A stretch of DNA of 64,000 nucleotides, from positions 186,001-250,000 of the forward strand of contig CANMFM010000007.1 in assembly GCA_947497175.1 (NCBI GenBank). Direction: 5' to 3'. Shown one piece after another: positions 1 to 64,000 of this stretch (position 1 is the first letter of the stretch; every line of letters starts with the position of its first letter). Position numbers and translations under genes: made by a program. The notes beneath the pieces were generated by a model. That model had not been told where the DNA came from. It ran no database searches and saw only the letters and a list, made by a program, of their open reading frames with translations. Source of the stretch: an uncultured Aquimarina sp. Its GTDB lineage: Bacteria > Bacteroidota > Bacteroidia > Flavobacteriales > Flavobacteriaceae.

Positions 1-397
1 TTACCTGAAATTTATCAGCACTATAATTGATGTCAAGTACTTGATCCTGTATTATTTCCACTCCGGAATCTTTGGCTTTTTTTGCCAGATGATGATCTAA
101 TGTATATCTGCTTATTCCAAAACCACCTAACGGTAGTTTACTATGAATTATATCTCCCTGTTGCGTACTTAAAATAAATTTTGAAATCTCTACAGGATGA
201 ATGGTATTCAAATTAATATTTAAAAAATCAAAATAAGGCAATACTTCATTAGAGATATATTCTCCGCAAACTTTATGTTTGGGATACTCTTCTTTCTCGA
301 TAAGTACAACCTTAATACCATGTATAGCTAAATGGATAGCACTCGTTAAACCGGCTAATCCACCCCCTACGATTATTATGAAAGAATGCGTATTCAT
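1..397 (-). CDS. Partial FAD-dependent oxidoreductase (geranylgeranyl-reductase-like); runs off the left edge
   Basis: Own translation of the minus strand from the ATG at 397: MNTHSFIIIVGGGLAGLTSAIHLAIHGIKVVLIEKEEYPKHKVCGEYISNE..., with a Rossmann GGGLAGL motif; no stop before position 1. Confidence 0.8.
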   Translation of the reverse strand, partial: MNTHSFIIIVGGGLAGLTSAIHLAIHGIKVVLIEKEEYPKHKVCGEYISNEVLPYFDFLNINLNTIHPVEISKFILSTQQGDIIHSKLPLGGFGISRYTLDHHLAKKAKDSGVEIIQDQVLDINYSADKFQV

Positions 398-427
398 TAA
401 ATGAAGATACGTAAAATTTGTGCATAA

Positions 428-457
428 AAAAATCCCAACGGGATCGTTGGGATTTTT
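428..457. terminator. Intrinsic terminator hairpin downstream of the OmpA-family gene
   Basis: Perfect inverted repeat AAAAATCCCAAC/GTTGGGATTTTT with 6-nt loop and A/T tracts on both sides. Confidence 0.85.
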
Positions 458-477
458 GGTATGATCTTTCAGTAAAA

Positions 478-1173
478 TTATTGTTTTACTTGTTCTTGAG
501 CTTCTCTTTTCATTTTTTCGTTAGCCACAATACCTAGCTCAACTCTTCTGTTTTTAGCTCTTCCTTCTGGAGTTGAATTATCATATTTTGGAAGTGTTTC
601 TCCGTGTGCATACGTAGTTAAACGACCTCTGCTAATCCCTTGAGACACTAAGTATTCGGTAACGGCGTTTGCTCTTTTTTGAGAAAGCGACATGTTGTAA
701 CTATCGTCTCCTGTACTATCGGTATGCCCTTCGACTATGATATTAGTATCAGGATACTCCTTAAAAATACCCGCAAGTTTATTAAGGTTAGCTTTAGACT
801 TTTCATTAATGTTAGATTTGTTAGTTTCAAAATAAACACCACTATTTTCATCAAATACTACATCAATCCCTTCACCTACTCTAGTTACTTCGGCACCTGG
901 TATTTCTGACTCAATTTTCTGAGCTTGTTTATCCATTTGCTTTCCTATAACCCCTCCGGCAACTCCACCAACAACTCCACCGATGACAGCTCCTAATGCA
1001 GAGTTTCTTTTTCCCACGTTATTACCAATTACTCCACCAAGCACCGCCCCGGCTGCAGTACCAATTACTGCTCCTTTTTGAGTATTGTTTGCATTTTGTA
1101 CGGCTTCACAACTAGATAGTACTGCTACTGCCATTAATGCAACCCCAATTTTTTTAAGATTTGTCTTCATCAT
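478..1173 (-). CDS. OmpA-family lipoprotein with glycine-zipper region
   Basis: Lipobox-like LSSCEA; Gly-rich GAVLGGVIGNNVG; OmpA motif VEGHTDSTGDDSYNMSLSQKRANAVTEYL. Confidence 0.9.
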   Translation of the reverse strand: MMKTNLKKIGVALMAVAVLSSCEAVQNANNTQKGAVIGTAAGAVLGGVIGNNVGKRNSALGAVIGGVVGGVAGGVIGKQMDKQAQKIESEIPGAEVTRVGEGIDVVFDENSGVYFETNKSNINEKSKANLNKLAGIFKEYPDTNIIVEGHTDSTGDDSYNMSLSQKRANAVTEYLVSQGISRGRLTTYAHGETLPKYDNSTPEGRAKNRRVELGIVANEKMKREAQEQVKQ

Positions 1174-1186
1174 ATATAGATTTGAA

Positions 1187-1666
1187 TTATTGTATTTTAT
1201 TAAAATTCATTGTGATCACAAAAGGTGACCCTTCCAAACTTACCGTCATCGCCCAGGTCATCGTTGTATCATCAAGATGTTTTAGAGCCATTCTGTATCC
1301 GGCATTATTATTTGTGCTTTTCTTCTTTTCATTTATTGGTTTAAATAAAAAGTAATATTCTCCATCAGCTTCTGGTTTAGGGATCGTAAATCTGAAATTA
1401 CGTTCTCCTGTAGAGGTACAGCTACTTTGATTTACTTGATATTTACCTGTATTGTTATTAGGGATAAATTTCCAAGTACTTCCAGTAAAACACTCAGCAG
1501 AAGCATCGTTATATAGATTTACATCGAATATACCAGAACGATCATAAGAGATATTATTTAAGGACCACTCTCCTTTTAAAGTTTTTTTAGCAGCAATAAC
1601 CGTTTTTTGAGGTGCGCTGCAGGAAGCTAGCATAATGACTGCCAGCAATAACATAAGTTTTTTCAT
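1187..1666 (-). CDS. Lipocalin-like small lipoprotein
   Basis: Lipobox ASCS; LKGEWSLNNISYD pattern typical of lipocalin-like lipoproteins. Confidence 0.65.
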   Translation of the reverse strand: MKKLMLLLAVIMLASCSAPQKTVIAAKKTLKGEWSLNNISYDRSGIFDVNLYNDASAECFTGSTWKFIPNNNTGKYQVNQSSCTSTGERNFRFTIPKPEADGEYYFLFKPINEKKKSTNNNAGYRMALKHLDDTTMTWAMTVSLEGSPFVITMNFNKIQ

Positions 1667-1907
1667 TGTAGTTAGATTTTATTTTTATAAAAATAGCTAA
1701 TAACGTTAACGTTTCAAAGATTATTATATTTCTATTTAAACAGATTATTATTCCAGATAGTATAAAACAAAAATCGATGAAAATAGTTTTTTATCGATCA
1801 AAACAACGTTTATTATTCGGTTACAATAGTAAACCTTCTAAGCCGTAAAGATTGTCTCGTTCAAAAGAATCTTTGCTTCATATCAAAAATACCTGAATCC
1901 TTTTGTC

Positions 1908-3233
1908 CTACGAATCCTTTCTGGGAACTCTAAAGAGCAGAATCAAGCCAATTGCAAAAAACAGTATAAGAAAAAGAATAGAATACCGCACGCTTCCTGT
2001 TAATTGAGCAATAATGCCGTAAGAAAACATACCGATGACAATTCCAATTTTTTCTGAAACATCATAAAAACTGAAGTATGAAGCAGTATCTACCGCATTT
2101 TTTGGCAAAAGCTTCGAATATGTAGATCTTGAAAGCGCCTGTATACCCCCCATTACCAGACCAACAATGGCGGCTGCGATATAAAACTGTGATGGCGTTG
2201 TAATGGTATAGGCATATATACATATTCCTATCCAAATAAAATTGATCGCTATCAGTGTTTTTATGTTTCCATAGGCTGAAGAAGCTTTTGATGTAAAATA
2301 GGCTCCCAATATAGCTACAAGTTGAATTAAAAGTATGCTAAAAATTAATCCCGTAGTTGCATTTTGATCTCCCCAATCTAATTCTTCAATTCCAAAATAG
2401 GTGGCGATAAGCATAATCGTTTGTACCGCCATACTATACACAAAAAATGCAGACAGATATCTTCGTAATTTTATATTGTTTTGAAGTGCTTTCCATATCA
2501 TTTTTAATTCTTTAAAACCGTTAAAAACTACGGCTTTCGTCAAAACATCTTTCTTATTTCCCTTAGGCAAATAGTAGTAAGTGTATTGACTAAATCCTAT
2601 CCACCACACTCCAACCATTACAAACGATAATCGTGTTGGTGTGCCCTCGTCTTCAAAACCAAACCAATCAAATTTTAAGATCATTATCAAATTAATGATT
2701 AAAAGAAGTACGCTTCCTATATATCCTAATGAATACCCTTTTGCACTTATGGCATCCTGTTGTTCTGGAAAAGCAATATCTGGCAAATATGAATTATAGA
2801 ACACTAAACTTGCCCAAAAACCGATTAATGCCAAAAAGTAGCATAATAAACCAAACCAGAGATGTTCTAATGAAAACCAATATAAGCCAATACAGGATAA
2901 AGCTCCTAGATAACAAAAGAATTTTAGGAAATTTTTCTTATTTCCGATGTAATCAGCAATACCGGATAAAAAAGGACTAATTATTGAAACTACGAGAAAA
3001 GCCAAAGCCGTCACGTAACTTATCAAAGAATCATTATTAAAGTCATATCCAAGAAAGCGTACTGTGTCATTAATGATATGACCATCAGTATCTTTTAGTA
3101 TGGTTAATGCTCCCCAAAATATAGGAAACACAGCCGAAGATATCGTTAAGTTATAAACCGAGTTTGCCCAATCATAAAATGCCCAAGCATTTAATAACTT
3201 TTTGTGTCCTTTAGGTAGAGTTCTGTTCATCAA
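1908..3233 (-). CDS. MFS transporter, UMF1 family
   Basis: Multi-TM protein with AWAFYDWANSVYNLTISSAVFPIFW N-terminus characteristic of UMF1-type MFS transporters. Confidence 0.85.
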   Translation of the reverse strand: MMNRTLPKGHKKLLNAWAFYDWANSVYNLTISSAVFPIFWGALTILKDTDGHIINDTVRFLGYDFNNDSLISYVTALAFLVVSIISPFLSGIADYIGNKKNFLKFFCYLGALSCIGLYWFSLEHLWFGLLCYFLALIGFWASLVFYNSYLPDIAFPEQQDAISAKGYSLGYIGSVLLLIINLIMILKFDWFGFEDEGTPTRLSFVMVGVWWIGFSQYTYYYLPKGNKKDVLTKAVVFNGFKELKMIWKALQNNIKLRRYLSAFFVYSMAVQTIMLIATYFGIEELDWGDQNATTGLIFSILLIQLVAILGAYFTSKASSAYGNIKTLIAINFIWIGICIYAYTITTPSQFYIAAAIVGLVMGGIQALSRSTYSKLLPKNAVDTASYFSFYDVSEKIGIVIGMFSYGIIAQLTGSVRYSILFLILFFAIGLILLFRVPRKDS

Positions 3234-3244
3234 ATAAAAATTAA

Positions 3245-3274
3245 AAGCCGCTCTGAATTAGTTCAGAACGGCTT
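3245..3274. terminator. Terminator hairpin between the M48 peptidase and MFS genes
   Basis: AAGCCGCTCTGAA/TTCAGAACGGCTT inverted repeat, one mismatch. Confidence 0.7.
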
Positions 3275-3316
3275 CTAAAATAGGTATAATCTTTTTAATG
3301 TATTAAAACTTTACAA

Positions 3317-4183
3317 TTATTTAAACGTAGTAACTCCAAATTTCTTAGCTTCTGCTCTAGCTGCCGGAGCCCATGCCGTTAGGTTAGCAATACGTGTATC
3401 ACTTGATGGATGCGTACTCATAAATTCAGGAGGCGCTTGTCCACCACTATTGGCTTTCATACGTCGCCATAGGTTTGCTGCTTCATCAGGATTATATCCC
3501 GCAATGGCCATAAGTTGTAATCCAATACGATCAGCTTCGGTTTCATGACTTCTGCTAAAAGGCAACATTACACCAAATTGACTACCAAGACCAAAAGCAG
3601 TACCCACGATTTGTTGTGTTTCTTGGCTTTTTCCACTTACAGCAACAGCAGTTGCAGCACCGGCTACTTGTTGTAATTGTGAAGCACTCATTCTTTGTTG
3701 ACCATGGTTAGCCAGTGCGTGAGCGACCTCATGCCCCATAACAGCTGCTACCCCACTCTCATTTTTAGCAATAGGCATAATACCCGTATAAAAAACTATC
3801 TTACCTCCGGGCATACACCAGGCATTCACACTTTCGTCCTGTACCAAGTTATATTCCCATTGGTAGTCTTTTAGATATCCCTGATAACCATTGGCATTAA
3901 GCCAACGCTCAGACGCTCTAGCAATTTTCTGACCAACTCTGGTAATCATTTCTGATTCAGAAGTTCCTTTGACTACTTTATTTTCGCTCAAAAACTGGTT
4001 ATATTGCTGAAATGCCATTGGTAATATCTGCGAGTTAGATACTAATGCCAACGTTTTCTTTCCTGTAAATGGATTTGTTTTACAGGACATGAATAAAACG
4101 AATCCAAATGTTAAAATAATTATATTTCTATATTTCATAATGTGTCTACATAATTTAATTGGATATAAAATTACAAAAATCAT
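3317..4183 (-). CDS. M48-family metalloprotease lipoprotein
   Basis: GHEVAHALANHGQQR zinc motif; ETEADRIGLQLMAIAGYNP; STHPSSDTRIANL. Confidence 0.9.
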   Translation of the reverse strand: MIFVILYPIKLCRHIMKYRNIIILTFGFVLFMSCKTNPFTGKKTLALVSNSQILPMAFQQYNQFLSENKVVKGTSESEMITRVGQKIARASERWLNANGYQGYLKDYQWEYNLVQDESVNAWCMPGGKIVFYTGIMPIAKNESGVAAVMGHEVAHALANHGQQRMSASQLQQVAGAATAVAVSGKSQETQQIVGTAFGLGSQFGVMLPFSRSHETEADRIGLQLMAIAGYNPDEAANLWRRMKANSGGQAPPEFMSTHPSSDTRIANLTAWAPAARAEAKKFGVTTFK

Positions 4184-4280
4184 AAATCTATCTTATAATT
4201 ATCAATTTTTAATTTAACGCAATCAAAAAATAAGATTAATCATAGTGCTATTCTGCCTTTAAAACGTTTCATAAATATCA

Positions 4281-4320
4281 TATATTTGAAAAAGGGTATT
4301 TACCCCTATTTTTTAGGGGT
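4281..4320 (+). promoter_or_regulatory. Candidate promoter (-7 box TATATTTG) followed by overlapping hairpins, upstream of the gasdermin operon
   Basis: TATATTTG at 4281-4288 fits the Bacteroidetes -7 consensus TAnnTTTG; GGGTA-TT-TACCC overlaps ACCCCTA-ttttt-TAGGGGT (4302-4308/4314-4320). Confidence 0.45.
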
Positions 4321-4540
4321 GATTTTTCAAAAAAAATACAACTAATATGCCTACATTTATATCCATCCCTACAATAATCAAATATCTGAATATCAGATCT
4401 TTTGAAGTTTGTATTTAAAATAATAAAAAGTTATATTTATATACCCCACACTTTAAAATATAATTGATTAATCGTATTCACAGTTTTTTGGTTTCTTAAT
4501 TGCAATCGTTCTTATTCATTAATTTACAGAATATACGATT

Positions 4541-7438
4541 ATGAACCTGTATGCTTTACTTATCGGAATAAATGAATATGAATTAAGTCCACTAAATCAG
4601 TGTGTTAATGATGTACAAGAATTTGAAAAGTATCTCAATACTCTGAGTAACATTTATGGAACAATTTCGATTGAAAAACTTCTGGATAAAAAAGCTACCA
4701 AAATAAATATCATTACAACTATTACCACCTTTTTGAATAAGGCCAATGATACTGATGTAGCTTTTTTTTATTATAGTGGTCATGGTACCTTAGAAAACAG
4801 TTCTGGTAGATTTAGTGATGTACATACGGGCACAATAGAATGTTTGGTATGTTATCACGATGAGCATGCCAATGAAAATTTTTTATTGGCTGATAAAGAG
4901 TTACGCTATTTATTTTCGAAACTCAAAAATGATCCTCACCTGGTTACTGTCTTTGATTGTTGTCATTCTGGTGATATGGTTAGGTTACTTAGCAATCAAA
5001 CTGACACAACAAATTATAGGCAAAGAAAACTAAGCACTATATTTCCCTCAAGAAAATATGAAGATTTTATTTTCTCTAATGAAATTGATGAAAAACGTAT
5101 TAGGTCATCACAATTATCCTCTTTGATTCCTTATAAAAACTCGGTAAATATTTCGGCATGTCTTTCATCAGAGTCTTCCTGGGAAAATCATAAAGGTGGT
5201 GTTTTTACACGATTTCTTTTGCAACTTTTGAAAGCAAAGGACAGTAATTTACATTATCTGGATATTGCTAAATGGGCAAAAATAAGCTTGAAAGATATTA
5301 CTAGTAAAAAACAAACACCAACAATTAGTGTACAAGGATCAGGAAAAATGGATCATTATAGCCCTTGGCTTCATCTTTATCCCGGTCAACCTCAAATTGA
5401 TCAGGGTCAGATTTTTTACAACAATAAAAATGGTTGGTACTATAATAAGGGCCAGTTGTTTGGTATTAAAGAAGGTGCTAAAATCACTATTCAGATAGAA
5501 AACGATAAAACTTTTACTACAGAGATCATCAAAGTAAGTCTTGAAGATTCTTTAATTGCTGATCCCATAGAATCTGGAATTACATTAGACTTCAAAAAAT
5601 CTTATTCCGTAATTACGGAGACCGTTTTTAACTCATTAGACATTCATATATTCAATCTCGATCAAGATACTCATGCCCAAAAGCATATTACCAACACAAT
5701 AAAGGATATTGTTAATATAAGCATTTCAACGGTAGATAGCGCTGATTTCTTTGTAATCATATTTAATCAAACCGTATATATAACTCTACCTTCTGACGTA
5801 TATCGACCTTTAGCAAAGCAAATAGATCTTTTAAAATTTTCAGAAGAAATTGTACATAAAAGATTAAAAAATCAATTAGAATCCTTAGTAAAATGGAATT
5901 ATTACAGCACCTTAATAAATCCAGACGCAGGCTTCATTGTTATTCCGATTAAAGTTGAAATACAAATTGACGACAGCCAACAATGGATCGATGTAACTAA
6001 TTCTGATCTTGATCTTGAAACCATTCATAATAAGTATACACAAAGTGGCGAGTATTATCAGAAATTTAAAATTAAGGTTTCAAATGTCTCTAATGAAGAT
6101 GTTTTTGTTTCTGCGTTACTTCTAAGTTCTGACATCGCTATTGCAACGGACCTTTTTGATAATATGTCCAAAAAACTTAAGCCACAAGAAGCTGTCCTGT
6201 TTTATGAACATCGTAAAACCCCTCTATCCTATTGGTCATTAGATGCGTATAAAGAAATTTATAACTGGAAACACGATTGGTTGTATTACAAATTCATTGT
6301 AACTAATCAAGAAGACATCACACCGATTATTCCCGATATAGCACAACACCCGCTATCCCCTCCTATTACACATCATGGAAATTTAATGGGACTTGGAGCT
6401 GTAGATGATTTAACTGTAGAGAACAATAAGTGGGATGTTTATACTACCCAGCTTAGACTGCACAATCCTAGCTATAACATTATAGGTGAAAAACTACTCC
6501 AAAATTGGGACTGGTATGCAAATAATGAAATTGTGGCTCCTTTTATAAACTCATTATATACTTCAAAAAGACAAAACGGATTTATTTTTAATACAGTGAA
6601 TCTACCTAATGCCACTGGAGATATAGATGTTAATACACGAAATGTATCTGGATTTAAATTGAAACTTGGTAATTATTTTGATGATAAATGCAGATATCGA
6701 AGATTCAAAAAATCCAAAAAGATGTTCCCGCATTTACCTGTAATTGTTGCTGAAGGAGATTCATGGTTTTTATTTCCCTTTTTGGTGAAAGACACTCTTG
6801 ATTATGTAATGGAAAAATATCCTTTGCGAAGTATTGCTGCTGCAGGAGATGAGATACAAAATTATAGAGATAGCGGTCAACTACTTAAAGAAATAGAACA
6901 CGAACGTCCCCGGTATGTTCTTATTAGCGGCGGTGGTAATGATGTTATAGGTCCGGAGATTGAAGACATTCTTATACCAGGATTAGCCTCTGGATTAGAG
7001 CCCGAAAAGTACTTAAATGAAAAACATAAGAAAAAAATGGATCAACTGTGGGGGCATTACAATTACTTTTTTAACAGAATCTCAGAATTTGATTTTGTAG
7101 AGCATGTATTTATACACGGTTATGATTATGTACTAGCTGATTTGGATAAAAAAACCATTAAAAATGGTTGGGTCAATAAATATTTGATTAAAAAAGGAAT
7201 AACGGTAATAGAAGATCGATCCAAAATAATTCAATATCTCATTGATACTTTTAATACGTTGTTAGAAGATGTTACTCAAAAGCATGCCAATGCCACCTAT
7301 TTAGATATGAGATCCTTAGTTAATAGAGACGAATGGTATGATGAAATACACCCAAATGATGAAGGGTTTGCCAAAGTTGCTCAAAAATTTTTAAACGCTA
7401 TTAATCAATTAGAATATATAGATCATGAGAATATGTAA
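4541..7438 (+). CDS. Caspase-like (C14) peptidase fused to a C-terminal SGNH/GDSL hydrolase domain
   Basis: N-term YALLIGINEY; His81 in FYYSGHGTLE and Cys141 in VFDCCHSGD; C-terminal SGNH blocks GDSW (Ser741), SGGGNDVIG and DEIHPNDEGF. Confidence 0.88.
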   Translation: MNLYALLIGINEYELSPLNQCVNDVQEFEKYLNTLSNIYGTISIEKLLDKKATKINIITTITTFLNKANDTDVAFFYYSGHGTLENSSGRFSDVHTGTIECLVCYHDEHANENFLLADKELRYLFSKLKNDPHLVTVFDCCHSGDMVRLLSNQTDTTNYRQRKLSTIFPSRKYEDFIFSNEIDEKRIRSSQLSSLIPYKNSVNISACLSSESSWENHKGGVFTRFLLQLLKAKDSNLHYLDIAKWAKISLKDITSKKQTPTISVQGSGKMDHYSPWLHLYPGQPQIDQGQIFYNNKNGWYYNKGQLFGIKEGAKITIQIENDKTFTTEIIKVSLEDSLIADPIESGITLDFKKSYSVITETVFNSLDIHIFNLDQDTHAQKHITNTIKDIVNISISTVDSADFFVIIFNQTVYITLPSDVYRPLAKQIDLLKFSEEIVHKRLKNQLESLVKWNYYSTLINPDAGFIVIPIKVEIQIDDSQQWIDVTNSDLDLETIHNKYTQSGEYYQKFKIKVSNVSNEDVFVSALLLSSDIAIATDLFDNMSKKLKPQEAVLFYEHRKTPLSYWSLDAYKEIYNWKHDWLYYKFIVTNQEDITPIIPDIAQHPLSPPITHHGNLMGLGAVDDLTVENNKWDVYTTQLRLHNPSYNIIGEKLLQNWDWYANNEIVAPFINSLYTSKRQNGFIFNTVNLPNATGDIDVNTRNVSGFKLKLGNYFDDKCRYRRFKKSKKMFPHLPVIVAEGDSWFLFPFLVKDTLDYVMEKYPLRSIAAAGDEIQNYRDSGQLLKEIEHERPRYVLISGGGNDVIGPEIEDILIPGLASGLEPEKYLNEKHKKKMDQLWGHYNYFFNRISEFDFVEHVFIHGYDYVLADLDKKTIKNGWVNKYLIKKGITVIEDRSKIIQYLIDTFNTLLEDVTQKHANATYLDMRSLVNRDEWYDEIHPNDEGFAKVAQKFLNAINQLEYIDHENM

Positions 7439-8261
7439 AAATGACATAACGGATCAAATACGAGATTTGTTTGATGCCAATCCGCTTAGAATTCCTGAGG
7501 CAAGAATACAACCCATGTGTATGCTCGAAATACAAGATCATAAACCAAAATATCTTGGAGAGTTCAGGTTTTTGGTCAAAAATGGATTTAACCATCCAAT
7601 TCAGGTAAATACCTCGCCTGTAGCACAAATATCTAATGTAAAAACTAAAAAAATTGATTTCAAAATTGGTTTTGATATTCTGGGTAACTTCATTAAGGCT
7701 TTTGGTTTAGATCCTGCCGCTGTGAGCGCATCGATCAAAGGGACTAAGAAAATGTCGTTTTCTTTCGGTAATGTGGTCAGAAAATATATTGACACCCTAG
7801 AATTAGGTCATATTTTAGTCGCTAATGATATTAAGGGGGATCCAGAAAATATATTTATCAAAGAATTTTCAGAAAAAAAAGAGGTTACGCTGGCGCTAAT
7901 TACTGATATTCTTACAAGTACCGATTTTTCACTTGCTACCTATAAAGACAATACTACAAATGCAGAAATTAATATTCCGCTCATTCAGGAATATTTAGCA
8001 AACCTTGATACTAAACTAACCATCGAAAAGATATCAGATAATGAAATAAAGTTCAAAGGTGATACGCCTCTTACTTATGCATTTACCTGTGTAGAAATTA
8101 ATATAGATCCTACTACTGGAAAATTCTCGAGAGGACAATGGCTTGATAACATTCGTTCGGTTAAAGGTAGTACGACAACGAGTACTGCTACAGAACAGCT
8201 AGAAATACCGAAATTATTGCTTGATGATAATCAAGCAAATCCCTTATTGATTGACTTTTAA
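7425..8261 (+). CDS. Candidate bacterial gasdermin (pore-forming protein)
   Basis: Family-like pattern: N-term Cys4 (MRICKND), RIPEARIQPMCMLEIQ, IDFKIGFDILGNFIKAFG, TKKMSFSFGNVVRKYIDTLELGHIL, LALITDILTSTDFSLATYK, GDTPLTYAFTCVEINID; short C-terminal tail; overlaps a caspase gene by 14 nt. Confidence 0.75.
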   Translation: MRICKNDITDQIRDLFDANPLRIPEARIQPMCMLEIQDHKPKYLGEFRFLVKNGFNHPIQVNTSPVAQISNVKTKKIDFKIGFDILGNFIKAFGLDPAAVSASIKGTKKMSFSFGNVVRKYIDTLELGHILVANDIKGDPENIFIKEFSEKKEVTLALITDILTSTDFSLATYKDNTTNAEINIPLIQEYLANLDTKLTIEKISDNEIKFKGDTPLTYAFTCVEINIDPTTGKFSRGQWLDNIRSVKGSTTTSTATEQLEIPKLLLDDNQANPLLIDF

Positions 8262-8278
8262 CACCTAAACATAAACCC

Positions 8279-10063
8279 ATGAAAGAATTTTTTGTTGGAA
8301 TATTTGAAAATGATGCAGAGGCTCCACTTACATATTTGGATGATGAACGCAAAGCCATCGATGTTCTTTTATTAAAAGAAAAAGAAATATTCAGTAAAGA
8401 GATCATCCTCAATGAAGGTATCGATGGTTTTATTAATAAACTACAATTGTTGACTAATGTAATGACTGTATTTCATTTTAGTGGACATCACAATGACGAT
8501 GATGAAGCTATTAAATTAAGTGATGAAATCTTTAATAACAAAGGCCTTATTGAAATTTTGAATAATGCTCCAAAATTAAAGATGGTTTTCATTAACGGAT
8601 GCTCTAGTCAAAAAATTGTTGATGCCTTACATAACGTGCCTATCGTAATTGGAACCAAAACGCCCGTATATGATCATTTTGCAAAGACATTGTCTAACAG
8701 GTTTTATGAATTACTATTAAATGAGAAAGACAACATCAATACCGCAGAAAAAATTGAATCTATATTCAATCAGGCAAAGGGCTTCCAACAGGGGCATTAT
8801 CAACATGCTGTAACTACAGAAAGAGGCCCGATGGCGGCAGATGATATTGATACTAAAATAAACAACTATAGTTTCAAAATCAATAAAGAAGCACATGATT
8901 TTGAATTAAGGACTATCTATTATCCCGATCCAGATAACTTTCCGGTTAAGAATCGTTTTCAAAACCTGCTCGACGAGATAAAACAAGAAGAAGGTCTTAA
9001 AGAAGATTTGTACAAGTATTATCCCTACTTCTTATGTATTCATTTAGAAATATTATCTGATTTTCATGATATCAATAACAATATTTATCAAGAATTAAGC
9101 AAAGAACGGTATTGGGTGATTCGAAGTATGTTTAAAGAGTTTCTTAATTTTCTTAAATTTTCTGCATACTCTATTATTTGGTCGATATCAAAAAGAGATC
9201 ATAACTTTAGAACCAAACTAAGTAGTCAACTAAAAGAAATTCTCAGAGAAAATCTGGAAATCGGTTGGGAGTCGCATGTACAGGACAAAATTACTGAAGA
9301 TCTTTTTTTTATTTACAAGAATATCCCAGACGAATATCTGATAAAAAATACCCTCTGGGTCGAATTAAAAGCATGTGTTATACAAAATAGAGAATTATTT
9401 AAAGATGTTTCTGATTTTTTCTCATCACACCTGGAGCATAATCAAAATAGTAAACATGAGTATATTAAAACTGAACTTTATCTTGAAAAATTCTTAAGAA
9501 GCTTTACGTTTTTAAGATCCTTAGGTATAGAATCAATCTACGATGTATTCTATAATCAATTTCGATATGATAATCAACGCTCTTATATCATCAATAAATC
9601 GTATTATCCTGTTAGTAAAAGACCAACGGCATTAGATGATAAAAAAAGTGAAATTTTTGAAGTTACCGATAATGAAACCCTTCTAGATATTGATATACAT
9701 TCAGTATATATCTGTACAACCAAAAATAAAACCGGAAAACCTAAAAGGCAATTAAACCTTTCTCCTTTTTATCTTGATGTCAATTCTACATCGGTAGCAA
9801 AAGATAAAATAAAATTGTACTACCTGGATCGTTATTCTGAAGCGACAGAAAAATTAATCTATAAAGAAGTAGTCAATGCTAAAGTAGGAAAAGAAAGCAT
9901 GAATAATAAGAAAAAGTTAGGAGACGAAATTGAAGTGCCGTTAGATGAAGAAATGATTTGGGCCCTACTTAAAGATGGTAAAAAAAATATCATTGAGATT
10001 GAAGAAAAGAAGAAAATACGTGATCATTTTGAATACATAAAGAATTTAATTTCTCATTCTTAA
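8279..10063 (+). CDS. CHAT-like caspase-clan protease with large C-terminal region
   Basis: MTVFHFSGHHND (His70/71) and MVFINGCSSQKIVDAL (Cys108) followed by VPIVIGTKTPVYDHFAKTLSNRFYELLL, typical CHAT pattern. Confidence 0.75.
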   Translation: MKEFFVGIFENDAEAPLTYLDDERKAIDVLLLKEKEIFSKEIILNEGIDGFINKLQLLTNVMTVFHFSGHHNDDDEAIKLSDEIFNNKGLIEILNNAPKLKMVFINGCSSQKIVDALHNVPIVIGTKTPVYDHFAKTLSNRFYELLLNEKDNINTAEKIESIFNQAKGFQQGHYQHAVTTERGPMAADDIDTKINNYSFKINKEAHDFELRTIYYPDPDNFPVKNRFQNLLDEIKQEEGLKEDLYKYYPYFLCIHLEILSDFHDINNNIYQELSKERYWVIRSMFKEFLNFLKFSAYSIIWSISKRDHNFRTKLSSQLKEILRENLEIGWESHVQDKITEDLFFIYKNIPDEYLIKNTLWVELKACVIQNRELFKDVSDFFSSHLEHNQNSKHEYIKTELYLEKFLRSFTFLRSLGIESIYDVFYNQFRYDNQRSYIINKSYYPVSKRPTALDDKKSEIFEVTDNETLLDIDIHSVYICTTKNKTGKPKRQLNLSPFYLDVNSTSVAKDKIKLYYLDRYSEATEKLIYKEVVNAKVGKESMNNKKKLGDEIEVPLDEEMIWALLKDGKKNIIEIEEKKKIRDHFEYIKNLISHS

Positions 10064-10065
10064 TT

Positions 10066-13000
10066 ATGCCACACAGAAAAATCATATCCCCTTTTAAGTT
10101 CCTCGATTCTTATCAAAAAAAGGATTATCACAGCTATTTTGGAAGAGATAAAGAAAGTTTGGCACTCTTTAACCTTTATAAAGATTCGACAATAATGATT
10201 TTGCATGGTCCTTCGGGATCGGGTAAGACGAGTTTAATCTATTGTGGTTTGCTAAATAGAATTAGGGAAGACAAAAAAATAATTAGCATTCGTAGAGATG
10301 ATAACCTTATTAAGTCTATCAAGAAAAAGCTTTTTGTACATTTTGGCGAAGGAAATTGGCCGGGTGATTCACCCTCTAAATTACTAGACGATTTTTATTC
10401 TTCACATTCAGATTTAAACAGAATTCTGGGATTTATTGAGCATATAGAAGCATTAATGCTTGATGTGGAAGAAAAAATAATAGAACGCACTAGAAATAAA
10501 AGAAAGGTTAATCAAACTCAACCAGAACAGTTTACAGAAGCTGAGGCATCAGGCAATAACGAACAAGATGATCAATATATTATCTCAAAATATAAAGAAC
10601 GATTACAAAAATTTAGTTCTGAAAGAAAAGAACTTCTCGGAAAATTAAAGGAAAAGAATGAGCAAATAGGTGACATTTCTGCATCATTAAACAGGTATTT
10701 TACCAATGCCAGGACTAACAATGCTGGTATATCATTTGCCCCGTTAATCATTTTTGATCAGTTTGAAGAACTCTTTGTACACGGTACAAAAAGAGAAATC
10801 GACAAGTTTGGATTGTTCTTAAAGCTACTTTTTAATCATAAAATACCGTTTAATATTATTATATCTCTACGCGAAGAGTATTTTGGGTATCTCGATCAAT
10901 TACAATCTTACATTCCTCATATTTTCTATAAAAAAATACGCCTTGCACATCCAAATAAAGAAAGCATCAAAAATATTATAGAAAAATCATTCCAAAAGTT
11001 TAATATAAATCAATACGTAGGTCGTACGGATGAAAAATTATCTGATATTGAAAAGAATGATAGGATAGAATTAATACTTGATCAAATTAAAATCAAAGAT
11101 CATGGATCCATGAGTTACCACCTTCCTTTTTTACAAGTATATTTGGATCGATTATATAAAATAGATTATTACAGAACGTATGGAGGAGAACATTCTGTAA
11201 AAGAAGATGAAACGCTGCCGCCCCTAGAATTTAAAAAACATGAAATCACAGAATTTGGTTCTATCGAACATGTATTAGAAAGTTATATTCGCGAAATTAA
11301 CAACAAAATCATTCGTAATACCGATAATAAGCTCAATAACAAAATACAACACAAAGACAGTATCATTAAATTTTTAAGACATTTTAAAACTAAAGATGAT
11401 TTAAAAAAAAGAGTGCCTATACAAATTGAAAGAGAAAACTATTATAGCATAGAAAATCAAAAAACTCTTACCAAAATTCAAACAGATATATGGGGAGATA
11501 ATAGCCCGGCATACAATGACACGATTTCAGAAATCATTAATGAACTTAAAGAGAAAGGAATTCTAAGTGTAAATACAGGTTATGCTGAGTTAAGTCACGA
11601 TATTATTGCAAAAGTGATTAGTAACATACGAACTGAAGATGATTTCAGATCTTTAATAAAGAAGGACTTTATTTCTTCTTTTGACATTTATGAAGACACC
11701 AATGATGAGGGTGATTTACTCTCTGCGCAGCAGATTGAACGAATGAAAACGTGTTTGCAGTATTTACTAGAAGACGAAAATACAGAGCTGTGTAATCTTA
11801 AAAAACAATATTACGAAAAAAGTATAGAAAAAAATGAAAGAGACATACGTAATCAAATTAGACAAGAAAGAAAAGTTAAACGCTACACCATCTATGGTGT
11901 TATCACTTTCGGTTTAACAATATTAGCATTTTTATTGACTGGTCAATTACTAAAAGTAAATTTAGAAAAAGATATAATGCACCTGCTTGTCAACGCTAAT
12001 CAAGCATTGAATATTGACAGAACAAGTTCTTTCAACTACATCAAAAAAGCAGAACAGATTTATGAAGCAAAATTTTGGAATTGTATAAAAATGTTCTGTT
12101 CGACAGATGATGAGAAATCAAATAATGAATTTCTTGAAAAAATGAAAACTAAGATATTGAGAGAACATGATCAATATCCATTTTATCAAACAAGCATAAA
12201 CTTGATCGATACGGCTTATACAGTTGAAAGCGATACTATCAAGATGACTAAAACACGGGTGGCTTCAGGAAATCCGGATTTGCTATATATTTTCGCATTA
12301 TCTAAAAATAATAAATTCAATATATGGGAATTAAATTATAAAACTCCAAATGAGAAAGGTAGTACCGTTAGCATTGAGGGAAACGATAATATCGTAAATT
12401 TTGAACCTTTTAATTTTAATAAAGACCTCAACCTTCTTCTTGTTAAAAAGACTAATAATTCCTTATTAGAACTAGGGCTATATGATATCAATTGTAAACA
12501 GATAGAAAATTTTGAGAAGATTGAAATACCTTCTAACAAAATACACGTAGAACATTTAAATGGGAACGTATTTCTTCTTGGGTATGATAACATTATTAAG
12601 AAAGCTACTTTTATAAAAAATGATAAAGCAGCTATAGAATTAATAGATACGTTAGGCGATACTATCCACGAAATAAAGAGTTTAGAAGGTGACAATAATT
12701 TTGCGGTTCGATATGGTACTAACAAAATTTATGTTCAAAGAAACAATACAACCATCAGGAATATATTTGATAAAGAGAGTGAACATGATATAAAAAACAG
12801 GGAAATACTATCTTTTAATAGTAAAAATAAGGACACCCTGCTTATAGGACTGACTCAGGAGATATTAGTATATGACCTAAATGACAATACATCCTACAAG
12901 CATATGGTTCATGATAAAAATATAGAAACCATAGATTTTAACAATAACGGCGATATGCTTATAGGAAATAGAGAAAATGGAATTAATTTATGGACCAATA

Positions 13001-13326
13001 AAAATGTACTTAAAAAACAATTTATTGGTCATAGCGCTCCTGTTTTTAATGTTTCTTTTGTTAAAGTTAAAGAAAATCCAAACTTTGTTATCACAAGTAG
13101 TATCGATCAAACCCTCAAAATTTGGAATATTAAACCCATCCGAAGCAATATTAAAAACCGAATAGATGATTTGGAGTTCAAAAAAGAGGTTACGTCAAGA
13201 GCCATGATACAAGAAAAAATTATAGACACAATGCAGTATAAAAGTGACATTCCTGAGTTTGTATATAATTGGCTATACTATCAAGGTAATAAACTTTCTA
13301 AAAACTCTAACTCAAAAAAACTTTAA
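10066..13326 (+). CDS. nSTAND NTPase with TM helix and C-terminal WD40-like repeats
   Basis: YFGRDKESLALFNLY; Walker A GPSGSGKTS; Walker B-like PLIIFDQFEELF; TM YTIYGVITFGLTILAFLLTG; WD40-like IGHSAPVFNVSFVKVKENPNFVITSSIDQTLKIWNI. Confidence 0.88.
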   Translation: MPHRKIISPFKFLDSYQKKDYHSYFGRDKESLALFNLYKDSTIMILHGPSGSGKTSLIYCGLLNRIREDKKIISIRRDDNLIKSIKKKLFVHFGEGNWPGDSPSKLLDDFYSSHSDLNRILGFIEHIEALMLDVEEKIIERTRNKRKVNQTQPEQFTEAEASGNNEQDDQYIISKYKERLQKFSSERKELLGKLKEKNEQIGDISASLNRYFTNARTNNAGISFAPLIIFDQFEELFVHGTKREIDKFGLFLKLLFNHKIPFNIIISLREEYFGYLDQLQSYIPHIFYKKIRLAHPNKESIKNIIEKSFQKFNINQYVGRTDEKLSDIEKNDRIELILDQIKIKDHGSMSYHLPFLQVYLDRLYKIDYYRTYGGEHSVKEDETLPPLEFKKHEITEFGSIEHVLESYIREINNKIIRNTDNKLNNKIQHKDSIIKFLRHFKTKDDLKKRVPIQIERENYYSIENQKTLTKIQTDIWGDNSPAYNDTISEIINELKEKGILSVNTGYAELSHDIIAKVISNIRTEDDFRSLIKKDFISSFDIYEDTNDEGDLLSAQQIERMKTCLQYLLEDENTELCNLKKQYYEKSIEKNERDIRNQIRQERKVKRYTIYGVITFGLTILAFLLTGQLLKVNLEKDIMHLLVNANQALNIDRTSSFNYIKKAEQIYEAKFWNCIKMFCSTDDEKSNNEFLEKMKTKILREHDQYPFYQTSINLIDTAYTVESDTIKMTKTRVASGNPDLLYIFALSKNNKFNIWELNYKTPNEKGSTVSIEGNDNIVNFEPFNFNKDLNLLLVKKTNNSLLELGLYDINCKQIENFEKIEIPSNKIHVEHLNGNVFLLGYDNIIKKATFIKNDKAAIELIDTLGDTIHEIKSLEGDNNFAVRYGTNKIYVQRNNTTIRNIFDKESEHDIKNREILSFNSKNKDTLLIGLTQEILVYDLNDNTSYKHMVHDKNIETIDFNNNGDMLIGNRENGINLWTNKNVLKKQFIGHSAPVFNVSFVKVKENPNFVITSSIDQTLKIWNIKPIRSNIKNRIDDLEFKKEVTSRAMIQEKIIDTMQYKSDIPEFVYNWLYYQGNKLSKNSNSKKL

Positions 13327-15725
13327 CCCACAATATGTAACTCATTAAAATTCTTTGGAACTACTAACATGTTGTGGTCTTTATCAAATTCAATGTCTTG
13401 TAACGAAACAACAACATTATCAATCTCAATCTCTTTAATTATGAAAGGTAGTCCAATCAAACTGATTCGTATCTTTTCATAATCAGTAATATAACTCCCG
13501 TTTTTATGTTGTTGAATTATGATTTCATTTTCTTTACCCGTAAAAGAGAAACTACGTAAACTATATCTACCTTTAGCATAATCATAACCGTCCTGGGCAT
13601 CTTCATATACTTTTGACATCTCTTTGTTTCCTAATTTGTAATACACTTCCAAGCATAACTCTTCAATACTTTTTTCGCCTACATATTGTTGTATTGGATA
13701 TTTTGGAATAATGGCACCTTCTTTAATAAATATAGGTATGATATCCAGATCAGCATCAACCCATTGCTCCATTCCTCCTTTTACATACTCTTGTGTCCAG
13801 TAATTGTACCAGTTCCCTCTTGGGATATACATACGTCTTCCTTTTGCATTAGGTTCTTGTACTGGGCAAACTAAAATTTGATTCCCAAATATAAATTCGT
13901 CTGTTCTATAATGTGTTTGAGGATCGGTCTGATCAAATAGCACCAGTGGTTTTAGCATGGGGATCCCTTCTTGGGCATACTCCCAAAACATGGTATATAA
14001 ATAGGGTAGTAATTGATATCGCAATTCAACAAACTTTCTAGTTACATCTACAACTTCATCGCCAAAAGTCCAGGGTTCTTGATTGCCATGATCACCAGAG
14101 GAATGAGTACGACAAAACGGATGAAATACCCCTAGTTGTATCCATCTTGCATATAATTCTCCTGTGGGATGCTCTGCAAAACCTCCAATATCACTTCCGG
14201 TAAACGACATACCACTCATACTCATACGTTGCGCCTGAATATTGGCTATCCATAAGTGCTCCCATGTGGCCACGTTATCTCCAGTCCAGGAAGAAGTATA
14301 GCGTTGTGCTCCAGAGTATGCAGATCTTGTGATAATAAAGGGGCGTTTTGGATACGCAAATTGTTTTACCCCCTCGTATGTAGCTCTTGCCATTTGTGTT
14401 CCATAGATATTATGTGCTTTTCTATGACTGCAAGGATTTCCGTCGTAGTTATGGCGAACATCATCTGGAAATGTTTTACCGGGAACCTCCATAACGGCAG
14501 GTTCATTCATATCGTTCCACACCCCCTTTACTCCTATTTCATCAATTATTTCCTTAAACAATCCCGACCACCATTCTCGTACTTCGGGATTTGTAAAATC
14601 TGGAAAGTAGCATTCTCCTGGCCATACTTTTCCTCGCATATATGGCCCATCTGCACGTTTACAAAAGTAGTCTTTATCCATAGCCTCTTTGTATACCCAA
14701 TATTGATCATCAATCTTGATCCCGGGATCTATAATGACTACTGTTTTAAATCCATCTTCGGCCAATTCGGTAACCATTCGTTTTGGATCCGGAAAATATT
14801 CTTTATTCCAGGTAAAACACCTAAATCCATCCATATAATCAATATCGAGATAGATTGCATCACAAGGAATTCTAAGTTCTCTAAATTTACGTGTAACTTC
14901 TTTTACTTTATTCTCAGGATAATAACTCCATTTACATTGATGATATCCCAATGCCCAAAGTGGAGGCAATTCGGGCTTTCCGGTTAAATCTGTATAGCGC
15001 GTAACTACATCTTGCATGTTTGGCCCGTAAAAGAAATAATAATTCATTTCTCCTCCCTGAGCCCAAAAACTTGTTACGTTACGTCGTTCCTGACAAAAAT
15101 CAAAATAGGTTCTAAACGTATTGTCAAAGAAAATTCCATATGCTCGATCTTCATACATTCCTATATAAAATGGAACACTTTTGTATAATGGATCCTGGTC
15201 TTTACCAAACGCATATTGATCTGTAGCCCAATTCTCTATTCGTTTACCCTTAAGATTAAGGTGCATCGGCTTATCACCCAAGCCATAGTAGCACTCTCCT
15301 TGAGGAGCCGATTTACTCATTTTTACAATATTCCCTCCATATTCATAACTTTGTTCCCAATGAAATCCCCAATCATCTTTACATATTACATTGTTATTCA
15401 AATCGTATATTGCGGTATGTAGATTACTTTTAGCAATTACTATTTTAATGCGAGAAGTATGTATAGAATACTCTTCAGGATGCTCTTCAACTTCGAGAGT
15501 ACTGTATCCTCGGGCACCATCTTCACTTATGGCATATGAAAAATCTTTTTCAAAATTATTATCCGTTGCATATCGAAAACGAATCACACTTCCACGCAAA
15601 ACAGTAACCTGTAAAATAACCCCATTTTCTGTGTTAAAATTAATTTTATCTACATTTTGTGAAAAGGATATTATTCTACCCGGAAAAAGGTTTCCTTTTT
15701 GCTCTAGTTCTGTATTGATGATCAT
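13323..15725 (-). CDS. Glycoside hydrolase family 31 alpha-glucosidase
   Basis: GVWNDMNEPAVMEVPGKTFPDDV; RPFIITRSAYSGAQRYTSSWTGDN; ARWIQLGVFHPFCRTHS. Confidence 0.93.
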   Translation of the reverse strand: MIINTELEQKGNLFPGRIISFSQNVDKINFNTENGVILQVTVLRGSVIRFRYATDNNFEKDFSYAISEDGARGYSTLEVEEHPEEYSIHTSRIKIVIAKSNLHTAIYDLNNNVICKDDWGFHWEQSYEYGGNIVKMSKSAPQGECYYGLGDKPMHLNLKGKRIENWATDQYAFGKDQDPLYKSVPFYIGMYEDRAYGIFFDNTFRTYFDFCQERRNVTSFWAQGGEMNYYFFYGPNMQDVVTRYTDLTGKPELPPLWALGYHQCKWSYYPENKVKEVTRKFRELRIPCDAIYLDIDYMDGFRCFTWNKEYFPDPKRMVTELAEDGFKTVVIIDPGIKIDDQYWVYKEAMDKDYFCKRADGPYMRGKVWPGECYFPDFTNPEVREWWSGLFKEIIDEIGVKGVWNDMNEPAVMEVPGKTFPDDVRHNYDGNPCSHRKAHNIYGTQMARATYEGVKQFAYPKRPFIITRSAYSGAQRYTSSWTGDNVATWEHLWIANIQAQRMSMSGMSFTGSDIGGFAEHPTGELYARWIQLGVFHPFCRTHSSGDHGNQEPWTFGDEVVDVTRKFVELRYQLLPYLYTMFWEYAQEGIPMLKPLVLFDQTDPQTHYRTDEFIFGNQILVCPVQEPNAKGRRMYIPRGNWYNYWTQEYVKGGMEQWVDADLDIIPIFIKEGAIIPKYPIQQYVGEKSIEELCLEVYYKLGNKEMSKVYEDAQDGYDYAKGRYSLRSFSFTGKENEIIIQQHKNGSYITDYEKIRISLIGLPFIIKEIEIDNVVVSLQDIEFDKDHNMLVVPKNFNELHIVG

Positions 15726-15911
15726 AGTTATACTTTCTTTACGCTTGAGTATGGTAAAAAAACGATTTCTTACTCAATTTAAAAATCATTTTTAGGACAA
15801 TTTATTAAGAAAAATCTACGAAAACGTTTGCATAGACAAGGAATTAACACTTGTTTAAATAATATATAGGTTATTTTAATATACTCAAAGTATCCCGAAA
15901 CCTTTTCAGTA

Positions 15912-17822
15912 TTATTTTTGAGTTTTAAATATCACTGCTCCTAATGGTGGAATCGATATTTCGGCAGAAAATGATCGGTTATTCCACTGCTGGGTTTCAA
16001 TTTCAATATCTTGAAAATCAGATCCCCCACTTCCCCCATATTTTTCTTCATCACTATTAAATAACGCTATTAATTTTCCTTTAAAAGGTACTCCGATACG
16101 ATAGTTTGCTCTTGGTATTGGAGTAAAATTACAGGCGATTATTAATCCTTTTTCTTCATCATTTCCTTTTCTAATGTACGTAATTACAGAGTTGTTATGA
16201 TCATCATAATTTATCCATTCAAAACCAGATACACTAAACTGTTTCTGATACAATGCAGGATATTGTTTATACAGTATATTAAGATCTATAATTAGTTTCT
16301 TTATTCCTTTATGATAATCATATTGCAATAAATGCCAATCGAGACTCTGTTGAAAGTTCCATTCTTCACGTTGTCCAAATTCTGCGCCCATAAATAAAAG
16401 GTTCGTACCCGGATGTGTAAACATATACGTATACAATAAGCGTAGATTGGCAAATTGTTGCCATTCATCACCAGGCATTCTTCCAATGAGACTTTTTTTA
16501 CCATAAACAGCCTCATCATGAGATAACGGAAGCATAAAATTTTCTGTAAATGCATATGTCATGCTAAATGTTAAATCATTTTGATGGTGTTTTCGATAAA
16601 TAGGTTCTTTAGCCATATACTGTAAGGTATCGTGCATCCAACCCATCATCCATTTCATACCAAAACCTAAGCCTCCAAGATATGTAGGTTTTGAAACCAT
16701 TGGAAATGATGTAGATTCTTCGGCAATAGTTTGCACATCAGGAAAACTGGCATACACTTCTTCATTCAGTTCTTTAATAAATGCTATGGCGTCCAGATTT
16801 TCTCTACCTCCATGGATATTAGGTTCCCACTCCCCCTCTTTACGAGAATAATCCAGAAAAAGCATTGATGCAACTGCATCTACCCGTAAACCATCTGCAT
16901 GATATTGATCCAACCAAAATATCGCATTGCTAATTAGAAAACTTTTTACTTCGTTTCTGCCGTAATTAAAAATAAGACTCTTCCAATCAGGATGATATCC
17001 TTTTTTTTTGTCGGGATGCTCGTAGAGACAGGTTCCATCAAAAAAACCTAAGCCATGTGCATCTTCCGGAAAATGTGAAGGAACCCAATCCAGAATAACA
17101 CCAATATTATTTTGATGTAATGTATCGACGAATAGTTTGAACTCTTCTGGGTATCCAAAGCGAGAAGTTGGTGCAAAATATCCTGTAAGTTGATATCCCC
17201 AAGAAGGATCATATGGATATTCCATAACTGGCATTAGTTCTACATGAGTAAATTCCATTTCTATTACATAAGAAACCAATTCATCTGCAAGTTCTACATA
17301 GGATAATGATCGATTTTCTTCAACTCTTTTTTTCCAGGAGCCCAGATGCACTTCATATACAGAAAACGGAGCATCAATGGCATTATACTCTTTCCGCTTT
17401 TTCATCCAAGATGCATCTTTCCACTTATAAGTATCTGCCCAAACAATAGATGCCGTTTTAGGAGGATGTTCACATCGCCGTGCATAGGGATCTGCTTTTT
17501 CTGTAGTGATGTTGTTATGATGTGATTCTATAAAATATTTGTAAATGCTTCCTTTTCCTGCTCCGGGAATAAACCCCTCCCAAATACCAGATTCGTCCCA
17601 TCGTACATTTAGCTTATGCTCCTCTTTATTCCAATAATTAAAATCTCCAATAACCGAAACAGATTTGGCAGACGGTGCCCACACGGCAAAATACGTTCCT
17701 GCAATTCCATCTAAGGTAGTGATATGAGCGCCAAATTTATCGTACAAGCGATAATGTTTTCCTGCTTTAAAAAGATTAATATCAAACTCTGTAAATCGAC
17801 TATATGAAAGTACTTTAGGCAT
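15912..17822 (-). CDS. glgB: 1,4-alpha-glucan branching enzyme
   Basis: GVILDWVPSHFPEDAHGLGFFDGT; DGLRVDAVASMLFLDYSR; FTENFMLPLSHDEAVYGKKSLIGRMPGD. Confidence 0.95.
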   Translation of the reverse strand: MPKVLSYSRFTEFDINLFKAGKHYRLYDKFGAHITTLDGIAGTYFAVWAPSAKSVSVIGDFNYWNKEEHKLNVRWDESGIWEGFIPGAGKGSIYKYFIESHHNNITTEKADPYARRCEHPPKTASIVWADTYKWKDASWMKKRKEYNAIDAPFSVYEVHLGSWKKRVEENRSLSYVELADELVSYVIEMEFTHVELMPVMEYPYDPSWGYQLTGYFAPTSRFGYPEEFKLFVDTLHQNNIGVILDWVPSHFPEDAHGLGFFDGTCLYEHPDKKKGYHPDWKSLIFNYGRNEVKSFLISNAIFWLDQYHADGLRVDAVASMLFLDYSRKEGEWEPNIHGGRENLDAIAFIKELNEEVYASFPDVQTIAEESTSFPMVSKPTYLGGLGFGMKWMMGWMHDTLQYMAKEPIYRKHHQNDLTFSMTYAFTENFMLPLSHDEAVYGKKSLIGRMPGDEWQQFANLRLLYTYMFTHPGTNLLFMGAEFGQREEWNFQQSLDWHLLQYDYHKGIKKLIIDLNILYKQYPALYQKQFSVSGFEWINYDDHNNSVITYIRKGNDEEKGLIIACNFTPIPRANYRIGVPFKGKLIALFNSDEEKYGGSGGSDFQDIEIETQQWNNRSFSAEISIPPLGAVIFKTQK

Positions 17823-17899
17823 ATAACAAGTTTAATTAACTATATTTCTCTAAACATTTTGCAGAGTCTATATTTCTATCTATTAATGTACTACTGAGA

Positions 17900-19171
17900 T
17901 TAAAGCTTAAAGCCATCGGGAATAACAGAACGACTTTTAATAACAATTATTCCATCTTTGATAACGTAAGTATCTTCTTCGGTATCTGATAAATGCTCGC
18001 CTCCTACAATAGTTACATTATTACCAATTCTGGCATCCTTGTCAATAATAGTGTTTTGGATCAGACAATTTTCGCCAACCCCAAAAGATGGTATTTGATG
18101 TTTGACATTCTTTTCTAATTGATCAATACTCTCATAAGAATTACTACCAATCATATAGGAATCTCTTATTATCGTATTTTTTCCTATTCTAGAGCGTATA
18201 CCAATCACAGAACGTTTTATTTCTTTAGCATTAATAATACATCCCTCGGCAATCATAGATTTATCTAACAATGTACCTGATATTTTTGAAGGCGGTAAAA
18301 TTCTTGGTCTTGTAAGAACACTAGAAGAATTATCAAACAGATCAAACTGTGGTACATCGTCTGTTAAATTAATATTGGCTTCATAAAAGGCTGCAACATT
18401 ACCAATATCTGTCCAATAGCCTTCATACTGATAAGCTAAAACTTTATGAGTATCAATCGACTGCGGTATGATTTCTTTTCCAAAATCTATAGTATCTGGA
18501 TTTGATAAGATGTCTACCAACAGCTGTCTATTAAAAACATAAATTCCCATTGAGGCTAAATAGTGTCTGTTTTCGTTCTTCATTTCTTCACTAACCTCTG
18601 ATTCCCATCCTTGTAATGTATCTAGGTCGGGTTTTTCTATAAAGGAAGAAATAAAATTTTTATCATCCGTTTTTAAAATACCAAATTCAGTTGCTTCTTT
18701 TGATTTAACAGGTAATGTTGCTACAGAAATATCGGCACCATGGTTGATATGATTATGTATCATTTCATTAAAATCCATTTTGTACAATTGATCCCCAGAA
18801 AGAATTAGTGCATACTCAAACTCATGATTTAGCAGATGATGCATGGATTGTCGTACAGCATCTGCTGTACCTTGATACCATGTTTTGTTATCTGGAGTTT
18901 GCTCTGCTGCTAAAATATCCACAAAAGCATCACTAAATATACTAAAGGCATATGTATTCTTTATGTGTCTGTTTAAGGAAGCAGAATTAAATTGTGTGAG
19001 CACAAACATCCTTTTAATATCACAATGAATACAATTGGAAATAGGAATATCGACCAATCTATATTTTCCAGCAATAGATACTGCTGGCTTAGAACGTTTC
19101 TCTGTAAGCGGGAATAATCGGGTACCTTGACCTCCTCCCAAAATAATTGCCAGGACTTTTTTATTGATCAT
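17900..19171 (-). CDS. glgC: Glucose-1-phosphate adenylyltransferase
   Basis: LAIILGGGQGTRLFPLTEKRSKPAVSIAGKYRLVDIPISNC; C-terminal left-handed beta-helix. Confidence 0.95.
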   Translation of the reverse strand: MINKKVLAIILGGGQGTRLFPLTEKRSKPAVSIAGKYRLVDIPISNCIHCDIKRMFVLTQFNSASLNRHIKNTYAFSIFSDAFVDILAAEQTPDNKTWYQGTADAVRQSMHHLLNHEFEYALILSGDQLYKMDFNEMIHNHINHGADISVATLPVKSKEATEFGILKTDDKNFISSFIEKPDLDTLQGWESEVSEEMKNENRHYLASMGIYVFNRQLLVDILSNPDTIDFGKEIIPQSIDTHKVLAYQYEGYWTDIGNVAAFYEANINLTDDVPQFDLFDNSSSVLTRPRILPPSKISGTLLDKSMIAEGCIINAKEIKRSVIGIRSRIGKNTIIRDSYMIGSNSYESIDQLEKNVKHQIPSFGVGENCLIQNTIIDKDARIGNNVTIVGGEHLSDTEEDTYVIKDGIIVIKSRSVIPDGFKL

Positions 19172-19175
19172 TTAA

Positions 19176-20585
19176 TTAGGGTATTAGTGATTTATATAGA
19201 GTTACATATTGATTTGCGGAATGATCCCAAGAATGATCAATTTTCATGATTCTTTTTTGGTTTTTTTTGTATTCCTTTTGATTATCATAAAAGGCAATTC
19301 CTCTTTTTATAGAGTAATTGACATCCCATGTTGTCGTTTGATCATGACAAATCCCGAATCCATCATCACCGATATCGATCACGGTATCTTTAAGTCCTCC
19401 GGTTCGTCTAACGATGGGTATAGATCCGTATCGCAAAGCATACATTTGGTTAAGTCCGCAAGGTTCAACTCTTGATGGCATCATCAAAAAATCTGCCCCG
19501 GCATATATAATATGAGATAACTTTTCATCATATCCTATATGTATATAGCAACGACCAATAAAATTTTCGCGTAATACAGTTAGACGTTCTTCGATTGCTG
19601 TATCTCCAGAACCAAGTATTATTATATTAATATCAGTATTGCTTAACGCTTCTTCTATTATTTCTGGAAGTAAATCAGCACCTTTTTCACCTACAAGTCT
19701 ACCTATAAATACAAAAAGTGGCTTAGCAATATTCAAATTGTACTGATCGCAAAGCCATTTTTTGTTTGCCTTTTTACCAGAAACAACATTGTTTTGACTA
19801 TAATTTTTAATGATGAACAGATCTGTCTCAGGATTCCATATTTGTGTGTCAATTCCATTTAAAATACCAATACATTTACTTTTCTCATGGCGTAACAGCT
19901 CCTCAAGACCATTTGCTTTGGCTTGAAGCTCCTTCATATAGCTAGGCGAAACTGTAGTAACGCGCCAAGCACATTTGATTGCAGAAGCCATTGGATTAAT
20001 ACAATTACCCCAATCTAACAAACCTATCTTTTTCTTATCAAAATCTGGTAAATAAGATAATTTCTCAAAAGAAATCTGACCCTGATATTGTGCATTATGA
20101 ATTGTGAAAACCGTTGGGATCTTTTGAAGATTGGGATCAGATTTTGTATGTTTTAGCATAAATGGAATCAAACCCGTATGGTGATCATGACAATGAATGA
20201 TGTCTGGAAGTTCTTCTAGCGAAGTAAGCCAGTCTACAGTAGCCAATTGAAACGAGATAAAACGCTGAGTATCGTTTGCATAATTATAAACATCTTTGGT
20301 ATCTAATAATCCTTCTATATAAATTTGAAAAACATCAAATCCCAAATCTGGAGACACAACCTTCCTTATAGCGTAGGTATACGAAACCTTATCTAACCAT
20401 AGTGCTCCCTCATGAATATACTTATACTTGGCTTTTTTCACAAAGTCATTAGTATAACAAGGCATCACAACAGAAGCTGTGTGTCCCAGTTTCTGTTGAT
20501 ATTTTGGCAAAGCCCCTACTACATCTGCCAGCCCACCTACTTTTGCTATTGGGTAGCATTCAAAACTTGTGTGAAGAATATTCAT
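19176..20585 (-). CDS. glgA: Glycogen synthase
   Basis: KVGGLADVVGALPKYQQKLGH; IHCHDHHTGLIPFML; MMPSRVEPCGLNQMYALRYGSIPIVRRTGGL. Confidence 0.95.
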   Translation of the reverse strand: MNILHTSFECYPIAKVGGLADVVGALPKYQQKLGHTASVVMPCYTNDFVKKAKYKYIHEGALWLDKVSYTYAIRKVVSPDLGFDVFQIYIEGLLDTKDVYNYANDTQRFISFQLATVDWLTSLEELPDIIHCHDHHTGLIPFMLKHTKSDPNLQKIPTVFTIHNAQYQGQISFEKLSYLPDFDKKKIGLLDWGNCINPMASAIKCAWRVTTVSPSYMKELQAKANGLEELLRHEKSKCIGILNGIDTQIWNPETDLFIIKNYSQNNVVSGKKANKKWLCDQYNLNIAKPLFVFIGRLVGEKGADLLPEIIEEALSNTDINIIILGSGDTAIEERLTVLRENFIGRCYIHIGYDEKLSHIIYAGADFLMMPSRVEPCGLNQMYALRYGSIPIVRRTGGLKDTVIDIGDDGFGICHDQTTTWDVNYSIKRGIAFYDNQKEYKKNQKRIMKIDHSWDHSANQYVTLYKSLIP

Positions 20586-20791
20586 TAAAAAAGTTCAATG
20601 TGATGGTTACATAGTTAACGATTTTTTAAAAATCATTTAAAGCTATGAAAAACTGGATAAAAAGCACATTCAATTCTCTTAAAAAGAGGCGGTTTTAATG
20701 ATTATTTAATAATAAAACAATTAAAAAATTAAAAAGTACGTAATCTTGTCATATTATTGTTATAAAATAGATTACCAAACGTAACATTACG

Positions 20792-21592
20792 TTATTTACG
20801 AATTGATCGAAGTGCCTTTTTGATAATATATTGAGTCTCTTTGGTGTTTGACTCTTTTTCCCATTGTTTACATAGATTAATAACCCAATCTTGTCGAGTC
20901 TTACCAGCGTCATTCAACCAGTTTCCTACAGAATCTCTAACGTATTTTGAAGGGTCAGATTTAAGAGGTTCTAGTATTGCAACTCCCTTTTGTGGATGTT
21001 CTTTTAATACATCAATTTTTTTAGTCCAAACCCCAATAGGTCTTGTAACTTCTGCAGTATATCGGCGTATATTTTCATCTGTATCTAAAGTCCACTGCGC
21101 TAAAATACGAATAGCTTTTTCAAGATCCGAAATAATAGCTTCTTTTACAGCAAAAATAGCCACTTCTCTAACACCAAAGTGTGTATCGGCACAATATTGC
21201 TTGATTGCACTAAGTTTTTTACTTATCTCGTTTTCCTGAAGTCCTGACCAGTAGGCTGCCCAACATCTGGGAACATCTGAAGTGTGCTTCGATAAATAGG
21301 CTAAGATATCAGGATCGTTAGTTAGTTGCATAAACTCTAAACCAATAATTTTAGTGTTTGAATTGGCCGAAGGTTTTTTTTGTGCCGAAATTGCTTCATA
21401 AAAACGATCATACCAATCCAGTTTTCCTATATCTTTCAGAATGATTTGTAATAACTTTAGTTGGTCTACAGCCAACCATTCCATTAGGTTAGCCGTTTCT
21501 ATACGCCCTTGATTTAAATATTCAAGGACTTCTTGATCAAGGTCTTTTAAGCTTCTGGCTCCTTTCCTATCACGTATATGTTGTGGTATCAT
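20792..21592 (-). CDS. DNA alkylation repair-like HEAT-repeat protein
   Basis: HEAT-like repeats; WTLDTDENIRRYTAEVTRPIGVWTKKI; SDPSKYVRDSVGNWLNDAGK. Confidence 0.8.
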   Translation of the reverse strand: MIPQHIRDRKGARSLKDLDQEVLEYLNQGRIETANLMEWLAVDQLKLLQIILKDIGKLDWYDRFYEAISAQKKPSANSNTKIIGLEFMQLTNDPDILAYLSKHTSDVPRCWAAYWSGLQENEISKKLSAIKQYCADTHFGVREVAIFAVKEAIISDLEKAIRILAQWTLDTDENIRRYTAEVTRPIGVWTKKIDVLKEHPQKGVAILEPLKSDPSKYVRDSVGNWLNDAGKTRQDWVINLCKQWEKESNTKETQYIIKKALRSIRK

Positions 21593-21663
21593 AATTTAGA
21601 TAAATAGTAAAAACACCGCCAAATTATAAAACTGACGGTATGGATCATTGATTATTTTGTAAC

Positions 21664-22056
21664 CTACTCTTCAAAATGATTAAATGTATCAAAGTGGTAC
21701 ATTTGTATTGATTCTGGTTTTATTATATTAAATACTGCCAGGGCGTTTTGATTTTTCATAATATCAGTTGCTGCAGCTTTTGCCGATTTTATATCAGTCC
21801 AATATACAATATCTATATATTTTTTATCACCTGTACCGGCTGTGGTTCTTTCTATAAATCCGGGATATAATTTTATGATGTCGTTTAAAGAAGATAATAT
21901 AATCTCCGCCTCTTCTTTTGAATAGCCTTCATGGATTTCAAATAATACAACTTCGACTACATTCGATTTGTTTTTTATAGACAGCAAGTTTTGATCCGGT
22001 GTTGCAGTAGAACTAAATAGTAAGTTTACCATAATGAATAGAATTAATGTGTTCAT
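21664..22056 (-). CDS. Dimeric alpha/beta-barrel (ABM-like) protein with signal peptide
   Basis: VVEVVLFEIHEGYSKEEAEIIL...KYIDIVYWTDIKSAKAAATDI fold pattern. Confidence 0.6.
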   Translation of the reverse strand: MNTLILFIMVNLLFSSTATPDQNLLSIKNKSNVVEVVLFEIHEGYSKEEAEIILSSLNDIIKLYPGFIERTTAGTGDKKYIDIVYWTDIKSAKAAATDIMKNQNALAVFNIIKPESIQMYHFDTFNHFEE

Positions 22057-22091
22057 GAGTATTAATTTTAATCAAAACTAAAACCAGTCTA

Positions 22092-22107
22092 TGACAACCT
22101 TATGTCA
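22092..22107. promoter_or_regulatory. Candidate operator TGACA-N6-TGTCA
   Basis: TGACAaccttaTGTCA inverted repeat between a WYL/HTH regulator and its downstream ABM-like gene. Confidence 0.45.
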
Positions 22108-22118
22108 GTAGTATTTTT

Positions 22119-22820
22119 TTAAGAAGAAATATTTGTTCTATAGAGGTGTGCTCTTCTATTATAGTAATCTTCTAAAGTAAATCGTTGTTGAGTAAAAAGC
22201 TCCTGAGTTTCGATCAGATGTATGATACGATCGGTTCTAAACTCACGATAATCTTCGCGCAATCTACAGTATGCGATCAAAATCCAAGTATTGTTAGTAA
22301 AATACACCCCCAAAGGCTCGATCAACCTTTTGCTATACTCTTTGTCTGCTTTAGCGTATTGAATTTCTAATACCCTAAAATCGGTGATCGATTGTTGAAT
22401 TATAGACAACGAATTGCTGGGATGGATCTCTCGTTTTGAATAGGTAAAAATTCGTTGTTCTAAAATTTCAAGTTTCTTTTTTTGTGTTGTTTTAAGAACT
22501 GCGATAACTTTTTCAATAGCATCATGATACTCTTTAATTAGCGATTGATCGTTGTTTGTTTCTATAATTTTTGAAGCTGTTAAGAGTGCATTCGCTTCTT
22601 TTTCGGTAAACATTACGGGGGGTAAAGCATACCCATCGACTAAAAAATACCCTGTACCTGCTTCGGCACCTATAGGTACTCCTGCATCGGTAAGCGCCTG
22701 CATATCACGATATATAGTACGCAAACTGACTTCAAATTTATCCGCAAGTTCTGCTGCTTGCACTACTTTTTTAGATTGTAGCTTAACTAATATTGCTGTT
22801 AAACGATGTAGGCGTTTCAT
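22119..22820 (-). CDS. YafY-type HTH/WYL-domain transcriptional regulator
   Basis: KRLHRLTAILVKLQSKKVVQAAELADKFEVSLRTIYRDMQALTDAGVPIGAEAGTGYFL; WYL-type C-terminus. Confidence 0.92.
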   Translation of the reverse strand: MKRLHRLTAILVKLQSKKVVQAAELADKFEVSLRTIYRDMQALTDAGVPIGAEAGTGYFLVDGYALPPVMFTEKEANALLTASKIIETNNDQSLIKEYHDAIEKVIAVLKTTQKKKLEILEQRIFTYSKREIHPSNSLSIIQQSITDFRVLEIQYAKADKEYSKRLIEPLGVYFTNNTWILIAYCRLREDYREFRTDRIIHLIETQELFTQQRFTLEDYYNRRAHLYRTNISS

Positions 22821-22928
22821 CTGTTGTTATTATTTTTTTTAGATGTCAGATGGATTTCTTCAGTTTACTTCTTTTTAGCAAAAATTTGTAAGATGACCTA
22901 CACAAAAATAACGCGATGACCTATTATT

Positions 22929-24245
22929 TTATTCTGTTTCACGCACATCTGGCGTTGTCGAATCATCAATATCACTTAAATCTGTAGTATTATTAATGAA
23001 ATATTCTGTTTCTGCTATAGTGTCTTCAGAAGCAACAGAAGCCTCTTCTAACGGTTCTGGGTTCATTTTTTTATCTCTAATCATTCCCCCTGTCATGACC
23101 AAGCTGGTTCCTATAATTACAAATAAGAGTATTCCTGGTTCAAAACCTTCTACAGTGGCCTCTATTGGGATCGCATAAAATAGAAGTACCGTAATCAACC
23201 CTCTTGGAGCTATAAATAATTGAGGAAAAATATCTTTTCCCATAAATAATCGTAATAATCCATAACGTATCCCATAGATAGAGATCAAAATTAAGATACT
23301 TATCAAGGTTACCTTAAGGCTCAATAAGGAAGAAAGTACTATAGTGACCCCGAAAATAACAAAAAATAAAGTACGCACTACAAAAGCGGTTTCTGCCGTG
23401 ATTACATGCAATTCATGATAGATCGCTTTCGCTTTTTCAAAATCTAAATATTGTCTCAGCTTACCCTGAAAGAATAATTTCATATTGGCTATTACCAATC
23501 CAAAAATTAAGATGATAATTAAAGAGGATAGGTGCATTTTTTTTCCCAATCCGTATAATAATAAGAGTACTGCTATCAACAGAAATAGTTTTACCTGACT
23601 TTTAATTTTTTGGAAAATTAGAATAATTGCATAACTGGCGATCAGAGATATAATAATGGTTAAAATTAGATTTAAAAAAAATCCTCCAACTCCAGAATCT
23701 TCTGCGGGGTTTAATCTTCCGGTTAGAAAATAAAACAACATAATCCCAAGAATATCAGAAAACGTACTTTCATAAACATGGAATTCTTTTTTTTCTTCAG
23801 ATAAACCGCTAACACTTGGAATAATAATGGCACTACTTAATATCGACAAAGGCGTAGCATACAACCAGGCAGATTGCATCGTCATACCATCAATTAAGGC
23901 TTTAAGGATTACTGCTGCAATAAAAGTAGATGCAACCAATCCAATTAAAGCAATAGCCATCGATTTAAGAATGGGCATCAGTTTATCGCTTTTGAGTTTT
24001 AGCTCTAATGCAGCTTCAAGTACAATCATAATTAATCCCACAATCCCTAAAACTTCTAACATTGGGAAAAAATCAATAGTATTAGTACCAAAAGCTTTGA
24101 TAGCATATTGAAGAATAATACCTAATATAATTAGCATCAATACTGCAGGAATATTCGTTCTTTTTGCGATACCATTAAAAATAAATGATAAAATAATAAC
24201 TACTGAGACTTCAATGATAAGATTGTACGAAGAAAAAATTTCCAT
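22929..24245 (-). CDS. Cation:proton antiporter (CPA family)
   Basis: Multi-TM; LMIILGIILQY, SILSSAIIIPSV, RYGLLRLF, APRGLITVLLFYAIP. Confidence 0.85.
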   Translation of the reverse strand: MEIFSSYNLIIEVSVVIILSFIFNGIAKRTNIPAVLMLIILGIILQYAIKAFGTNTIDFFPMLEVLGIVGLIMIVLEAALELKLKSDKLMPILKSMAIALIGLVASTFIAAVILKALIDGMTMQSAWLYATPLSILSSAIIIPSVSGLSEEKKEFHVYESTFSDILGIMLFYFLTGRLNPAEDSGVGGFFLNLILTIIISLIASYAIILIFQKIKSQVKLFLLIAVLLLLYGLGKKMHLSSLIIILIFGLVIANMKLFFQGKLRQYLDFEKAKAIYHELHVITAETAFVVRTLFFVIFGVTIVLSSLLSLKVTLISILILISIYGIRYGLLRLFMGKDIFPQLFIAPRGLITVLLFYAIPIEATVEGFEPGILLFVIIGTSLVMTGGMIRDKKMNPEPLEEASVASEDTIAETEYFINNTTDLSDIDDSTTPDVRETE

Positions 24246-24472
24246 AAGTAGGTTTAAGGTTGATTAAGCTCATTAACGCATGAAAAGATAGTAAATTATT
24301 TTAAAGTAAAAGGATTATAGCATACTATAGACAGCGCTTACATGTAAAAAAGGTTTTTAGGGTTAAAATTATATCAGGTTAATATAAATTTAACCTTATA
24401 TACTTAGAAAATAGTATACCTTTATTCTTATAAGAACGTGTTATGAATTTAGAACTGGTTTCGGCCAAAATT

Positions 24473-24592
24473 CGTCAGTTCGAGTACTTCAACCTTGGGA
24501 GAAGTGTATCGAGAATAGAATTTTGGATAGAAAAAAGCTATTCTCGATACATTTTGCCTCCACTTTGTTATGACAAAATACTGGAATTGACG
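24473..24592. repeat. Nested-palindrome intergenic element (REP/MITE-like)
   Basis: Outer imperfect IR CGTCAGTTCGAGTA (24473-24486)/TACTGGAATTGACG (24579-24592); inner perfect 13-bp IR GTATCGAGAATAG (24506-24518)/CTATTCTCGATAC (24538-24550). Confidence 0.7.
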
Positions 24593-24650
24593 CTTTTTTT
24601 ATAATAATTTTCTTAAATGCACAACAGGTTTATAAGAAAACAATAATACT

Positions 24651-25541
24651 ATGTCTAATCAAGGTTTGATTATAGAAGAACGAAGTCGGGATATCGGTGA
24701 TTTTTTAGTTGGCAGGCTTATTCCCTTCAGAAAAAAACGCATGGTAGGTCCTTTCATCTTTATTGATCATATGGGCCCTGCACGTATAAAAAAAGGTCAG
24801 TACATGGATGTTGATCAGCATCCGCATATTGGTTTATCTACTTTGACATATATGCTTGAGGGAGAATTAGTACATCAGGATAGTATTGGTACAAATCAAC
24901 GTATCTCTCCAGGATCGGTTAATTGGATGGTTGCCGGTAAAGGAGTAACACATACCGAACGTACCCCTTATGATTTAAGAGAAGGAACTGAATTTATAGC
25001 TCATGGATATCAGATATGGGTTGCTTTACCCAAAGCGCTAGAAGATATCGAACCCGAGTTTCATCATGTACACGTTGAGGACTTACCCAGTTGGAATCAT
25101 AAAGGAGCTCATTTTCGGTTAATTGCCGGAAAAGGATACGGTCGCACCTCTCCTCTACCCGTACATTCTGATTTATTTATGGTTGAAATAAAAACAGAAG
25201 AGCAATATGAATTAAAAATCAAAGGAGAATTACAGGGTGAGATAGGTATTTGCATAGTTAAGGGTGCTATTGAAGCTTGTGATGATCGCATAGAACATGG
25301 TAATATGCTCGTCTCCAAAATCGAAGATAGTTGTTATATTACCTTAGAACCTCATACCCATGTTTTATTATTTGGTGGTGAACCTTTTGCTGAAGAACGT
25401 CACATATTTTGGAATTTTGTTTCTACCAGTAAAGAAAAAATTGAAACTGCAAAAAAGCGCTGGCAAAATCGTGAGTTTCCTGTTGTTCCTGGTGATAAAA
25501 CCTATATACCTTTACCGATCGATACTATGAAACGATCATAA
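24651..25541 (+). CDS. Pirin family protein
   Basis: FIFIDHMGPARIKKGQYMDVDQHPHIGLSTLTYMLEGELVHQDSIG; SPGSVNWMVAGKGVTHTER. Confidence 0.95.
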   Translation: MSNQGLIIEERSRDIGDFLVGRLIPFRKKRMVGPFIFIDHMGPARIKKGQYMDVDQHPHIGLSTLTYMLEGELVHQDSIGTNQRISPGSVNWMVAGKGVTHTERTPYDLREGTEFIAHGYQIWVALPKALEDIEPEFHHVHVEDLPSWNHKGAHFRLIAGKGYGRTSPLPVHSDLFMVEIKTEEQYELKIKGELQGEIGICIVKGAIEACDDRIEHGNMLVSKIEDSCYITLEPHTHVLLFGGEPFAEERHIFWNFVSTSKEKIETAKKRWQNREFPVVPGDKTYIPLPIDTMKRS

Positions 25542-25560
25542 TGGAACCAAATATTAACAC

Positions 25561-27186
25561 CTAATCTAATAGAGAAGCTATTAGATCTTCGTCGATGGTT
25601 TCATTTTCTATTTCTGTATCGCTATTATTGGACAATCCAACGGTTTCTAAAAATCCATTAGAAAACAATGTAGCCATCTGTTTGGAGAGTAGATTATTTC
25701 GATATTTTTTCCATTCTTTTGCTTTATCACCATACATATGCTCCACTAAACCAGGAAAACTCCAATCTGAATTTTTTCCCCAATGTAGTGTAAACGGAAT
25801 ATTATTTTGTTTCAATACCTGAATCATTCTGCGGGAGAATTCCTCTAAACTCATCAAATTTCTACTTTTCTTCCACAATACTCCGTCAATTTCTATCATG
25901 CATGTAACGGGAAATTTTGTAAACGCCAAAGTAGCTTCAGATTTTTTAACAAACCGCATCGCATAGATACCGGGTATAGGGCCTTCATTTTTTGTAAGAT
26001 CAATGAGTACTTTCAGAGCCTTCTCAGCGTTCTTACTATCAACACCGAAAGAGCATGCAAAAGCCGGTCCTTGATATGGAGCATCCCAAAAAGTTTCATA
26101 TAGTGTCCCCAATGATTCCTCATTTACCTCTGGCAAGATCTGTTTTTGTAACTGTTTTATAAAAAAAGGAATTCTTTTAGGGAACTTTTCACTGATTTTT
26201 ATCAAAAGATAGATCAAATCCCGATATACTGATTTTTCAATGGTGTTGAATGGATCCGGATACGTTGAGATGTATGGTTTTTTATACATTACTTCTACGA
26301 CGTATTGATCTTCGTTGGTATATGGATTTATAAATACCTTATAATGATATGGTCTTTTTGGCCTGCCATTAGCGTCGACTTCTCCTTCGATACGAAGATC
26401 TGAATCTGCAAAATCCATAGTTTTGGCCAATTTTAGCGCTGTATTTTTATCTATTTTTTTTACATATCGCTTTAACAAAAAGCGATCCTCTGCCTCTATA
26501 ACTACACCATGAATAAATCCAAAAGATCCTAAACTAACTAATGCAGCATTAAACAATTTATCATTACGAATTACTTTTGAGTTAATCTTCTGAATGAATG
26601 AATTGGCAAGTGCAGGTTTTGTATGGCGCTCTATATATACGATATCTTCCGGATTGGGGCCAATGATTAAATTAATTCCTACGACATAATCCTGAACCGA
26701 TCCTATATCTAAAGCAGAACCATGAACGCCAGTAGAAATGCAGCCAGCAATAGTTTGACCATTACTGGCTCCACTGGTTTTTAATGATTTACCATGAGCG
26801 CCTAAGGCCTGAGAAATCTCTTTGATTGTATTTCCACACTGAAAGAAAAATAAATTGTTATGTTCATACGATGATGCAAGATGAACATCTTCTGAAAATA
26901 TTGGTAAATCAAGATTCATATAACTGTTGTAGTGCATTCTATCTTTTTGATGCGCAATACTAGACATAGACCAACGTGCCCCGTAGGCTCTAAATCCCTC
27001 TTTGTTATCTGAAGCCTCTTTTATAAGACGTTGAATTTCTATTGCAGCATCATTATAGCGATCAATTGCAGAAGGTATATTTGCTTTTCCTTCTAGTTGT
27101 GTGATTTGTAATAGTTTTAAAGTAAAAGGACCATTTTTATGTAATGTATCCCAATGAGTTTTTGGATGAGAAGTCGTATTTGCCAT
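25561..27186 (-). CDS. FAD-binding oxidoreductase (PCMH/VAO type)
   Basis: FFQCGNTIKEISQALGAHGKSLKTSGASNGQTIAGCISTGVHGSALDIGSVQDYVVGINLI. Confidence 0.85.
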   Translation of the reverse strand: MANTTSHPKTHWDTLHKNGPFTLKLLQITQLEGKANIPSAIDRYNDAAIEIQRLIKEASDNKEGFRAYGARWSMSSIAHQKDRMHYNSYMNLDLPIFSEDVHLASSYEHNNLFFFQCGNTIKEISQALGAHGKSLKTSGASNGQTIAGCISTGVHGSALDIGSVQDYVVGINLIIGPNPEDIVYIERHTKPALANSFIQKINSKVIRNDKLFNAALVSLGSFGFIHGVVIEAEDRFLLKRYVKKIDKNTALKLAKTMDFADSDLRIEGEVDANGRPKRPYHYKVFINPYTNEDQYVVEVMYKKPYISTYPDPFNTIEKSVYRDLIYLLIKISEKFPKRIPFFIKQLQKQILPEVNEESLGTLYETFWDAPYQGPAFACSFGVDSKNAEKALKVLIDLTKNEGPIPGIYAMRFVKKSEATLAFTKFPVTCMIEIDGVLWKKSRNLMSLEEFSRRMIQVLKQNNIPFTLHWGKNSDWSFPGLVEHMYGDKAKEWKKYRNNLLSKQMATLFSNGFLETVGLSNNSDTEIENETIDEDLIASLLD

Positions 27187-27192
27187 AGTTTA

Positions 27193-27552
27193 TTAGTTTT
27201 CAGGTTTCATACACACATACTTGATTTTTACTTTTCGTTTGCTTCCCAACGTAAACAGATATAAAAGATTACCGCCAAATGTATCTTTATATTCTACAGA
27301 AAATAGTTGACCAGATTCACACCCTAATCTTTTAACAGGGATCGTAATTTTATCAATAGCTACATTAGCTTTAATAACGGTATCTAAAACAAGTACTCTT
27401 TTGTCACGATACCAATCATCACGATTATTTTGATCAGGCATAGGAGCGCCATTCGTACTCACTAAGCGTACAGAATAACAGGAACCAAAAAACAATAGTA
27501 TACTACCAAATAATAGTACGTTTCGAAAACAAGTAATAACGAGTGTTGTCAT
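27193..27552 (-). CDS. Small hypothetical lipoprotein
   Basis: Lipobox FGSCYS; ORF with signal sequence. Confidence 0.6.
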   Translation of the reverse strand: MTTLVITCFRNVLLFGSILLFFGSCYSVRLVSTNGAPMPDQNNRDDWYRDKRVLVLDTVIKANVAIDKITIPVKRLGCESGQLFSVEYKDTFGGNLLYLFTLGSKRKVKIKYVCMKPEN

Positions 27553-27689
27553 AATCTAATTTGATAAAATAGTATCTAATTAAGTATCCAAATTAATTAG
27601 TACCACTACATAAAAAATCACTATAAGTGGGGAAATTACTTATGACAATTGAGGAGTATAAAATTATGAATTATTCTATACTAAAGAAA

Positions 27690-27738
27690 GAGGTAAATAC
27701 CTCTTTTTATTACAAGTACAAAGGGGGTTTATTCCCCT
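27690..27738. promoter_or_regulatory. Tandem palindromes AAAGAGGTA-AA-TACCTCTTT and AGGGGGTTTATTCCCCT
   Basis: 9-bp perfect IR plus G/C-run palindrome upstream of the 27552 start; related pattern at 57553-57590. Confidence 0.4.
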
Positions 27739-27889
27739 CTTCATTACTAAATTGAATTATCCAAACCCGATGTGCAGTTGGATACAAAACCCAATTCTCG
27801 ATATAATTTTCTCCATTCCATTTCAAAAAACTACCCGAATGGACATTATTTTATATTTTCTTCTGAAGTGCACAATACGTTGTAAAACA

Positions 27890-27922
27890 AAAGAAAGACT
27901 GATAAAGATCAGTCCTTCTTGG
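27890..27922. terminator. Terminator-like hairpin downstream of the 27957 gene
   Basis: AAGAAAGACTGA/TCAGTCCTTCTT with one mismatch. Confidence 0.6.
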
Positions 27923-27956
27923 TAAAAATAGGTAAGTTCAGGGTTTTGATTATATC

Positions 27957-28316
27957 TTAATCTCCTGCTAACAACACATAATTAGAAGGTACAGGAGAGA
28001 TACTATATTCTTTAACATTTCTTCTATTCTCTAAATACTTATCCGCTTCAGCAAAAGCGGTTTCTAAAGCACTTAGCTCAGAATTCTCTGAGACAACGAT
28101 TGTCTTAGATATAACGGTACCATTACTATATTGTATAGTAATTTTCCACTTTTTTACAGAATGAAGGTTTTTATTTTGTGCAGCCTCTTTTTCATTATCC
28201 TTTTTTTTCTTTCTATCGGTTTCCTCGTTTTCAAAAGAATGTATTGCTTCATCTAATGTAGTTGCAGCGTTTCCAAAAGACATACAAATTAAAGTAATCG
28301 CTAAAAAAAGTTTCAT
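27957..28316 (-). CDS. Hypothetical secreted protein
   Basis: Signal peptide MKLFLAITLICMSFGNAA; basic/acidic linker. Confidence 0.6.
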   Translation of the reverse strand: MKLFLAITLICMSFGNAATTLDEAIHSFENEETDRKKKKDNEKEAAQNKNLHSVKKWKITIQYSNGTVISKTIVVSENSELSALETAFAEADKYLENRRNVKEYSISPVPSNYVLLAGD

Positions 28317-28342
28317 AGTTCAATGATTTGATTAGTATAATC

Positions 28343-28406
28343 CAAATATACAAACATTATTTGAATAATCAAATATTTTTTTATTAAAAATTTATTTGTA
28401 TATTTG
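28343..28406. promoter_or_regulatory. Divergent promoter/operator region
   Basis: Perfect 12-bp IR CAAATATACAAA (28343-28354)/TTTGTATATTTG (28395-28406) containing outward TATATTTG -7-like boxes; central ATTTGA-ATAA-TCAAAT (28359-28374). Confidence 0.55.
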
Positions 28407-28428
28407 ATTCCTTTTTACATATTTTATT

Positions 28429-28638
28429 ATGGTTAACAAGAAATTAAAAAGGCTCCTCAAAAAAAGTAAAGGAGCAAAAACAGTATATGGGTTATCAAAA
28501 ACCTTAGGAGTAAGTCCGCAGGCAGGTGATTATGTGGTAAAGCGAAAAGATCTGGCTAAAGATTTTGAGCGGCTAAAGAAAATAGCCGATTATATGGGAG
28601 TTGACATTAAAGACATTATTGATTATAAAGAGAAATAA
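28429..28638 (+). CDS. Small HTH-like (XRE-like) protein
   Basis: KTVYGLSKTLGVSPQAGDYVVKRKDLAKDFERLKKIADYMGVDIKDII. Confidence 0.55.
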   Translation: MVNKKLKRLLKKSKGAKTVYGLSKTLGVSPQAGDYVVKRKDLAKDFERLKKIADYMGVDIKDIIDYKEK

Positions 28639-28671
28639 TCTAGTCTATAAGAAAGGATTGATATTAAAACG

Positions 28672-28704
28672 AAACAAGCCGCAATGAATCATTGCGGCTT
28701 GTTT
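28672..28704. terminator. Bidirectional terminator between convergent genes
   Basis: AAACAAGCCGCAATGA/TCATTGCGGCTTGTTT perfect inverted repeat. Confidence 0.88.
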
Positions 28705-28728
28705 TGTAATCAACAGAGGTGCATAATA

Positions 28729-31700
28729 CTACAACTTCATAAAACGTTTAGAAATAGTAGATCCTCCAGTATCTATTTCTAATATATATAGTCCATTAGG
28801 TAAACTTGAAACATCAATTTTATGTTCAGATAACAGTGTATTCAGCACTACTTGACCTACATAATTAACAATCCTGTAAGACGCTTTTCCAGAAGTAACC
28901 CCATCGATATAAAGTATGCCATTTTTGATAGGGTTCGGGTGTAAAATAATCTTGTCAGACCTTCCTGATTGGGTGGGATCATTTTCTTTGAACACCACAC
29001 CACCAATATTAACCATATAATCCTCGACCTCACCATAGGTAAAAGTTTCACAGGGATCAGGTGTTCCATTGTATTTCATAGACACTCGCATTCTGGTTTC
29101 TCCTTCTAATGCCGTGCCGGGTATGGTAAAGTTATACGTTTGATTTGCACTGCTCGAAGTTGAAGCGTCTACTACTCTTTCAGAGTTTTCAAAAATTCCA
29201 TTTTTATCATAATCGATCCAAACTCCCCAAAATTCGGTATATGATGAATTTGCAAATCCAACACTCAACGTTATCGTATTTGCTCCGTAAGCCACAGTTG
29301 CTGCGCCTAAATTAGTGTAATCACTATATCCGGATGTTGCTGCTGAAGGGTTGTTTAAGTCTCCTATCGCAACAAGATCAATATATTCGAAGTTAATATT
29401 ATTCCCTTGGGAACTACAATATGTAATATCAGCATCTAAAGTAGTTCCACTAGCTGTATTACTTGATAGTGAGCTGTTGCCTGCACCATCTTTTGCAATC
29501 ACAGTAAATGTATAAGAAGTATTCGGGGTTAAACCAGAAACAACGCTAATTAATCCATCTGTAGTAGTATCAACCAATGTTGTTCCTTGATATACTTCAT
29601 ATCCGGTTACTCCTATATTGTCTGTAGATGCATCCCATGACAACGTTATACTCGTGGCCGTAATATTTGATGTCACCAGGTTTGTAGGAGCAGTAGGCAC
29701 TTCTGTATCTGCAATTGACGATAAAATTTTAATATTATCAATAGCCATATCACTTCTCCAACTTGTTCCTGTAGTACCTTTAAATTGTAGTGTAATCACA
29801 GACCCAGAATATCCAGAAAGATCTACACTTGCCTGATTCCAGGTATTTCCTAAGTCTCCATTCTCTGACCAGACCGGAGTAAAGGTGATCCCGTCGTCTG
29901 TACTTACTAAAACTTCAATAGTCCCCATTGTGGCACCATACATATGATAGCCAAATTCTATAGAAACCCCTGAAAGTGAAGACAAATCAATGCAAGGGCT
30001 ATTAAGTAGCGCAACTTTGTTTGGACTTCCTGGCGGATTTGCACTCGTTGAAGCTTCAGTATATAGATAAAAAGAACCTTCTTGACCGGTAGAAGGCCCT
30101 GTTGAAGTTGAGGGTGTACCTCCTGAATCACGTGTCCAATTTATATCGTCTCCAGTGGCATTTGTCCAAACCCCTAGACCAGATTCAAAACTTTCGGTAT
30201 ACGGAAAACTTGTAATCCCTGCACACAAAGGTACCTCGGTAGTAGTAAAGTTTATAGACGAACTGTATGGCGAACTTGATCCTCCGGCACAATTACTTCT
30301 AACTTGTGCTTCATAGCTTGTGGTTGCTGTTAAACCAGTTACATTAATCGTATTGTTATTTGAAGAAAGTGTGGTCCAATTCGTATTTCCAATCATGCGG
30401 TAACGCACATCATAGGTGGCTCCTGCACTGGCTTGCCAATTTAATGTAGCAGATACGGCCTGAACATTTGCAACCGCTAAACCAGAAGGAGCAACCCCTC
30501 CAATTGGAGTTAACTGCACATTTTTAACCACTGTTGCATAATCAGCAATAGATACTCCGGTTAGTGTTAATGATTCATAACATTCTGCTTCATACAAAAT
30601 ATCATATGTTCCAGCTTTTATAGGTCTGTAATAATCTCCTTCTGGTAATTCTGTGGGAACCCATGATTCATAACTTTCTTTTCCTACAATTGTTACTTTT
30701 GCCTCCAGGGGTTGATTGGTAACTGCATCTGTTACTACACCACGTATCCCATAATTGACTTGCTTTAAAAAAGCGATAAGCGCTTCTTTGTTATAATTCC
30801 AAAAATTTACTAATTGGTTTGCTGGTGGTGTTTTTGCATTAGAAAGTTCTACGGTTACTTCTCTTCCTTTGTGATTATAAATCTGATAATCTTGTCTTCC
30901 TCCTTGAACTTCGTACCATGCATACCCGTTTGTTATCCCGTTATTTCTATCGTCAAAATATCCATTTGGACTATTGGCCTGACAAAAATCTCTATATTCT
31001 TCAGAAACGTGTATAAAATAATCTTGATCAGGATGTGCACCTGCATATGTATCCCATGGATAATTAATAAGCTCTATACCGCCATGAAAGTTTGCTGAAA
31101 GCACGAAATGTTTAGATGCTGCAAAATTCATAAAGGCTAATGTTTCTGTTTGATATGAGTTTCCATCTGGGTTTGCCCCATCATCTGGATCAGGATAATT
31201 TCTATTTAAATCTACATTATTTGCATTTCCTCTGGTTGCATTGGCAACTGAAGTATTATTGGGACTATTCCTAAATGTGCCGTCTGGATTTGCTAAAGGA
31301 TTAATCCAAACTTCATTATTATCTAATAAATCTTTAATTTCTAAGTGTCTTGGATCGGAGGTATCTGTATAGGCATTCAATAAAAAATCTATTAAATTAA
31401 GCATCATTGGATATCCCGCGATCTCATCTCCGTGCATCGATGAAGTATACATCACCCTTGGCTCTTGCTCATCGCTATTAACATTATCTGACAGCTTTAC
31501 AAATAGTAAAGATTTATCCCCTTCTGTTGTTGTTCCTATATTTTCAATTTTACATAATGAAGGGTTATTTGCAACAAACTCATTCATCATTGTTACATAA
31601 TCTGCATAAGTTGGATAAGCAGCAAGTGGATATGTTGCTGCAGCCTTATTTGAAATATCTGAGGTCATAAGCCGCTCACCAATAATATTATCTTCGGTTG

Positions 31701-31971
31701 CAAGTGTAAAAGGTATATTTTTTTGCAAAAAAGAAGCATATTGATTTTTATTCGCCATTACCTTAACCGTTTTGGTTGCATCGTTATAATGAATAATTGA
31801 TAACTCTTTGGTAATAGTGCTTAGCTCTGATGCGCTATTGATTACAAAACTAAAAATTACTTCGCCTTTCGTATCAAGATATACCTTAGCGCGCTCTTTA
31901 TTGTTTTGTGCATACATAATGCTGCTCATGGTATAAAACACCAAAAGCATTAGTAAAGTAAATTTTTTCAT
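28729..31971 (-). CDS. Secreted M14 zinc carboxypeptidase with FN3 and GEVED domains and T9SS C-terminal sorting domain
   Basis: YTSSMHGDEIAGYPMMLNLIDF; VDLNRNYPDP; FN3 repeats; YGEVEDYMVNI; C-term ILHPNPIKNG...NYVGQVV...LPNGLYILEI...KRFMKL. Confidence 0.93.
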   Translation of the reverse strand: MKKFTLLMLLVFYTMSSIMYAQNNKERAKVYLDTKGEVIFSFVINSASELSTITKELSIIHYNDATKTVKVMANKNQYASFLQKNIPFTLATEDNIIGERLMTSDISNKAAATYPLAAYPTYADYVTMMNEFVANNPSLCKIENIGTTTEGDKSLLFVKLSDNVNSDEQEPRVMYTSSMHGDEIAGYPMMLNLIDFLLNAYTDTSDPRHLEIKDLLDNNEVWINPLANPDGTFRNSPNNTSVANATRGNANNVDLNRNYPDPDDGANPDGNSYQTETLAFMNFAASKHFVLSANFHGGIELINYPWDTYAGAHPDQDYFIHVSEEYRDFCQANSPNGYFDDRNNGITNGYAWYEVQGGRQDYQIYNHKGREVTVELSNAKTPPANQLVNFWNYNKEALIAFLKQVNYGIRGVVTDAVTNQPLEAKVTIVGKESYESWVPTELPEGDYYRPIKAGTYDILYEAECYESLTLTGVSIADYATVVKNVQLTPIGGVAPSGLAVANVQAVSATLNWQASAGATYDVRYRMIGNTNWTTLSSNNNTINVTGLTATTSYEAQVRSNCAGGSSSPYSSSINFTTTEVPLCAGITSFPYTESFESGLGVWTNATGDDINWTRDSGGTPSTSTGPSTGQEGSFYLYTEASTSANPPGSPNKVALLNSPCIDLSSLSGVSIEFGYHMYGATMGTIEVLVSTDDGITFTPVWSENGDLGNTWNQASVDLSGYSGSVITLQFKGTTGTSWRSDMAIDNIKILSSIADTEVPTAPTNLVTSNITATSITLSWDASTDNIGVTGYEVYQGTTLVDTTTDGLISVVSGLTPNTSYTFTVIAKDGAGNSSLSSNTASGTTLDADITYCSSQGNNINFEYIDLVAIGDLNNPSAATSGYSDYTNLGAATVAYGANTITLSVGFANSSYTEFWGVWIDYDKNGIFENSERVVDASTSSSANQTYNFTIPGTALEGETRMRVSMKYNGTPDPCETFTYGEVEDYMVNIGGVVFKENDPTQSGRSDKIILHPNPIKNGILYIDGVTSGKASYRIVNYVGQVVLNTLLSEHKIDVSSLPNGLYILEIDTGGSTISKRFMKL

Positions 31972-32117
31972 GGTTTTAAGAGTAGTTAAATTGAGTTAAT
32001 AATATGATTTATGTGTAATACATTGTCTTTAAAGATAATACAAATTCTATGAGAAGTCAATAAAAGAAGGATATCGATTATCCTAAATCAAAAAGATGCC
32101 TAAAAACTAAACATAAA

Positions 32118-32151
32118 AAAACCTTCAAAAAAAAAGAAGTTTGAAGGTTTT
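32118..32151. terminator. Intrinsic terminator hairpin
   Basis: AAAACCTTCAAA/TTTGAAGGTTTT perfect inverted repeat. Confidence 0.75.
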
Positions 32152-32319
32152 GATAAACTATATCTATGAAGTACGTATATAACTATATGTATGCTATTAA
32201 TAGAAAAATTAAGAAGAGACAATAGATTATTATTAAAGCGCCCCCTATCAATATTCCATCTTTCGATATTTTCTTATCCTTAAAAAACATTGATTCTAAC
32301 TTTTGTATTGCAAACCGGT

Positions 32320-33402
32320 TTAATTTTTAATAAAAAACAATTCATCTTTACTAATTCTTCCTTCGACTCTATTATCGAGCATAATTCTTTTATCTTTAAT
32401 TTTTTTGATATTCCACTCAATGTTAAGTTTACTTAACGGTTCTTCTGTTCCAAAATCAAATGTCGCATTAAGTCCCCCATCTGCTCTAGTAGTTACCAGC
32501 CAAGTTCCATTAATTGTAGTTGTAATTGTTCCTTGGGCATCATCTTCATCGTCATCTTTAATAGTTACAGTTGAGGTCCCATCAGAATAGAAATTAAAGA
32601 CGAAGCCATCATAATTTTCAGTTTCGTTGTTCTCATCGTCCTTATATTTTTGGACTTCCATACTCCCCATGGTAATTACTTGTATAAAACGTTCTGCAGT
32701 TAAATCATTCTCTTCACAATGATCAATAACAGCTTCGATAACATCCTCTAGTTGATTCAAACTATTGATGATGGTCTCGGTCCCATCAGAGAGTACTACA
32801 GTGATCGGAAAATTAATATTAACAATATCATCTTCGTCTAAATCATTTATGAAGTCAAAAAGTTCTTTGTCATTGGTAAAGGCGATCCTTTCGATAAGTT
32901 CATTTTGAGGATCAAAAACAGCTACCGTAAAAGGATATTCAAAATCAAGACATTCGATATCTTCATCTTGGTTATCTATATCACAGTTTTTAATTAATTC
33001 TTCCAGTTGTTCATCATTTTCTATTACAATTTCAGAAAAATCACTAAAAATAATAGTAATAGGAAAAATAAGATTAAGTTCATCCAGATCATTTTCAAAT
33101 TCATTAAATATCTCTTCAATGATTTGAAAATCTTTTTCAGAGTCAATCACAAGTTGAAGCCCATTAATATTAATCGTAACGGGTAATTCAATACTAAAGC
33201 AACTTGAACCATCTAGAATATTGTCTTTAGAGCCATCATTCATGGTAGTTTTTAATATCAGCTTAGCCACTTTAGAGTTCGATTTTAGCACTTGACCTAC
33301 AGGATTATTGATAAATTCATCAGTATCCGTTCTGCAGGATGTAAAAAAAACTAAAAAAGAAAGTGCAAGAAAAAGGGCTCCTCTTTTGATTTGTGTTTTC
33401 AT
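32320..33402 (-). CDS. Acidic lipoprotein with about four internal repeats
   Basis: Lipobox FTSCRT; repeated IELPVTI / LIFPITIIFSD / FEYPFTVAVFD / INFPITVVLSDGT units. Confidence 0.7.
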   Translation of the reverse strand: MKTQIKRGALFLALSFLVFFTSCRTDTDEFINNPVGQVLKSNSKVAKLILKTTMNDGSKDNILDGSSCFSIELPVTININGLQLVIDSEKDFQIIEEIFNEFENDLDELNLIFPITIIFSDFSEIVIENDEQLEELIKNCDIDNQDEDIECLDFEYPFTVAVFDPQNELIERIAFTNDKELFDFINDLDEDDIVNINFPITVVLSDGTETIINSLNQLEDVIEAVIDHCEENDLTAERFIQVITMGSMEVQKYKDDENNETENYDGFVFNFYSDGTSTVTIKDDDEDDAQGTITTTINGTWLVTTRADGGLNATFDFGTEEPLSKLNIEWNIKKIKDKRIMLDNRVEGRISKDELFFIKN

Positions 33403-33555
33403 AATTAGAAAAACTATTTTCGGTTAGTTAGCTTGTATTATAAAAACAACTTCACACATAAAAATCCTTTTATAAATTTATTTATATATTTTACCTGATA
33501 AAAGTAGTATACAAGAAATAAGAGTAGTGTGTCCTACCTATTCCTAAAGTATAAC

Positions 33556-34320
33556 TTATCTAATGTGGCTTGCTGCGTTGATATCTATAGTTGCTCCGGT
33601 AGCATGATCCATTAATCCGCCACACATTAAAGCTATTACAGGGGTAATATCATTCGGTGTGGTAAGGGTATTTAAAGCTATTTCGTCAAGAATTTTTTGT
33701 TCCCCATGGTTTTTTATAAAACGTTCAGCCATTTGTGTTCGCGTAAATCCTGGAGACACGATAAATGATTTAATATTTTGTTTTCCAAAAGAACGGGCTA
33801 TACTTCTTGCCAAAGATACTACCCCACCCTTTGAAGCAGCGTATGCCAGATATTCTTCTGTTTCTCCTCTAAAGACAGCTCTGCTTCCTATATAAATAAA
33901 TCTACCTTCTTTATTTTTGAGAAAATGATCAATTCCGAGTTTGGTAAGTAATCCTACAGCATTAAGATTTACATCTATTGTGTTTTTCCAAACAGCAAAC
34001 CAATCGTCTGTACTTTGTGCGATAGTATGCTCTAAAAACACAGCCGCATTCAGTATGATAACGTCTAATTTTCCGAAAGAATTTATAACATCATCAAATA
34101 GTTTGTATACTTGAGATTCTTTTGACAGATCGGCTTTAAAAGATTGCGAATCTGTATCTGGATACTTGCTCACTAGCGCTTCTGCGGAAATTTTATTAGA
34201 ATTGTAATGTACAGCCACCCTGGCACCCATTTTCATTAAAAATTCTGCAACAGATTTTCCTATTCCATCAGAAGCTCCCGTAATCATTATTGTTTTATCT
34301 TTTAGATCTATATGCAACAT
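33556..34320 (-). CDS. Short-chain dehydrogenase/reductase
   Basis: TGASDGIGKSVAEFL; NAAVF; YAASKGGVVSLARSIA; SPGFTRTQMAE. Confidence 0.92.
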   Translation of the reverse strand: MLHIDLKDKTIMITGASDGIGKSVAEFLMKMGARVAVHYNSNKISAEALVSKYPDTDSQSFKADLSKESQVYKLFDDVINSFGKLDVIILNAAVFLEHTIAQSTDDWFAVWKNTIDVNLNAVGLLTKLGIDHFLKNKEGRFIYIGSRAVFRGETEEYLAYAASKGGVVSLARSIARSFGKQNIKSFIVSPGFTRTQMAERFIKNHGEQKILDEIALNTLTTPNDITPVIALMCGGLMDHATGATIDINAASHIR

Positions 34321-34544
34321 ATTGTCCTAGTTTTTTTAAAAATAAAACAAATATCATAATCCTACACATTCCGTTTACTGTTTTGACATAGTACTCATAC
34401 TTCAAATCGAATGCTATCGCAAAAAAAAACGTGTTACCTCTCTAGAATTTGATAGTATTAATCGATAAAAAGTTCATGAGAAATTAACATGAATACATCA
34501 AATAAATCGATCAAAATAGTGTATATTTAAGCATAGATCCCTTC

Positions 34545-34570
34545 TTGTCAATCCCTTACGCAATTGACAA
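34545..34570. promoter_or_regulatory. Candidate operator TTGTCAAT-N10-ATTGACAA upstream of the aldehyde dehydrogenase
   Basis: Perfect 8-bp inverted repeat about 50 nt upstream of the start codon. Confidence 0.4.
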
Positions 34571-34620
34571 AACGTACACACATTTTATCACTTACTTAAA
34601 TAATCTTAATTCTTATCATT

Positions 34621-36144
34621 ATGAGTATTTCTCAAGCATCCCCAAAAAGCAAAAAAGAAAAACCCAACTTTAAAGACCAATATGAAAATTATATCGGTGG
34701 CCAATGGACTAAACCAACTAAAGGTCAATATTTTGATAATATTTCACCGGTAGATGGCAATAGTTTTACTAGAATAGCTCGTTCTACTGCTGAAGACATA
34801 GAATTAGCCATCGATGCTGCGTGGGCGGCAGCACCAGAATGGAATAGCTCATCTGCTACATTTCGCAGTAATTGTTTACTAAAAATTGCAAATGTAATCG
34901 AAGAAAATTTAGAAGCATTAGCACGTGCAGAAACATGGGATAATGGAAAAGCCGTTCGTGAAACCCTAGCGGCTGATCTTCCACTCGCAATTGATCATTT
35001 TCGATATTTTGCGGGGGTAATTCGTGCCGAGGAAGGATCTGTAAGTGAATTAGATGCCGAGACGGTTTCTCTTAACTTACAAGAACCTTTAGGCGTAGTT
35101 GGTCAAATTATTCCATGGAATTTCCCGATACTAATGGCAACCTGGAAAGTAGCTCCCGCTTTGGCAGCAGGAAATTGTGTTGTTCTAAAACCTGCAGAGC
35201 AAACCCCTGTGGGTATACTGATTCTAATGGAACTTATTGAAGGGATTCTGCCTGATGGTGTTCTTAATATAGTTAATGGTTTTGGTACTGAAGCCGGTAA
35301 GCCGCTTGCGTCAAATCCACGTATCAATAAAGTAGCATTTACCGGAGAAACCACTACGGGGCAATTGATTATGCAATATGCTTCAAAAAATATTACTCCG
35401 GTTACCTTAGAGCTTGGCGGAAAATCCCCTAACATTTTCTTTGAAAGCATTATGGATGCCGATGATGAATTCTTTGATAAAGCGATAGAAGGTGCTGTTA
35501 TGTTTGCTTTAAATCAAGGAGAAGTATGTACATGCCCATCCAGAATCTTGATACAAGAAAATATTTATGATGATTTTATTGCCCGTGTTATAGAACGAAC
35601 AGAAGCTATTAAAATTGGGCACCCTTTAGACCCTGAAACAATGATGGGTGCACAAGCGTCTAATGATCAATTTGAAAAGGTTTTAAACTATATCAATATT
35701 GGAAAAGATGAAGGATGTGAAGTATTAACAGGAGGAGAAGAAGCTTATGTCGAAGGGCTGGAAAAAGGATACTACATCAAACCAACACTCTTAAAGGGAA
35801 ATAATAAAATGCGTGTTTTTCAGGAAGAGATCTTTGGTCCTGTAGCCTGTGTAACCACTTTTAAAGATGAAGCTGATGCCATAGAAATTGCGAATGACAC
35901 ACTTTATGGGCTTGGAGCTGGCGTATGGACTAGAGATACACATCAAGCCTATCAAATCTCTCGAGCAGTACAAGCCGGACGTGTTTGGGTAAATTGTTAC
36001 CATCACTATCCTGCACATGCGCCTTTTGGAGGGTATAAAAAATCTGGTATAGGTAGAGAAAACCATAAGATGATGCTTAATCATTATCGCCAGACAAAAA
36101 ATATGCTCATATCGTATGATAAAAAGCCGATGGGATTCTTTTAA
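34621..36144 (+). CDS. NAD-dependent aldehyde dehydrogenase
   Basis: [58 protein letters not shown]. Confidence 0.95.
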
Positions 36145-36153
36145 AAACCATGT

Positions 36154-36531
36154 ATGATAAAACGAGTTAAGGTTACAGATGCTGCAAAAGCTATACTTAA
36201 TACTCTTACAAAACAATATGGGGAGTTGATGTTTCATCAAAGCGGTGGATGCTGTGATGGCTCCTCCCCAATGTGTTTTGAAAAAGGGGAATTAATGATC
36301 AATGAAACTGATATATGGTTAGGTAAAATTCATGGATGTGACTTTTATATGTCTAACGATCAGTTTGAATACTGGAAACACACGCAATTAACTGTAGATG
36401 TTGTAAAAGGGCGTGGAGCCAGTTTTTCTTTAGAGATTCCGTTAGGAGTTCGGTTTATTATTAAATCAAGAATGTTTAACGAGCATGAATTACATAAACT
36501 AAGCCCAGTGCGTCTTGGAGAATACGGTTAA
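36154..36531 (+). CDS. DUF779 domain-containing protein
   Basis: LMFHQSGGCCDGSSPMCFEKGE motif; adjacent to aldehyde dehydrogenase as typical. Confidence 0.88.
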   Translation: MIKRVKVTDAAKAILNTLTKQYGELMFHQSGGCCDGSSPMCFEKGELMINETDIWLGKIHGCDFYMSNDQFEYWKHTQLTVDVVKGRGASFSLEIPLGVRFIIKSRMFNEHELHKLSPVRLGEYG

Positions 36532-37266
36532 TCAAATCGGTATTAAATCACAATACCAAAAAGACGTATCCCAACTTTTGTGGTCTTCCTGATCACTAGT
36601 AAAACAATTATCATCTTCATCTTTTGATGGTTCATAACTACGAAGAACCTTATCTCCTATTTCGAATGGTATTGGGTGATCAAATATTGGTCCGTCATAG
36701 ACGAAGGTATGAAATTCTCCATTTTCCCCGCAAGGATCTACATTTGAGGGTAAATCGTTTAAAAATGATACATCTAAAACTCGTCCGCAGAACGATTTGT
36801 CAAGGTATTTGGCATTTACACAAACGGTTATCGCCTTAAAACCTAATGCTATAAATTCTAATAATAACTCTTTAGTATTTTTTTTCCAAAGTGGAAAAAC
36901 ACATTGGATTCCTGATGGTTTCAATTGTTCCTCGCGATACGTCTTTAAATCTTCCAAAAAGATATCTCCAAAAATACAGTGTGTGTACCCTTCTTTTACC
37001 AATTTTGATACAGTACGTTTCATTACTTTGTTATAAGAAGACATAGAAACGTGTGCAGGAAGCTCAATTTTTTCAAGTGGAATAGTTAAGCTATTCGCCT
37101 GTAACTCTAATAGCTCTTCTCTTAAACCGTGCATCGATACACGTGTATAATCCTTATTTACTGTAGTCAACAGCTTAGTCACTTCAAATTCTTTCTGTTG
37201 AAGTACATAATAAAGTGCTAAACTAGAGTCTTTACCACTACTCCAATTAAAATATGTAGTATGCAT
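36532..37266 (-). CDS. Dph6-like ATP-pyrophosphatase (adenine nucleotide alpha hydrolase)
   Basis: FNWSSGKDSSLALYYVLQ PP-loop; HCIFGDIFLEDLKTYREEQL; CGENGEFHTFVYDGPIF. Confidence 0.88.
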   Translation of the reverse strand: MHTTYFNWSSGKDSSLALYYVLQQKEFEVTKLLTTVNKDYTRVSMHGLREELLELQANSLTIPLEKIELPAHVSMSSYNKVMKRTVSKLVKEGYTHCIFGDIFLEDLKTYREEQLKPSGIQCVFPLWKKNTKELLLEFIALGFKAITVCVNAKYLDKSFCGRVLDVSFLNDLPSNVDPCGENGEFHTFVYDGPIFDHPIPFEIGDKVLRSYEPSKDEDDNCFTSDQEDHKSWDTSFWYCDLIPI

Positions 37267-37685
37267 TATTGATTTAAAAAACTTTGAATAGCCAAAACAT
37301 AGCTTTGTAAACCAAATCCGAGGATAACTCCTTTTGCATTTGGCGAAATATAAGATTGATGCCTAAATTCTTCTCTGCCAAATGTATTAGAAATATGAAC
37401 TTCAATAACCTCTGTAGATATCGCTTTAATTGCATCTCCGATACCTATTGATGTATGTGTATAGGCCCCTGCATTAAGAATTATACCATCATACTCCTGA
37501 TCAGCCTCTTGAATTTTAGTTATTATTTCTCCTTCTATGTTTGACTGAAAATAAGCAAGTTCACTATTCTTAAATCGAAATTGAAGTGTTGTAAAAAACT
37601 CAGTAAAACTTTGATTTCCATAAATATCAGGTTGCCTTTTTCCTAATAGATTTAAATTTGGTCCATTTATAATGATAAGTTTCAT
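37266..37685 (-). CDS. aroQ: 3-dehydroquinate dehydratase, type II
   Basis: MKLIIINGPNLNLLGKRQPDIYG; NAGAYTHTSIGIGDAI; EVHISNTFGREEFRHQSYISPNAKGVI; start corrected from the ORF track (37754) to the internal ATG. Confidence 0.93.
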   Translation of the reverse strand: MKLIIINGPNLNLLGKRQPDIYGNQSFTEFFTTLQFRFKNSELAYFQSNIEGEIITKIQEADQEYDGIILNAGAYTHTSIGIGDAIKAISTEVIEVHISNTFGREEFRHQSYISPNAKGVILGFGLQSYVLAIQSFLNQ

Positions 37686-37686
37686 G

Positions 37687-38331
37687 CTATTGCTGTGATT
37701 GTTGTCTTCGATTATTTTTAGTTTTAAACAGATAACCAACAGAGATTTGAGCAATCGAATTATTGCTTGAGATATCGGTTACATCACTGTTTAATATATT
37801 GCTTATCCCTAAGGTATAATGTAACTGAAAAAACAAACCGCTTTCGGCCTTAAATCCTGCTCCAAAAACCCAACCAAAATCAAAATCGTTATACGTATTG
37901 AAAAACTCATCGCTCTCATCACCTATAGAGTTAGATTCGTTAGCCAACGTGGCAAATCGAGGTCCGGTTTCAAAACTAAATTTAGGTACAAAATAATATT
38001 TTGCAATTATAGGCAGTGTTAAATAGTTTAGGCTAATATCATTCTCAACATTATTTTCTTCAACGGTATACCCCTGAGCAGAATATAAGACTTCTGCCTG
38101 TACAAAAAAGTTTGAAGTTACCGGAAACTCTATTACAGCTCCCAGGTGCATTCGCACTCTGGCATCTGTATTTTCTAGATCACCTGTTATATTGGCATAA
38201 TTACCTCCGAACTTAAATCCAGCACGAGTAAACAATGGATCCTCGTCTTGAGCACATAAAAAATTAATCGAAGACAAAAATAGTAGAACGATTAGAAATA
38301 TAGTATTATTCATATTTAGGGTATATAACAT
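37687..38331 (-). CDS. Outer-membrane beta-barrel (PorT-like) protein
   Basis: Signal peptide, GFKFGGNYANITGD, terminal NSIAQISVGYLF. Confidence 0.8.
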   Translation of the reverse strand: MLYTLNMNNTIFLIVLLFLSSINFLCAQDEDPLFTRAGFKFGGNYANITGDLENTDARVRMHLGAVIEFPVTSNFFVQAEVLYSAQGYTVEENNVENDISLNYLTLPIIAKYYFVPKFSFETGPRFATLANESNSIGDESDEFFNTYNDFDFGWVFGAGFKAESGLFFQLHYTLGISNILNSDVTDISSNNSIAQISVGYLFKTKNNRRQQSQQ

Positions 38332-38376
38332 ATACCAAAAGTAACTTTATTTTTTAAAAAATAGTGTAAATAATAA

Positions 38377-38399
38377 AGCATCCTGTATTTGAGGATGCT
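38377..38399. terminator. Terminator-like hairpin
   Basis: AGCATCC/GGATGCT inverted repeat between two minus-strand genes. Confidence 0.55.
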
Positions 38400-38421
38400 A
38401 TATACTTAAAAAAAGAATCCC

Positions 38422-39069
38422 TTAAAATTTATATCCCGCTGATAATTGGAATACACCATTTTGATTTTCAACCTCTAATTCTCCTATCTCAAGATCAAGG
38501 TCATTAATATTTGTTAAACCAACATTATAGCGGGCATCCAAGAAAATACCCATCTCTAATTGATAACCTAACCCAAAATTGATTCCTAAATCTATATCTT
38601 TATACAAATCAGTTGTATCTACATCAATTTGCGATATAACACCATTTTCATTTATACTTCCTTTTTCTTTAGCCGATAATAAAAATCCAATCTGTGGCCC
38701 CACTTGGAAACTAAACCCTTCAGCTACATAATACTTGGCCATTAAAGGTAAATTGATATAGTTTAAGGTAACCGTGGATTCTCCTCCAATTGAAAATCCG
38801 GGAAACATTATATCGGCCTCGGTTTTAGACCCTTGAGAAGAGTATACTAATTCGGGTGCAAAAGCAAACTTACTTGATAGAGGGATTTCTACCAAAGCAC
38901 CTACATGAAAATCTGTTCTTGATTTATAATCAATTAGCGCTACCTGATCCCCTAATTGATTCGAGACATTTAATCCAAATTTTGCTCCAAATCTAATTTT
39001 TTCTTCTTGAGCATTAGCAACTATATTTAACGATGCCAATACCACAACTAATAAAAATTTTCTTATCAT
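38422..39069 (-). CDS. Outer-membrane beta-barrel (PorT-like) protein, paralog of its neighbour
   Basis: GAKFGLNVSNQLGDQ...FHVGALVEIPLSSKFAFAPELVYSSQGS...LNYINLPLMAKYY. Confidence 0.85.
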   Translation of the reverse strand: MIRKFLLVVVLASLNIVANAQEEKIRFGAKFGLNVSNQLGDQVALIDYKSRTDFHVGALVEIPLSSKFAFAPELVYSSQGSKTEADIMFPGFSIGGESTVTLNYINLPLMAKYYVAEGFSFQVGPQIGFLLSAKEKGSINENGVISQIDVDTTDLYKDIDLGINFGLGYQLEMGIFLDARYNVGLTNINDLDLEIGELEVENQNGVFQLSAGYKF

Positions 39070-39213
39070 GTTTTATTTTTAAAAATTCGAGAGCAAAACT
39101 AAATTTTTTGTTCAAAATACCTACAAGGTACATTACTATTTTTTAATTGACCAGACCTTGAAAAATTATAATTTTAAGCAGCTCACTATGTAGTTTCTTT
39201 TTATATCTTAGTC

Positions 39214-40113
39214 TTGATGAAATGGGATCACGCAATTAAAGACTATACGCATTATTTAAGAATTGAGCGAGGACTGTCAGAAAATTCTATTATTAATTAT
39301 GTTTTTGATGTAGAGCGACTGTTAAAATTCCTTACTATAAATGAAATACAAAGCGATCCTCTTACTATTGAAACAGATATACTTCAGCAGTTTATTTTTG
39401 AAACCGCTAAACTGGTTAATGCCAGATCTCAGTCTCGAATTATATCTGGTTTAAAAAGTTTTTTTAATTATCTGGTTTTTGAAGATTATAGAGAATCTAA
39501 CCCAATGGAACTGATTGAATCTCCCAGAATAGGTCGAAAACTACCCGACACACTATCTGTAAAAGAAATAGATCAGATAATTGCTGAAATAGATCTGGGT
39601 ACGCCAGAAGGCGAACGTAATCGAGCTATGATAGAAACGTTGTATGGTTGCGGATTGCGTGTAAGTGAACTTATAGAACTGAAAATTTCTAATCTCTTTT
39701 TTGAAGAAGGTTTTATAAGTGTTACAGGAAAAGGCAATAAGCAACGCTTTGTACCCATTGCAGAGAATACTCAAAAATTCATTACCATATATAAAAACGA
39801 AATACGCAACCACATTGCTATACAAAAAGGATTTGAAGATACTTTATTTTTAAATCGTAGAGGAAAACAACTAACCAGAGCAATGATTTTTACGATCGTT
39901 AAACGATTGGTTGAAAAAGCTGGAATATATAAAACAGTAAGCCCACATACCTTTAGGCACTCTTTTGCTACACATTTGTTAGAAAATGGTGCAGATTTGA
40001 GAGCCATACAACTGATGCTTGGTCACGAAAGTATTACAACCACAGAAATTTACATGCATATAGATCGTAGCCATTTAAGTGAAGTTATTCATAATTTTCA
40101 TCCAAGAAAGTAG
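39214..40113 (+). CDS. xerD: Site-specific tyrosine recombinase
   Basis: LYGCGLRVSELIELKISN; VTGKGNKQRFVPI; SPHTFRHSFATHLLENGADLRAIQLMLGHESITTTEIYMH. Confidence 0.93.
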   Translation: MMKWDHAIKDYTHYLRIERGLSENSIINYVFDVERLLKFLTINEIQSDPLTIETDILQQFIFETAKLVNARSQSRIISGLKSFFNYLVFEDYRESNPMELIESPRIGRKLPDTLSVKEIDQIIAEIDLGTPEGERNRAMIETLYGCGLRVSELIELKISNLFFEEGFISVTGKGNKQRFVPIAENTQKFITIYKNEIRNHIAIQKGFEDTLFLNRRGKQLTRAMIFTIVKRLVEKAGIYKTVSPHTFRHSFATHLLENGADLRAIQLMLGHESITTTEIYMHIDRSHLSEVIHNFHPRK

Positions 40114-40115
40114 CT

Positions 40116-41072
40116 ATGAACCATAACAGTTTTAGATCACTAGTTTTCTTAACTTCACTTCTATACTGTTTTACACTCTATTCGCAAGAACTTCAAGTCG
40201 ATGGCGGTGTTCTCATTAACGCAGAAATTACTCTAGGAAATCAAAACCAATGGCTAAAATTAGGGGTTTTTGGATTTGGCACCATCAATTATGGTGATTT
40301 ATCTTTAGAAAGCGGGGTATCCTTTGCTTCATATCAATTCATAAAACGTCATACCGTCAGGATGAGTGGATTGGCATGTTCATACGAGTTTTTTGCGTTA
40401 GGAGGAATAGGAAAAAACAGTAATCTTTTGGGGTCTTCTGTTTCCAATATGAACACTTCTATTTTATTTAATCCGTATGGCAAAGGTGGATTTAATGGAC
40501 TAGGGTTTGGATTTGGCAGAGATTTTTTACCTAAAGAACTAAAAACTTACGGAATTAGACGAGGAGCCGTATTATTAAGGTTCAGTAATGCAAATCATAG
40601 TATGCATTTTTCGTTTCTTAATGATTTTAAAATAGGATGGTTTAATGGATCCAGAACAGATTATGGAGTTACAGGCTCGCTGGATATTGGGTTCTCAAAG
40701 ATCGAAGATCTGAATACTGCGTATCAACTAGGGTTAGGGATAGATCTTTTTACTCCAAGACCTGATTATAGTAAATCTCCCAGAAATCCTATAAATTCTG
40801 ATGATAACAGAAAGAATGTATGGTATACTTTACCTCCGTTCAAAAATTTGTTCTATGGAAATATATATGTGTACGGGACATATCAAAAGGATACGTATAC
40901 ACTACATTCAAAATTAGGAATGAATAGCCAAAAAGCAGGTGCGTATATCCAAAATACATTGCATGATGGTATTGGCTTAAACCCTAGATTTCCATGGAAA
41001 GTAGACGTAAAAGATACACTATATATAGAAATTTCAGGAAATATCTTCTTTAAAGAAATCATTAATGAGTAG
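40116..41072 (+). CDS. Secreted beta-rich protein, possibly of the polymorphic-toxin type 23-like group
   Basis: Signal peptide; FNPYGKGGFNGLGFGFGRDFLP; LGLGIDLFTPRPDY; LHDGIGLNPRFPWKVD; family call is tentative recall. Confidence 0.4.
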   Translation: MNHNSFRSLVFLTSLLYCFTLYSQELQVDGGVLINAEITLGNQNQWLKLGVFGFGTINYGDLSLESGVSFASYQFIKRHTVRMSGLACSYEFFALGGIGKNSNLLGSSVSNMNTSILFNPYGKGGFNGLGFGFGRDFLPKELKTYGIRRGAVLLRFSNANHSMHFSFLNDFKIGWFNGSRTDYGVTGSLDIGFSKIEDLNTAYQLGLGIDLFTPRPDYSKSPRNPINSDDNRKNVWYTLPPFKNLFYGNIYVYGTYQKDTYTLHSKLGMNSQKAGAYIQNTLHDGIGLNPRFPWKVDVKDTLYIEISGNIFFKEIINE

Positions 41073-42009
41073 AACACTTCTTTATTATTTAAGATTAGTT
41101 ATATTGATATGTATTCTCACCAATTGCACTACATATATCAATTTTTATAGCCCTACTTATACCTCTATCCCGAATACTAAGACTTCAGCTATTTACAGAT
41201 TAGATTTAAGCTATCAAAACTTCGATTCTTTACCATTTAACGTCTCAGAACTACAGCATCTGAAAATGCTCGACTTGAGTGGTAATCCTAATTTGGAATT
41301 GGCGCAGGTTTTTTGTCAAATAGAATCTCTAAAAGGCTTAGAGATATTAATTCTTGACAGCTTAGGTATATCGAGCATTCCAAAATCTATATACCAGTTT
41401 TCAAATCTTAAACAGTTATCTATTGCCTATAATCCTGATTTAGATCTTAAAGAGGTTATTGAATTGATTCCAAAAAATCGACTAGAATTTTTAAATCTTC
41501 AAGGAAACGCTATTAAAAATTTACCAGACAATATTATTAAATTAGAATCATTAAAGGAACTTAATCTTTCACACAATTTATTAGCAGATGCTCACAGTTA
41601 TATTCTTTTAGGTCAACTACCTAAGCTGTATTCACTATGGATTGATAATAATCATTTAGAAAAGTTGCCCGAAACAATAGGGAATCTTGCACAAATACGA
41701 TTTCTATATATAGATCATAATACATTACAAAAACTCCCAAATTCGATGTCTAAAATGAGGAAGTTATGGGTAATTCATGCAGGATATAATCAGTTTAAGC
41801 AATTACCAGTTGTTTTTACCAAAATGCCCTCTCTATTCATGGCGCATATGAACAACAATGATATTACCTCAATTCCGCAGGTTTATGAATTTGCCAAATA
41901 CCCTTTGGCAGGTCTGATTCTTGATAACAATCCTATTCCTGAAAAAGAACGTGTAAAAGCAGAAAAAATGTTTAAGGGATTTTTTCTGCTTTCTTTTGAG
42001 CAAAAATAA
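41065..42009 (+). CDS. Leucine-rich-repeat lipoprotein
   Basis: Lipobox LTNCTT; repeats LKELNLSHNLL, LYSLWIDNNHLEKLPETIGNL, IRFLYIDHNTLQKLPNSM. Confidence 0.88.
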   Translation: MSRTLLYYLRLVILICILTNCTTYINFYSPTYTSIPNTKTSAIYRLDLSYQNFDSLPFNVSELQHLKMLDLSGNPNLELAQVFCQIESLKGLEILILDSLGISSIPKSIYQFSNLKQLSIAYNPDLDLKEVIELIPKNRLEFLNLQGNAIKNLPDNIIKLESLKELNLSHNLLADAHSYILLGQLPKLYSLWIDNNHLEKLPETIGNLAQIRFLYIDHNTLQKLPNSMSKMRKLWVIHAGYNQFKQLPVVFTKMPSLFMAHMNNNDITSIPQVYEFAKYPLAGLILDNNPIPEKERVKAEKMFKGFFLLSFEQK

Positions 42010-42034
42010 TACTGTAGAGAAATGTATATTAAGT

Positions 42035-43561
42035 TTAGTCTTTTCTTGATTCGGGTGTCTTAAAAAGCTCTAAAAATGCTAGACCTATATTCGAAACAAT
42101 ATCAGAAGCTATTAATGATTCGAAACCAGTTTTTAACGCGACAATATCTCCTGCACTTCCGTGCAAATAGACTCCAAAAACTGTAGCCTGCAATGGGTCG
42201 TATCCCTGTGATAACAATCCGGTAATTATTCCTGTAAGTACGTCTCCACTTCCTGCAGTGGCCATTCCTGGATTTCCGCTAGTATTTATATACACCCGAT
42301 CTCCATAAATCACCATAGAGTTGGCTCCCTTAATAATAATAATACAATGGTGTTTTTGAGAAAATAGTTTCGTTTTTTCTATCTTCTCAAAATCATCATT
42401 CCATTCACCTATCAACCTTTGCAATTCTTTAGGATGCGGAGTTAATATTGTGTTTTCCTTCAGGTTTTCTAAAAGTTCGGGATGTTTTGATACTATATTG
42501 ATCCCATCTGCATCAATCACAAGTTGTGATGTATTCTCTTTTAAAAATTCTTTAAAGGCTTTTATTGTTTTTTCACTTGTTCCTAATCCTACCCCAATAG
42601 CTACTGCAGTGGGTTCAAAATCAAATCTAATTTCAGAAAGTTCATCATCGTCATCGGTTATCACCATAGCTTCAGGCACTGTTGTTTGTATTATATCATA
42701 ACCACATTCTGGCATATAAGCTGTAATTAAGCCTGCGCCTGTTCTTAAAGCTGCTTTTGTAGCCAAAACTACACTTCCTATTTTACCATAACTTCCTCCT
42801 ACTATGATACTATGCCCAAAAGTACCTTTATGACTATATTTATTTCGTGCACGATAAAGAGGTACTATTTCATTCTTACTTATTAACTCTGCAATTGCAG
42901 GTTGTTGTTGCAAATAATTTTGATTTAATCCTATATCAATCACTTCCAGATCTTGAGTGTACATACCTGTTTGTGGTAAAAAGAAAATCAGTTTTGGTGT
43001 CTGAAACGTAATGGTAATATTGGCAAATACAACACCTTGAGGGTCATCAGGGGTTTTATCTGCATACAATCCCGAAGGAACATCAACCGAAATTACAAAA
43101 CATCTCGAACTATTAATATGCTTGATTAATAAGATTACCCATGGTAATAGAGGCCTACTAAGGCCGATACCGAAAATAGCATCAATTACAATATCATTCG
43201 ATTTTATCTCCGGAAAGTCATCTTCAGATTTTATTTGAAGGGGCCATTCTTTTGCAATCTCCTTAAGGCGATCATAGTTTGCCAAAAATTCTTTTGAGCG
43301 ATTATCACTAAAATTAACAATGTACACTTTTACAGTATAGCCATGCTCAACTAATAATCGTGAGATAACCAAACCATCACCCCCATTATTACCCAATCCA
43401 CAAAATACATGAATAACAATTGGAGCTCCTTGCAATCTCTTATGGATAAAATTAAAGACTTTTGTAGCGGCGTGCTCCATTAATTCTAACGAAGTAATTT
43501 TTTGGGATTGTATTGTAGCTTCATCGGCCATTCGCATTTGCTGCGCAGAAAATATTTTCAT
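42035..43561 (-). CDS. nnrD: Bifunctional NAD(P)H-hydrate epimerase/dehydratase
   Basis: FCGLGNNGGDGLVISRLL; VIVGGSYGKIGSVVLATKAALRTGAGL; NTSGNPGMATAGSGDVLTGIITGLLSQG. Confidence 0.92.
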   Translation of the reverse strand: MKIFSAQQMRMADEATIQSQKITSLELMEHAATKVFNFIHKRLQGAPIVIHVFCGLGNNGGDGLVISRLLVEHGYTVKVYIVNFSDNRSKEFLANYDRLKEIAKEWPLQIKSEDDFPEIKSNDIVIDAIFGIGLSRPLLPWVILLIKHINSSRCFVISVDVPSGLYADKTPDDPQGVVFANITITFQTPKLIFFLPQTGMYTQDLEVIDIGLNQNYLQQQPAIAELISKNEIVPLYRARNKYSHKGTFGHSIIVGGSYGKIGSVVLATKAALRTGAGLITAYMPECGYDIIQTTVPEAMVITDDDDELSEIRFDFEPTAVAIGVGLGTSEKTIKAFKEFLKENTSQLVIDADGINIVSKHPELLENLKENTILTPHPKELQRLIGEWNDDFEKIEKTKLFSQKHHCIIIIKGANSMVIYGDRVYINTSGNPGMATAGSGDVLTGIITGLLSQGYDPLQATVFGVYLHGSAGDIVALKTGFESLIASDIVSNIGLAFLELFKTPESRKD

Positions 43562-43777
43562 GTATCTCTTTTAATTTATTATAATCATGTTAGGTGAACC
43601 TGTAAAATTAATAACTGTAAAGCAGCATCAAATTAGTAGTATAACATATATTATTGGGAATTCTATAATGAAATCTGCCATTAATTACTGAATTAGCAAA
43701 AGTTTAAGGATAGTATTAATTTAATTTTCTCTAAAAGTAAAAAATTATACATTTGAATTAAAATATAAGGCAAACTA

Positions 43778-43888
43778 ATGTTTAGTACCGTAATAATCAT
43801 ATTTTTTTCGACCATAGTAGGAACGATTACCGTATCTGGCATTACTTCTATTACACGTACTACAACAATTATTACCCTTAGGGGTTAA
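43778..43888 (+). CDS. Threonine-operon leader peptide (36 aa)
   Basis: Own translation: MFSTVIIIFFSTIVGTITVSGITSITRTTTIITLRG*; 10 Thr and 9 Ile of 36 residues, about 100 nt upstream of thrA. Confidence 0.7.
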   Translation: MFSTVIIIFFSTIVGTITVSGITSITRTTTIITLRG

Positions 43889-43985
43889 TTATTTTCATAT
43901 CACCAACAAAACGAGTACGTAGTACATATCAATGAATAACTACCGAAAGCAAGCCTGAACATTAATTTCAATTTAAAAATATATT

Positions 43986-46430
43986 ATGAACGTTCTAAAA
44001 TTTGGAGGTTCTTCTGTTGCAAATTCGGCAACAATAGAAAATGTAATCGATATTATACACGAGCAATCCAAAAAATCACCAATATATGTGGTAGTTTCTG
44101 CCATGGGCGGTGTAACAGACTTGCTCATACAAGCAGGTAAAGAAGCTTCAGAAAATGATGAAAACTATAAAAACACACTTTCAAAAATTGAAGAAACACA
44201 CTTTACTGCTATTAAAAAATTAATTCCGGTTGTTTCCCAAAGTGCTATAATTAGTAAAGTAAAAACAGAACTAAATACGTTAGAATCTTTATGTATTGGG
44301 GTTTTTCTACTCAGTGAATTATCACCAAAAACCGAAGCTGTTATTGCCAGTTTTGGCGAAATGCTATCCTCATATATCATCGTAGAAGCAGCAAAAATTA
44401 AAGGGTTAGACATAAGGCTAAAAGATTCTAGGGATTTAATCATCAAAACAACAAACTCTAAAGCAGCAATTGATTATAAAGAAACAAATCATAGAATTAA
44501 AGACTTCCTAAATAAAAATGAATACAAAGTAAGTCTATTTCCGGGGTTTGTTGCAAGAACTCAGGATGGAGAGCCTACTACATTAGGAAGAGGTGGTTCA
44601 GATTTTACAGCTGCCATTCTCGCTGCAGCAATAGATGCTGAAGAATTACAAATATGGACAGATGTCAGTGGTATGTATACTGCAAACCCAAAACTTGTAA
44701 AACAAGCAAGACCTGTTGATCATATCTCATATCAGGAAGCCATGGAGCTTTCTCATTTTGGAGCTAAAGTTATTTATCCTCCTACTATACAACCGGTGCT
44801 CGAGAAAAACATCCCAATTGTAATCAAAAATACGTTTGAACCTAAAGATCAGGGAACTCGTATTACCAGAGAAGTAAGTAACAAGCAAAATGCGGTAACC
44901 GGGATTACGCATATCGACAACATTGCTATTTTATCTCTTGAAGGTAGTGGAATGGTAGGTATTCCAGGATTTTCAAAACGTTTATTCGAAGCGCTTTTTT
45001 TAGAAAATATAAATGTAATTTTAATTACCCAAGCATCATCAGAGCATTCTATATGTTTAGCGGTTGATATCTCTGAAGCCCAAAGGGCAAAAACTATTTT
45101 AGATGCAACTTTTGAATTTGAAATCTCTAAACACAAAGTAAATCCTGTAAAAATCGAAAATGATGCCGCCATTGTTGCACTTGTTGGCGATAATATGTAT
45201 CATCACCAAGGGCTTAGCGGAAAAATGTTTAGCACCCTTGGTAAAAATAATGTAAACATCAGAGCTATTGCCCAAGGTGCATCAGAAAAGAACATCTCGG
45301 TTGTCATCGAGAAAAAAGATGTAAAAAAAGCATTGAACACCTTACATGAGCGATTCTTTGAAGTAAAAACAAAACAATTGAACTTATTTGTTACTGGAGT
45401 TGGTAATGTGGGAAGCAAATTAATTGGTCAACTAGAGCAACAAAAGAAATACTTAAAAGATAAATTACGTCTCAAAATTAGAGTAATTGGGCTATCAAAT
45501 TCCAGAAAAATGATATTTGATGAAAAGGGTATTGATTTAAATACCTGGGAAGAATCTCTTGTAAAAGGAAAAAAAGCTAATGCACTCGAATTTTTTGAAA
45601 CTGCCAGGCAAATGAATCTTCGTAATTCAATTTTTGTAGACAACACGGCTAATCCGGATATTGCCAAGATCTACAAACATTATTTAGCAGAGAGTATGGC
45701 TGTGGTTACCTGTAATAAGATTGCCTGTGCTGATGCGTATACTAATTATGAAGAGCTGCAGGATTTATCCAGAAAATTTAATGCATCATTTTTGTATGAA
45801 ACCAATGTTGGCGCCGGTCTTCCGATAATTGATACATTAAATAATCTAATTGCATCCGGAGATAATATCCACAAAATACAAGCGGTACTATCTGGGAGCT
45901 TAAATTTTGTGTTCAATACCTATAAAGAAGGTGTAACATTTCATGATATTGTAAAGCAGGCACAGGAAGAAGGATATACAGAGCCAGATCCTAAAATAGA
46001 TCTTAGTGGAGTTGATGTTGCCCGTAAGATTCTAATTTTGGCACGTGAAAGTGGAAAAGTGATGGAGCTTGAAAATATTGAAAAAGAAGCGTTTTTACCA
46101 CAAGAAAGTTTAGACACAGAGACTGTGGATGATTTTTTTGATTCGCTAAAACAGAACGAAAATCATTTTAAAGCTATCTTAGATGAAGCGAACGCGAAGA
46201 ACTGTCGTTTAAAGTATGTTGCGCAATATGAAAATGAAAAGGCAAAAGTTGGTCTACAACACATCCCTGCAGACCACCCGTTTTATAACCTTGAAGGAAG
46301 TGATAATATTGTGCTTTTCTATACAGATCGATATCCAAAACAACCATTAATCGTTAAAGGAGCTGGTGCCGGTGCTGATGTTACCGCTTCAGGAATCTTT
46401 GCAGATATTATACGAATTGGTAAAAAGTAG
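43986..46430 (+). CDS. thrA: Bifunctional aspartate kinase/homoserine dehydrogenase I
   Basis: MNVLKFGGSSVANSATI; TLGRGGSDFTAAILAAA; ACT region; NVGAGLPIIDTLNNLIASGD. Confidence 0.96.
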   Translation: MNVLKFGGSSVANSATIENVIDIIHEQSKKSPIYVVVSAMGGVTDLLIQAGKEASENDENYKNTLSKIEETHFTAIKKLIPVVSQSAIISKVKTELNTLESLCIGVFLLSELSPKTEAVIASFGEMLSSYIIVEAAKIKGLDIRLKDSRDLIIKTTNSKAAIDYKETNHRIKDFLNKNEYKVSLFPGFVARTQDGEPTTLGRGGSDFTAAILAAAIDAEELQIWTDVSGMYTANPKLVKQARPVDHISYQEAMELSHFGAKVIYPPTIQPVLEKNIPIVIKNTFEPKDQGTRITREVSNKQNAVTGITHIDNIAILSLEGSGMVGIPGFSKRLFEALFLENINVILITQASSEHSICLAVDISEAQRAKTILDATFEFEISKHKVNPVKIENDAAIVALVGDNMYHHQGLSGKMFSTLGKNNVNIRAIAQGASEKNISVVIEKKDVKKALNTLHERFFEVKTKQLNLFVTGVGNVGSKLIGQLEQQKKYLKDKLRLKIRVIGLSNSRKMIFDEKGIDLNTWEESLVKGKKANALEFFETARQMNLRNSIFVDNTANPDIAKIYKHYLAESMAVVTCNKIACADAYTNYEELQDLSRKFNASFLYETNVGAGLPIIDTLNNLIASGDNIHKIQAVLSGSLNFVFNTYKEGVTFHDIVKQAQEEGYTEPDPKIDLSGVDVARKILILARESGKVMELENIEKEAFLPQESLDTETVDDFFDSLKQNENHFKAILDEANAKNCRLKYVAQYENEKAKVGLQHIPADHPFYNLEGSDNIVLFYTDRYPKQPLIVKGAGAGADVTASGIFADIIRIGKK

Positions 46431-46435
46431 CTAAA

Positions 46436-47359
46436 ATGAGAAGTATAAAAATTTTTGCTCCTGCTACGGTAGCTAATCTGTCTTGTGGGTTTGATGTTTT
46501 GGGCTGTTGCTTAGATGCTGTGGGTGATGAAATGAAAATTTCTCTTTCTTCAGGAAATGATGTAAAAATTACCAAAATTGTTGGAGCAGACCTTCCGCTA
46601 GAAACACATAAAAATGTCGCTGGCGTAGCCGTAGAAGCATTATTAGCGTCTTATGGAAAAAAAATAGGTGTTGATATCGAAATTTATAAAAAAATCAAAG
46701 CCGGTAGTGGGATCGGAAGCAGTGCTGCGAGTAGCGCAGGTGCTGTTTGGGCTGTAAATCATCTTTTAGACAATCCCTTTACTGCTCAAGAATTGGTACC
46801 CTTTGCAATGGAAGGTGAAAAATTAGCCAGTGGTAATGCGCACGCAGATAATGTAGCCCCTGCCCTTTTGGGCGGTTTTACACTGGTACGAAGTTATGCA
46901 CCCCTGGATGTTATTAAACTTCATACCCCAAAGGACTTAGTAATGACGGTGATTCATCCACAAATTGAAGTAAAAACTTCAGACTCCAGATCAATAATCA
47001 AGCATAGCGTCTCTTTACAACAAGCTATTCAGCAATGGGGTAATGTAGGAGGATTAGTTACAGGATTATTTACCGAAGATTATGACCTAATTGGTCGTAG
47101 CCTTGAAGATGTAATTATTGAGCCCCTAAGATCAATCTTGATTCCAGAATTTGATACCGTAAAATATAAGGCCTTGGCAAACGGTGCTTTAGGTTGTGGT
47201 ATCTCTGGTTCGGGGCCATCCATTTTTGCACTAAGCAAGGGAGAACAAACTGCACATATGGTAGCAGATACCATAAGAGAAGTGTATTCTAAAACCGGTA
47301 TTGATTATGATATTCATGTATCTAAGATTAATAGCAAGGGAGTTAAGATAATAAATTGA
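46436..47359 (+). CDS. thrB: Homoserine kinase
   Basis: FAPATVANLSCGFDVLGCCLD; AGSGIGSSAASSAGAVWAVN; GALGCGISGSGPSIFAL. Confidence 0.95.
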   Translation: MRSIKIFAPATVANLSCGFDVLGCCLDAVGDEMKISLSSGNDVKITKIVGADLPLETHKNVAGVAVEALLASYGKKIGVDIEIYKKIKAGSGIGSSAASSAGAVWAVNHLLDNPFTAQELVPFAMEGEKLASGNAHADNVAPALLGGFTLVRSYAPLDVIKLHTPKDLVMTVIHPQIEVKTSDSRSIIKHSVSLQQAIQQWGNVGGLVTGLFTEDYDLIGRSLEDVIIEPLRSILIPEFDTVKYKALANGALGCGISGSGPSIFALSKGEQTAHMVADTIREVYSKTGIDYDIHVSKINSKGVKIIN

Positions 47360-47362
47360 AAG

Positions 47363-47725
47363 ATGAAAGAAATAAAAAAAATATCTAGTGGCGCCCCTTG
47401 GGAAGATATTGTAGGATATTCTCGGGCTATAAAAATCGGCACTACTATAGAAATCGCCGGTACTACAGCAAAAGGGAAAGATGAATACGAACAAACAAAA
47501 GCGATTATTAGAATTGCAGAAAAAGCATTAAAAGAACTCGGGGCTGATTTAAGTACTGTGGTTAGAACCAGAATGTACTGCACCAACATTTCAAACTGGG
47601 AAAAAATCGGTAAAGCACATGGCGAATTTTTTCGCGAAATAAAACCAGTAGCCACTATGGTCGAAGTCACTAAATTAATTTCACCAGAAATTTTAGTTGA
47701 AATAGAATTTTCGGCAATACTCTAA
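47363..47725 (+). CDS. RidA-family protein
   Basis: SSGAPWEDIVGYSRAIKIGTTIEIAGTTA; VVRTRMYCTNISNWEKIGKAHGEFF; MVEVTKLISPEILVEIEFSAI. Confidence 0.93.
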   Translation: MKEIKKISSGAPWEDIVGYSRAIKIGTTIEIAGTTAKGKDEYEQTKAIIRIAEKALKELGADLSTVVRTRMYCTNISNWEKIGKAHGEFFREIKPVATMVEVTKLISPEILVEIEFSAIL

Positions 47726-47747
47726 TACGATAAAGTATATAAAAACA

Positions 47748-49040
47748 ATGCAATATTACAGCTTAAATAATAGAACAATAAAAGCATCTTTTTCTGATGC
47801 AGTAATCAAAGGGATAGCTCCGGACAAAGGGTTATATTTTCCAGAGCACATAGCACCATTACCGCAATCATTCTTTGATACTATCGAAACTCTAGATAAC
47901 ACAGAGATTGCATATCAGGCTATCCAGCAATTTGTAGGAGACCAGATCCCTGAAGCCGAATTAAAAGATATTCTTAATGATGTTTTAAGTTTTGATTTTC
48001 CTGTGGTAGAGATCGAAGATAATATTGGCACCCTTGAGTTGTTTCATGGACCCACAATGGCATTTAAAGATGTTGGCGCTCGTTTTATGGCCCGCTGCCT
48101 GGGATATTTCAACAAAAATAATGACAATCAAGTAACGGTATTGGTTGCGACATCCGGAGATACCGGGGGTGCTGTAGCCAATGGCTTTTTAGGTGTTAAA
48201 GGTGTTGATGTGGTTATTCTTTATCCCTCTGGTAAAGTGAGTAACATACAGGAAAAACAACTTACAACCCTGGGACAAAATATAGTTGCATTAGAAATTG
48301 ATGGGGTGTTTGATGATTGCCAAGATATGGTGAAAACTGCTTTTTTGGATAGCGATATTACTGAATACAGACAATTAACATCAGCCAATTCTATCAATGT
48401 CGCCAGGTGGCTTCCACAATTATTTTACTTTTTGTTTGCTTACAAGCAGGTGAAAAATAAAAGAAAAGATATTGTTTTTTCTGTACCTAGTGGTAATTTC
48501 GGGAACATTTGTGCAGGTATTGTAGCTCACAAATTGGGATTGCCAGTAAAACAGTTTGTTGCATCTACAAATATTAATGATACTGTAGTTCGATATTTAG
48601 AAACTTCAGAATACACTCCAAAACCTTCAAAAGCTACTATCTCTAACGCCATGGACGTTGGTAATCCGAGTAATTTTATTCGGATACAACAACTTTTCGA
48701 AAATGATTTTAAACAATTAAAGCACTCTTTTTCTGCCTTTAGTTTTGATGATATAGAAACTAAAGAAGCTATGAAAAGAATCTTTGATAACACAGGGTAT
48801 ATAACCGATCCACATGGAGCAGTAGGATATTTAGGGTTAAAAAAACAAGGCCTAAATGGAAATGATTATGGTATTTTTTTAGAAACTGCACATCCTGTAA
48901 AGTTTTTAGATGTTGTAGAAGAAACCTTAAACACAACTATTGAAATACCTTCACGAATAGAAAAAGTAATGAATAAAGAAAAGAAAAGCTATTCAATTAA
49001 TACCTATAATGAATTAAAGCAGTTCTTGTTAAAAAAATAA
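47748..49040 (+). CDS. thrC: Threonine synthase
   Basis: GPTMAFKDVGARFMARCLGYF; VATSGDTGGAVANGFLGVKGVDVVILYPSGKVS. Confidence 0.95.
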   Translation: MQYYSLNNRTIKASFSDAVIKGIAPDKGLYFPEHIAPLPQSFFDTIETLDNTEIAYQAIQQFVGDQIPEAELKDILNDVLSFDFPVVEIEDNIGTLELFHGPTMAFKDVGARFMARCLGYFNKNNDNQVTVLVATSGDTGGAVANGFLGVKGVDVVILYPSGKVSNIQEKQLTTLGQNIVALEIDGVFDDCQDMVKTAFLDSDITEYRQLTSANSINVARWLPQLFYFLFAYKQVKNKRKDIVFSVPSGNFGNICAGIVAHKLGLPVKQFVASTNINDTVVRYLETSEYTPKPSKATISNAMDVGNPSNFIRIQQLFENDFKQLKHSFSAFSFDDIETKEAMKRIFDNTGYITDPHGAVGYLGLKKQGLNGNDYGIFLETAHPVKFLDVVEETLNTTIEIPSRIEKVMNKEKKSYSINTYNELKQFLLKK

Positions 49041-49052
49041 GAACTGCTTTAA
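49014..49052 (+). terminator. Hairpin spanning the thrC 3' end and stop codon
   Basis: TTAAAGCAGTTCTT/AAGAACTGCTTTAA perfect 14-bp IR; no strong U tract after it. Confidence 0.6.
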
Positions 49053-49084
49053 ACTGAATACATTTTCTACGTAAAAATACGTGG

Positions 49085-50017
49085 TTACTCTTTAGCCATT
49101 GCCTTCATTACATTATATACAATGCTGGTCGTCGAGGCTAGATATTTAAAATTAACTGTAGTATATTTATCAGAACTTTGTTTCACAAATGGAGAATTAT
49201 CAGCATTTTTAAGTTCTGCCGTAAGTGTTACTGTATCATATCCAAAGTTAGAAAAGAATCTACTTTCTGGAGTAGCTACCGTTCTCTTGTAAATCGGTAC
49301 AGGAGACTCAATACGATATAGAGACTCTAAACTTAGGTTAGATGCCAACATTTCTATTGCTCTATCCTCATCGTTATCCCATCCCATATAATCAGATCTA
49401 TGCATAGAATGTACATTATAACCTTCAGTTTGCAGCATTTTTGTAAACATTCTGGTACCGATCATATTACTTTTCCAATGGTCAAAAAACACCACCATAA
49501 AGTTTTTATTTCGTTCCTCTAATTGAGCTAATTTCATTGCCACATAATATGCTATTGCTATACCTGTAGCATTATGTATTGCACCTGGGCTATTTTCTAC
49601 GGTATCATAGTGCGCGCAAATAATAACGTACTCATCACTACCATTTGTAGCGGGAATTTTTGCATAAACATTAGAACCCTGAAACTGCTCTCCTTGCTTA
49701 TTCTTTACATTATAATCGTTCCTTTCAGGTTTAAGACCCATATCTTTTAAGGAGTTTGATAAAAAATCAGCAGTAATTTTTCTTTCAGAAGCACTTGATC
49801 TGCTGCTTAACTTTTTCTTTCCCTTAATAGGTTCATGGCCGGTTAACTTACCTACGATACCTCGTTGGATGTTAATAATCTCGGCTTCAATTCGTTCTTC
49901 TTCCGTCTGAGCTGGGGCTAGCTGGATGGTAAAAACAAATACGAATAGTAAAAATGTTCTATAATAATTCATTTTGTAGGTTTTGTATTCCATTAAATTT
50001 AACACAAATTTAGGCAA
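49085..50017 (-). CDS. M28-like secreted metallopeptidase
   Basis: SNVYAKIPATNGSDEYVIICAHYDTVENSPGAIHNATGIAIAYYVAMKL; upstream ATG may be closer to MNYYRTFLLF. Confidence 0.75.
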   Translation of the reverse strand: MPKFVLNLMEYKTYKMNYYRTFLLFVFVFTIQLAPAQTEEERIEAEIINIQRGIVGKLTGHEPIKGKKKLSSRSSASERKITADFLSNSLKDMGLKPERNDYNVKNKQGEQFQGSNVYAKIPATNGSDEYVIICAHYDTVENSPGAIHNATGIAIAYYVAMKLAQLEERNKNFMVVFFDHWKSNMIGTRMFTKMLQTEGYNVHSMHRSDYMGWDNDEDRAIEMLASNLSLESLYRIESPVPIYKRTVATPESRFFSNFGYDTVTLTAELKNADNSPFVKQSSDKYTTVNFKYLASTTSIVYNVMKAMAKE

Positions 50018-50069
50018 ATAAAATAATAATCCAATTTATTACTTTTATTCCTAAAATAACACATCGAAT

Positions 50070-50657
50070 ATGAATTTTCCAAAAACCGTGCCCTTTTTTT
50101 TTATTTTACTACTTTTTTCACAATGTAAAAAGCAAAATTCGCAACAAAACCTTTTAGCAGCCAACGAAAACTGGCGATCAGAAATTATTGATTTCCCTTT
50201 AGAATTTGCTCCTTCACTAGAATATTCTGGTACAGAATATATACGTTTTTCTCCCGGGTGGGGAAAAGAAAATGCAGTCGATTATTTTTCTTATGTATTT
50301 TTATGGGTGCTGAACCAAGATCCCAAATTATCATCAAAAAAGTTAGAATCCGACATGGAACACTACTTTGATGGTTTGGCAAGCATTGTTTCTAAAGAAG
50401 ATTTGAAGCTAAATATTGACATAATAAAGTCCAAAGCCTTCTTTGAAAAGGTCAACGATTCTGTATATGCAGGAAAAATACTGACGTATGACCCTTTTAC
50501 AACAAAAAAAGACATTTCTCTAAATGCTATTGTTACGTATAGATTTTGCAAATCAGAAAAGAATCATTTAGTATTATTTAACATATCCCCTCAGACTCCT
50601 GAACATCAACTATGGAAAAAAATGCAAAAGATAACCGTTGATCTTGAATGTGATTAA
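50070..50657 (+). CDS. Hypothetical lipoprotein
   Basis: Lipobox LFSQCK; no recognised domain. Confidence 0.6.
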   Translation: MNFPKTVPFFFILLLFSQCKKQNSQQNLLAANENWRSEIIDFPLEFAPSLEYSGTEYIRFSPGWGKENAVDYFSYVFLWVLNQDPKLSSKKLESDMEHYFDGLASIVSKEDLKLNIDIIKSKAFFEKVNDSVYAGKILTYDPFTTKKDISLNAIVTYRFCKSEKNHLVLFNISPQTPEHQLWKKMQKITVDLECD

Positions 50658-50748
50658 TTTTTTATCCTTCAAACCTTAAATTTATTTTTATTTTTTCTTG
50701 ATTTTATCATAAAAAACGTAAATTTTTACATCCTAAAAATCCTCTATA

Positions 50749-51780
50749 ATGAATGTTTGTTTTTTAATGTATCCTTGGGAAGAAATCAATCCGGAAAAAG
50801 ACACGTCACTAACTTTGATTCATGAATGTACTAAACGTGGACATGGTGTTGCTTTGGCTACCCCCTCTAACCTTACGATAAGGGATAGTGTCACCTTCTC
50901 TTTTTGTAAAGTTATTAATCGTGCAGAGAAAATTTCTTCATCTTTAAAATCATTTTATGCAAAATCAACGTTTAGAGACGAAATGTTGCCATTAGCAGGG
51001 TTTGATGTTATTATTTTGCGTAGCAACCCGCCATTAGATATGATTATGCTTAATTTTTTGGACTCTGTAAAGGATGACGTATTTATTATGAATGATATAG
51101 ATGGTATACGTAGATCAAATAACAAACTTTATACGGCTGCTTTTGATGATATTGAAACCCATTTTATACCTAAAACGCACGTTACTAAAAACAAAGACTA
51201 TCTGATCAAAATGATAAAAGAAGCCCCTAGTGATAAAATGATCTTAAAACCACTTAATGGTTTTGGAGGTTCTGGGGTAATCTTAATAGAGAAAAGAGCC
51301 ATGAGCAGCATTCGCTCACTTCTGGATTTTTATATTGATAATAAAGATGGGTCTACAAATTATGTAATACTTCAGGATTATATAGAAGGAGCAGATCAGG
51401 GTGACGTTAGAATATTGATTCTTAACGGAAAACCTATCGGTGCGATGCGCCGAATTCCGGGAGAAGATGATCATAGATCTAATGTTACTGCAGGAGGATC
51501 TGTTGTTAAACATTCGTTGACTAAACAAGAAAAAGAATTATGTCGAAAAATAGGGCCTAAACTAGTTAAAGACGGTCTTTATTTTGTTGGTATTGATGTT
51601 ATTAACGGGATGTTGGTTGAAGTTAATGTAATGAGTCCGGGTGGCATTACCTATATTAATAAAAAATACAAAGTAAAGTTACAAGAGAAGGTTATTGATT
51701 TTATCGAAGACAAAGTAGTACAACGTGTCAATAGATTTGACAGAAAAGCCAAACTACGAAAAACTGTGGATGATGCTTAG
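50749..51780 (+). CDS. Glutathione synthetase-like ATP-grasp protein
   Basis: DKMILKPLNGFGGSGVILIEK; VILQDYIEGADQGDVRILILNGKPIGAMRRIPGEDDHRSNVTAGGS; FVGIDVINGMLVEVNVMSPGG. Confidence 0.88.
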   Translation: MNVCFLMYPWEEINPEKDTSLTLIHECTKRGHGVALATPSNLTIRDSVTFSFCKVINRAEKISSSLKSFYAKSTFRDEMLPLAGFDVIILRSNPPLDMIMLNFLDSVKDDVFIMNDIDGIRRSNNKLYTAAFDDIETHFIPKTHVTKNKDYLIKMIKEAPSDKMILKPLNGFGGSGVILIEKRAMSSIRSLLDFYIDNKDGSTNYVILQDYIEGADQGDVRILILNGKPIGAMRRIPGEDDHRSNVTAGGSVVKHSLTKQEKELCRKIGPKLVKDGLYFVGIDVINGMLVEVNVMSPGGITYINKKYKVKLQEKVIDFIEDKVVQRVNRFDRKAKLRKTVDDA

Positions 51781-52603
51781 GCTTTCTATTAAAGAAATTA
51801 TTGCAAAAATAAATGCTGAAGAACTCTTCTATGCTGTAGCAGACGATTATTCTTTTACATTAAAAATAGATGCTTACACACATTATATTTGTGGTGCCAT
51901 ACACGATGGTCATCAATTTCGTAGAGAGCTATGGAATAATTGCCTGCATACTGAATACGAACGTTGGTACGAAGAAGATCCTGCTACTAAACAAATGATT
52001 CAACATCATTCTATCGTTATCGCAGGTTGTGATTCTCGTTTCGAATACGACCTTAACAGAGCTCCTGACGCTGCGGTATATGAAGACGCCTGGGGCAAAG
52101 AATTATGGAAAAAGCCATTAAAAACCGAAGTTAAAGATCGTTCTTTAGAAAAACATTATAATTTTTATAAAGTTGTTCACGCACTTATTGCCAAAATAGA
52201 ATCCAAATATGGAGCAGCAATTGTTTACGACATACATTCATACAATTGGAGACGATGGGATCGTAGCGTACCCGTGATTAATTTGGGTACCACCAATATT
52301 GATAACAAAAAATATTCTTCGTTTGTCGATTCATGGTCTACTACCTTATCACAAATTCGATTACCACATAACATTGAAACAACATCGGGTATTAACGACA
52401 CTTTTTATGGTCATGGTTATTTCTTAAAATATATTACCAAAAATTTTAAAAATACGTTAGTTCTGGCTACAGAGTTTTCAAAAATTTATTGTCACGAACT
52501 TGATTATATTATATATCCGGAAATTGTACAGGCAATTGAAACCGGCCTTCAAACGAAACTGCCTCTTCATGCGCAAGAATTTTATAATCACTTCATTAAA
52601 TGA
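51770..52603 (+). CDS. N-formylglutamate amidohydrolase family protein
   Basis: GAIHDGHQFRREL; AGCDSRFEYDLNRAPDAAVYEDAWGKELW; VYDIHSYN; likely start MMLRLSIKE at 51770 rather than 51725. Confidence 0.8.
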   Translation: MMLRLSIKEIIAKINAEELFYAVADDYSFTLKIDAYTHYICGAIHDGHQFRRELWNNCLHTEYERWYEEDPATKQMIQHHSIVIAGCDSRFEYDLNRAPDAAVYEDAWGKELWKKPLKTEVKDRSLEKHYNFYKVVHALIAKIESKYGAAIVYDIHSYNWRRWDRSVPVINLGTTNIDNKKYSSFVDSWSTTLSQIRLPHNIETTSGINDTFYGHGYFLKYITKNFKNTLVLATEFSKIYCHELDYIIYPEIVQAIETGLQTKLPLHAQEFYNHFIK

Positions 52604-52683
52604 GAACCAAAGCATTTGTTAATTTCCGTTTTTTACAGTTAGTTTGTGTTTCTCAAAGGACAGAAATAATCAAATAGAGAAAA

Positions 52684-53841
52684 ATGATTGAAGATGTTGT
52701 AGAAACGTATAGTGATCTTTTTGAAATAGATCAAAACCTTGATAGATTGGTTAAGAATATAGAACTTCTTAATTTTCTTAATCCTTTAAATATTCAACAG
52801 GAAAAAAAGAGTTTTTTTGCCTGCAAATACAGAAAAAACCCCGTATTTAACTACAGGAAAATTAAATTCAACCCTTATAAAATGCAACGGTTGTTTTTTA
52901 GTCAACGATTAGAACGTATCGAAGATGATCAAATAAGAAAATTATACCAAGATATAATTTATGAATATTCTGGTTTGATACACTGTATAGAAACTATAGG
53001 ATCTGGAAAAAGTTTTTATTACAATTCTTTAAAAGTATTTGGAACACCTAAAGAACGTGATGTAGAAAATGCTCGTTTTATTCTTCACTTTGATGATGAG
53101 CAATCTACTGAAGATGTAATAAAAAAAATCTCTGCAAATGAAGCAGAAGTATATTTCGAAGATTTTGCAAAACGATATACCTTCGATTTGAACATAAAAC
53201 AATCTACTCATATTTCGGCAGCAGCTATGGTACTCAATGCTTCTGAAACATTAGTCCTGAAAAAAAATCATACGTTTAGTGATAATGATTTAAAAGTACT
53301 GGCAAATCATGAAATTGGGGTACATTTGGTGACTACTTTTAATGGGAAAAGTCAACCTTTAAAGATTTTTTCTAATGGTTTTGTAAATAATACCGAGACT
53401 CAGGAAGGATTGGCAGTTTTTAGTGAATATATGGCGGGCTGTCTTACTTTAAAACGGATGAAAGAATTAGCGTATCGAGTAATTGCCGTAGATAGTTTAA
53501 TTAAAGGGTATGATTTTGCAGCTACTTTTGATCTATTATATAGTCAATATAAGCTAGATAGAGATGCAGCCTGGCAAATTACTTTAAGAGTACACCGGGG
53601 CGGTGGATTTACTAAAGATTATTTATACTTAACCGGGCTAAAAAAAATATATGATTTTTATTATTCTAAACAAGATATAAATCCTCTGTTAACCGGCAAA
53701 GTTACCCTTGAAAATAAAGACAGTATTATAAGGTTACAACAACTAGGATTGGCCAATAGAAGTATGCACATTACAGATTCTTTTAAACTAAATCTAAATA
53801 CGAATAAGAAACTCGACTTTATTTTAAGAAATTTGAAATAG
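52684..53841 (+). CDS. DUF1704 / QEGLA-motif (MATCAP-related) putative metallopeptidase
   Basis: KVLANHEIGVHLVTTFNGKSQPLKIFSNGFVNNTETQEGLAVFSEYMAGCL: HEIGVH and QEGLA motifs. Confidence 0.88.
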   Translation: MIEDVVETYSDLFEIDQNLDRLVKNIELLNFLNPLNIQQEKKSFFACKYRKNPVFNYRKIKFNPYKMQRLFFSQRLERIEDDQIRKLYQDIIYEYSGLIHCIETIGSGKSFYYNSLKVFGTPKERDVENARFILHFDDEQSTEDVIKKISANEAEVYFEDFAKRYTFDLNIKQSTHISAAAMVLNASETLVLKKNHTFSDNDLKVLANHEIGVHLVTTFNGKSQPLKIFSNGFVNNTETQEGLAVFSEYMAGCLTLKRMKELAYRVIAVDSLIKGYDFAATFDLLYSQYKLDRDAAWQITLRVHRGGGFTKDYLYLTGLKKIYDFYYSKQDINPLLTGKVTLENKDSIIRLQQLGLANRSMHITDSFKLNLNTNKKLDFILRNLK

Positions 53842-53848
53842 CTGCAGC

Positions 53849-54382
53849 TTATAATTTCTTAAATTTTTGAGCACAAGCTTCAATACATATAAGAGTAAGA
53901 ATAAGTTCTGTACCCGTCTTTTCAAAGAAAATTGTAATGACATCATCTTCGCAACCAATAGTTAACGTTTTATTTTCTAAAGAAAAAGTACCAGAACTAG
54001 TATCATCAGATGGTGTAAACACATTACATAATGAGCCATTTGCAGACGTTACTGTACCGTTATCAAAAAATTCTAATGTGAAGTCACTATCGATGAGTTG
54101 AAACGTACCACTACCGTCTCCCGGATCTACCAATTGTTCAACAAGTAACCATTTACCAACAATATCTGCACTTATATTAAGCGCATCATCATCATCAGAA
54201 CACGATCCTAATATCATAAAGCTTAAAAAAATGAATACTATACCTCTCATGATTATCTTTTTATTCTTAGATCTCGTTTTTTTGAAATGGTTGCTTCTAC
54301 TAAATATCCTAATAAAATAATAAGTGTCGTAAACTAATATTTTATCAAGATTATAACAAAAAAGCATTGTATAGCTAATCAA
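53849..54382 (-). CDS. Lipocalin-like lipoprotein (true start probably internal, [22 protein letters not shown])
   Basis: Lipobox [31 protein letters not shown]. Confidence 0.7.
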
Positions 54383-54422
54383 AGTTTTTTACTTTCGGCG
54401 TCAATTTCTAATCATTCCTACA

Positions 54423-55505
54423 ATGAAAAACACAGCACTAACCCAAACTCATATTGCTCTAGGAGCTAAAATAGTACCTTTCGCAGGTTTTAATATGCCT
54501 GTATCCTACGAGGGTGTAAATATTGAGCACGAAACTGTTCGTAATGGAGTTGGTGTTTTTGATGTTTCACATATGGGAGAGTTTTTAATCACAGGTCCAA
54601 ATGCCTTAGATTTAATTCAAAAAATTACTTCTAATGATGCGTCTAAGTTAGTGAATGGAAAAGCACAATACAGCTGTTTACCAAATGATAAAGGGGGTAT
54701 TGTAGATGACTTAATCGTTTATAAAATTGAAGACGAAAAATACCTAATGGTCGTAAACGCCTCAAATATTGAAAAAGATTGGCAATGGATCAATAGTCAC
54801 AATACCATGAATGCCGAAATGCGTGACTTATCTGATGCATATTCTTTATTAGCAATCCAGGGCCCAAAAGCTATTGCGGCAATGCAATCGTTAACTTCTG
54901 TTGATTTAGAAAAATTGAAATTTTACACTTTTGAAATAGCTGACTTTGCTGGGATAGAACATGTTATCATTTCTGCTACTGGATATACGGGAAGTGGCGG
55001 TTTCGAAATTTACTGTAAAAACTCTGAGGCGCAACAAATATGGGATAAGGTTTTTGAGGCTGGAGCTGATTTTGGTATCAAACCAATAGGACTGGCAGCA
55101 AGAGATACCTTACGATTAGAAATGGGATATTGCCTATACGGTAATGATATTAATGAAACAACCTCTCCTATCGAAGCTGGATTAGGATGGATTACTAAAT
55201 TTTCTAAAGATTTTATCAATGCAGATGCTTTAGCCAAAGAAAAAGAACGGGGAGCAGAGCGTAAGTTAGTTGGTTTTGAGCTTGATGAGCGTGGTATTCC
55301 TCGTCATGATTACGATATTGTTGATGGTAATGGTAATACTATTGGTATAGTAACCTCGGGTACTATGTCTCCTTCTCTAGGAAAAGGCATAGGACTAGGT
55401 TATGTACCTTCTGTTTTTGCAACACCAGGAAGCAAAATTTATATTCAGGTTCGAAAAAAAGCAATTCCGGCAACAGTAATAAAGTTACCTTTTTATAAAG
55501 GATAA
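54423..55505 (+). CDS. gcvT: Glycine cleavage system T protein
   Basis: [58 protein letters not shown]. Confidence 0.96.
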
Positions 55506-55529
55506 CCTTACAATAAACATTACAATTCT

Positions 55530-55575
55530 TAAGTTTCAAAGTTACATCTGTAATTTTTGAAACTTAGTTTTTTTA
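55530..55575 (+). terminator. Intrinsic terminator of gcvT
   Basis: TAAGTTTCAAA/TTTGAAACTTA stem followed by G-TTTTTTT. Confidence 0.88.
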
Positions 55576-55588
55576 TACGTTATCATAT

Positions 55589-56404
55589 TTGAAAAAAATT
55601 CTCATCATAGGAGCCAGTGGTTTTATAGGAAACGCTCTTTATAAAGAGCTCAACTCCTATTTTGATACCTATGGTACATATCACACTGATAATACGTTTT
55701 TTGACAAAAATCAAAAGTTTTTTCAGTATGATATGGAGACCGAAGATATTGCAATCTTACTAGATAATCTTAAACCTACCATTATTATTGCCGCTTTAAG
55801 AGGCAATTTCAATTCGCAGTTAGATGCACATCAACGTATGATAAATTGGATTAAAAATCATAAATGTAGGCTTTTATTTATCTCTAGTGCCAATGTATTT
55901 GATTCGTTTAGCAATTACCCATCGTATGAATATGATAAAACCCTTAGCGACAGTGTTTTTGGGAGATTTAAAATCAAAATAGAGAATGCATTAATGCGAT
56001 TGCCCACGCACAAATATGTTATAGCTAGAGTGCCTATGATTTTTGGGGCTGCAAGCCCAAGGGTACAAGAACTTAAAACACTTCATGATCTCAAAGCGCC
56101 GGTAGAAGTATTTCCAAATGTAATTATAAACGCTACTACGATATTAAAATTCACACAACAGATACATTATATTATAAATCGCAGTAAAAAAGGAGTTTTT
56201 CATTTGGGAAGCACCGATCTAATTTATCATTTTGACCTTATCAAAGAGATCTATGACATGCTACAGTTAGAAGATCCTATTTTTAAACAAGTATACGACT
56301 CTAATAATGATCGCTACCTGGCTGTGTTACCCAGAGATAATAAACTGCCCAAAAATCTTCAAATCACAACACAACAAGTGATTGATTCGGTAATGATAAA
56401 ATGA
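55589..56404 (+). CDS. RmlD-like NAD(P)-dependent sugar-nucleotide reductase (TTG start)
   Basis: MKKILIIGASGFIGNALYKEL; FISSANVFDSFSNYPSYEYDK; start codon is TTG. Confidence 0.78.
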   Translation: MKKILIIGASGFIGNALYKELNSYFDTYGTYHTDNTFFDKNQKFFQYDMETEDIAILLDNLKPTIIIAALRGNFNSQLDAHQRMINWIKNHKCRLLFISSANVFDSFSNYPSYEYDKTLSDSVFGRFKIKIENALMRLPTHKYVIARVPMIFGAASPRVQELKTLHDLKAPVEVFPNVIINATTILKFTQQIHYIINRSKKGVFHLGSTDLIYHFDLIKEIYDMLQLEDPIFKQVYDSNNDRYLAVLPRDNKLPKNLQITTQQVIDSVMIK

Positions 56405-56462
56405 TTCTTAAGGAACTCATAATTGAGTATTTGTTATTCATAATTCATAGTATCTTTACAAT

Positions 56463-56882
56463 ATGATTGAAGAAGGAAAAAAAATCATCCTATTTGACGG
56501 TGTCTGTAACTTATGTAATGACTCGATTAATTTTGTGATAAAACGGGATAAAAAAGACATTTTTAGATATGCTTCTTTACAGAGTGAAATTGGTCAACGA
56601 CTACTTAAAGAAAGAGACATAGATATTTCAAAAATAGACTCTATACTTTTGATAGACCCCTCTGTTGCCTATTATTATAAATCAACAGCTGCTTTGCAAA
56701 TTGCAAAACAGCTGTCTGGTATATACCCTTTACTTTCTGCTTTTTTTATTTTTCCGAGATTTTTTAGAGATTGGATTTATGACATTATTGCTAAAAACAG
56801 GTACAAATGGTTTGGCAAAAAAGATGCGTGTATGATTCCGACACCAGAACTTAGAGCCCTTTTTATTGATCAAAATACGTGA
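56463..56882 (+). CDS. DCC-family thiol-disulfide oxidoreductase (DUF393)
   Basis: ILFDGVCNLCNDSINFVIKRDKKDIFRYASLQSEIGQ. Confidence 0.9.
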   Translation: MIEEGKKIILFDGVCNLCNDSINFVIKRDKKDIFRYASLQSEIGQRLLKERDIDISKIDSILLIDPSVAYYYKSTAALQIAKQLSGIYPLLSAFFIFPRFFRDWIYDIIAKNRYKWFGKKDACMIPTPELRALFIDQNT

Positions 56883-56912
56883 TCAACGTAAACTAACTCC
56901 CAGTCTGTCTAT

Positions 56913-57065
56913 TTATTGTGATATCGATTGAGAATTAATAGTTGCATCCTGTACTTTCATAGTGATACGTTCCTTCTGTATTTTATTCATATTATCAATA
57001 TGTACAAAAATCAAACAAAACATTGTAAAACAGATTAATGCAATAGGTAGTAAAAATTGTTTCAT
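56913..57065 (-). CDS. Unannotated 50-aa small membrane protein
   Basis: Own translation: MKQFLLPIALICFTMFCLIFVHIDNMNKIQKERITMKVQDATINSQSISQ*; below the size cut-off of the ORF track; paralog of the neighbouring ORF. Confidence 0.65.
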   Translation of the reverse strand: MKQFLLPIALICFTMFCLIFVHIDNMNKIQKERITMKVQDATINSQSISQ

Positions 57066-57291
57066 ACCGTTATACTTTCTAGATTTAATTTGATTTGGAG
57101 CAAAAAAACCTTATTCATATTACGGTTTAAAAGTAATCATATAAGCTAATTGCATCCAATACCCTTCTATAATTCGTAACAAACCAATTAGAATTCGTTA
57201 GATTATTTTAAGAAAAGAATTAAAACAACCTAAATCATCTCATCTTGAACTCAGATTTAGATAAATACACAATTGAATCCTTTCTTATTCT

Positions 57292-57483
57292 TCATTTAGT
57301 TATTACAATATCATCTTTAAGACTAGATTGATTTGATTTGCTCTCTATAGATACATCGATTTGATGTTTTTTTCTCAATTCATCAGATTGAGATTCTAAC
57401 TTATTTACATTATCTATATGTACAATACTAAGACATATAACAGCAAATGAAATAAGAGATATGGGTAGGATGAACTGTTTCAT
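57292..57483 (-). CDS. 63-aa small membrane protein, paralog of 56913-57065
   Basis: MKQFILPISLISFAVICLSIVHIDNVNKLESQSDELRKKHQ... Confidence 0.65.
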   Translation of the reverse strand: MKQFILPISLISFAVICLSIVHIDNVNKLESQSDELRKKHQIDVSIESKSNQSSLKDDIVITK

Positions 57484-57552
57484 TTTAAGCGAGTATTAAT
57501 TTGTGTGGTATAGTGATGTAACAAAAGTATGTATTAGAACAATGCTATGTAA

Positions 57553-57590
57553 GGGGAGTTTACCTATAAATGGAAAGGGGGTTTTCCCCC
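57553..57590. promoter_or_regulatory. G/C-run palindrome GGGGGTTTTCCCCC plus GGGGAGTTTACC
   Basis: Located about 70-107 nt upstream of the 57483 start; resembles 27690-27738. Confidence 0.4.
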
Positions 57591-57715
57591 TATTAGGTAA
57601 GTTAAACTAAAATGCTACCTCAGTTGCTCAACCAAAACACTGCTATACTTTAAAATGGAACCTCACGGATAGTAAAACTCCCTTGAGGTTGTATATTCTT
57701 CAATTTTGATCCTAC

Positions 57716-58135
57716 CTAACGTGTAAATTCATATAGGAAGCCATCTCTAAATTGTTCATCAATAGTAAATTTAGTGTTGATAATATTCAAATTACCAATA
57801 CTAACTTCATTAACAATCAATTCTTGAACACCATTTGTTATTTGTATCGAGTAATTATAAGTTCCGGTAGATAGACTATCTTCTAAATTATTGTCTGTAT
57901 TATTATTAACAACATCTATAGTTTTAGAAGTTTCATCAAAATTCCAAACAATAGTTCCTGCCTCAAAAATATGATCCACACCTAAAAAACCTCCAGTCAC
58001 AGCAATAAGATTCCATTCCCCTTCTATTCCCAACGAATTTGGGTCAGGAACATCAACAGTTATCTCATTATCATCATTCTTACAGCTAAAAAGTGATAAA
58101 AAAAATAATATTCCGATTACATATTTCATCTTCAA
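57716..58135 (-). CDS. Lipocalin-like lipoprotein
   Basis: Lipobox LFSCKN; LGIEGEWNLIAVTGGF. Confidence 0.7.
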   Translation of the reverse strand: MKMKYVIGILFFLSLFSCKNDDNEITVDVPDPNSLGIEGEWNLIAVTGGFLGVDHIFEAGTIVWNFDETSKTIDVVNNNTDNNLEDSLSTGTYNYSIQITNGVQELIVNEVSIGNLNIINTKFTIDEQFRDGFLYEFTR

Positions 58136-58216
58136 TTTCTTTTAAGCTAATAGACTTATAACTATTGATGAAGTACTTTTAGTGTATGTATTGCAAAATT
58201 AATAGTTACATTGTGC

Positions 58217-59680
58217 TTACGACAATGCTTTTGCGATATGCTCAATTTCTGCAAGCAGAGCCAAAAGATCTGATTCTTGAGTCAGTGGATTCATGAATGT
58301 GGTTCTAAGATAAAGTTCACCACCTATACGTGTTTGCACAATATAAAATGTGCCAGAAGTGATTAGTTTTTCTCTAATTTCTCCATTTACCGCGTTAGTG
58401 TCTAATGCAACTACACCCCTATATCTGAAATTAACAATATTAGCTTCGGGCATTATGGCCAATTCAAAATTAGGTCTTTCTTTTATAAGTTTTGCAAACG
58501 TTGAAGCTAGGTCATATAAATACTCAATATTTTGTTTAAAGACTTTTTCGCCGAAACTCTTAAGGATAGCATATATTTTTATAGACATCATCAATTTGGT
58601 GCATTCAAAAGTTCGTTTCCCTGAATTATACCATTCCTTGGTTTGTTGCGAATCCCATAAATACTGTGCTTTTTGTTCAAAAGTTTGATAGGCATCTTCG
58701 GCTTTTTTAAAAATCAATCCCGTATTCAATGCCGGAGTCATTAACATCTTATGAAAATCAATGACCACAGAATCCGCTCTAGAGATACCATCTACTAGAT
58801 GTTTATACTTTTCAGAAAAAACCACTGCAGCGCCATGAGCACCATCCACATGAAACCAAAGATTATGTTCTTCTGCAAAATCTGCCAGGAAATTCAAATC
58901 ATCATACGATCCGGTAGCCGTAGAACAGGCACAACCAACCACCGCAATAACATGTAGGCCTTCTGATATCGCTTTATTATAATAACTTTCTAATACACTA
59001 GTATTTATTTTGTACTGATCATCTACCGGTATTTTAATGATACCTTCACTACCCAGGCCAAGGATTCTCGCCGCCCGATCAATACAATAATGCGCTTCTT
59101 CAGAAACCAATACTGCGAGCTTCTCCTGATGCCCCTGTTCCCAGACAGACGAAGGTGCTTTTGCTTTGCGAGCAGCTAACAAGGCCGTAAGATTAGCTAA
59201 CGTTCCACCAGAGGTAAGAAACCCAGAGGCATCCCCTATGGAGTACCCTATTTTTTTGGCTACATCATCTGTGACTACTTTTTCTATTGCGTTTGCAGCC
59301 ATTCCCATTTCATAGACCCCGGTTCCATTACTCAATACATCAGATATTAAACCGGCTAATCCTGATACCAAAGCCGGAACAGCCACCTGGTGCCCCATAT
59401 ACCTTGGATGATGAACATTGATAGAATGTTCAAGAATATATTGAAAAACATCTTTAATATCCGAATCTGATGAAAAGTCCTGTTGCCAAAATGATAGTTC
59501 ATCTTCTGGATCCCGATAAGACAGAACCGGATAATTTATATCTGTTTGAGTTTTTTCCAGATGATCTGCAAGCATATCGACAACAAAATGCCCCAATTCT
59601 CTAAAATCTGAAGGATCAGAGGCTTTTTCTAGTGCACTCGATTTTGGCATTTTATTTTGCATCTTTATATTCTTGATCAA
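58217..59680 (-). CDS. PLP-dependent group II decarboxylase
   Basis: GFLTSGGTLANLTALLAARKAK; HVDGAHGAAVVFSEKYKHLVDGISRADSVVIDFHKMLMTPALNTGLIFKK. Confidence 0.9.
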   Translation of the reverse strand: MIKNIKMQNKMPKSSALEKASDPSDFRELGHFVVDMLADHLEKTQTDINYPVLSYRDPEDELSFWQQDFSSDSDIKDVFQYILEHSINVHHPRYMGHQVAVPALVSGLAGLISDVLSNGTGVYEMGMAANAIEKVVTDDVAKKIGYSIGDASGFLTSGGTLANLTALLAARKAKAPSSVWEQGHQEKLAVLVSEEAHYCIDRAARILGLGSEGIIKIPVDDQYKINTSVLESYYNKAISEGLHVIAVVGCACSTATGSYDDLNFLADFAEEHNLWFHVDGAHGAAVVFSEKYKHLVDGISRADSVVIDFHKMLMTPALNTGLIFKKAEDAYQTFEQKAQYLWDSQQTKEWYNSGKRTFECTKLMMSIKIYAILKSFGEKVFKQNIEYLYDLASTFAKLIKERPNFELAIMPEANIVNFRYRGVVALDTNAVNGEIREKLITSGTFYIVQTRIGGELYLRTTFMNPLTQESDLLALLAEIEHIAKALS

Positions 59681-59735
59681 TGATTTCCTGATAAACCACT
59701 TGGTCTAGATACCTTTGACCTGCATAGGCATACTA

Positions 59736-61064
59736 TTATTTGATGTCGTCATAATGATCATCCCATTCTTTTACTTTAGGATCTCCAAGTTTTCCCACTG
59801 ATTTTGCAACGATCATAGATACGGTAGCATCTCCGGTAACATTAATAGTCGTTCTCAACATGTCCAGAGGTCTGTCAACAGCAAAGATTAACGCCAAACC
59901 AATCGGCAATTTATCTGAAGGAAAGCCTATAGCTTCAAGAACGATCACAAGCATCACCATTCCTGCTCCAGGAACCGCTGCAGAACCGATAGATGCCAAT
60001 AATGCGGTTAATACTATCGTAATCTGATTACTGAAGGTTAGCCCTTCTGGCCATAACACTTGCATAATAAATACAGATGCCACTGCTTGATATAAACTAG
60101 TCCCGTCCATGTTTATAGTTGCTCCTACCGGTAATACAAAACTTGACACCTCTTTATCCACACCAATATGCTCTTCAACTCTTTCCATGGTTACAGGAAG
60201 TGTAGCTGCACTAGAACTTGTAGAAAAAGCCAATAATTGAGCCGGGCTAATTTGTTTTAAAAACCAAAGTGGTGATTTTTTAGTAATTACTGCAACCAGT
60301 AAACAATAAAAAACAATCATTAATAGCAAACCAAAAACTACTACACCTGCATATTTTAAAAGTGCAAGTAAAATATCGGGATCATCAGAAGTAACCACAA
60401 CATTTGCCAATAGCGCAAAAACGGCATATGGCGCAGTAAGCATAATAAGATCTACCATCTTTAGTACAACTTCATTTAGGCTATCAAAAAAGTTTTTCAA
60501 AGGCTCTGACTGCTCAGGTTTTACCAATAACATGCTAATTCCCAGAAAAATAGCAAAAAATATCACCTGAAGCATCAGCTTATTATTACTCATGGCAGCC
60601 ACTGCATTTTGAGGTACCATATCCACAACAAATTGTAGTGGGCCACTTTCTTTTTGTCTTCCGGCCTCTGCAATACGCTCTGATATTTTTGAACTACTTG
60701 CATACTCAGAGGTCAACTTCTCAATGGTTTCAGGAGTAATTCCTTCTCCTGGTTTGGCAATATTTACGATCAATAATCCGATAGTTATGGCTATAACGGT
60801 TGTAATGATATAAATAAGTATTGTTCTTCCTCCAATGGTTTTAAACTTAGAGATATCTTTTAGATCAGAAATACCTTTTATTAGAGAGGCCAGAATTAGT
60901 GGTACTGCTATTAATTTCAATAGATTAACAAAAATAGTCCCCAATGGTGCAATCCAATCTCCTGTAAATCCTTTTCCCCATGAAAGGAACGTCATAATAA
61001 ATCCAAACAATATACCCGCTACCATTCCGATAACGATTTGCCAGTGCAGTGCAATTTTTTTCAT
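59736..61064 (-). CDS. Dicarboxylate/amino acid:cation symporter (DAACS)
   Basis: FSTSSSAATLPVTMERVEEHIGVDKEVSSFVLPVGATINMDGTSLYQ; AVDRPLDMLRTTINVTGDA. Confidence 0.95.
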   Translation of the reverse strand: MKKIALHWQIVIGMVAGILFGFIMTFLSWGKGFTGDWIAPLGTIFVNLLKLIAVPLILASLIKGISDLKDISKFKTIGGRTILIYIITTVIAITIGLLIVNIAKPGEGITPETIEKLTSEYASSSKISERIAEAGRQKESGPLQFVVDMVPQNAVAAMSNNKLMLQVIFFAIFLGISMLLVKPEQSEPLKNFFDSLNEVVLKMVDLIMLTAPYAVFALLANVVVTSDDPDILLALLKYAGVVVFGLLLMIVFYCLLVAVITKKSPLWFLKQISPAQLLAFSTSSSAATLPVTMERVEEHIGVDKEVSSFVLPVGATINMDGTSLYQAVASVFIMQVLWPEGLTFSNQITIVLTALLASIGSAAVPGAGMVMLVIVLEAIGFPSDKLPIGLALIFAVDRPLDMLRTTINVTGDATVSMIVAKSVGKLGDPKVKEWDDHYDDIK

Positions 61065-61211
61065 GCGAATTTTTTAATAATTAAGCCAAACAGCGTCGAA
61101 GATATAAATTAAAAACAAAAAAAGTACATAGAAATTCTGTTTTACTTAGGATTCGATACGATGAAAATCAAAATTAGAGACGTGTTCTCTTTACGTCATC
61201 GTATGTTTTTC

Positions 61212-61256
61212 TAATCATATTTACTTTCTGTAATAGAAAGAAAGTAAATATGATTA
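61212..61256. terminator. 18-bp perfect inverted repeat overlapping the aroC stop codon
   Basis: TAATCATATTTACTTTCT/AGAAAGTAAATATGATTA, 9-nt loop. Confidence 0.6.
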
Positions 61257-62318
61257 TTTTTTAACTGTTCGATTCATCAACCAATAGTCAACAAGAACTA
61301 ATGCTGCCATAGCTTCAACAATAGGAACGGCTCTGGGCACCACGCAAGGGTCGTGTCTTCCTTTACCTTGCATGTTAACCATATTGCCATCTTTATCAAT
61401 GGTTTCTTGATCTTGCATGATGGTAGCCACAGGTTTAAAAGCTACATTGAAGTAAATATCCATCCCGTTAGAAATACCTCCTTGTATTCCTCCGGATAAA
61501 TTCGTTTTTGTACTTCCGTCGGGATTAAAAAGATCATTATGTTGACTTCCTTTTAATTCTGCTCCTGCAAAACCACTTCCGTATTCAAAACCTTTTACAG
61601 CATTTATAGAAAGCATGGCCTTACCTAATTCTGCATGAAGCTTATCAAAAACCGGTTCTCCTAAGCCAACAGGCACACCAGAAATGGCACAACTTACCAC
61701 GCCTCCTACAGTATCACCTTCTTTTCTAATTTGTTTGATATATTGTTCCATGTTGGCTGCCATCTCAGGATCAGGACAACGTACTATATTGGTTTCGGTA
61801 AGTTTAAAATCCAATTCTGTATATGGTTTGTCTAACTTTACGGATCCTACCCCACTAACATATGCGTTTATTTTAAGTTCGGGCAATATTTGTTTAGCGA
61901 TGGCACCCGCCACTACTCTACTTGCTGTTTCTCTGGCAGAAGAACGCCCGCCACCTCGATAATCCCGTACGCCATACTTTTGATCATACGTATAATCGGC
62001 ATGTGATGGCCTATAAGAGTCTTTTATATGAGAATAATCTTTGGATTTTTGGTTTGCATTTTTAATTACAAAACCGATTGGTGTACCTGTAGTAACACCT
62101 TCAAAAATTCCAGAATAAAACGCTACTGTATCAGGTTCTTTACGCTGAGTCACAATAGCCGATTGACCTGGTTTTCTGCGATCAAGCTCTGCTTGTATAG
62201 CTTTTACATCTATGGTTACCCCTGCAGGGCATCCATCAATGACCCCACCGATGGCTACACCATGCGATTCTCCGAAAGTTGTAAGCTTAAATAAATTTCC
62301 AAATGTATTTCCTGCCAT
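61254..62318 (-). CDS. aroC: Chorismate synthase
   Basis: [67 protein letters not shown]. Confidence 0.97.
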
Positions 62319-62604
62319 GAATGCAAATTTTAAGACAAATGTAATTTTTAATCTTTAAAATCGAGGTAGTAATATAATATAAAAAAGATGCTTTCAATTA
62401 CAAAAATTGAATCAGTTATACATTTTGAAGGATTTTTTTGAATATTGAATAGTTTACGTGATTATGCGGGATCGAGAAGTTATTGGTTAATACAAAATTA
62501 ATATATAGATGGATTCATAATGAATAGATAACTATATGCTTATACTAACATAATTCAATACAGATCTTTCTGCTTTTACTTTGTAGTATCATTGACTTTT
62601 ATGT

Positions 62605-63450
62605 ATGAAAAAACGTACTGTTGATCTTGTTGTGGTTTCTGATGTTCACCTCGGAACTTATGGCTGCCATGCCAAAGAACTACTCAATTATTTAAATAGT
62701 ATTAAACCCAAAACACTTATTTTAAATGGAGATATTGTTGATATTTGGCAATTTAGAAAACGATATTTTCCTAAATCTCATTTAAAAGTAATAAAAAAGA
62801 TTATTTCTTTTGCATCTAAAGGCACTGAAGTCATATATATAACCGGAAATCATGATGAAATGCTTCGCAAGTTTAGTGATACACAAATTGGTGATTTTAA
62901 ACTGGTTGATAAACTTGTACTCGAACTAGATGGTAAAAAAGCATGGTTTTTTCATGGAGATGTTTTTGATGCTTCTATACAGAATGCCAAATGGCTTGCA
63001 AAATTAGGGGGTTGGGGATATGACATGCTCATTCTTTTAAATCAGTTTATCAATTGGTTTTTGGTACGTATGGGTAGAGAGAAATTTTCTCTTTCTAAAA
63101 AAATAAAGAACAGTGTAAAAAAGGCGGTGAAATACATTAGTAATTTTGAAGCCGTAGCAGCAGAGTTAGCAGTGAATAACAAATATGACTATGTAATTTG
63201 TGGTCATATTCATCAACCACAAATGAGAGAATATGTCAATAAAAATGGTACCTGCCTGTATCTAAATTCTGGAGACTGGATAGAAAACCTAACTTCGTTA
63301 GAGTATCATGATCAGCGATGGCAAATGGTTCATTATGAAAATAAGCTATATGAAGTTTTTGAGGAAAAGCCTGAAGAAACTGAAGAGTTGATCATCAGCC
63401 CAGAAACCTTAATATCCCATATCAATATAGCAAAACAAATACAACGTTAA
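62605..63450 (+). CDS. UDP-2,3-diacylglucosamine diphosphatase-like metallophosphoesterase
   Basis: VVSDVHLGTYGC; LNGDIVDIWQ; ITGNHDEMLR; WFFHGDVFD; VICGHIHQPQ. Confidence 0.9.
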   Translation: MKKRTVDLVVVSDVHLGTYGCHAKELLNYLNSIKPKTLILNGDIVDIWQFRKRYFPKSHLKVIKKIISFASKGTEVIYITGNHDEMLRKFSDTQIGDFKLVDKLVLELDGKKAWFFHGDVFDASIQNAKWLAKLGGWGYDMLILLNQFINWFLVRMGREKFSLSKKIKNSVKKAVKYISNFEAVAAELAVNNKYDYVICGHIHQPQMREYVNKNGTCLYLNSGDWIENLTSLEYHDQRWQMVHYENKLYEVFEEKPEETEELIISPETLISHINIAKQIQR

Positions 63451-64000
63451 TCCACCAAAGCATGCCTCAAAATTGTAACCGGATGTACCGCTTCTTTTTG
63501 TGTTCCATCCATTATTTGATGCCTGCAACTTGTTCCTACAGCAGCGATAATTGTATTTTCCGGAGCTTTCCTTACCGCAGGAAAGAGTGTTTGTTCTCCT
63601 ACCTGCATGCTAATCTCATAATGTTCTTTTTCATACCCAAAAGAGCCTGCCATACCACAACATCCCGAAGGGATGATGGTTACTTTAAAGTTTTCGGGCA
63701 GATTTAATAGTGCAAATGTACTGTGGATGTTTGACAGTGCTTTTTGATGGCAATGACCGTGTAACTTGATTGTTTTTGCTTTGGTTATAAAACTTTTAGA
63801 ATGTATATTTCCTGTAGCTATTTCTGATGCTAAAAATTCATCAATCAGAACTGTATTTTCTGAAACGGATTTTGCTTTTTGTTTATCATCGGCTAATCGC
63901 AAGTATTCATCTTTAAATGTTAATATTGCTGATGGTTCTATACCTATAAGTGGCGTTTCTTTTGAAACCAAGTCTGAAAAAATCTCTACATTATGATTTG
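63447..64000 (-). CDS. Partial CCG-domain (Fe-S) C-terminal part of a glycolate oxidase/D-lactate dehydrogenase-like protein; open to the right edge
   Basis: GHCHQKALSN; PSGCCGMAGSFGYEKEHYEISMQVGE; frame stays open through 64000 (NHNVEIFSDLVSKETPLIGIEPS), so the listed TTG start is an artefact. Confidence 0.85.
   Translation of the reverse strand, partial: NHNVEIFSDLVSKETPLIGIEPSAILTFKDEYLRLADDKQKAKSVSENTVLIDEFLASEIATGNIHSKSFITKAKTIKLHGHCHQKALSNIHSTFALLNLPENFKVTIIPSGCCGMAGSFGYEKEHYEISMQVGEQTLFPAVRKAPENTIIAAVGTSCRHQIMDGTQKEAVHPVTILRHALVD

Follow-up and report, generated by a model that had tools for sequence, protein, structure and literature searches.

A four-gene Aquimarina operon encodes a bacterial gasdermin and a caspase-like protease fused to a predicted SGNH/GDSL hydrolase

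An Aquimarina operon related to described gasdermin systems

Bacterial gasdermins are restrained by a C-terminal peptide of approximately 20 amino acids, and in most of them an N-terminal Cys is palmitoylated (PMC9612521; PMC10989679). Neighbouring caspase-like proteases cleave them after Leu or Arg, ~20 amino acids before the end of the protein (PMC9612521; PMC10989679). A multigene operon from Lysobacter that includes inflammasome-sensor-like domains protects against phage (PMC9612521; PMC10989679). In gasdermin systems such as those of Runella and Lysobacter, a single operon encodes the gasdermin together with caspase-like proteases and an ATPase of the STAND/NLR-like type (PMC9612521). In CARD-NLR systems, exemplified by the Lysobacter gasdermin system and Caulobacter LypABC, a STAND/NLR-like ATPase and a protease control a lethal effector, and some variants carry phospholipases or endonucleases in place of the gasdermin (PMC13236601).

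We analyzed a 64,000-nucleotide stretch of DNA (the window) from an uncultured Aquimarina sp. that encodes an operon of related composition. Its four genes are, in order, ORF1 (C14 caspase-SGNH/GDSL), ORF2 (gasdermin), ORF3 (CHAT) and ORF4 (nSTAND1-TM-WD40). Like the Runella and Lysobacter systems, the operon joins a gasdermin to caspase-like proteases and a STAND/NLR-like ATPase, but here these are a C14 protease, a CHAT protease and an nSTAND1-WD40 protein, and the C14 caspase carries a fused SGNH/GDSL domain. It differs from the CARD-NLR systems in combining a gasdermin with a lipase-like module and in lacking a trypsin-like protease; Pfam searches of the four operon proteins gave no trypsin match, and Pfam sequence models gave no CARD or death-fold match. 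The gasdermin family is already known. What is unusual is the lipase-like enzyme fused to the C14 protease, a little-described and plausibly dual-effector architecture.

The gasdermin, its N-terminal Cys and its C-terminal tail

ORF2 (7425..8261, + strand) encodes 278 amino acids from an ATG start without an internal stop, and its gene overlaps that of ORF1 by 14 bases. The original prediction that ORF2 is a bacterial gasdermin is well supported. ORF2 matches the PADLOC bGSDM model (PDLC02986) at E=3.2e-63 over residues 3-254 and scores 207.9 bits with the NCBIfam prok_gasdermin model (NF051890), whose cut-off is 100; the latter model had zero matches in 14 control genomes. Using phmmer, ORF2 also matched the bacterial gasdermin PDB chains 8sl0 and 7n51 (3e-20 and 5e-20), and a 6-sequence profile matched them at 9e-29 and 1e-28. 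Given the PADLOC, NCBIfam and PDB matches, we dropped the possibilities that ORF2 is a reading frame open merely by chance or that it encodes some other type of pore-former. A Pfam search of ORF2 returned no match, with DUF58 at E=0.13 being noise. The AlphaFold2 model, built from a shallow alignment of 12 close Aquimarina orthologues, reached a mean pLDDT of only 31, and the gasdermin fold is therefore assigned from sequence. Judged on that basis, ORF2 is a bona fide bacterial gasdermin belonging to the known family. It shares with other members a full-length profile match, an N-terminal Cys, a short C-terminal tail in place of a large C-terminal domain, and adjacent genes for caspase-like proteases.

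All of the peptides singled out in the original prediction are present in ORF2: MRICKND, which contains Cys4, RIPEARIQPMCMLEIQ, IGFDILGNFIKAFGLDP, KKMSFSFGNVVRKYIDTLELGHIL, GDTPLTYAFTCVEINID, the Ser/Thr-rich linker KGSTTTSTATEQ (residues 247-258) and the final 20 residues LEIPKLLLDDNQANPLLIDF (residues 259-278). The start MR[IV]C is kept in 12/12 Aquimarina orthologues. An equivalent Cys occurs in the more distant gasdermins L028, L029 and L046, and in those of L031 and L045, where it is displaced by N-terminal extensions. Cys4 (codon 7434..7436, + strand), the N-terminal Cys to which the prediction had drawn attention, is a candidate S-acylation site and is probably acylated.

The C-terminal region of ORF2 is divided sharply by conservation. 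Among the 12 orthologues, the core (residues 1-244) and the tail (residues 261-278) each have 83% mean pairwise column identity, whereas the intervening linker (residues 245-260; 8157..8204, + strand) has a mean column identity of about 0.22-0.24 and contains indels. The least conserved 14-residue window of the protein begins at residue 246, and 0/5000 shuffles were equally low. The tail IPKLLLDDNQANPLLIDF (8205..8258, + strand; mean column identity 0.83) is the predicted inhibitory peptide, and its motif D[DE][ND]xxNPLLI is retained by L028, L029 and L046, whose gasdermins are ~46-48% identical. This pattern is what marks out an inhibitory peptide that is conserved but carried on a tolerant loop, and it agrees with the short C-terminal tail that had been proposed. 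ORF2 is probably held inactive by this tail until it is cut by a neighbouring protease. Two features set ORF2 apart from the bacterial gasdermin 7n51 and its family: the linker is highly variable inside a single genus, and the phmmer alignment to 7n51 ends at residue 227, showing no resemblance between the tail PKLLLDDNQANPLLIDF and the C-terminal part of that protein. We had also considered a tail-less gasdermin class on the basis of L045. It was rejected when the L045 tail was found in another reading frame, which indicates a frameshift or sequence error.

Where the tail would be released is a separate question. Cleavage had been placed within the Ser/Thr-rich linker or immediately behind it, and our comparison reduces that placement to a guess. 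Residues 246-258 contain zero conserved positions in the 12 orthologues. Arg244 (codon 8154..8156, + strand), by comparison, is Arg in 12/12 and is the last invariant basic residue ahead of the linker; L028, L029 and L046 have Lys instead. Because residues 246-258 are unconserved while Arg244 is invariant here and basic in distant gasdermins, Arg244 is at least an equal candidate for P1. The ORF1 protease points the same way. Its catalytic Cys is preceded two residues earlier by Asp (DCCHSG), and metacaspases with an Asp at this position have an acidic S1 pocket and cut after Arg or Lys. Most likely, cleavage would occur near Arg244 or in the variable loop that follows it.

A protease could instead read an exosite on the gasdermin core and cut at an unconserved site inside the linker or at its border, which is closer to what was originally proposed. 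Eight-residue cleavage sites transplanted into other bacterial gasdermins are not cut, suggesting exosite recognition (PMC9612521), and position 247 of ORF2 is Lys or Arg in 9/12 orthologues. Sequence-specific cleavage, however, would normally retain P1, and it is Arg244 that is invariant while the loop positions vary; the metacaspase-like Asp also argues against this alternative. We regard exosite-guided linker cleavage as a serious contender at somewhat less than even odds. The 12 close gasdermins, with near-frozen core and tail and a freely varying loop, provide a natural experiment for locating the cleavage site, and they bear on how a peptide of ~18 residues keeps a pore former off.

Caspase-like proteases, the SGNH/GDSL domain and the predicted sensor

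Genes for caspase-like proteases adjoin ORF2, and both proteases have intact catalytic dyads. They match the PADLOC caspase and CHAT models, which are listed beside the bGSDM model. ORF1 (4541..7438, + strand; 965 amino acids) has an N-terminal C14 caspase domain that matches Pfam Peptidase_C14 (1.7e-26, residues 4-264) and PADLOC caspase (1.3e-38). Its dyad, His81 (YYSGHG) and Cys141 (DCCHSG), is kept in 12/12 orthologues. ORF3 (8279..10063, + strand; 594 amino acids) is a CHAT-type caspase-like protease with a further C-terminal part. It matches PADLOC 'chat' over nearly its full length (9.4e-56) and Pfam Peptidase_C25 weakly (0.005), and its dyad, His70 (HFSGHH) and Cys108 (NGCSS), is likewise kept in 12/12 orthologues.

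The C-terminal domain of ORF1 (about residues 700-965; 6638..7435, + strand) is absent from the original prediction. It matches Pfam Lipase_GDSL at 24.2 bits (cut-off 23.6, residues 764-949) and Lipase_GDSL_2 at 1.3e-5, which is under that model's cut-off. The block I Ser, block II Gly, block III Asn and block V Asp/His of SGNH/GDSL hydrolases correspond to Ser741 (GDSW), Gly769, Asn800 (GGGND), and Asp934 and His937 (DEIHP). These motifs are kept in 11/12 orthologues and are invariant in the outgroups L028 and L045. A search against PDB sequences gave no significant match for this domain. As modelled, the ORF1 C-terminus has an SGNH fold with modest confidence (pTM 0.69), and the best PDB folds found by Foldseek were the GDSL esterases 8ik1 and 7e16 (2e-5 to 5e-5, TM-score about 0.5-0.6). 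The domain thus resembles EstL5-like esterases and PAF acetylhydrolase in motifs and model fold, but it is fused to a caspase and is only about 14% identical to the best fold matches. It is probably an SGNH/GDSL hydrolase, directed at lipids or the envelope.

Thioesterase I of E. coli (TesA) is one of the SGNH enzymes, and the entry 1jrl appears far down the Foldseek list. The domain might therefore be a thioesterase that deacylates Cys4 of the gasdermin, tuning or switching off its pores, in which case there would be no second effector. Its fusion within ORF1, whose gene overlaps the gasdermin gene, would suit such a role. Relatives of the module tell against it: they are fused to N-acetylmuramoyl-L-alanine amidase or M15 peptidase, or adjoin murein hydrolases and nucleases, and no gasdermin was found in those loci. 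Conversely, the gasdermin operons L010 and L046 lack the SGNH domain. The fusions and neighbours of its relatives fit a general envelope-directed effector better, and we consider deacylation unlikely. The module also recurs in plasmid proteins of unrelated bacteria, fused to caspase, trypsin or amidase, which makes it plausibly a second effector of the operon.

ORF4 (10066..13326, + strand; 1086 amino acids) is the predicted sensor or activator. It matches Pfam nSTAND1 (1e-23) and, in its C-terminal repeats, WD40 (4.2e-6), with a Walker A motif GPSGSGKT at residue 48 and a transmembrane segment at about 608-629 (hydropathy peak 1.93 at 611). Within the operon, divergence is greatest in the WD40 half, which has the highest dN among the large regions compared, 0.41-0.62 versus 0.06-0.10 for the gasdermin in 3/4 species pairs, as expected for a sensor under arms-race selection.

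Proposed role and distribution of the operon

Taken as a whole, the gene content suggests a compact inflammasome-like suicide system that likely kills phage-infected cells of this marine bacterium, an explanation to which we assign a probability of roughly 0.86. ORF2 would be synthesised as an inactive precursor in which the final ~18 residues fold back onto the pore-forming domain (residues 1 to about 244) and block it. Membrane-anchored ORF4 would sense a signal, presumably phage-related, through its fast-evolving WD40 propeller and then activate ORF1 and ORF3. Either protease may cleave the gasdermin between core and tail; once the tail departs, the core would assemble into membrane pores and the infected cell would die. 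The SGNH/GDSL domain is probably an accessory effector on lipids or the envelope.

A bolder version is a two-pronged death programme, in which one sensor fires both the gasdermin pore and a caspase-fused, lipid- or envelope-degrading enzyme; the SGNH module would then be a widespread, seldom noted effector of protease-based conflict systems in bacteria. We put this forward tentatively and think it more doubtful than not. This lipase-like domain occurs both in a gasdermin operon and on plasmids of unrelated bacteria, where its fusion partners are caspase, trypsin and amidase. With this distribution, it becomes possible to test whether some gasdermin systems deploy another lethal enzyme in addition to the pore.

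The identical four-gene order is found in 11 orthologous loci. Among 55 Aquimarina genomes, 10 carry the operon, every one at a single shared chromosomal site that is empty in 26 others. Such a fixed site in 10/10 carriers could suit a gasdermin that serves regulated lysis for other ends, for instance to set phage-like particles free, and not anti-phage defence. In Caulobacter, lysis for gene-transfer-agent release is governed by a CARD-NLR-like relative of gasdermin systems (PMC13236601), and in another genus the related operon L045 adjoins phage-tail-sheath-like genes. However, the patchy presence of the operon, together with the rapid evolution of the WD40 sensor, fits a dispensable defence gene better than house-keeping lysis. 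We judge regulated lysis quite improbable and favor the suicide system.

No gasdermin relatives turned up when plasmid and phage collections were searched at the protein level, and a diverse gasdermin profile gave no match in a scan of viral contigs. The lack of relatives in the plasmid and phage collections and the single chromosomal site were counted against the suicide-system explanation.

In two genomes (L028 and L029), a diverged second copy of the operon lies at another location with its gene order retained. Identities to this copy are 47-48% for the gasdermin, 38% for the caspase-SGNH protein, 27% for CHAT and 28% for STAND. L046, from another genus, has a matching operon order with the SGNH domain missing.

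The gasdermin and its operon

ORF2 runs on the plus strand from an ATG at 7425 to a single terminal stop at 8261 and encodes 278 aa. The peptides quoted when this gene was first predicted to encode a bacterial gasdermin are all present in the translation, including Cys4, the Ser/Thr-rich stretch at residues 247-258 and the tail at 259-278. Residues 3-254 match the PADLOC bGSDM model (3.2e-63), and the protein scores 207.9 bits against NCBIfam prok_gasdermin (cut-off 100 bits), a model with zero matches in 14 control genomes. Against solved bacterial gasdermins, ORF2 alone matched 8sl0 (3e-20) and 7n51 (5e-20), and a six-sequence profile matched them at 9e-29 and 1e-28. These homologies bear out the prediction and indicate that ORF2 is a bacterial gasdermin, a new addition to an established family that existing public models detect. 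Because structure prediction from an alignment of only 12 close orthologues reached pLDDT 31 and gave no model support, the predicted gasdermin fold is assigned by sequence homology.

The four genes of the operon are closely packed, with a 14-base overlap between ORF1 and ORF2 and spacings of 17 bases (ORF2-ORF3) and 2 bases (ORF3-ORF4). ORF1 (4541-7438, 965 aa) joins a C14 caspase (1.7e-26) to a C-terminal SGNH/GDSL domain. ORF3 (8279-10063, 594 aa) matches the PADLOC CHAT model nearly end to end (9.4e-56), and ORF4 (10066-13326, 1086 aa) contains nSTAND1 (1e-23), WD40 repeats and a transmembrane segment around residues 608-629. In 12/12 loci each of the two proteases keeps its catalytic His and Cys, and ORF4 keeps its Walker A motif.

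From the observed family memberships, motifs, conservation pattern and co-occurrence, we infer a trigger, an order of events, a cut site, pore formation and killing. ORF4 would detect a phage-linked signal, after which ORF1 and/or ORF3 would be switched on. The gasdermin would then lose its tail and the core would form pores, and the SGNH enzyme may contribute added envelope damage. Among the papers searched, which covered bacterial gasdermins through reviews, none was found to describe a fusion of caspase and SGNH next to both a gasdermin and a CHAT protease.

Core, linker, tail and the predicted cut site

According to reviews, bacterial gasdermins are restrained by a C-terminal peptide of ~20 residues, and neighbouring proteases cut them after Leu or Arg ~20 residues from the end (PMC9612521; PMC10989679). 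We detected 11 orthologues of ORF2, every one from Aquimarina (72-89% identity). Across these and the window, mean pairwise column identity is 0.83 for residues 1-244, 0.22 for 245-258 and 0.83 for 261-278. Over the entire protein, conservation is lowest in the 14-residue stretch that starts at 246, at a level no stretch reached in 5000 column shuffles, and three of the alignment's four gap positions fall in the linker. Distant gasdermins from three loci (L028, L029 and L046) retain the tail motif D[DE][ND]xxNPLLI at just 46-48% identity. Consistent with the short C-terminal tail originally proposed, this is the pattern expected if an inhibitory peptide were fitted to the core and the loop needed flexibility alone.

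Cleavage had been placed in or just after KGSTTTSTATEQ. Among the 12 aligned orthologues no conserved residue was found at 246-258, which speaks against this location, and 9/12 have Lys or Arg at residue 247, which speaks for it. R244 is the final invariant residue ahead of the loop (12/12), and its equivalent is Lys in the three distant gasdermins. In metacaspases, an Asp two residues before the catalytic Cys forms part of the acidic S1 pocket that takes Arg or Lys, and the C14 caspase motif of ORF1, DCCHSG, has an Asp at this position. R244 is therefore a good candidate for the P1 residue. Its distance from the C-terminus, 34 residues, exceeds the ~20 residues described in known gasdermins of bacteria, and exosite-driven cleavage may instead occur inside the variable loop.

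The SGNH domain of ORF1

The ORF1 C-terminus scores 24.2 bits against Lipase_GDSL (cut-off 23.6) and falls under the cut-off of GDSL_2. The module (6638-7435) carries the motifs AEGDSWF, GGGND and DEIHP. Ser741, Gly769, Asn800, Asp934 and His937 are kept in 11/12 orthologues, the exception (L010) missing the entire domain, and the catalytic residues persist in the more distant L028 and L045 operons. The folds nearest to a moderately confident structural model (pTM 0.69) are those of GDSL esterases and PAF acetylhydrolase.

Plasmids of rhizobia and cyanobacteria carry relatives at ~29-34% identity (L055 8722-10638; L056 7761-10238; L057 1468-3456; L058 8725-10635; L059 7776-8783). There the domain lies N-terminal to a caspase, the order opposite to ORF1, or C-terminal to a trypsin domain, is fused to Amidase_3 and an M15 peptidase, or is encoded on its own, next to a trypsin-endonuclease gene. 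Such contexts suggest a module swappable among these plasmid relatives. Some CARD-NLR variants have phospholipases and endonucleases in place of gasdermin (PMC13236601), and some operons that encode a gasdermin come with genes for lysozyme and phospholipase (PMC9612521). Given these plasmid contexts and effector precedents, the SGNH domain is likely a second effector.

A rival reading makes it a depalmitoylase acting on gasdermin Cys4. The predicted N-terminal Cys holds up as a candidate acylation site: Cys4 is present in 12/12 orthologues and has equivalents in L028, L029, L031, L045 and L046. No gasdermin was detected in the plasmid SGNH loci.

Chromosomal site, recombination and related operons

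The gasdermin is carried by 10/55 genomes of the genus, in 10/10 cases between an M48 peptidase gene and a GH31 gene that are then ~9-11 kb apart. By gene coordinates the same two genes are separated by <350 bases in 26 other genus genomes, which we read as an empty site. The gap looks like an insertion hotspot, since one Aquimarina genome (G399; L033 1704-8697) holds another cassette there, with an S8 subtilase, peptidoglycan-binding proteins and further genes.

The gasdermin and CHAT tree conflicts, with high support, with that of three flanking genes. Two loci, L004 and L012, share a mostly 95-99% identical tract (about 11200-18800) that extends from the middle of the CHAT gene across the sensor gene and into GH31, with mostly 70-89% identity upstream; here the sensor half was swapped between species. 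These comparisons therefore indicate that parts of the operon travel by recombination inside the genus. Synonymous sites are close to saturation in close species pairs, and rates were compared as dN: about 0.06-0.10 for the whole gasdermin and 0.41-0.62 for the ORF4 WD40 half, the recombinant pair excepted. Only the 16-residue gasdermin linker has a comparable dN. A fast propeller and a conserved effector would suit a sensor-effector arrangement.

A second, diverged copy of the whole operon, in the same order, lies elsewhere in two Aquimarina genomes (L028 1108-10456; L029 750-10098). In L010, an extra CHAT-TPR gene (16608-18131) follows the sensor gene. A distant gasdermin (25% identity; L031 3921-14414) shares its neighbourhood with genes of the C14 caspase and CHAT-like types, arranged differently and lacking SGNH. 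Other genera of the same family encode solitary proteins of 233-242 aa above the gasdermin-model cut-off (L030 9661-10362; L032 9462-10163; L047 6363-7064; L048 6659-7387), with no N-terminal Cys and no recognisable adjoining protease.

Beyond Aquimarina, related operons occur in two other genera of this family (L045 and L046). In L045 (2297-9708), a caspase-SGNH gene paired with a gasdermin gene precedes a weakly CHAT-like gene, and the core of this gasdermin is in a different frame from its tail. In place of nSTAND1-WD40 are genes for a MoxR-like AAA ATPase, a 385-aa protein and a caspase-LRR protein. Beside this operon, at 14372-16580, lie phage-tail-sheath-like and related genes, their translation judged by eye.

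Follow-up and report, generated by a model that had tools for sequence, protein, structure and literature searches.

A caspase-like protease fused to an SGNH/GDSL hydrolase in a bacterial gasdermin operon

Gasdermin is usually described as the executioner of its system and caspase as the trigger, and operons of bacterial gasdermins (bGSDMs) with caspase-like proteases were reportedly described by Johnson et al. in 2022. In an uncultured marine Aquimarina close to A. mytili, the caspase gene that adjoins a gasdermin gene encodes a second putative enzyme, an SGNH/GDSL hydrolase, in the same chain. Why would a trigger carry an enzyme of its own? We addressed this question starting from a stretch of 64,000 nucleotides (contig CANMFM010000007.1, positions 186,001 to 250,000), here called the window, to which all coordinates refer unless another locus is named.

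Domain layout of the fusion protein

The fusion gene (4541 to 7438, plus strand) is a frameshift-free open reading frame that runs from ATG to stop and encodes a single polypeptide of 965 amino acids. The original prediction, made from the sequence alone, had placed a caspase-like protease and an SGNH/GDSL hydrolase in this one chain, and an AlphaFold2 model of the whole protein built with 58 homologues (mean pLDDT 82) bears this out: Foldseek searches of the PDB recovered both caspases/metacaspases (5.5e-12) and the GDSL esterase EstL5 (2.4e-7). The first domain (residues 1-270; 4541 to 5350, plus strand) belongs, by sequence and modelled metacaspase fold, to the caspase (Peptidase C14) family, and proteolytic activity is predicted for it. 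Residues 4-264 match Pfam Peptidase_C14 with 1.7e-26 (93.8 bits against a cut-off of 21.4), and the PADLOC caspase model matches with 1.3e-38, only positions 1-212 of its 453 being covered, by residues 1-332 of the fusion protein. The catalytic dyad lies where it had been placed, with His81 (codon 4781 to 4783) in SGHG (79-82) and Cys141 (codon 4961 to 4963) in DCCHSG (139-144), and both residues are invariant in 58 orthologues. The long beta-rich middle region that had been proposed is present in the AlphaFold2 model (residues 271-620; 5351 to 6400, plus strand). It has no Pfam match; in the loci inspected, a caspase lies on its N-terminal side and an SGNH domain, an alpha/beta hydrolase, or nothing on its C-terminal side. 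The linkers at residues 613-628 and 681-704 are modelled with low confidence.

The C-terminal module (about residues 641-965; 6461 to 7435, plus strand) consists of a short helical pre-domain and an SGNH core (707-957). Profile matches, block residues, and predicted fold identify it as an SGNH/GDSL hydrolase, for which hydrolase activity is predicted. Over residues 764-949, the window protein scores above the Pfam cut-off for Lipase_GDSL (PF00657; 4.2e-5, 24.2 bits against 23.6) and below that for Lipase_GDSL_2 (PF13472; 1.3e-5, 26.2 bits against 32.9), a cut-off that its relatives exceed; in a diverse SGNH alignment, 51 of 51 members match Lipase_GDSL_2, the best with 6.3e-14. Modelled alone, the domain is predicted with confidence (pLDDT 90.7, AlphaFold2), and the modelled fold is nearest to esterases, PAF-acetylhydrolase (PAF-AH), phospholipase A1 (PLA1), and TesA, the top match being EstL5 (5.7e-9; TM 0.73 by target length) and Axe2 a further one. 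With these enzymes it shares the fold and the catalytic blocks, but its identity to the top structural match is at most 17%, it is fused to a protease, and it has its own helical pre-domain. Among the open reading frames of the loci scanned, the pre-domain was seen only together with this SGNH domain, and the idea that it is a general adaptor was rejected. When the SGNH alignment served as a profile against the PDB, GDSL lipases were found weakly, yet on the right motifs; the PDE4D matches of this search (E about 0.04), which fell on a helical stretch, were set aside as spurious.

SGNH blocks I, III, and V had been correctly located at GDSW (739-742), GGGND (797-801), and DEIHP (934-938), to which we add block II with Gly769. 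Ser741 in EGDSWF (6761 to 6763) is the predicted nucleophile, Asn800 (6938 to 6940) the predicted oxyanion-hole residue, and Asp934 and His937 in DEIH (7340 to 7351) would complete the triad. Ser741, Asp934, and His937 are invariant in an alignment of 59 relatives, an invariance that is partly ascertainment because two of the search patterns cover these motifs; Gly769 and Asn800, which lie outside the patterns, are each kept in 58 of the 59. Moreover, all five catalytic-block residues are present in relatives that were retrieved without the motif patterns (loci L003-L005 and plasmid relatives). Within Aquimarina, the SGNH module is the best-kept domain of the fusion, at 72-91% identity, compared with 61-82% for the caspase and 52-79% for the middle region. 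These conservation patterns indicate that both enzyme domains are under selection for their catalytic residues. No SGNH relatives were found in phage records.

The operon and its chromosomal setting

The fusion gene is the first of four genes, followed by those for a bacterial gasdermin, a CHAT protease, and an nSTAND1-WD40 protein. The gasdermin that the original prediction had assumed as a partner is encoded directly downstream (278 amino acids; 7425 to 8261, plus strand), its start codon lying inside the end of the fusion gene with an overlap of 14 nt. It matches NCBIfam prok_gasdermin (1.3e-61; 207.9 bits, cut-off 100), PADLOC bGSDM (3.2e-63), and the PDB entries 8sl0 and 7n51, and has an N-terminal cysteine (Cys4) and a conserved C-terminal tail behind a variable linker. 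Acylation of the gasdermin is likely, because the N-terminal cysteine is invariant in all 25 of the 25 linked gasdermins. The CHAT-type protease (594 amino acids; 8279 to 10063, plus strand) is recognized by PADLOC (chat, 9.4e-56), with no Pfam CHAT match and no PDB match, so that the gasdermin gene has a caspase gene upstream and a CHAT gene downstream; a Pfam search found no trypsin among the four gene products. The predicted sensor is an nSTAND1 ATPase with C-terminal WD40 repeats (1,086 amino acids; 10066 to 13326, plus strand; nSTAND1 1e-23 and WD40 in Pfam). A scan for promoters and terminators gave results no better than shuffled sequence.

By its gene content, the operon has the features of a bacterial gasdermin system, namely a bGSDM with an N-terminal cysteine and a short C-terminal tail, adjoining caspase and CHAT proteases, and a STAND ATPase, and it may serve in phage defence by cell death. 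What sets it apart from bGSDM operons is the SGNH hydrolase fused to the caspase. A sensor of NLR/STAND type, a protease, and a gasdermin are also shared with the CARD-NLR gasdermin systems of Lysobacter, in which phospholipases or endonucleases can stand in for gasdermin (PMC13236601). Those systems, compared here without regard to CARD, have a trypsin-like protease instead of caspase and CHAT, whereas in the window gasdermin occurs alongside a hydrolase that is part of the caspase chain.

In 10 other Aquimarina species, these four genes sit at the chromosomal position that they have in the window. All 10 have the OmpA, lipoprotein, MFS, and M48 genes upstream, and 9 of the 10 have the GH31 gene downstream, locus L045 having no GH31 match; gasdermin was found in 10 of the 55 genomes of the genus sample. 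At this fixed locus, identity between Aquimarina species falls from 59-81% in the N-terminal part of the nSTAND1 protein to just 32-38% in its C-terminal WD40 part, and such a hypervariable end is what a fast-evolving sensor would be expected to show. In two Aquimarina genomes, the operon is present a second time in divergent form (L050, 2964 to 12312; G416:C79 and G446:C28), with 39% identity to the window in the caspase-SGNH protein and 47-49% in the gasdermin.

Recurrence, loss, and exchange of the SGNH module

Scanning 84,980 species genomes yielded 376 relatives of the SGNH module, and the counts of architectures refer to the 80 whose loci ranked as most similar to the window protein. Caspase, middle region, and SGNH domain are joined in one open reading frame in 75 of these best 80, across 70 or more Bacteroidota genomes. 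Among more distant relatives, the order is reversed in Alphaproteobacteria (SGNH-caspase in Sinorhizobium, Rhizobium, and Palleronia), and elsewhere the SGNH domain forms a fusion with a trypsin (L004) or adjoins an EAD1-trypsin gene (L005). Because the fusion recurs so widely in Bacteroidota and the pairing takes other orders and partners elsewhere, we consider it meaningful and no accident; the architectures indicate that the pairing of SGNH and protease arose through independent fusions, in several domain orders and with several partners. Caspase, trypsin, EAD, and YLATT genes surrounded by exchangeable effectors are likewise a feature of the effector-associated STAND/protease conflict systems surveyed by Kaur et al. 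2020 (PMC7159879); a word search of that paper found neither SGNH nor GDSL and located lipase solely in the title of a cited work. The literature searched contained no description linking SGNH/GDSL domains to caspase, gasdermin, STAND, or phage defence, which is weak evidence because the primary gasdermin papers lay outside the search; the caspase-SGNH fusion is apparently a recurrent, undescribed variant. On a Rhizobium plasmid (L033, 5863 to 9267), a stand-alone SGNH gene directly precedes a fusion of trypsin with a DNA/RNA non-specific endonuclease.

The fusion does not depend on gasdermin. A gasdermin gene lies within 1.5 kb of the caspase-SGNH gene for 24 of 76 scored proteins, and an adjacent one is absent from 45 of the 69 loci that had adequate flanks for scoring. 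The linkage changed at least 6 times on a tree of the relatives, a quick tree with long branches. Four genomes that are 99-100% complete and have the module (G190, G372, G178, and G203) yielded no gasdermin with the NCBIfam model, such negative calls being those of profile searches; the catalytic residues of the SGNH module are retained in genomes where gasdermin was not detected. Runella aurantiaca (L070) has an amidase-caspase-SGNH protein that is gasdermin-free. Mutual exclusion of amidase and gasdermin was considered and dropped, as their association on the tree was not significant.

Conversely, the gasdermin operon can do without the SGNH domain. In Aquimarina genome G420 (L132, 9475 to 11544, minus strand; G420:C12), the caspase-middle protein has 689 amino acids and stops where the SGNH module would start; its gene lies 45 nt before an intact gasdermin gene whose product retains Cys4, and CHAT and STAND genes are in place. 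This SGNH-minus allele offers a ready natural comparison. The same locus has an extra CHAT-TPR gene (1299 to 2822) after the STAND gene.

Finally, the SGNH domain can be exchanged. In caspase-middle paralogues of Dyadobacter and Larkinella, an alpha/beta-hydrolase lipase with the motif AHSMGG takes its place at the C terminus, matching DUF7379, LCAT, and PGAP1 in Pfam and bacterial lipases in the PDB, with weak matches to palmitoyl-thioesterases as well; the loci with this exchange are gasdermin-free. Two such genes (L056, 15265 to 18483, plus strand; L058, 11160 to 14549, minus strand) share their loci with an amidase-caspase-middle-SGNH gene. At L048 (15136 to 19455, plus strand), which also has a caspase-SGNH gene, the hydrolase-like C terminus reads AEDIGG in place of AHSMGG; judging from this motif, the exchanged hydrolase has apparently lost its nucleophile and may be an inactive version.

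Candidate roles of the SGNH domain

The original prediction had offered two roles for the hydrolase: a double attack by protease and lipid or ester hydrolase, or a brake that deacylates the gasdermin. Comparative genomics favours the former, with the lipid substrate, the order of activation, release or activation by proteolysis, and the antiphage role as its conjectural parts. The counter-evidence that the prediction had named was not encountered, the SGNH fold being predicted with confidence and the catalytic residues being retained in orthologues. We see about an even chance that the window encodes a gasdermin-type abortive-infection operon in which the SGNH domain is an accessory ester or lipid hydrolase effector acting on membrane or envelope lipids. 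The STAND-WD40 protein would sense an invader and, together with the CHAT protease, activate the caspase, which would cleave the C-terminal tail of the gasdermin and so open pores. The SGNH domain would be a second effector, a serine hydrolase of phospholipase or lipase type that digests membrane or envelope lipids upon caspase activation or cleavage of the linkers. The fusion would thus put SGNH and caspase under one switch, and lipids or other envelope esters seem the simplest account of the SGNH target. A membrane-lipid substrate is suggested mainly because the SGNH domain is exchanged with a lipase fold; the SGNH fold itself leaves the substrate unfixed, because its structural neighbours include acetylxylan esterases, sialate esterases, and PatB. 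The recurrence of the pairing with caspase, often without gasdermin, suggests that programmed death in bacteria has a second arm, which digests membrane or envelope.

The companions of the module, judged by their domains, are other cell-destroying enzymes, which fits an effector role: a peptidoglycan amidase (Amidase_2) is N-terminal in the same chain in 28 of the best 80 of the 376 relatives, CHAP or peptidoglycan-binding genes lie beside the module in Alphaproteobacteria, and Endonuclease_NS also occurs. The two wall-directed companions could also point to a cell-wall esterase, similar to peptidoglycan O-acetylesterases, which would prime the wall for attack by an amidase or another muralytic enzyme, in a lysis scheme resembling that of holin and endolysin. 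Such a role would agree with the amidases and lysozymes found, beside caspases and phospholipases, around bGSDM genes, for which the holin-endolysin analogy has been drawn (PMC9612521), and with PatB and Ape1, which appear among the lower-ranking structural neighbours. However, the operon of the window has no wall hydrolase, the exchange partner has a lipase fold, and Ape1 ranks far below the best structural matches, which are ordinary esterases, PAF-AH, and PLA1; we regard a wall substrate as unlikely. The domain might instead act on some other ester, of a glycan, a capsule, a signalling lipid, or a small molecule, and modify the dying cell or phage adsorption and not the membrane. The broad substrate range of SGNH enzymes and the acetylxylan and sialate esterases among the matches agree with this, but it would leave unexplained why an alpha/beta hydrolase of lipase type can take the place of the domain, and we hold it to be quite improbable.

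The proposed brake would be a thioesterase that strips the acyl group from the N-terminal cysteine of the gasdermin, as a brake or a regulator. There are grounds for it in the invariance of that cysteine, in the occurrence of thioesterases such as TesA among SGNH enzymes, and in the finding that acylation helps bGSDM pore formation (PMC9612521). Yet a dedicated deacylase is disfavoured: one would not expect it to persist, catalytic residues intact, in genomes where no gasdermin was detected, or to be dispensable in G420, where the cysteine is retained, and it does not accord with the lipase swap in gasdermin-free loci. We therefore think a dedicated brake very improbable; gasdermin deacylation could still be a side activity of the domain. 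Least credible of all is a scaffold or regulatory role without catalysis. The loss in G420 and the apparently missing nucleophile at L048 might suggest such a role, but it is hard to reconcile with the near-complete retention, in divergent relatives, of the five catalytic-block residues, Asn800 and Gly769 outside the search motifs included, in the best-conserved domain of the fusion.

Returning to the second-effector reading, the trigger here bears its own enzyme, in a pairing that recurs in different domain orders and persists without gasdermin. Should the SGNH domain attack lipids, a lipase arm would belong to bacterial caspase systems, and a modular set of amidase, caspase, SGNH or alpha/beta lipase, and gasdermin would give a testable account of how all envelope layers are dismantled. 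As in phage holin-endolysin lysis (PMC9612521), a pore former, a wall amidase, and a lipid hydrolase would together hit every layer; this is an analogy only, with no common descent, and the window has no amidase. More tentatively, and with a little less than even confidence, we propose a class of protease-linked lipases, in which caspases or trypsins with an SGNH module (or an alpha/beta lipase) would serve as executioners with or without gasdermin, one polypeptide opening gasdermin pores and dissolving the membrane, and the wall too if an amidase is fused.

Some relatives have further domains. A C-terminal CHAT-like extension follows caspase, middle region, and SGNH domain in L054, L055, L060, L068, L069, and L073, giving a chain with two caspase-like proteases and one hydrolase. 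In L089 (8045 to 13075) and L097 (8048 to 13075), the fusion continues into an MPAB/rubber-oxygenase domain and DUF5995, with a gasdermin gene upstream; Pfam was run on L089, whose layout L097 shares. L047 (8548 to 13568) encodes a protein of 1,673 amino acids (cut) with two caspase domains, leucine-rich repeats, the middle region, and a partial SGNH domain.
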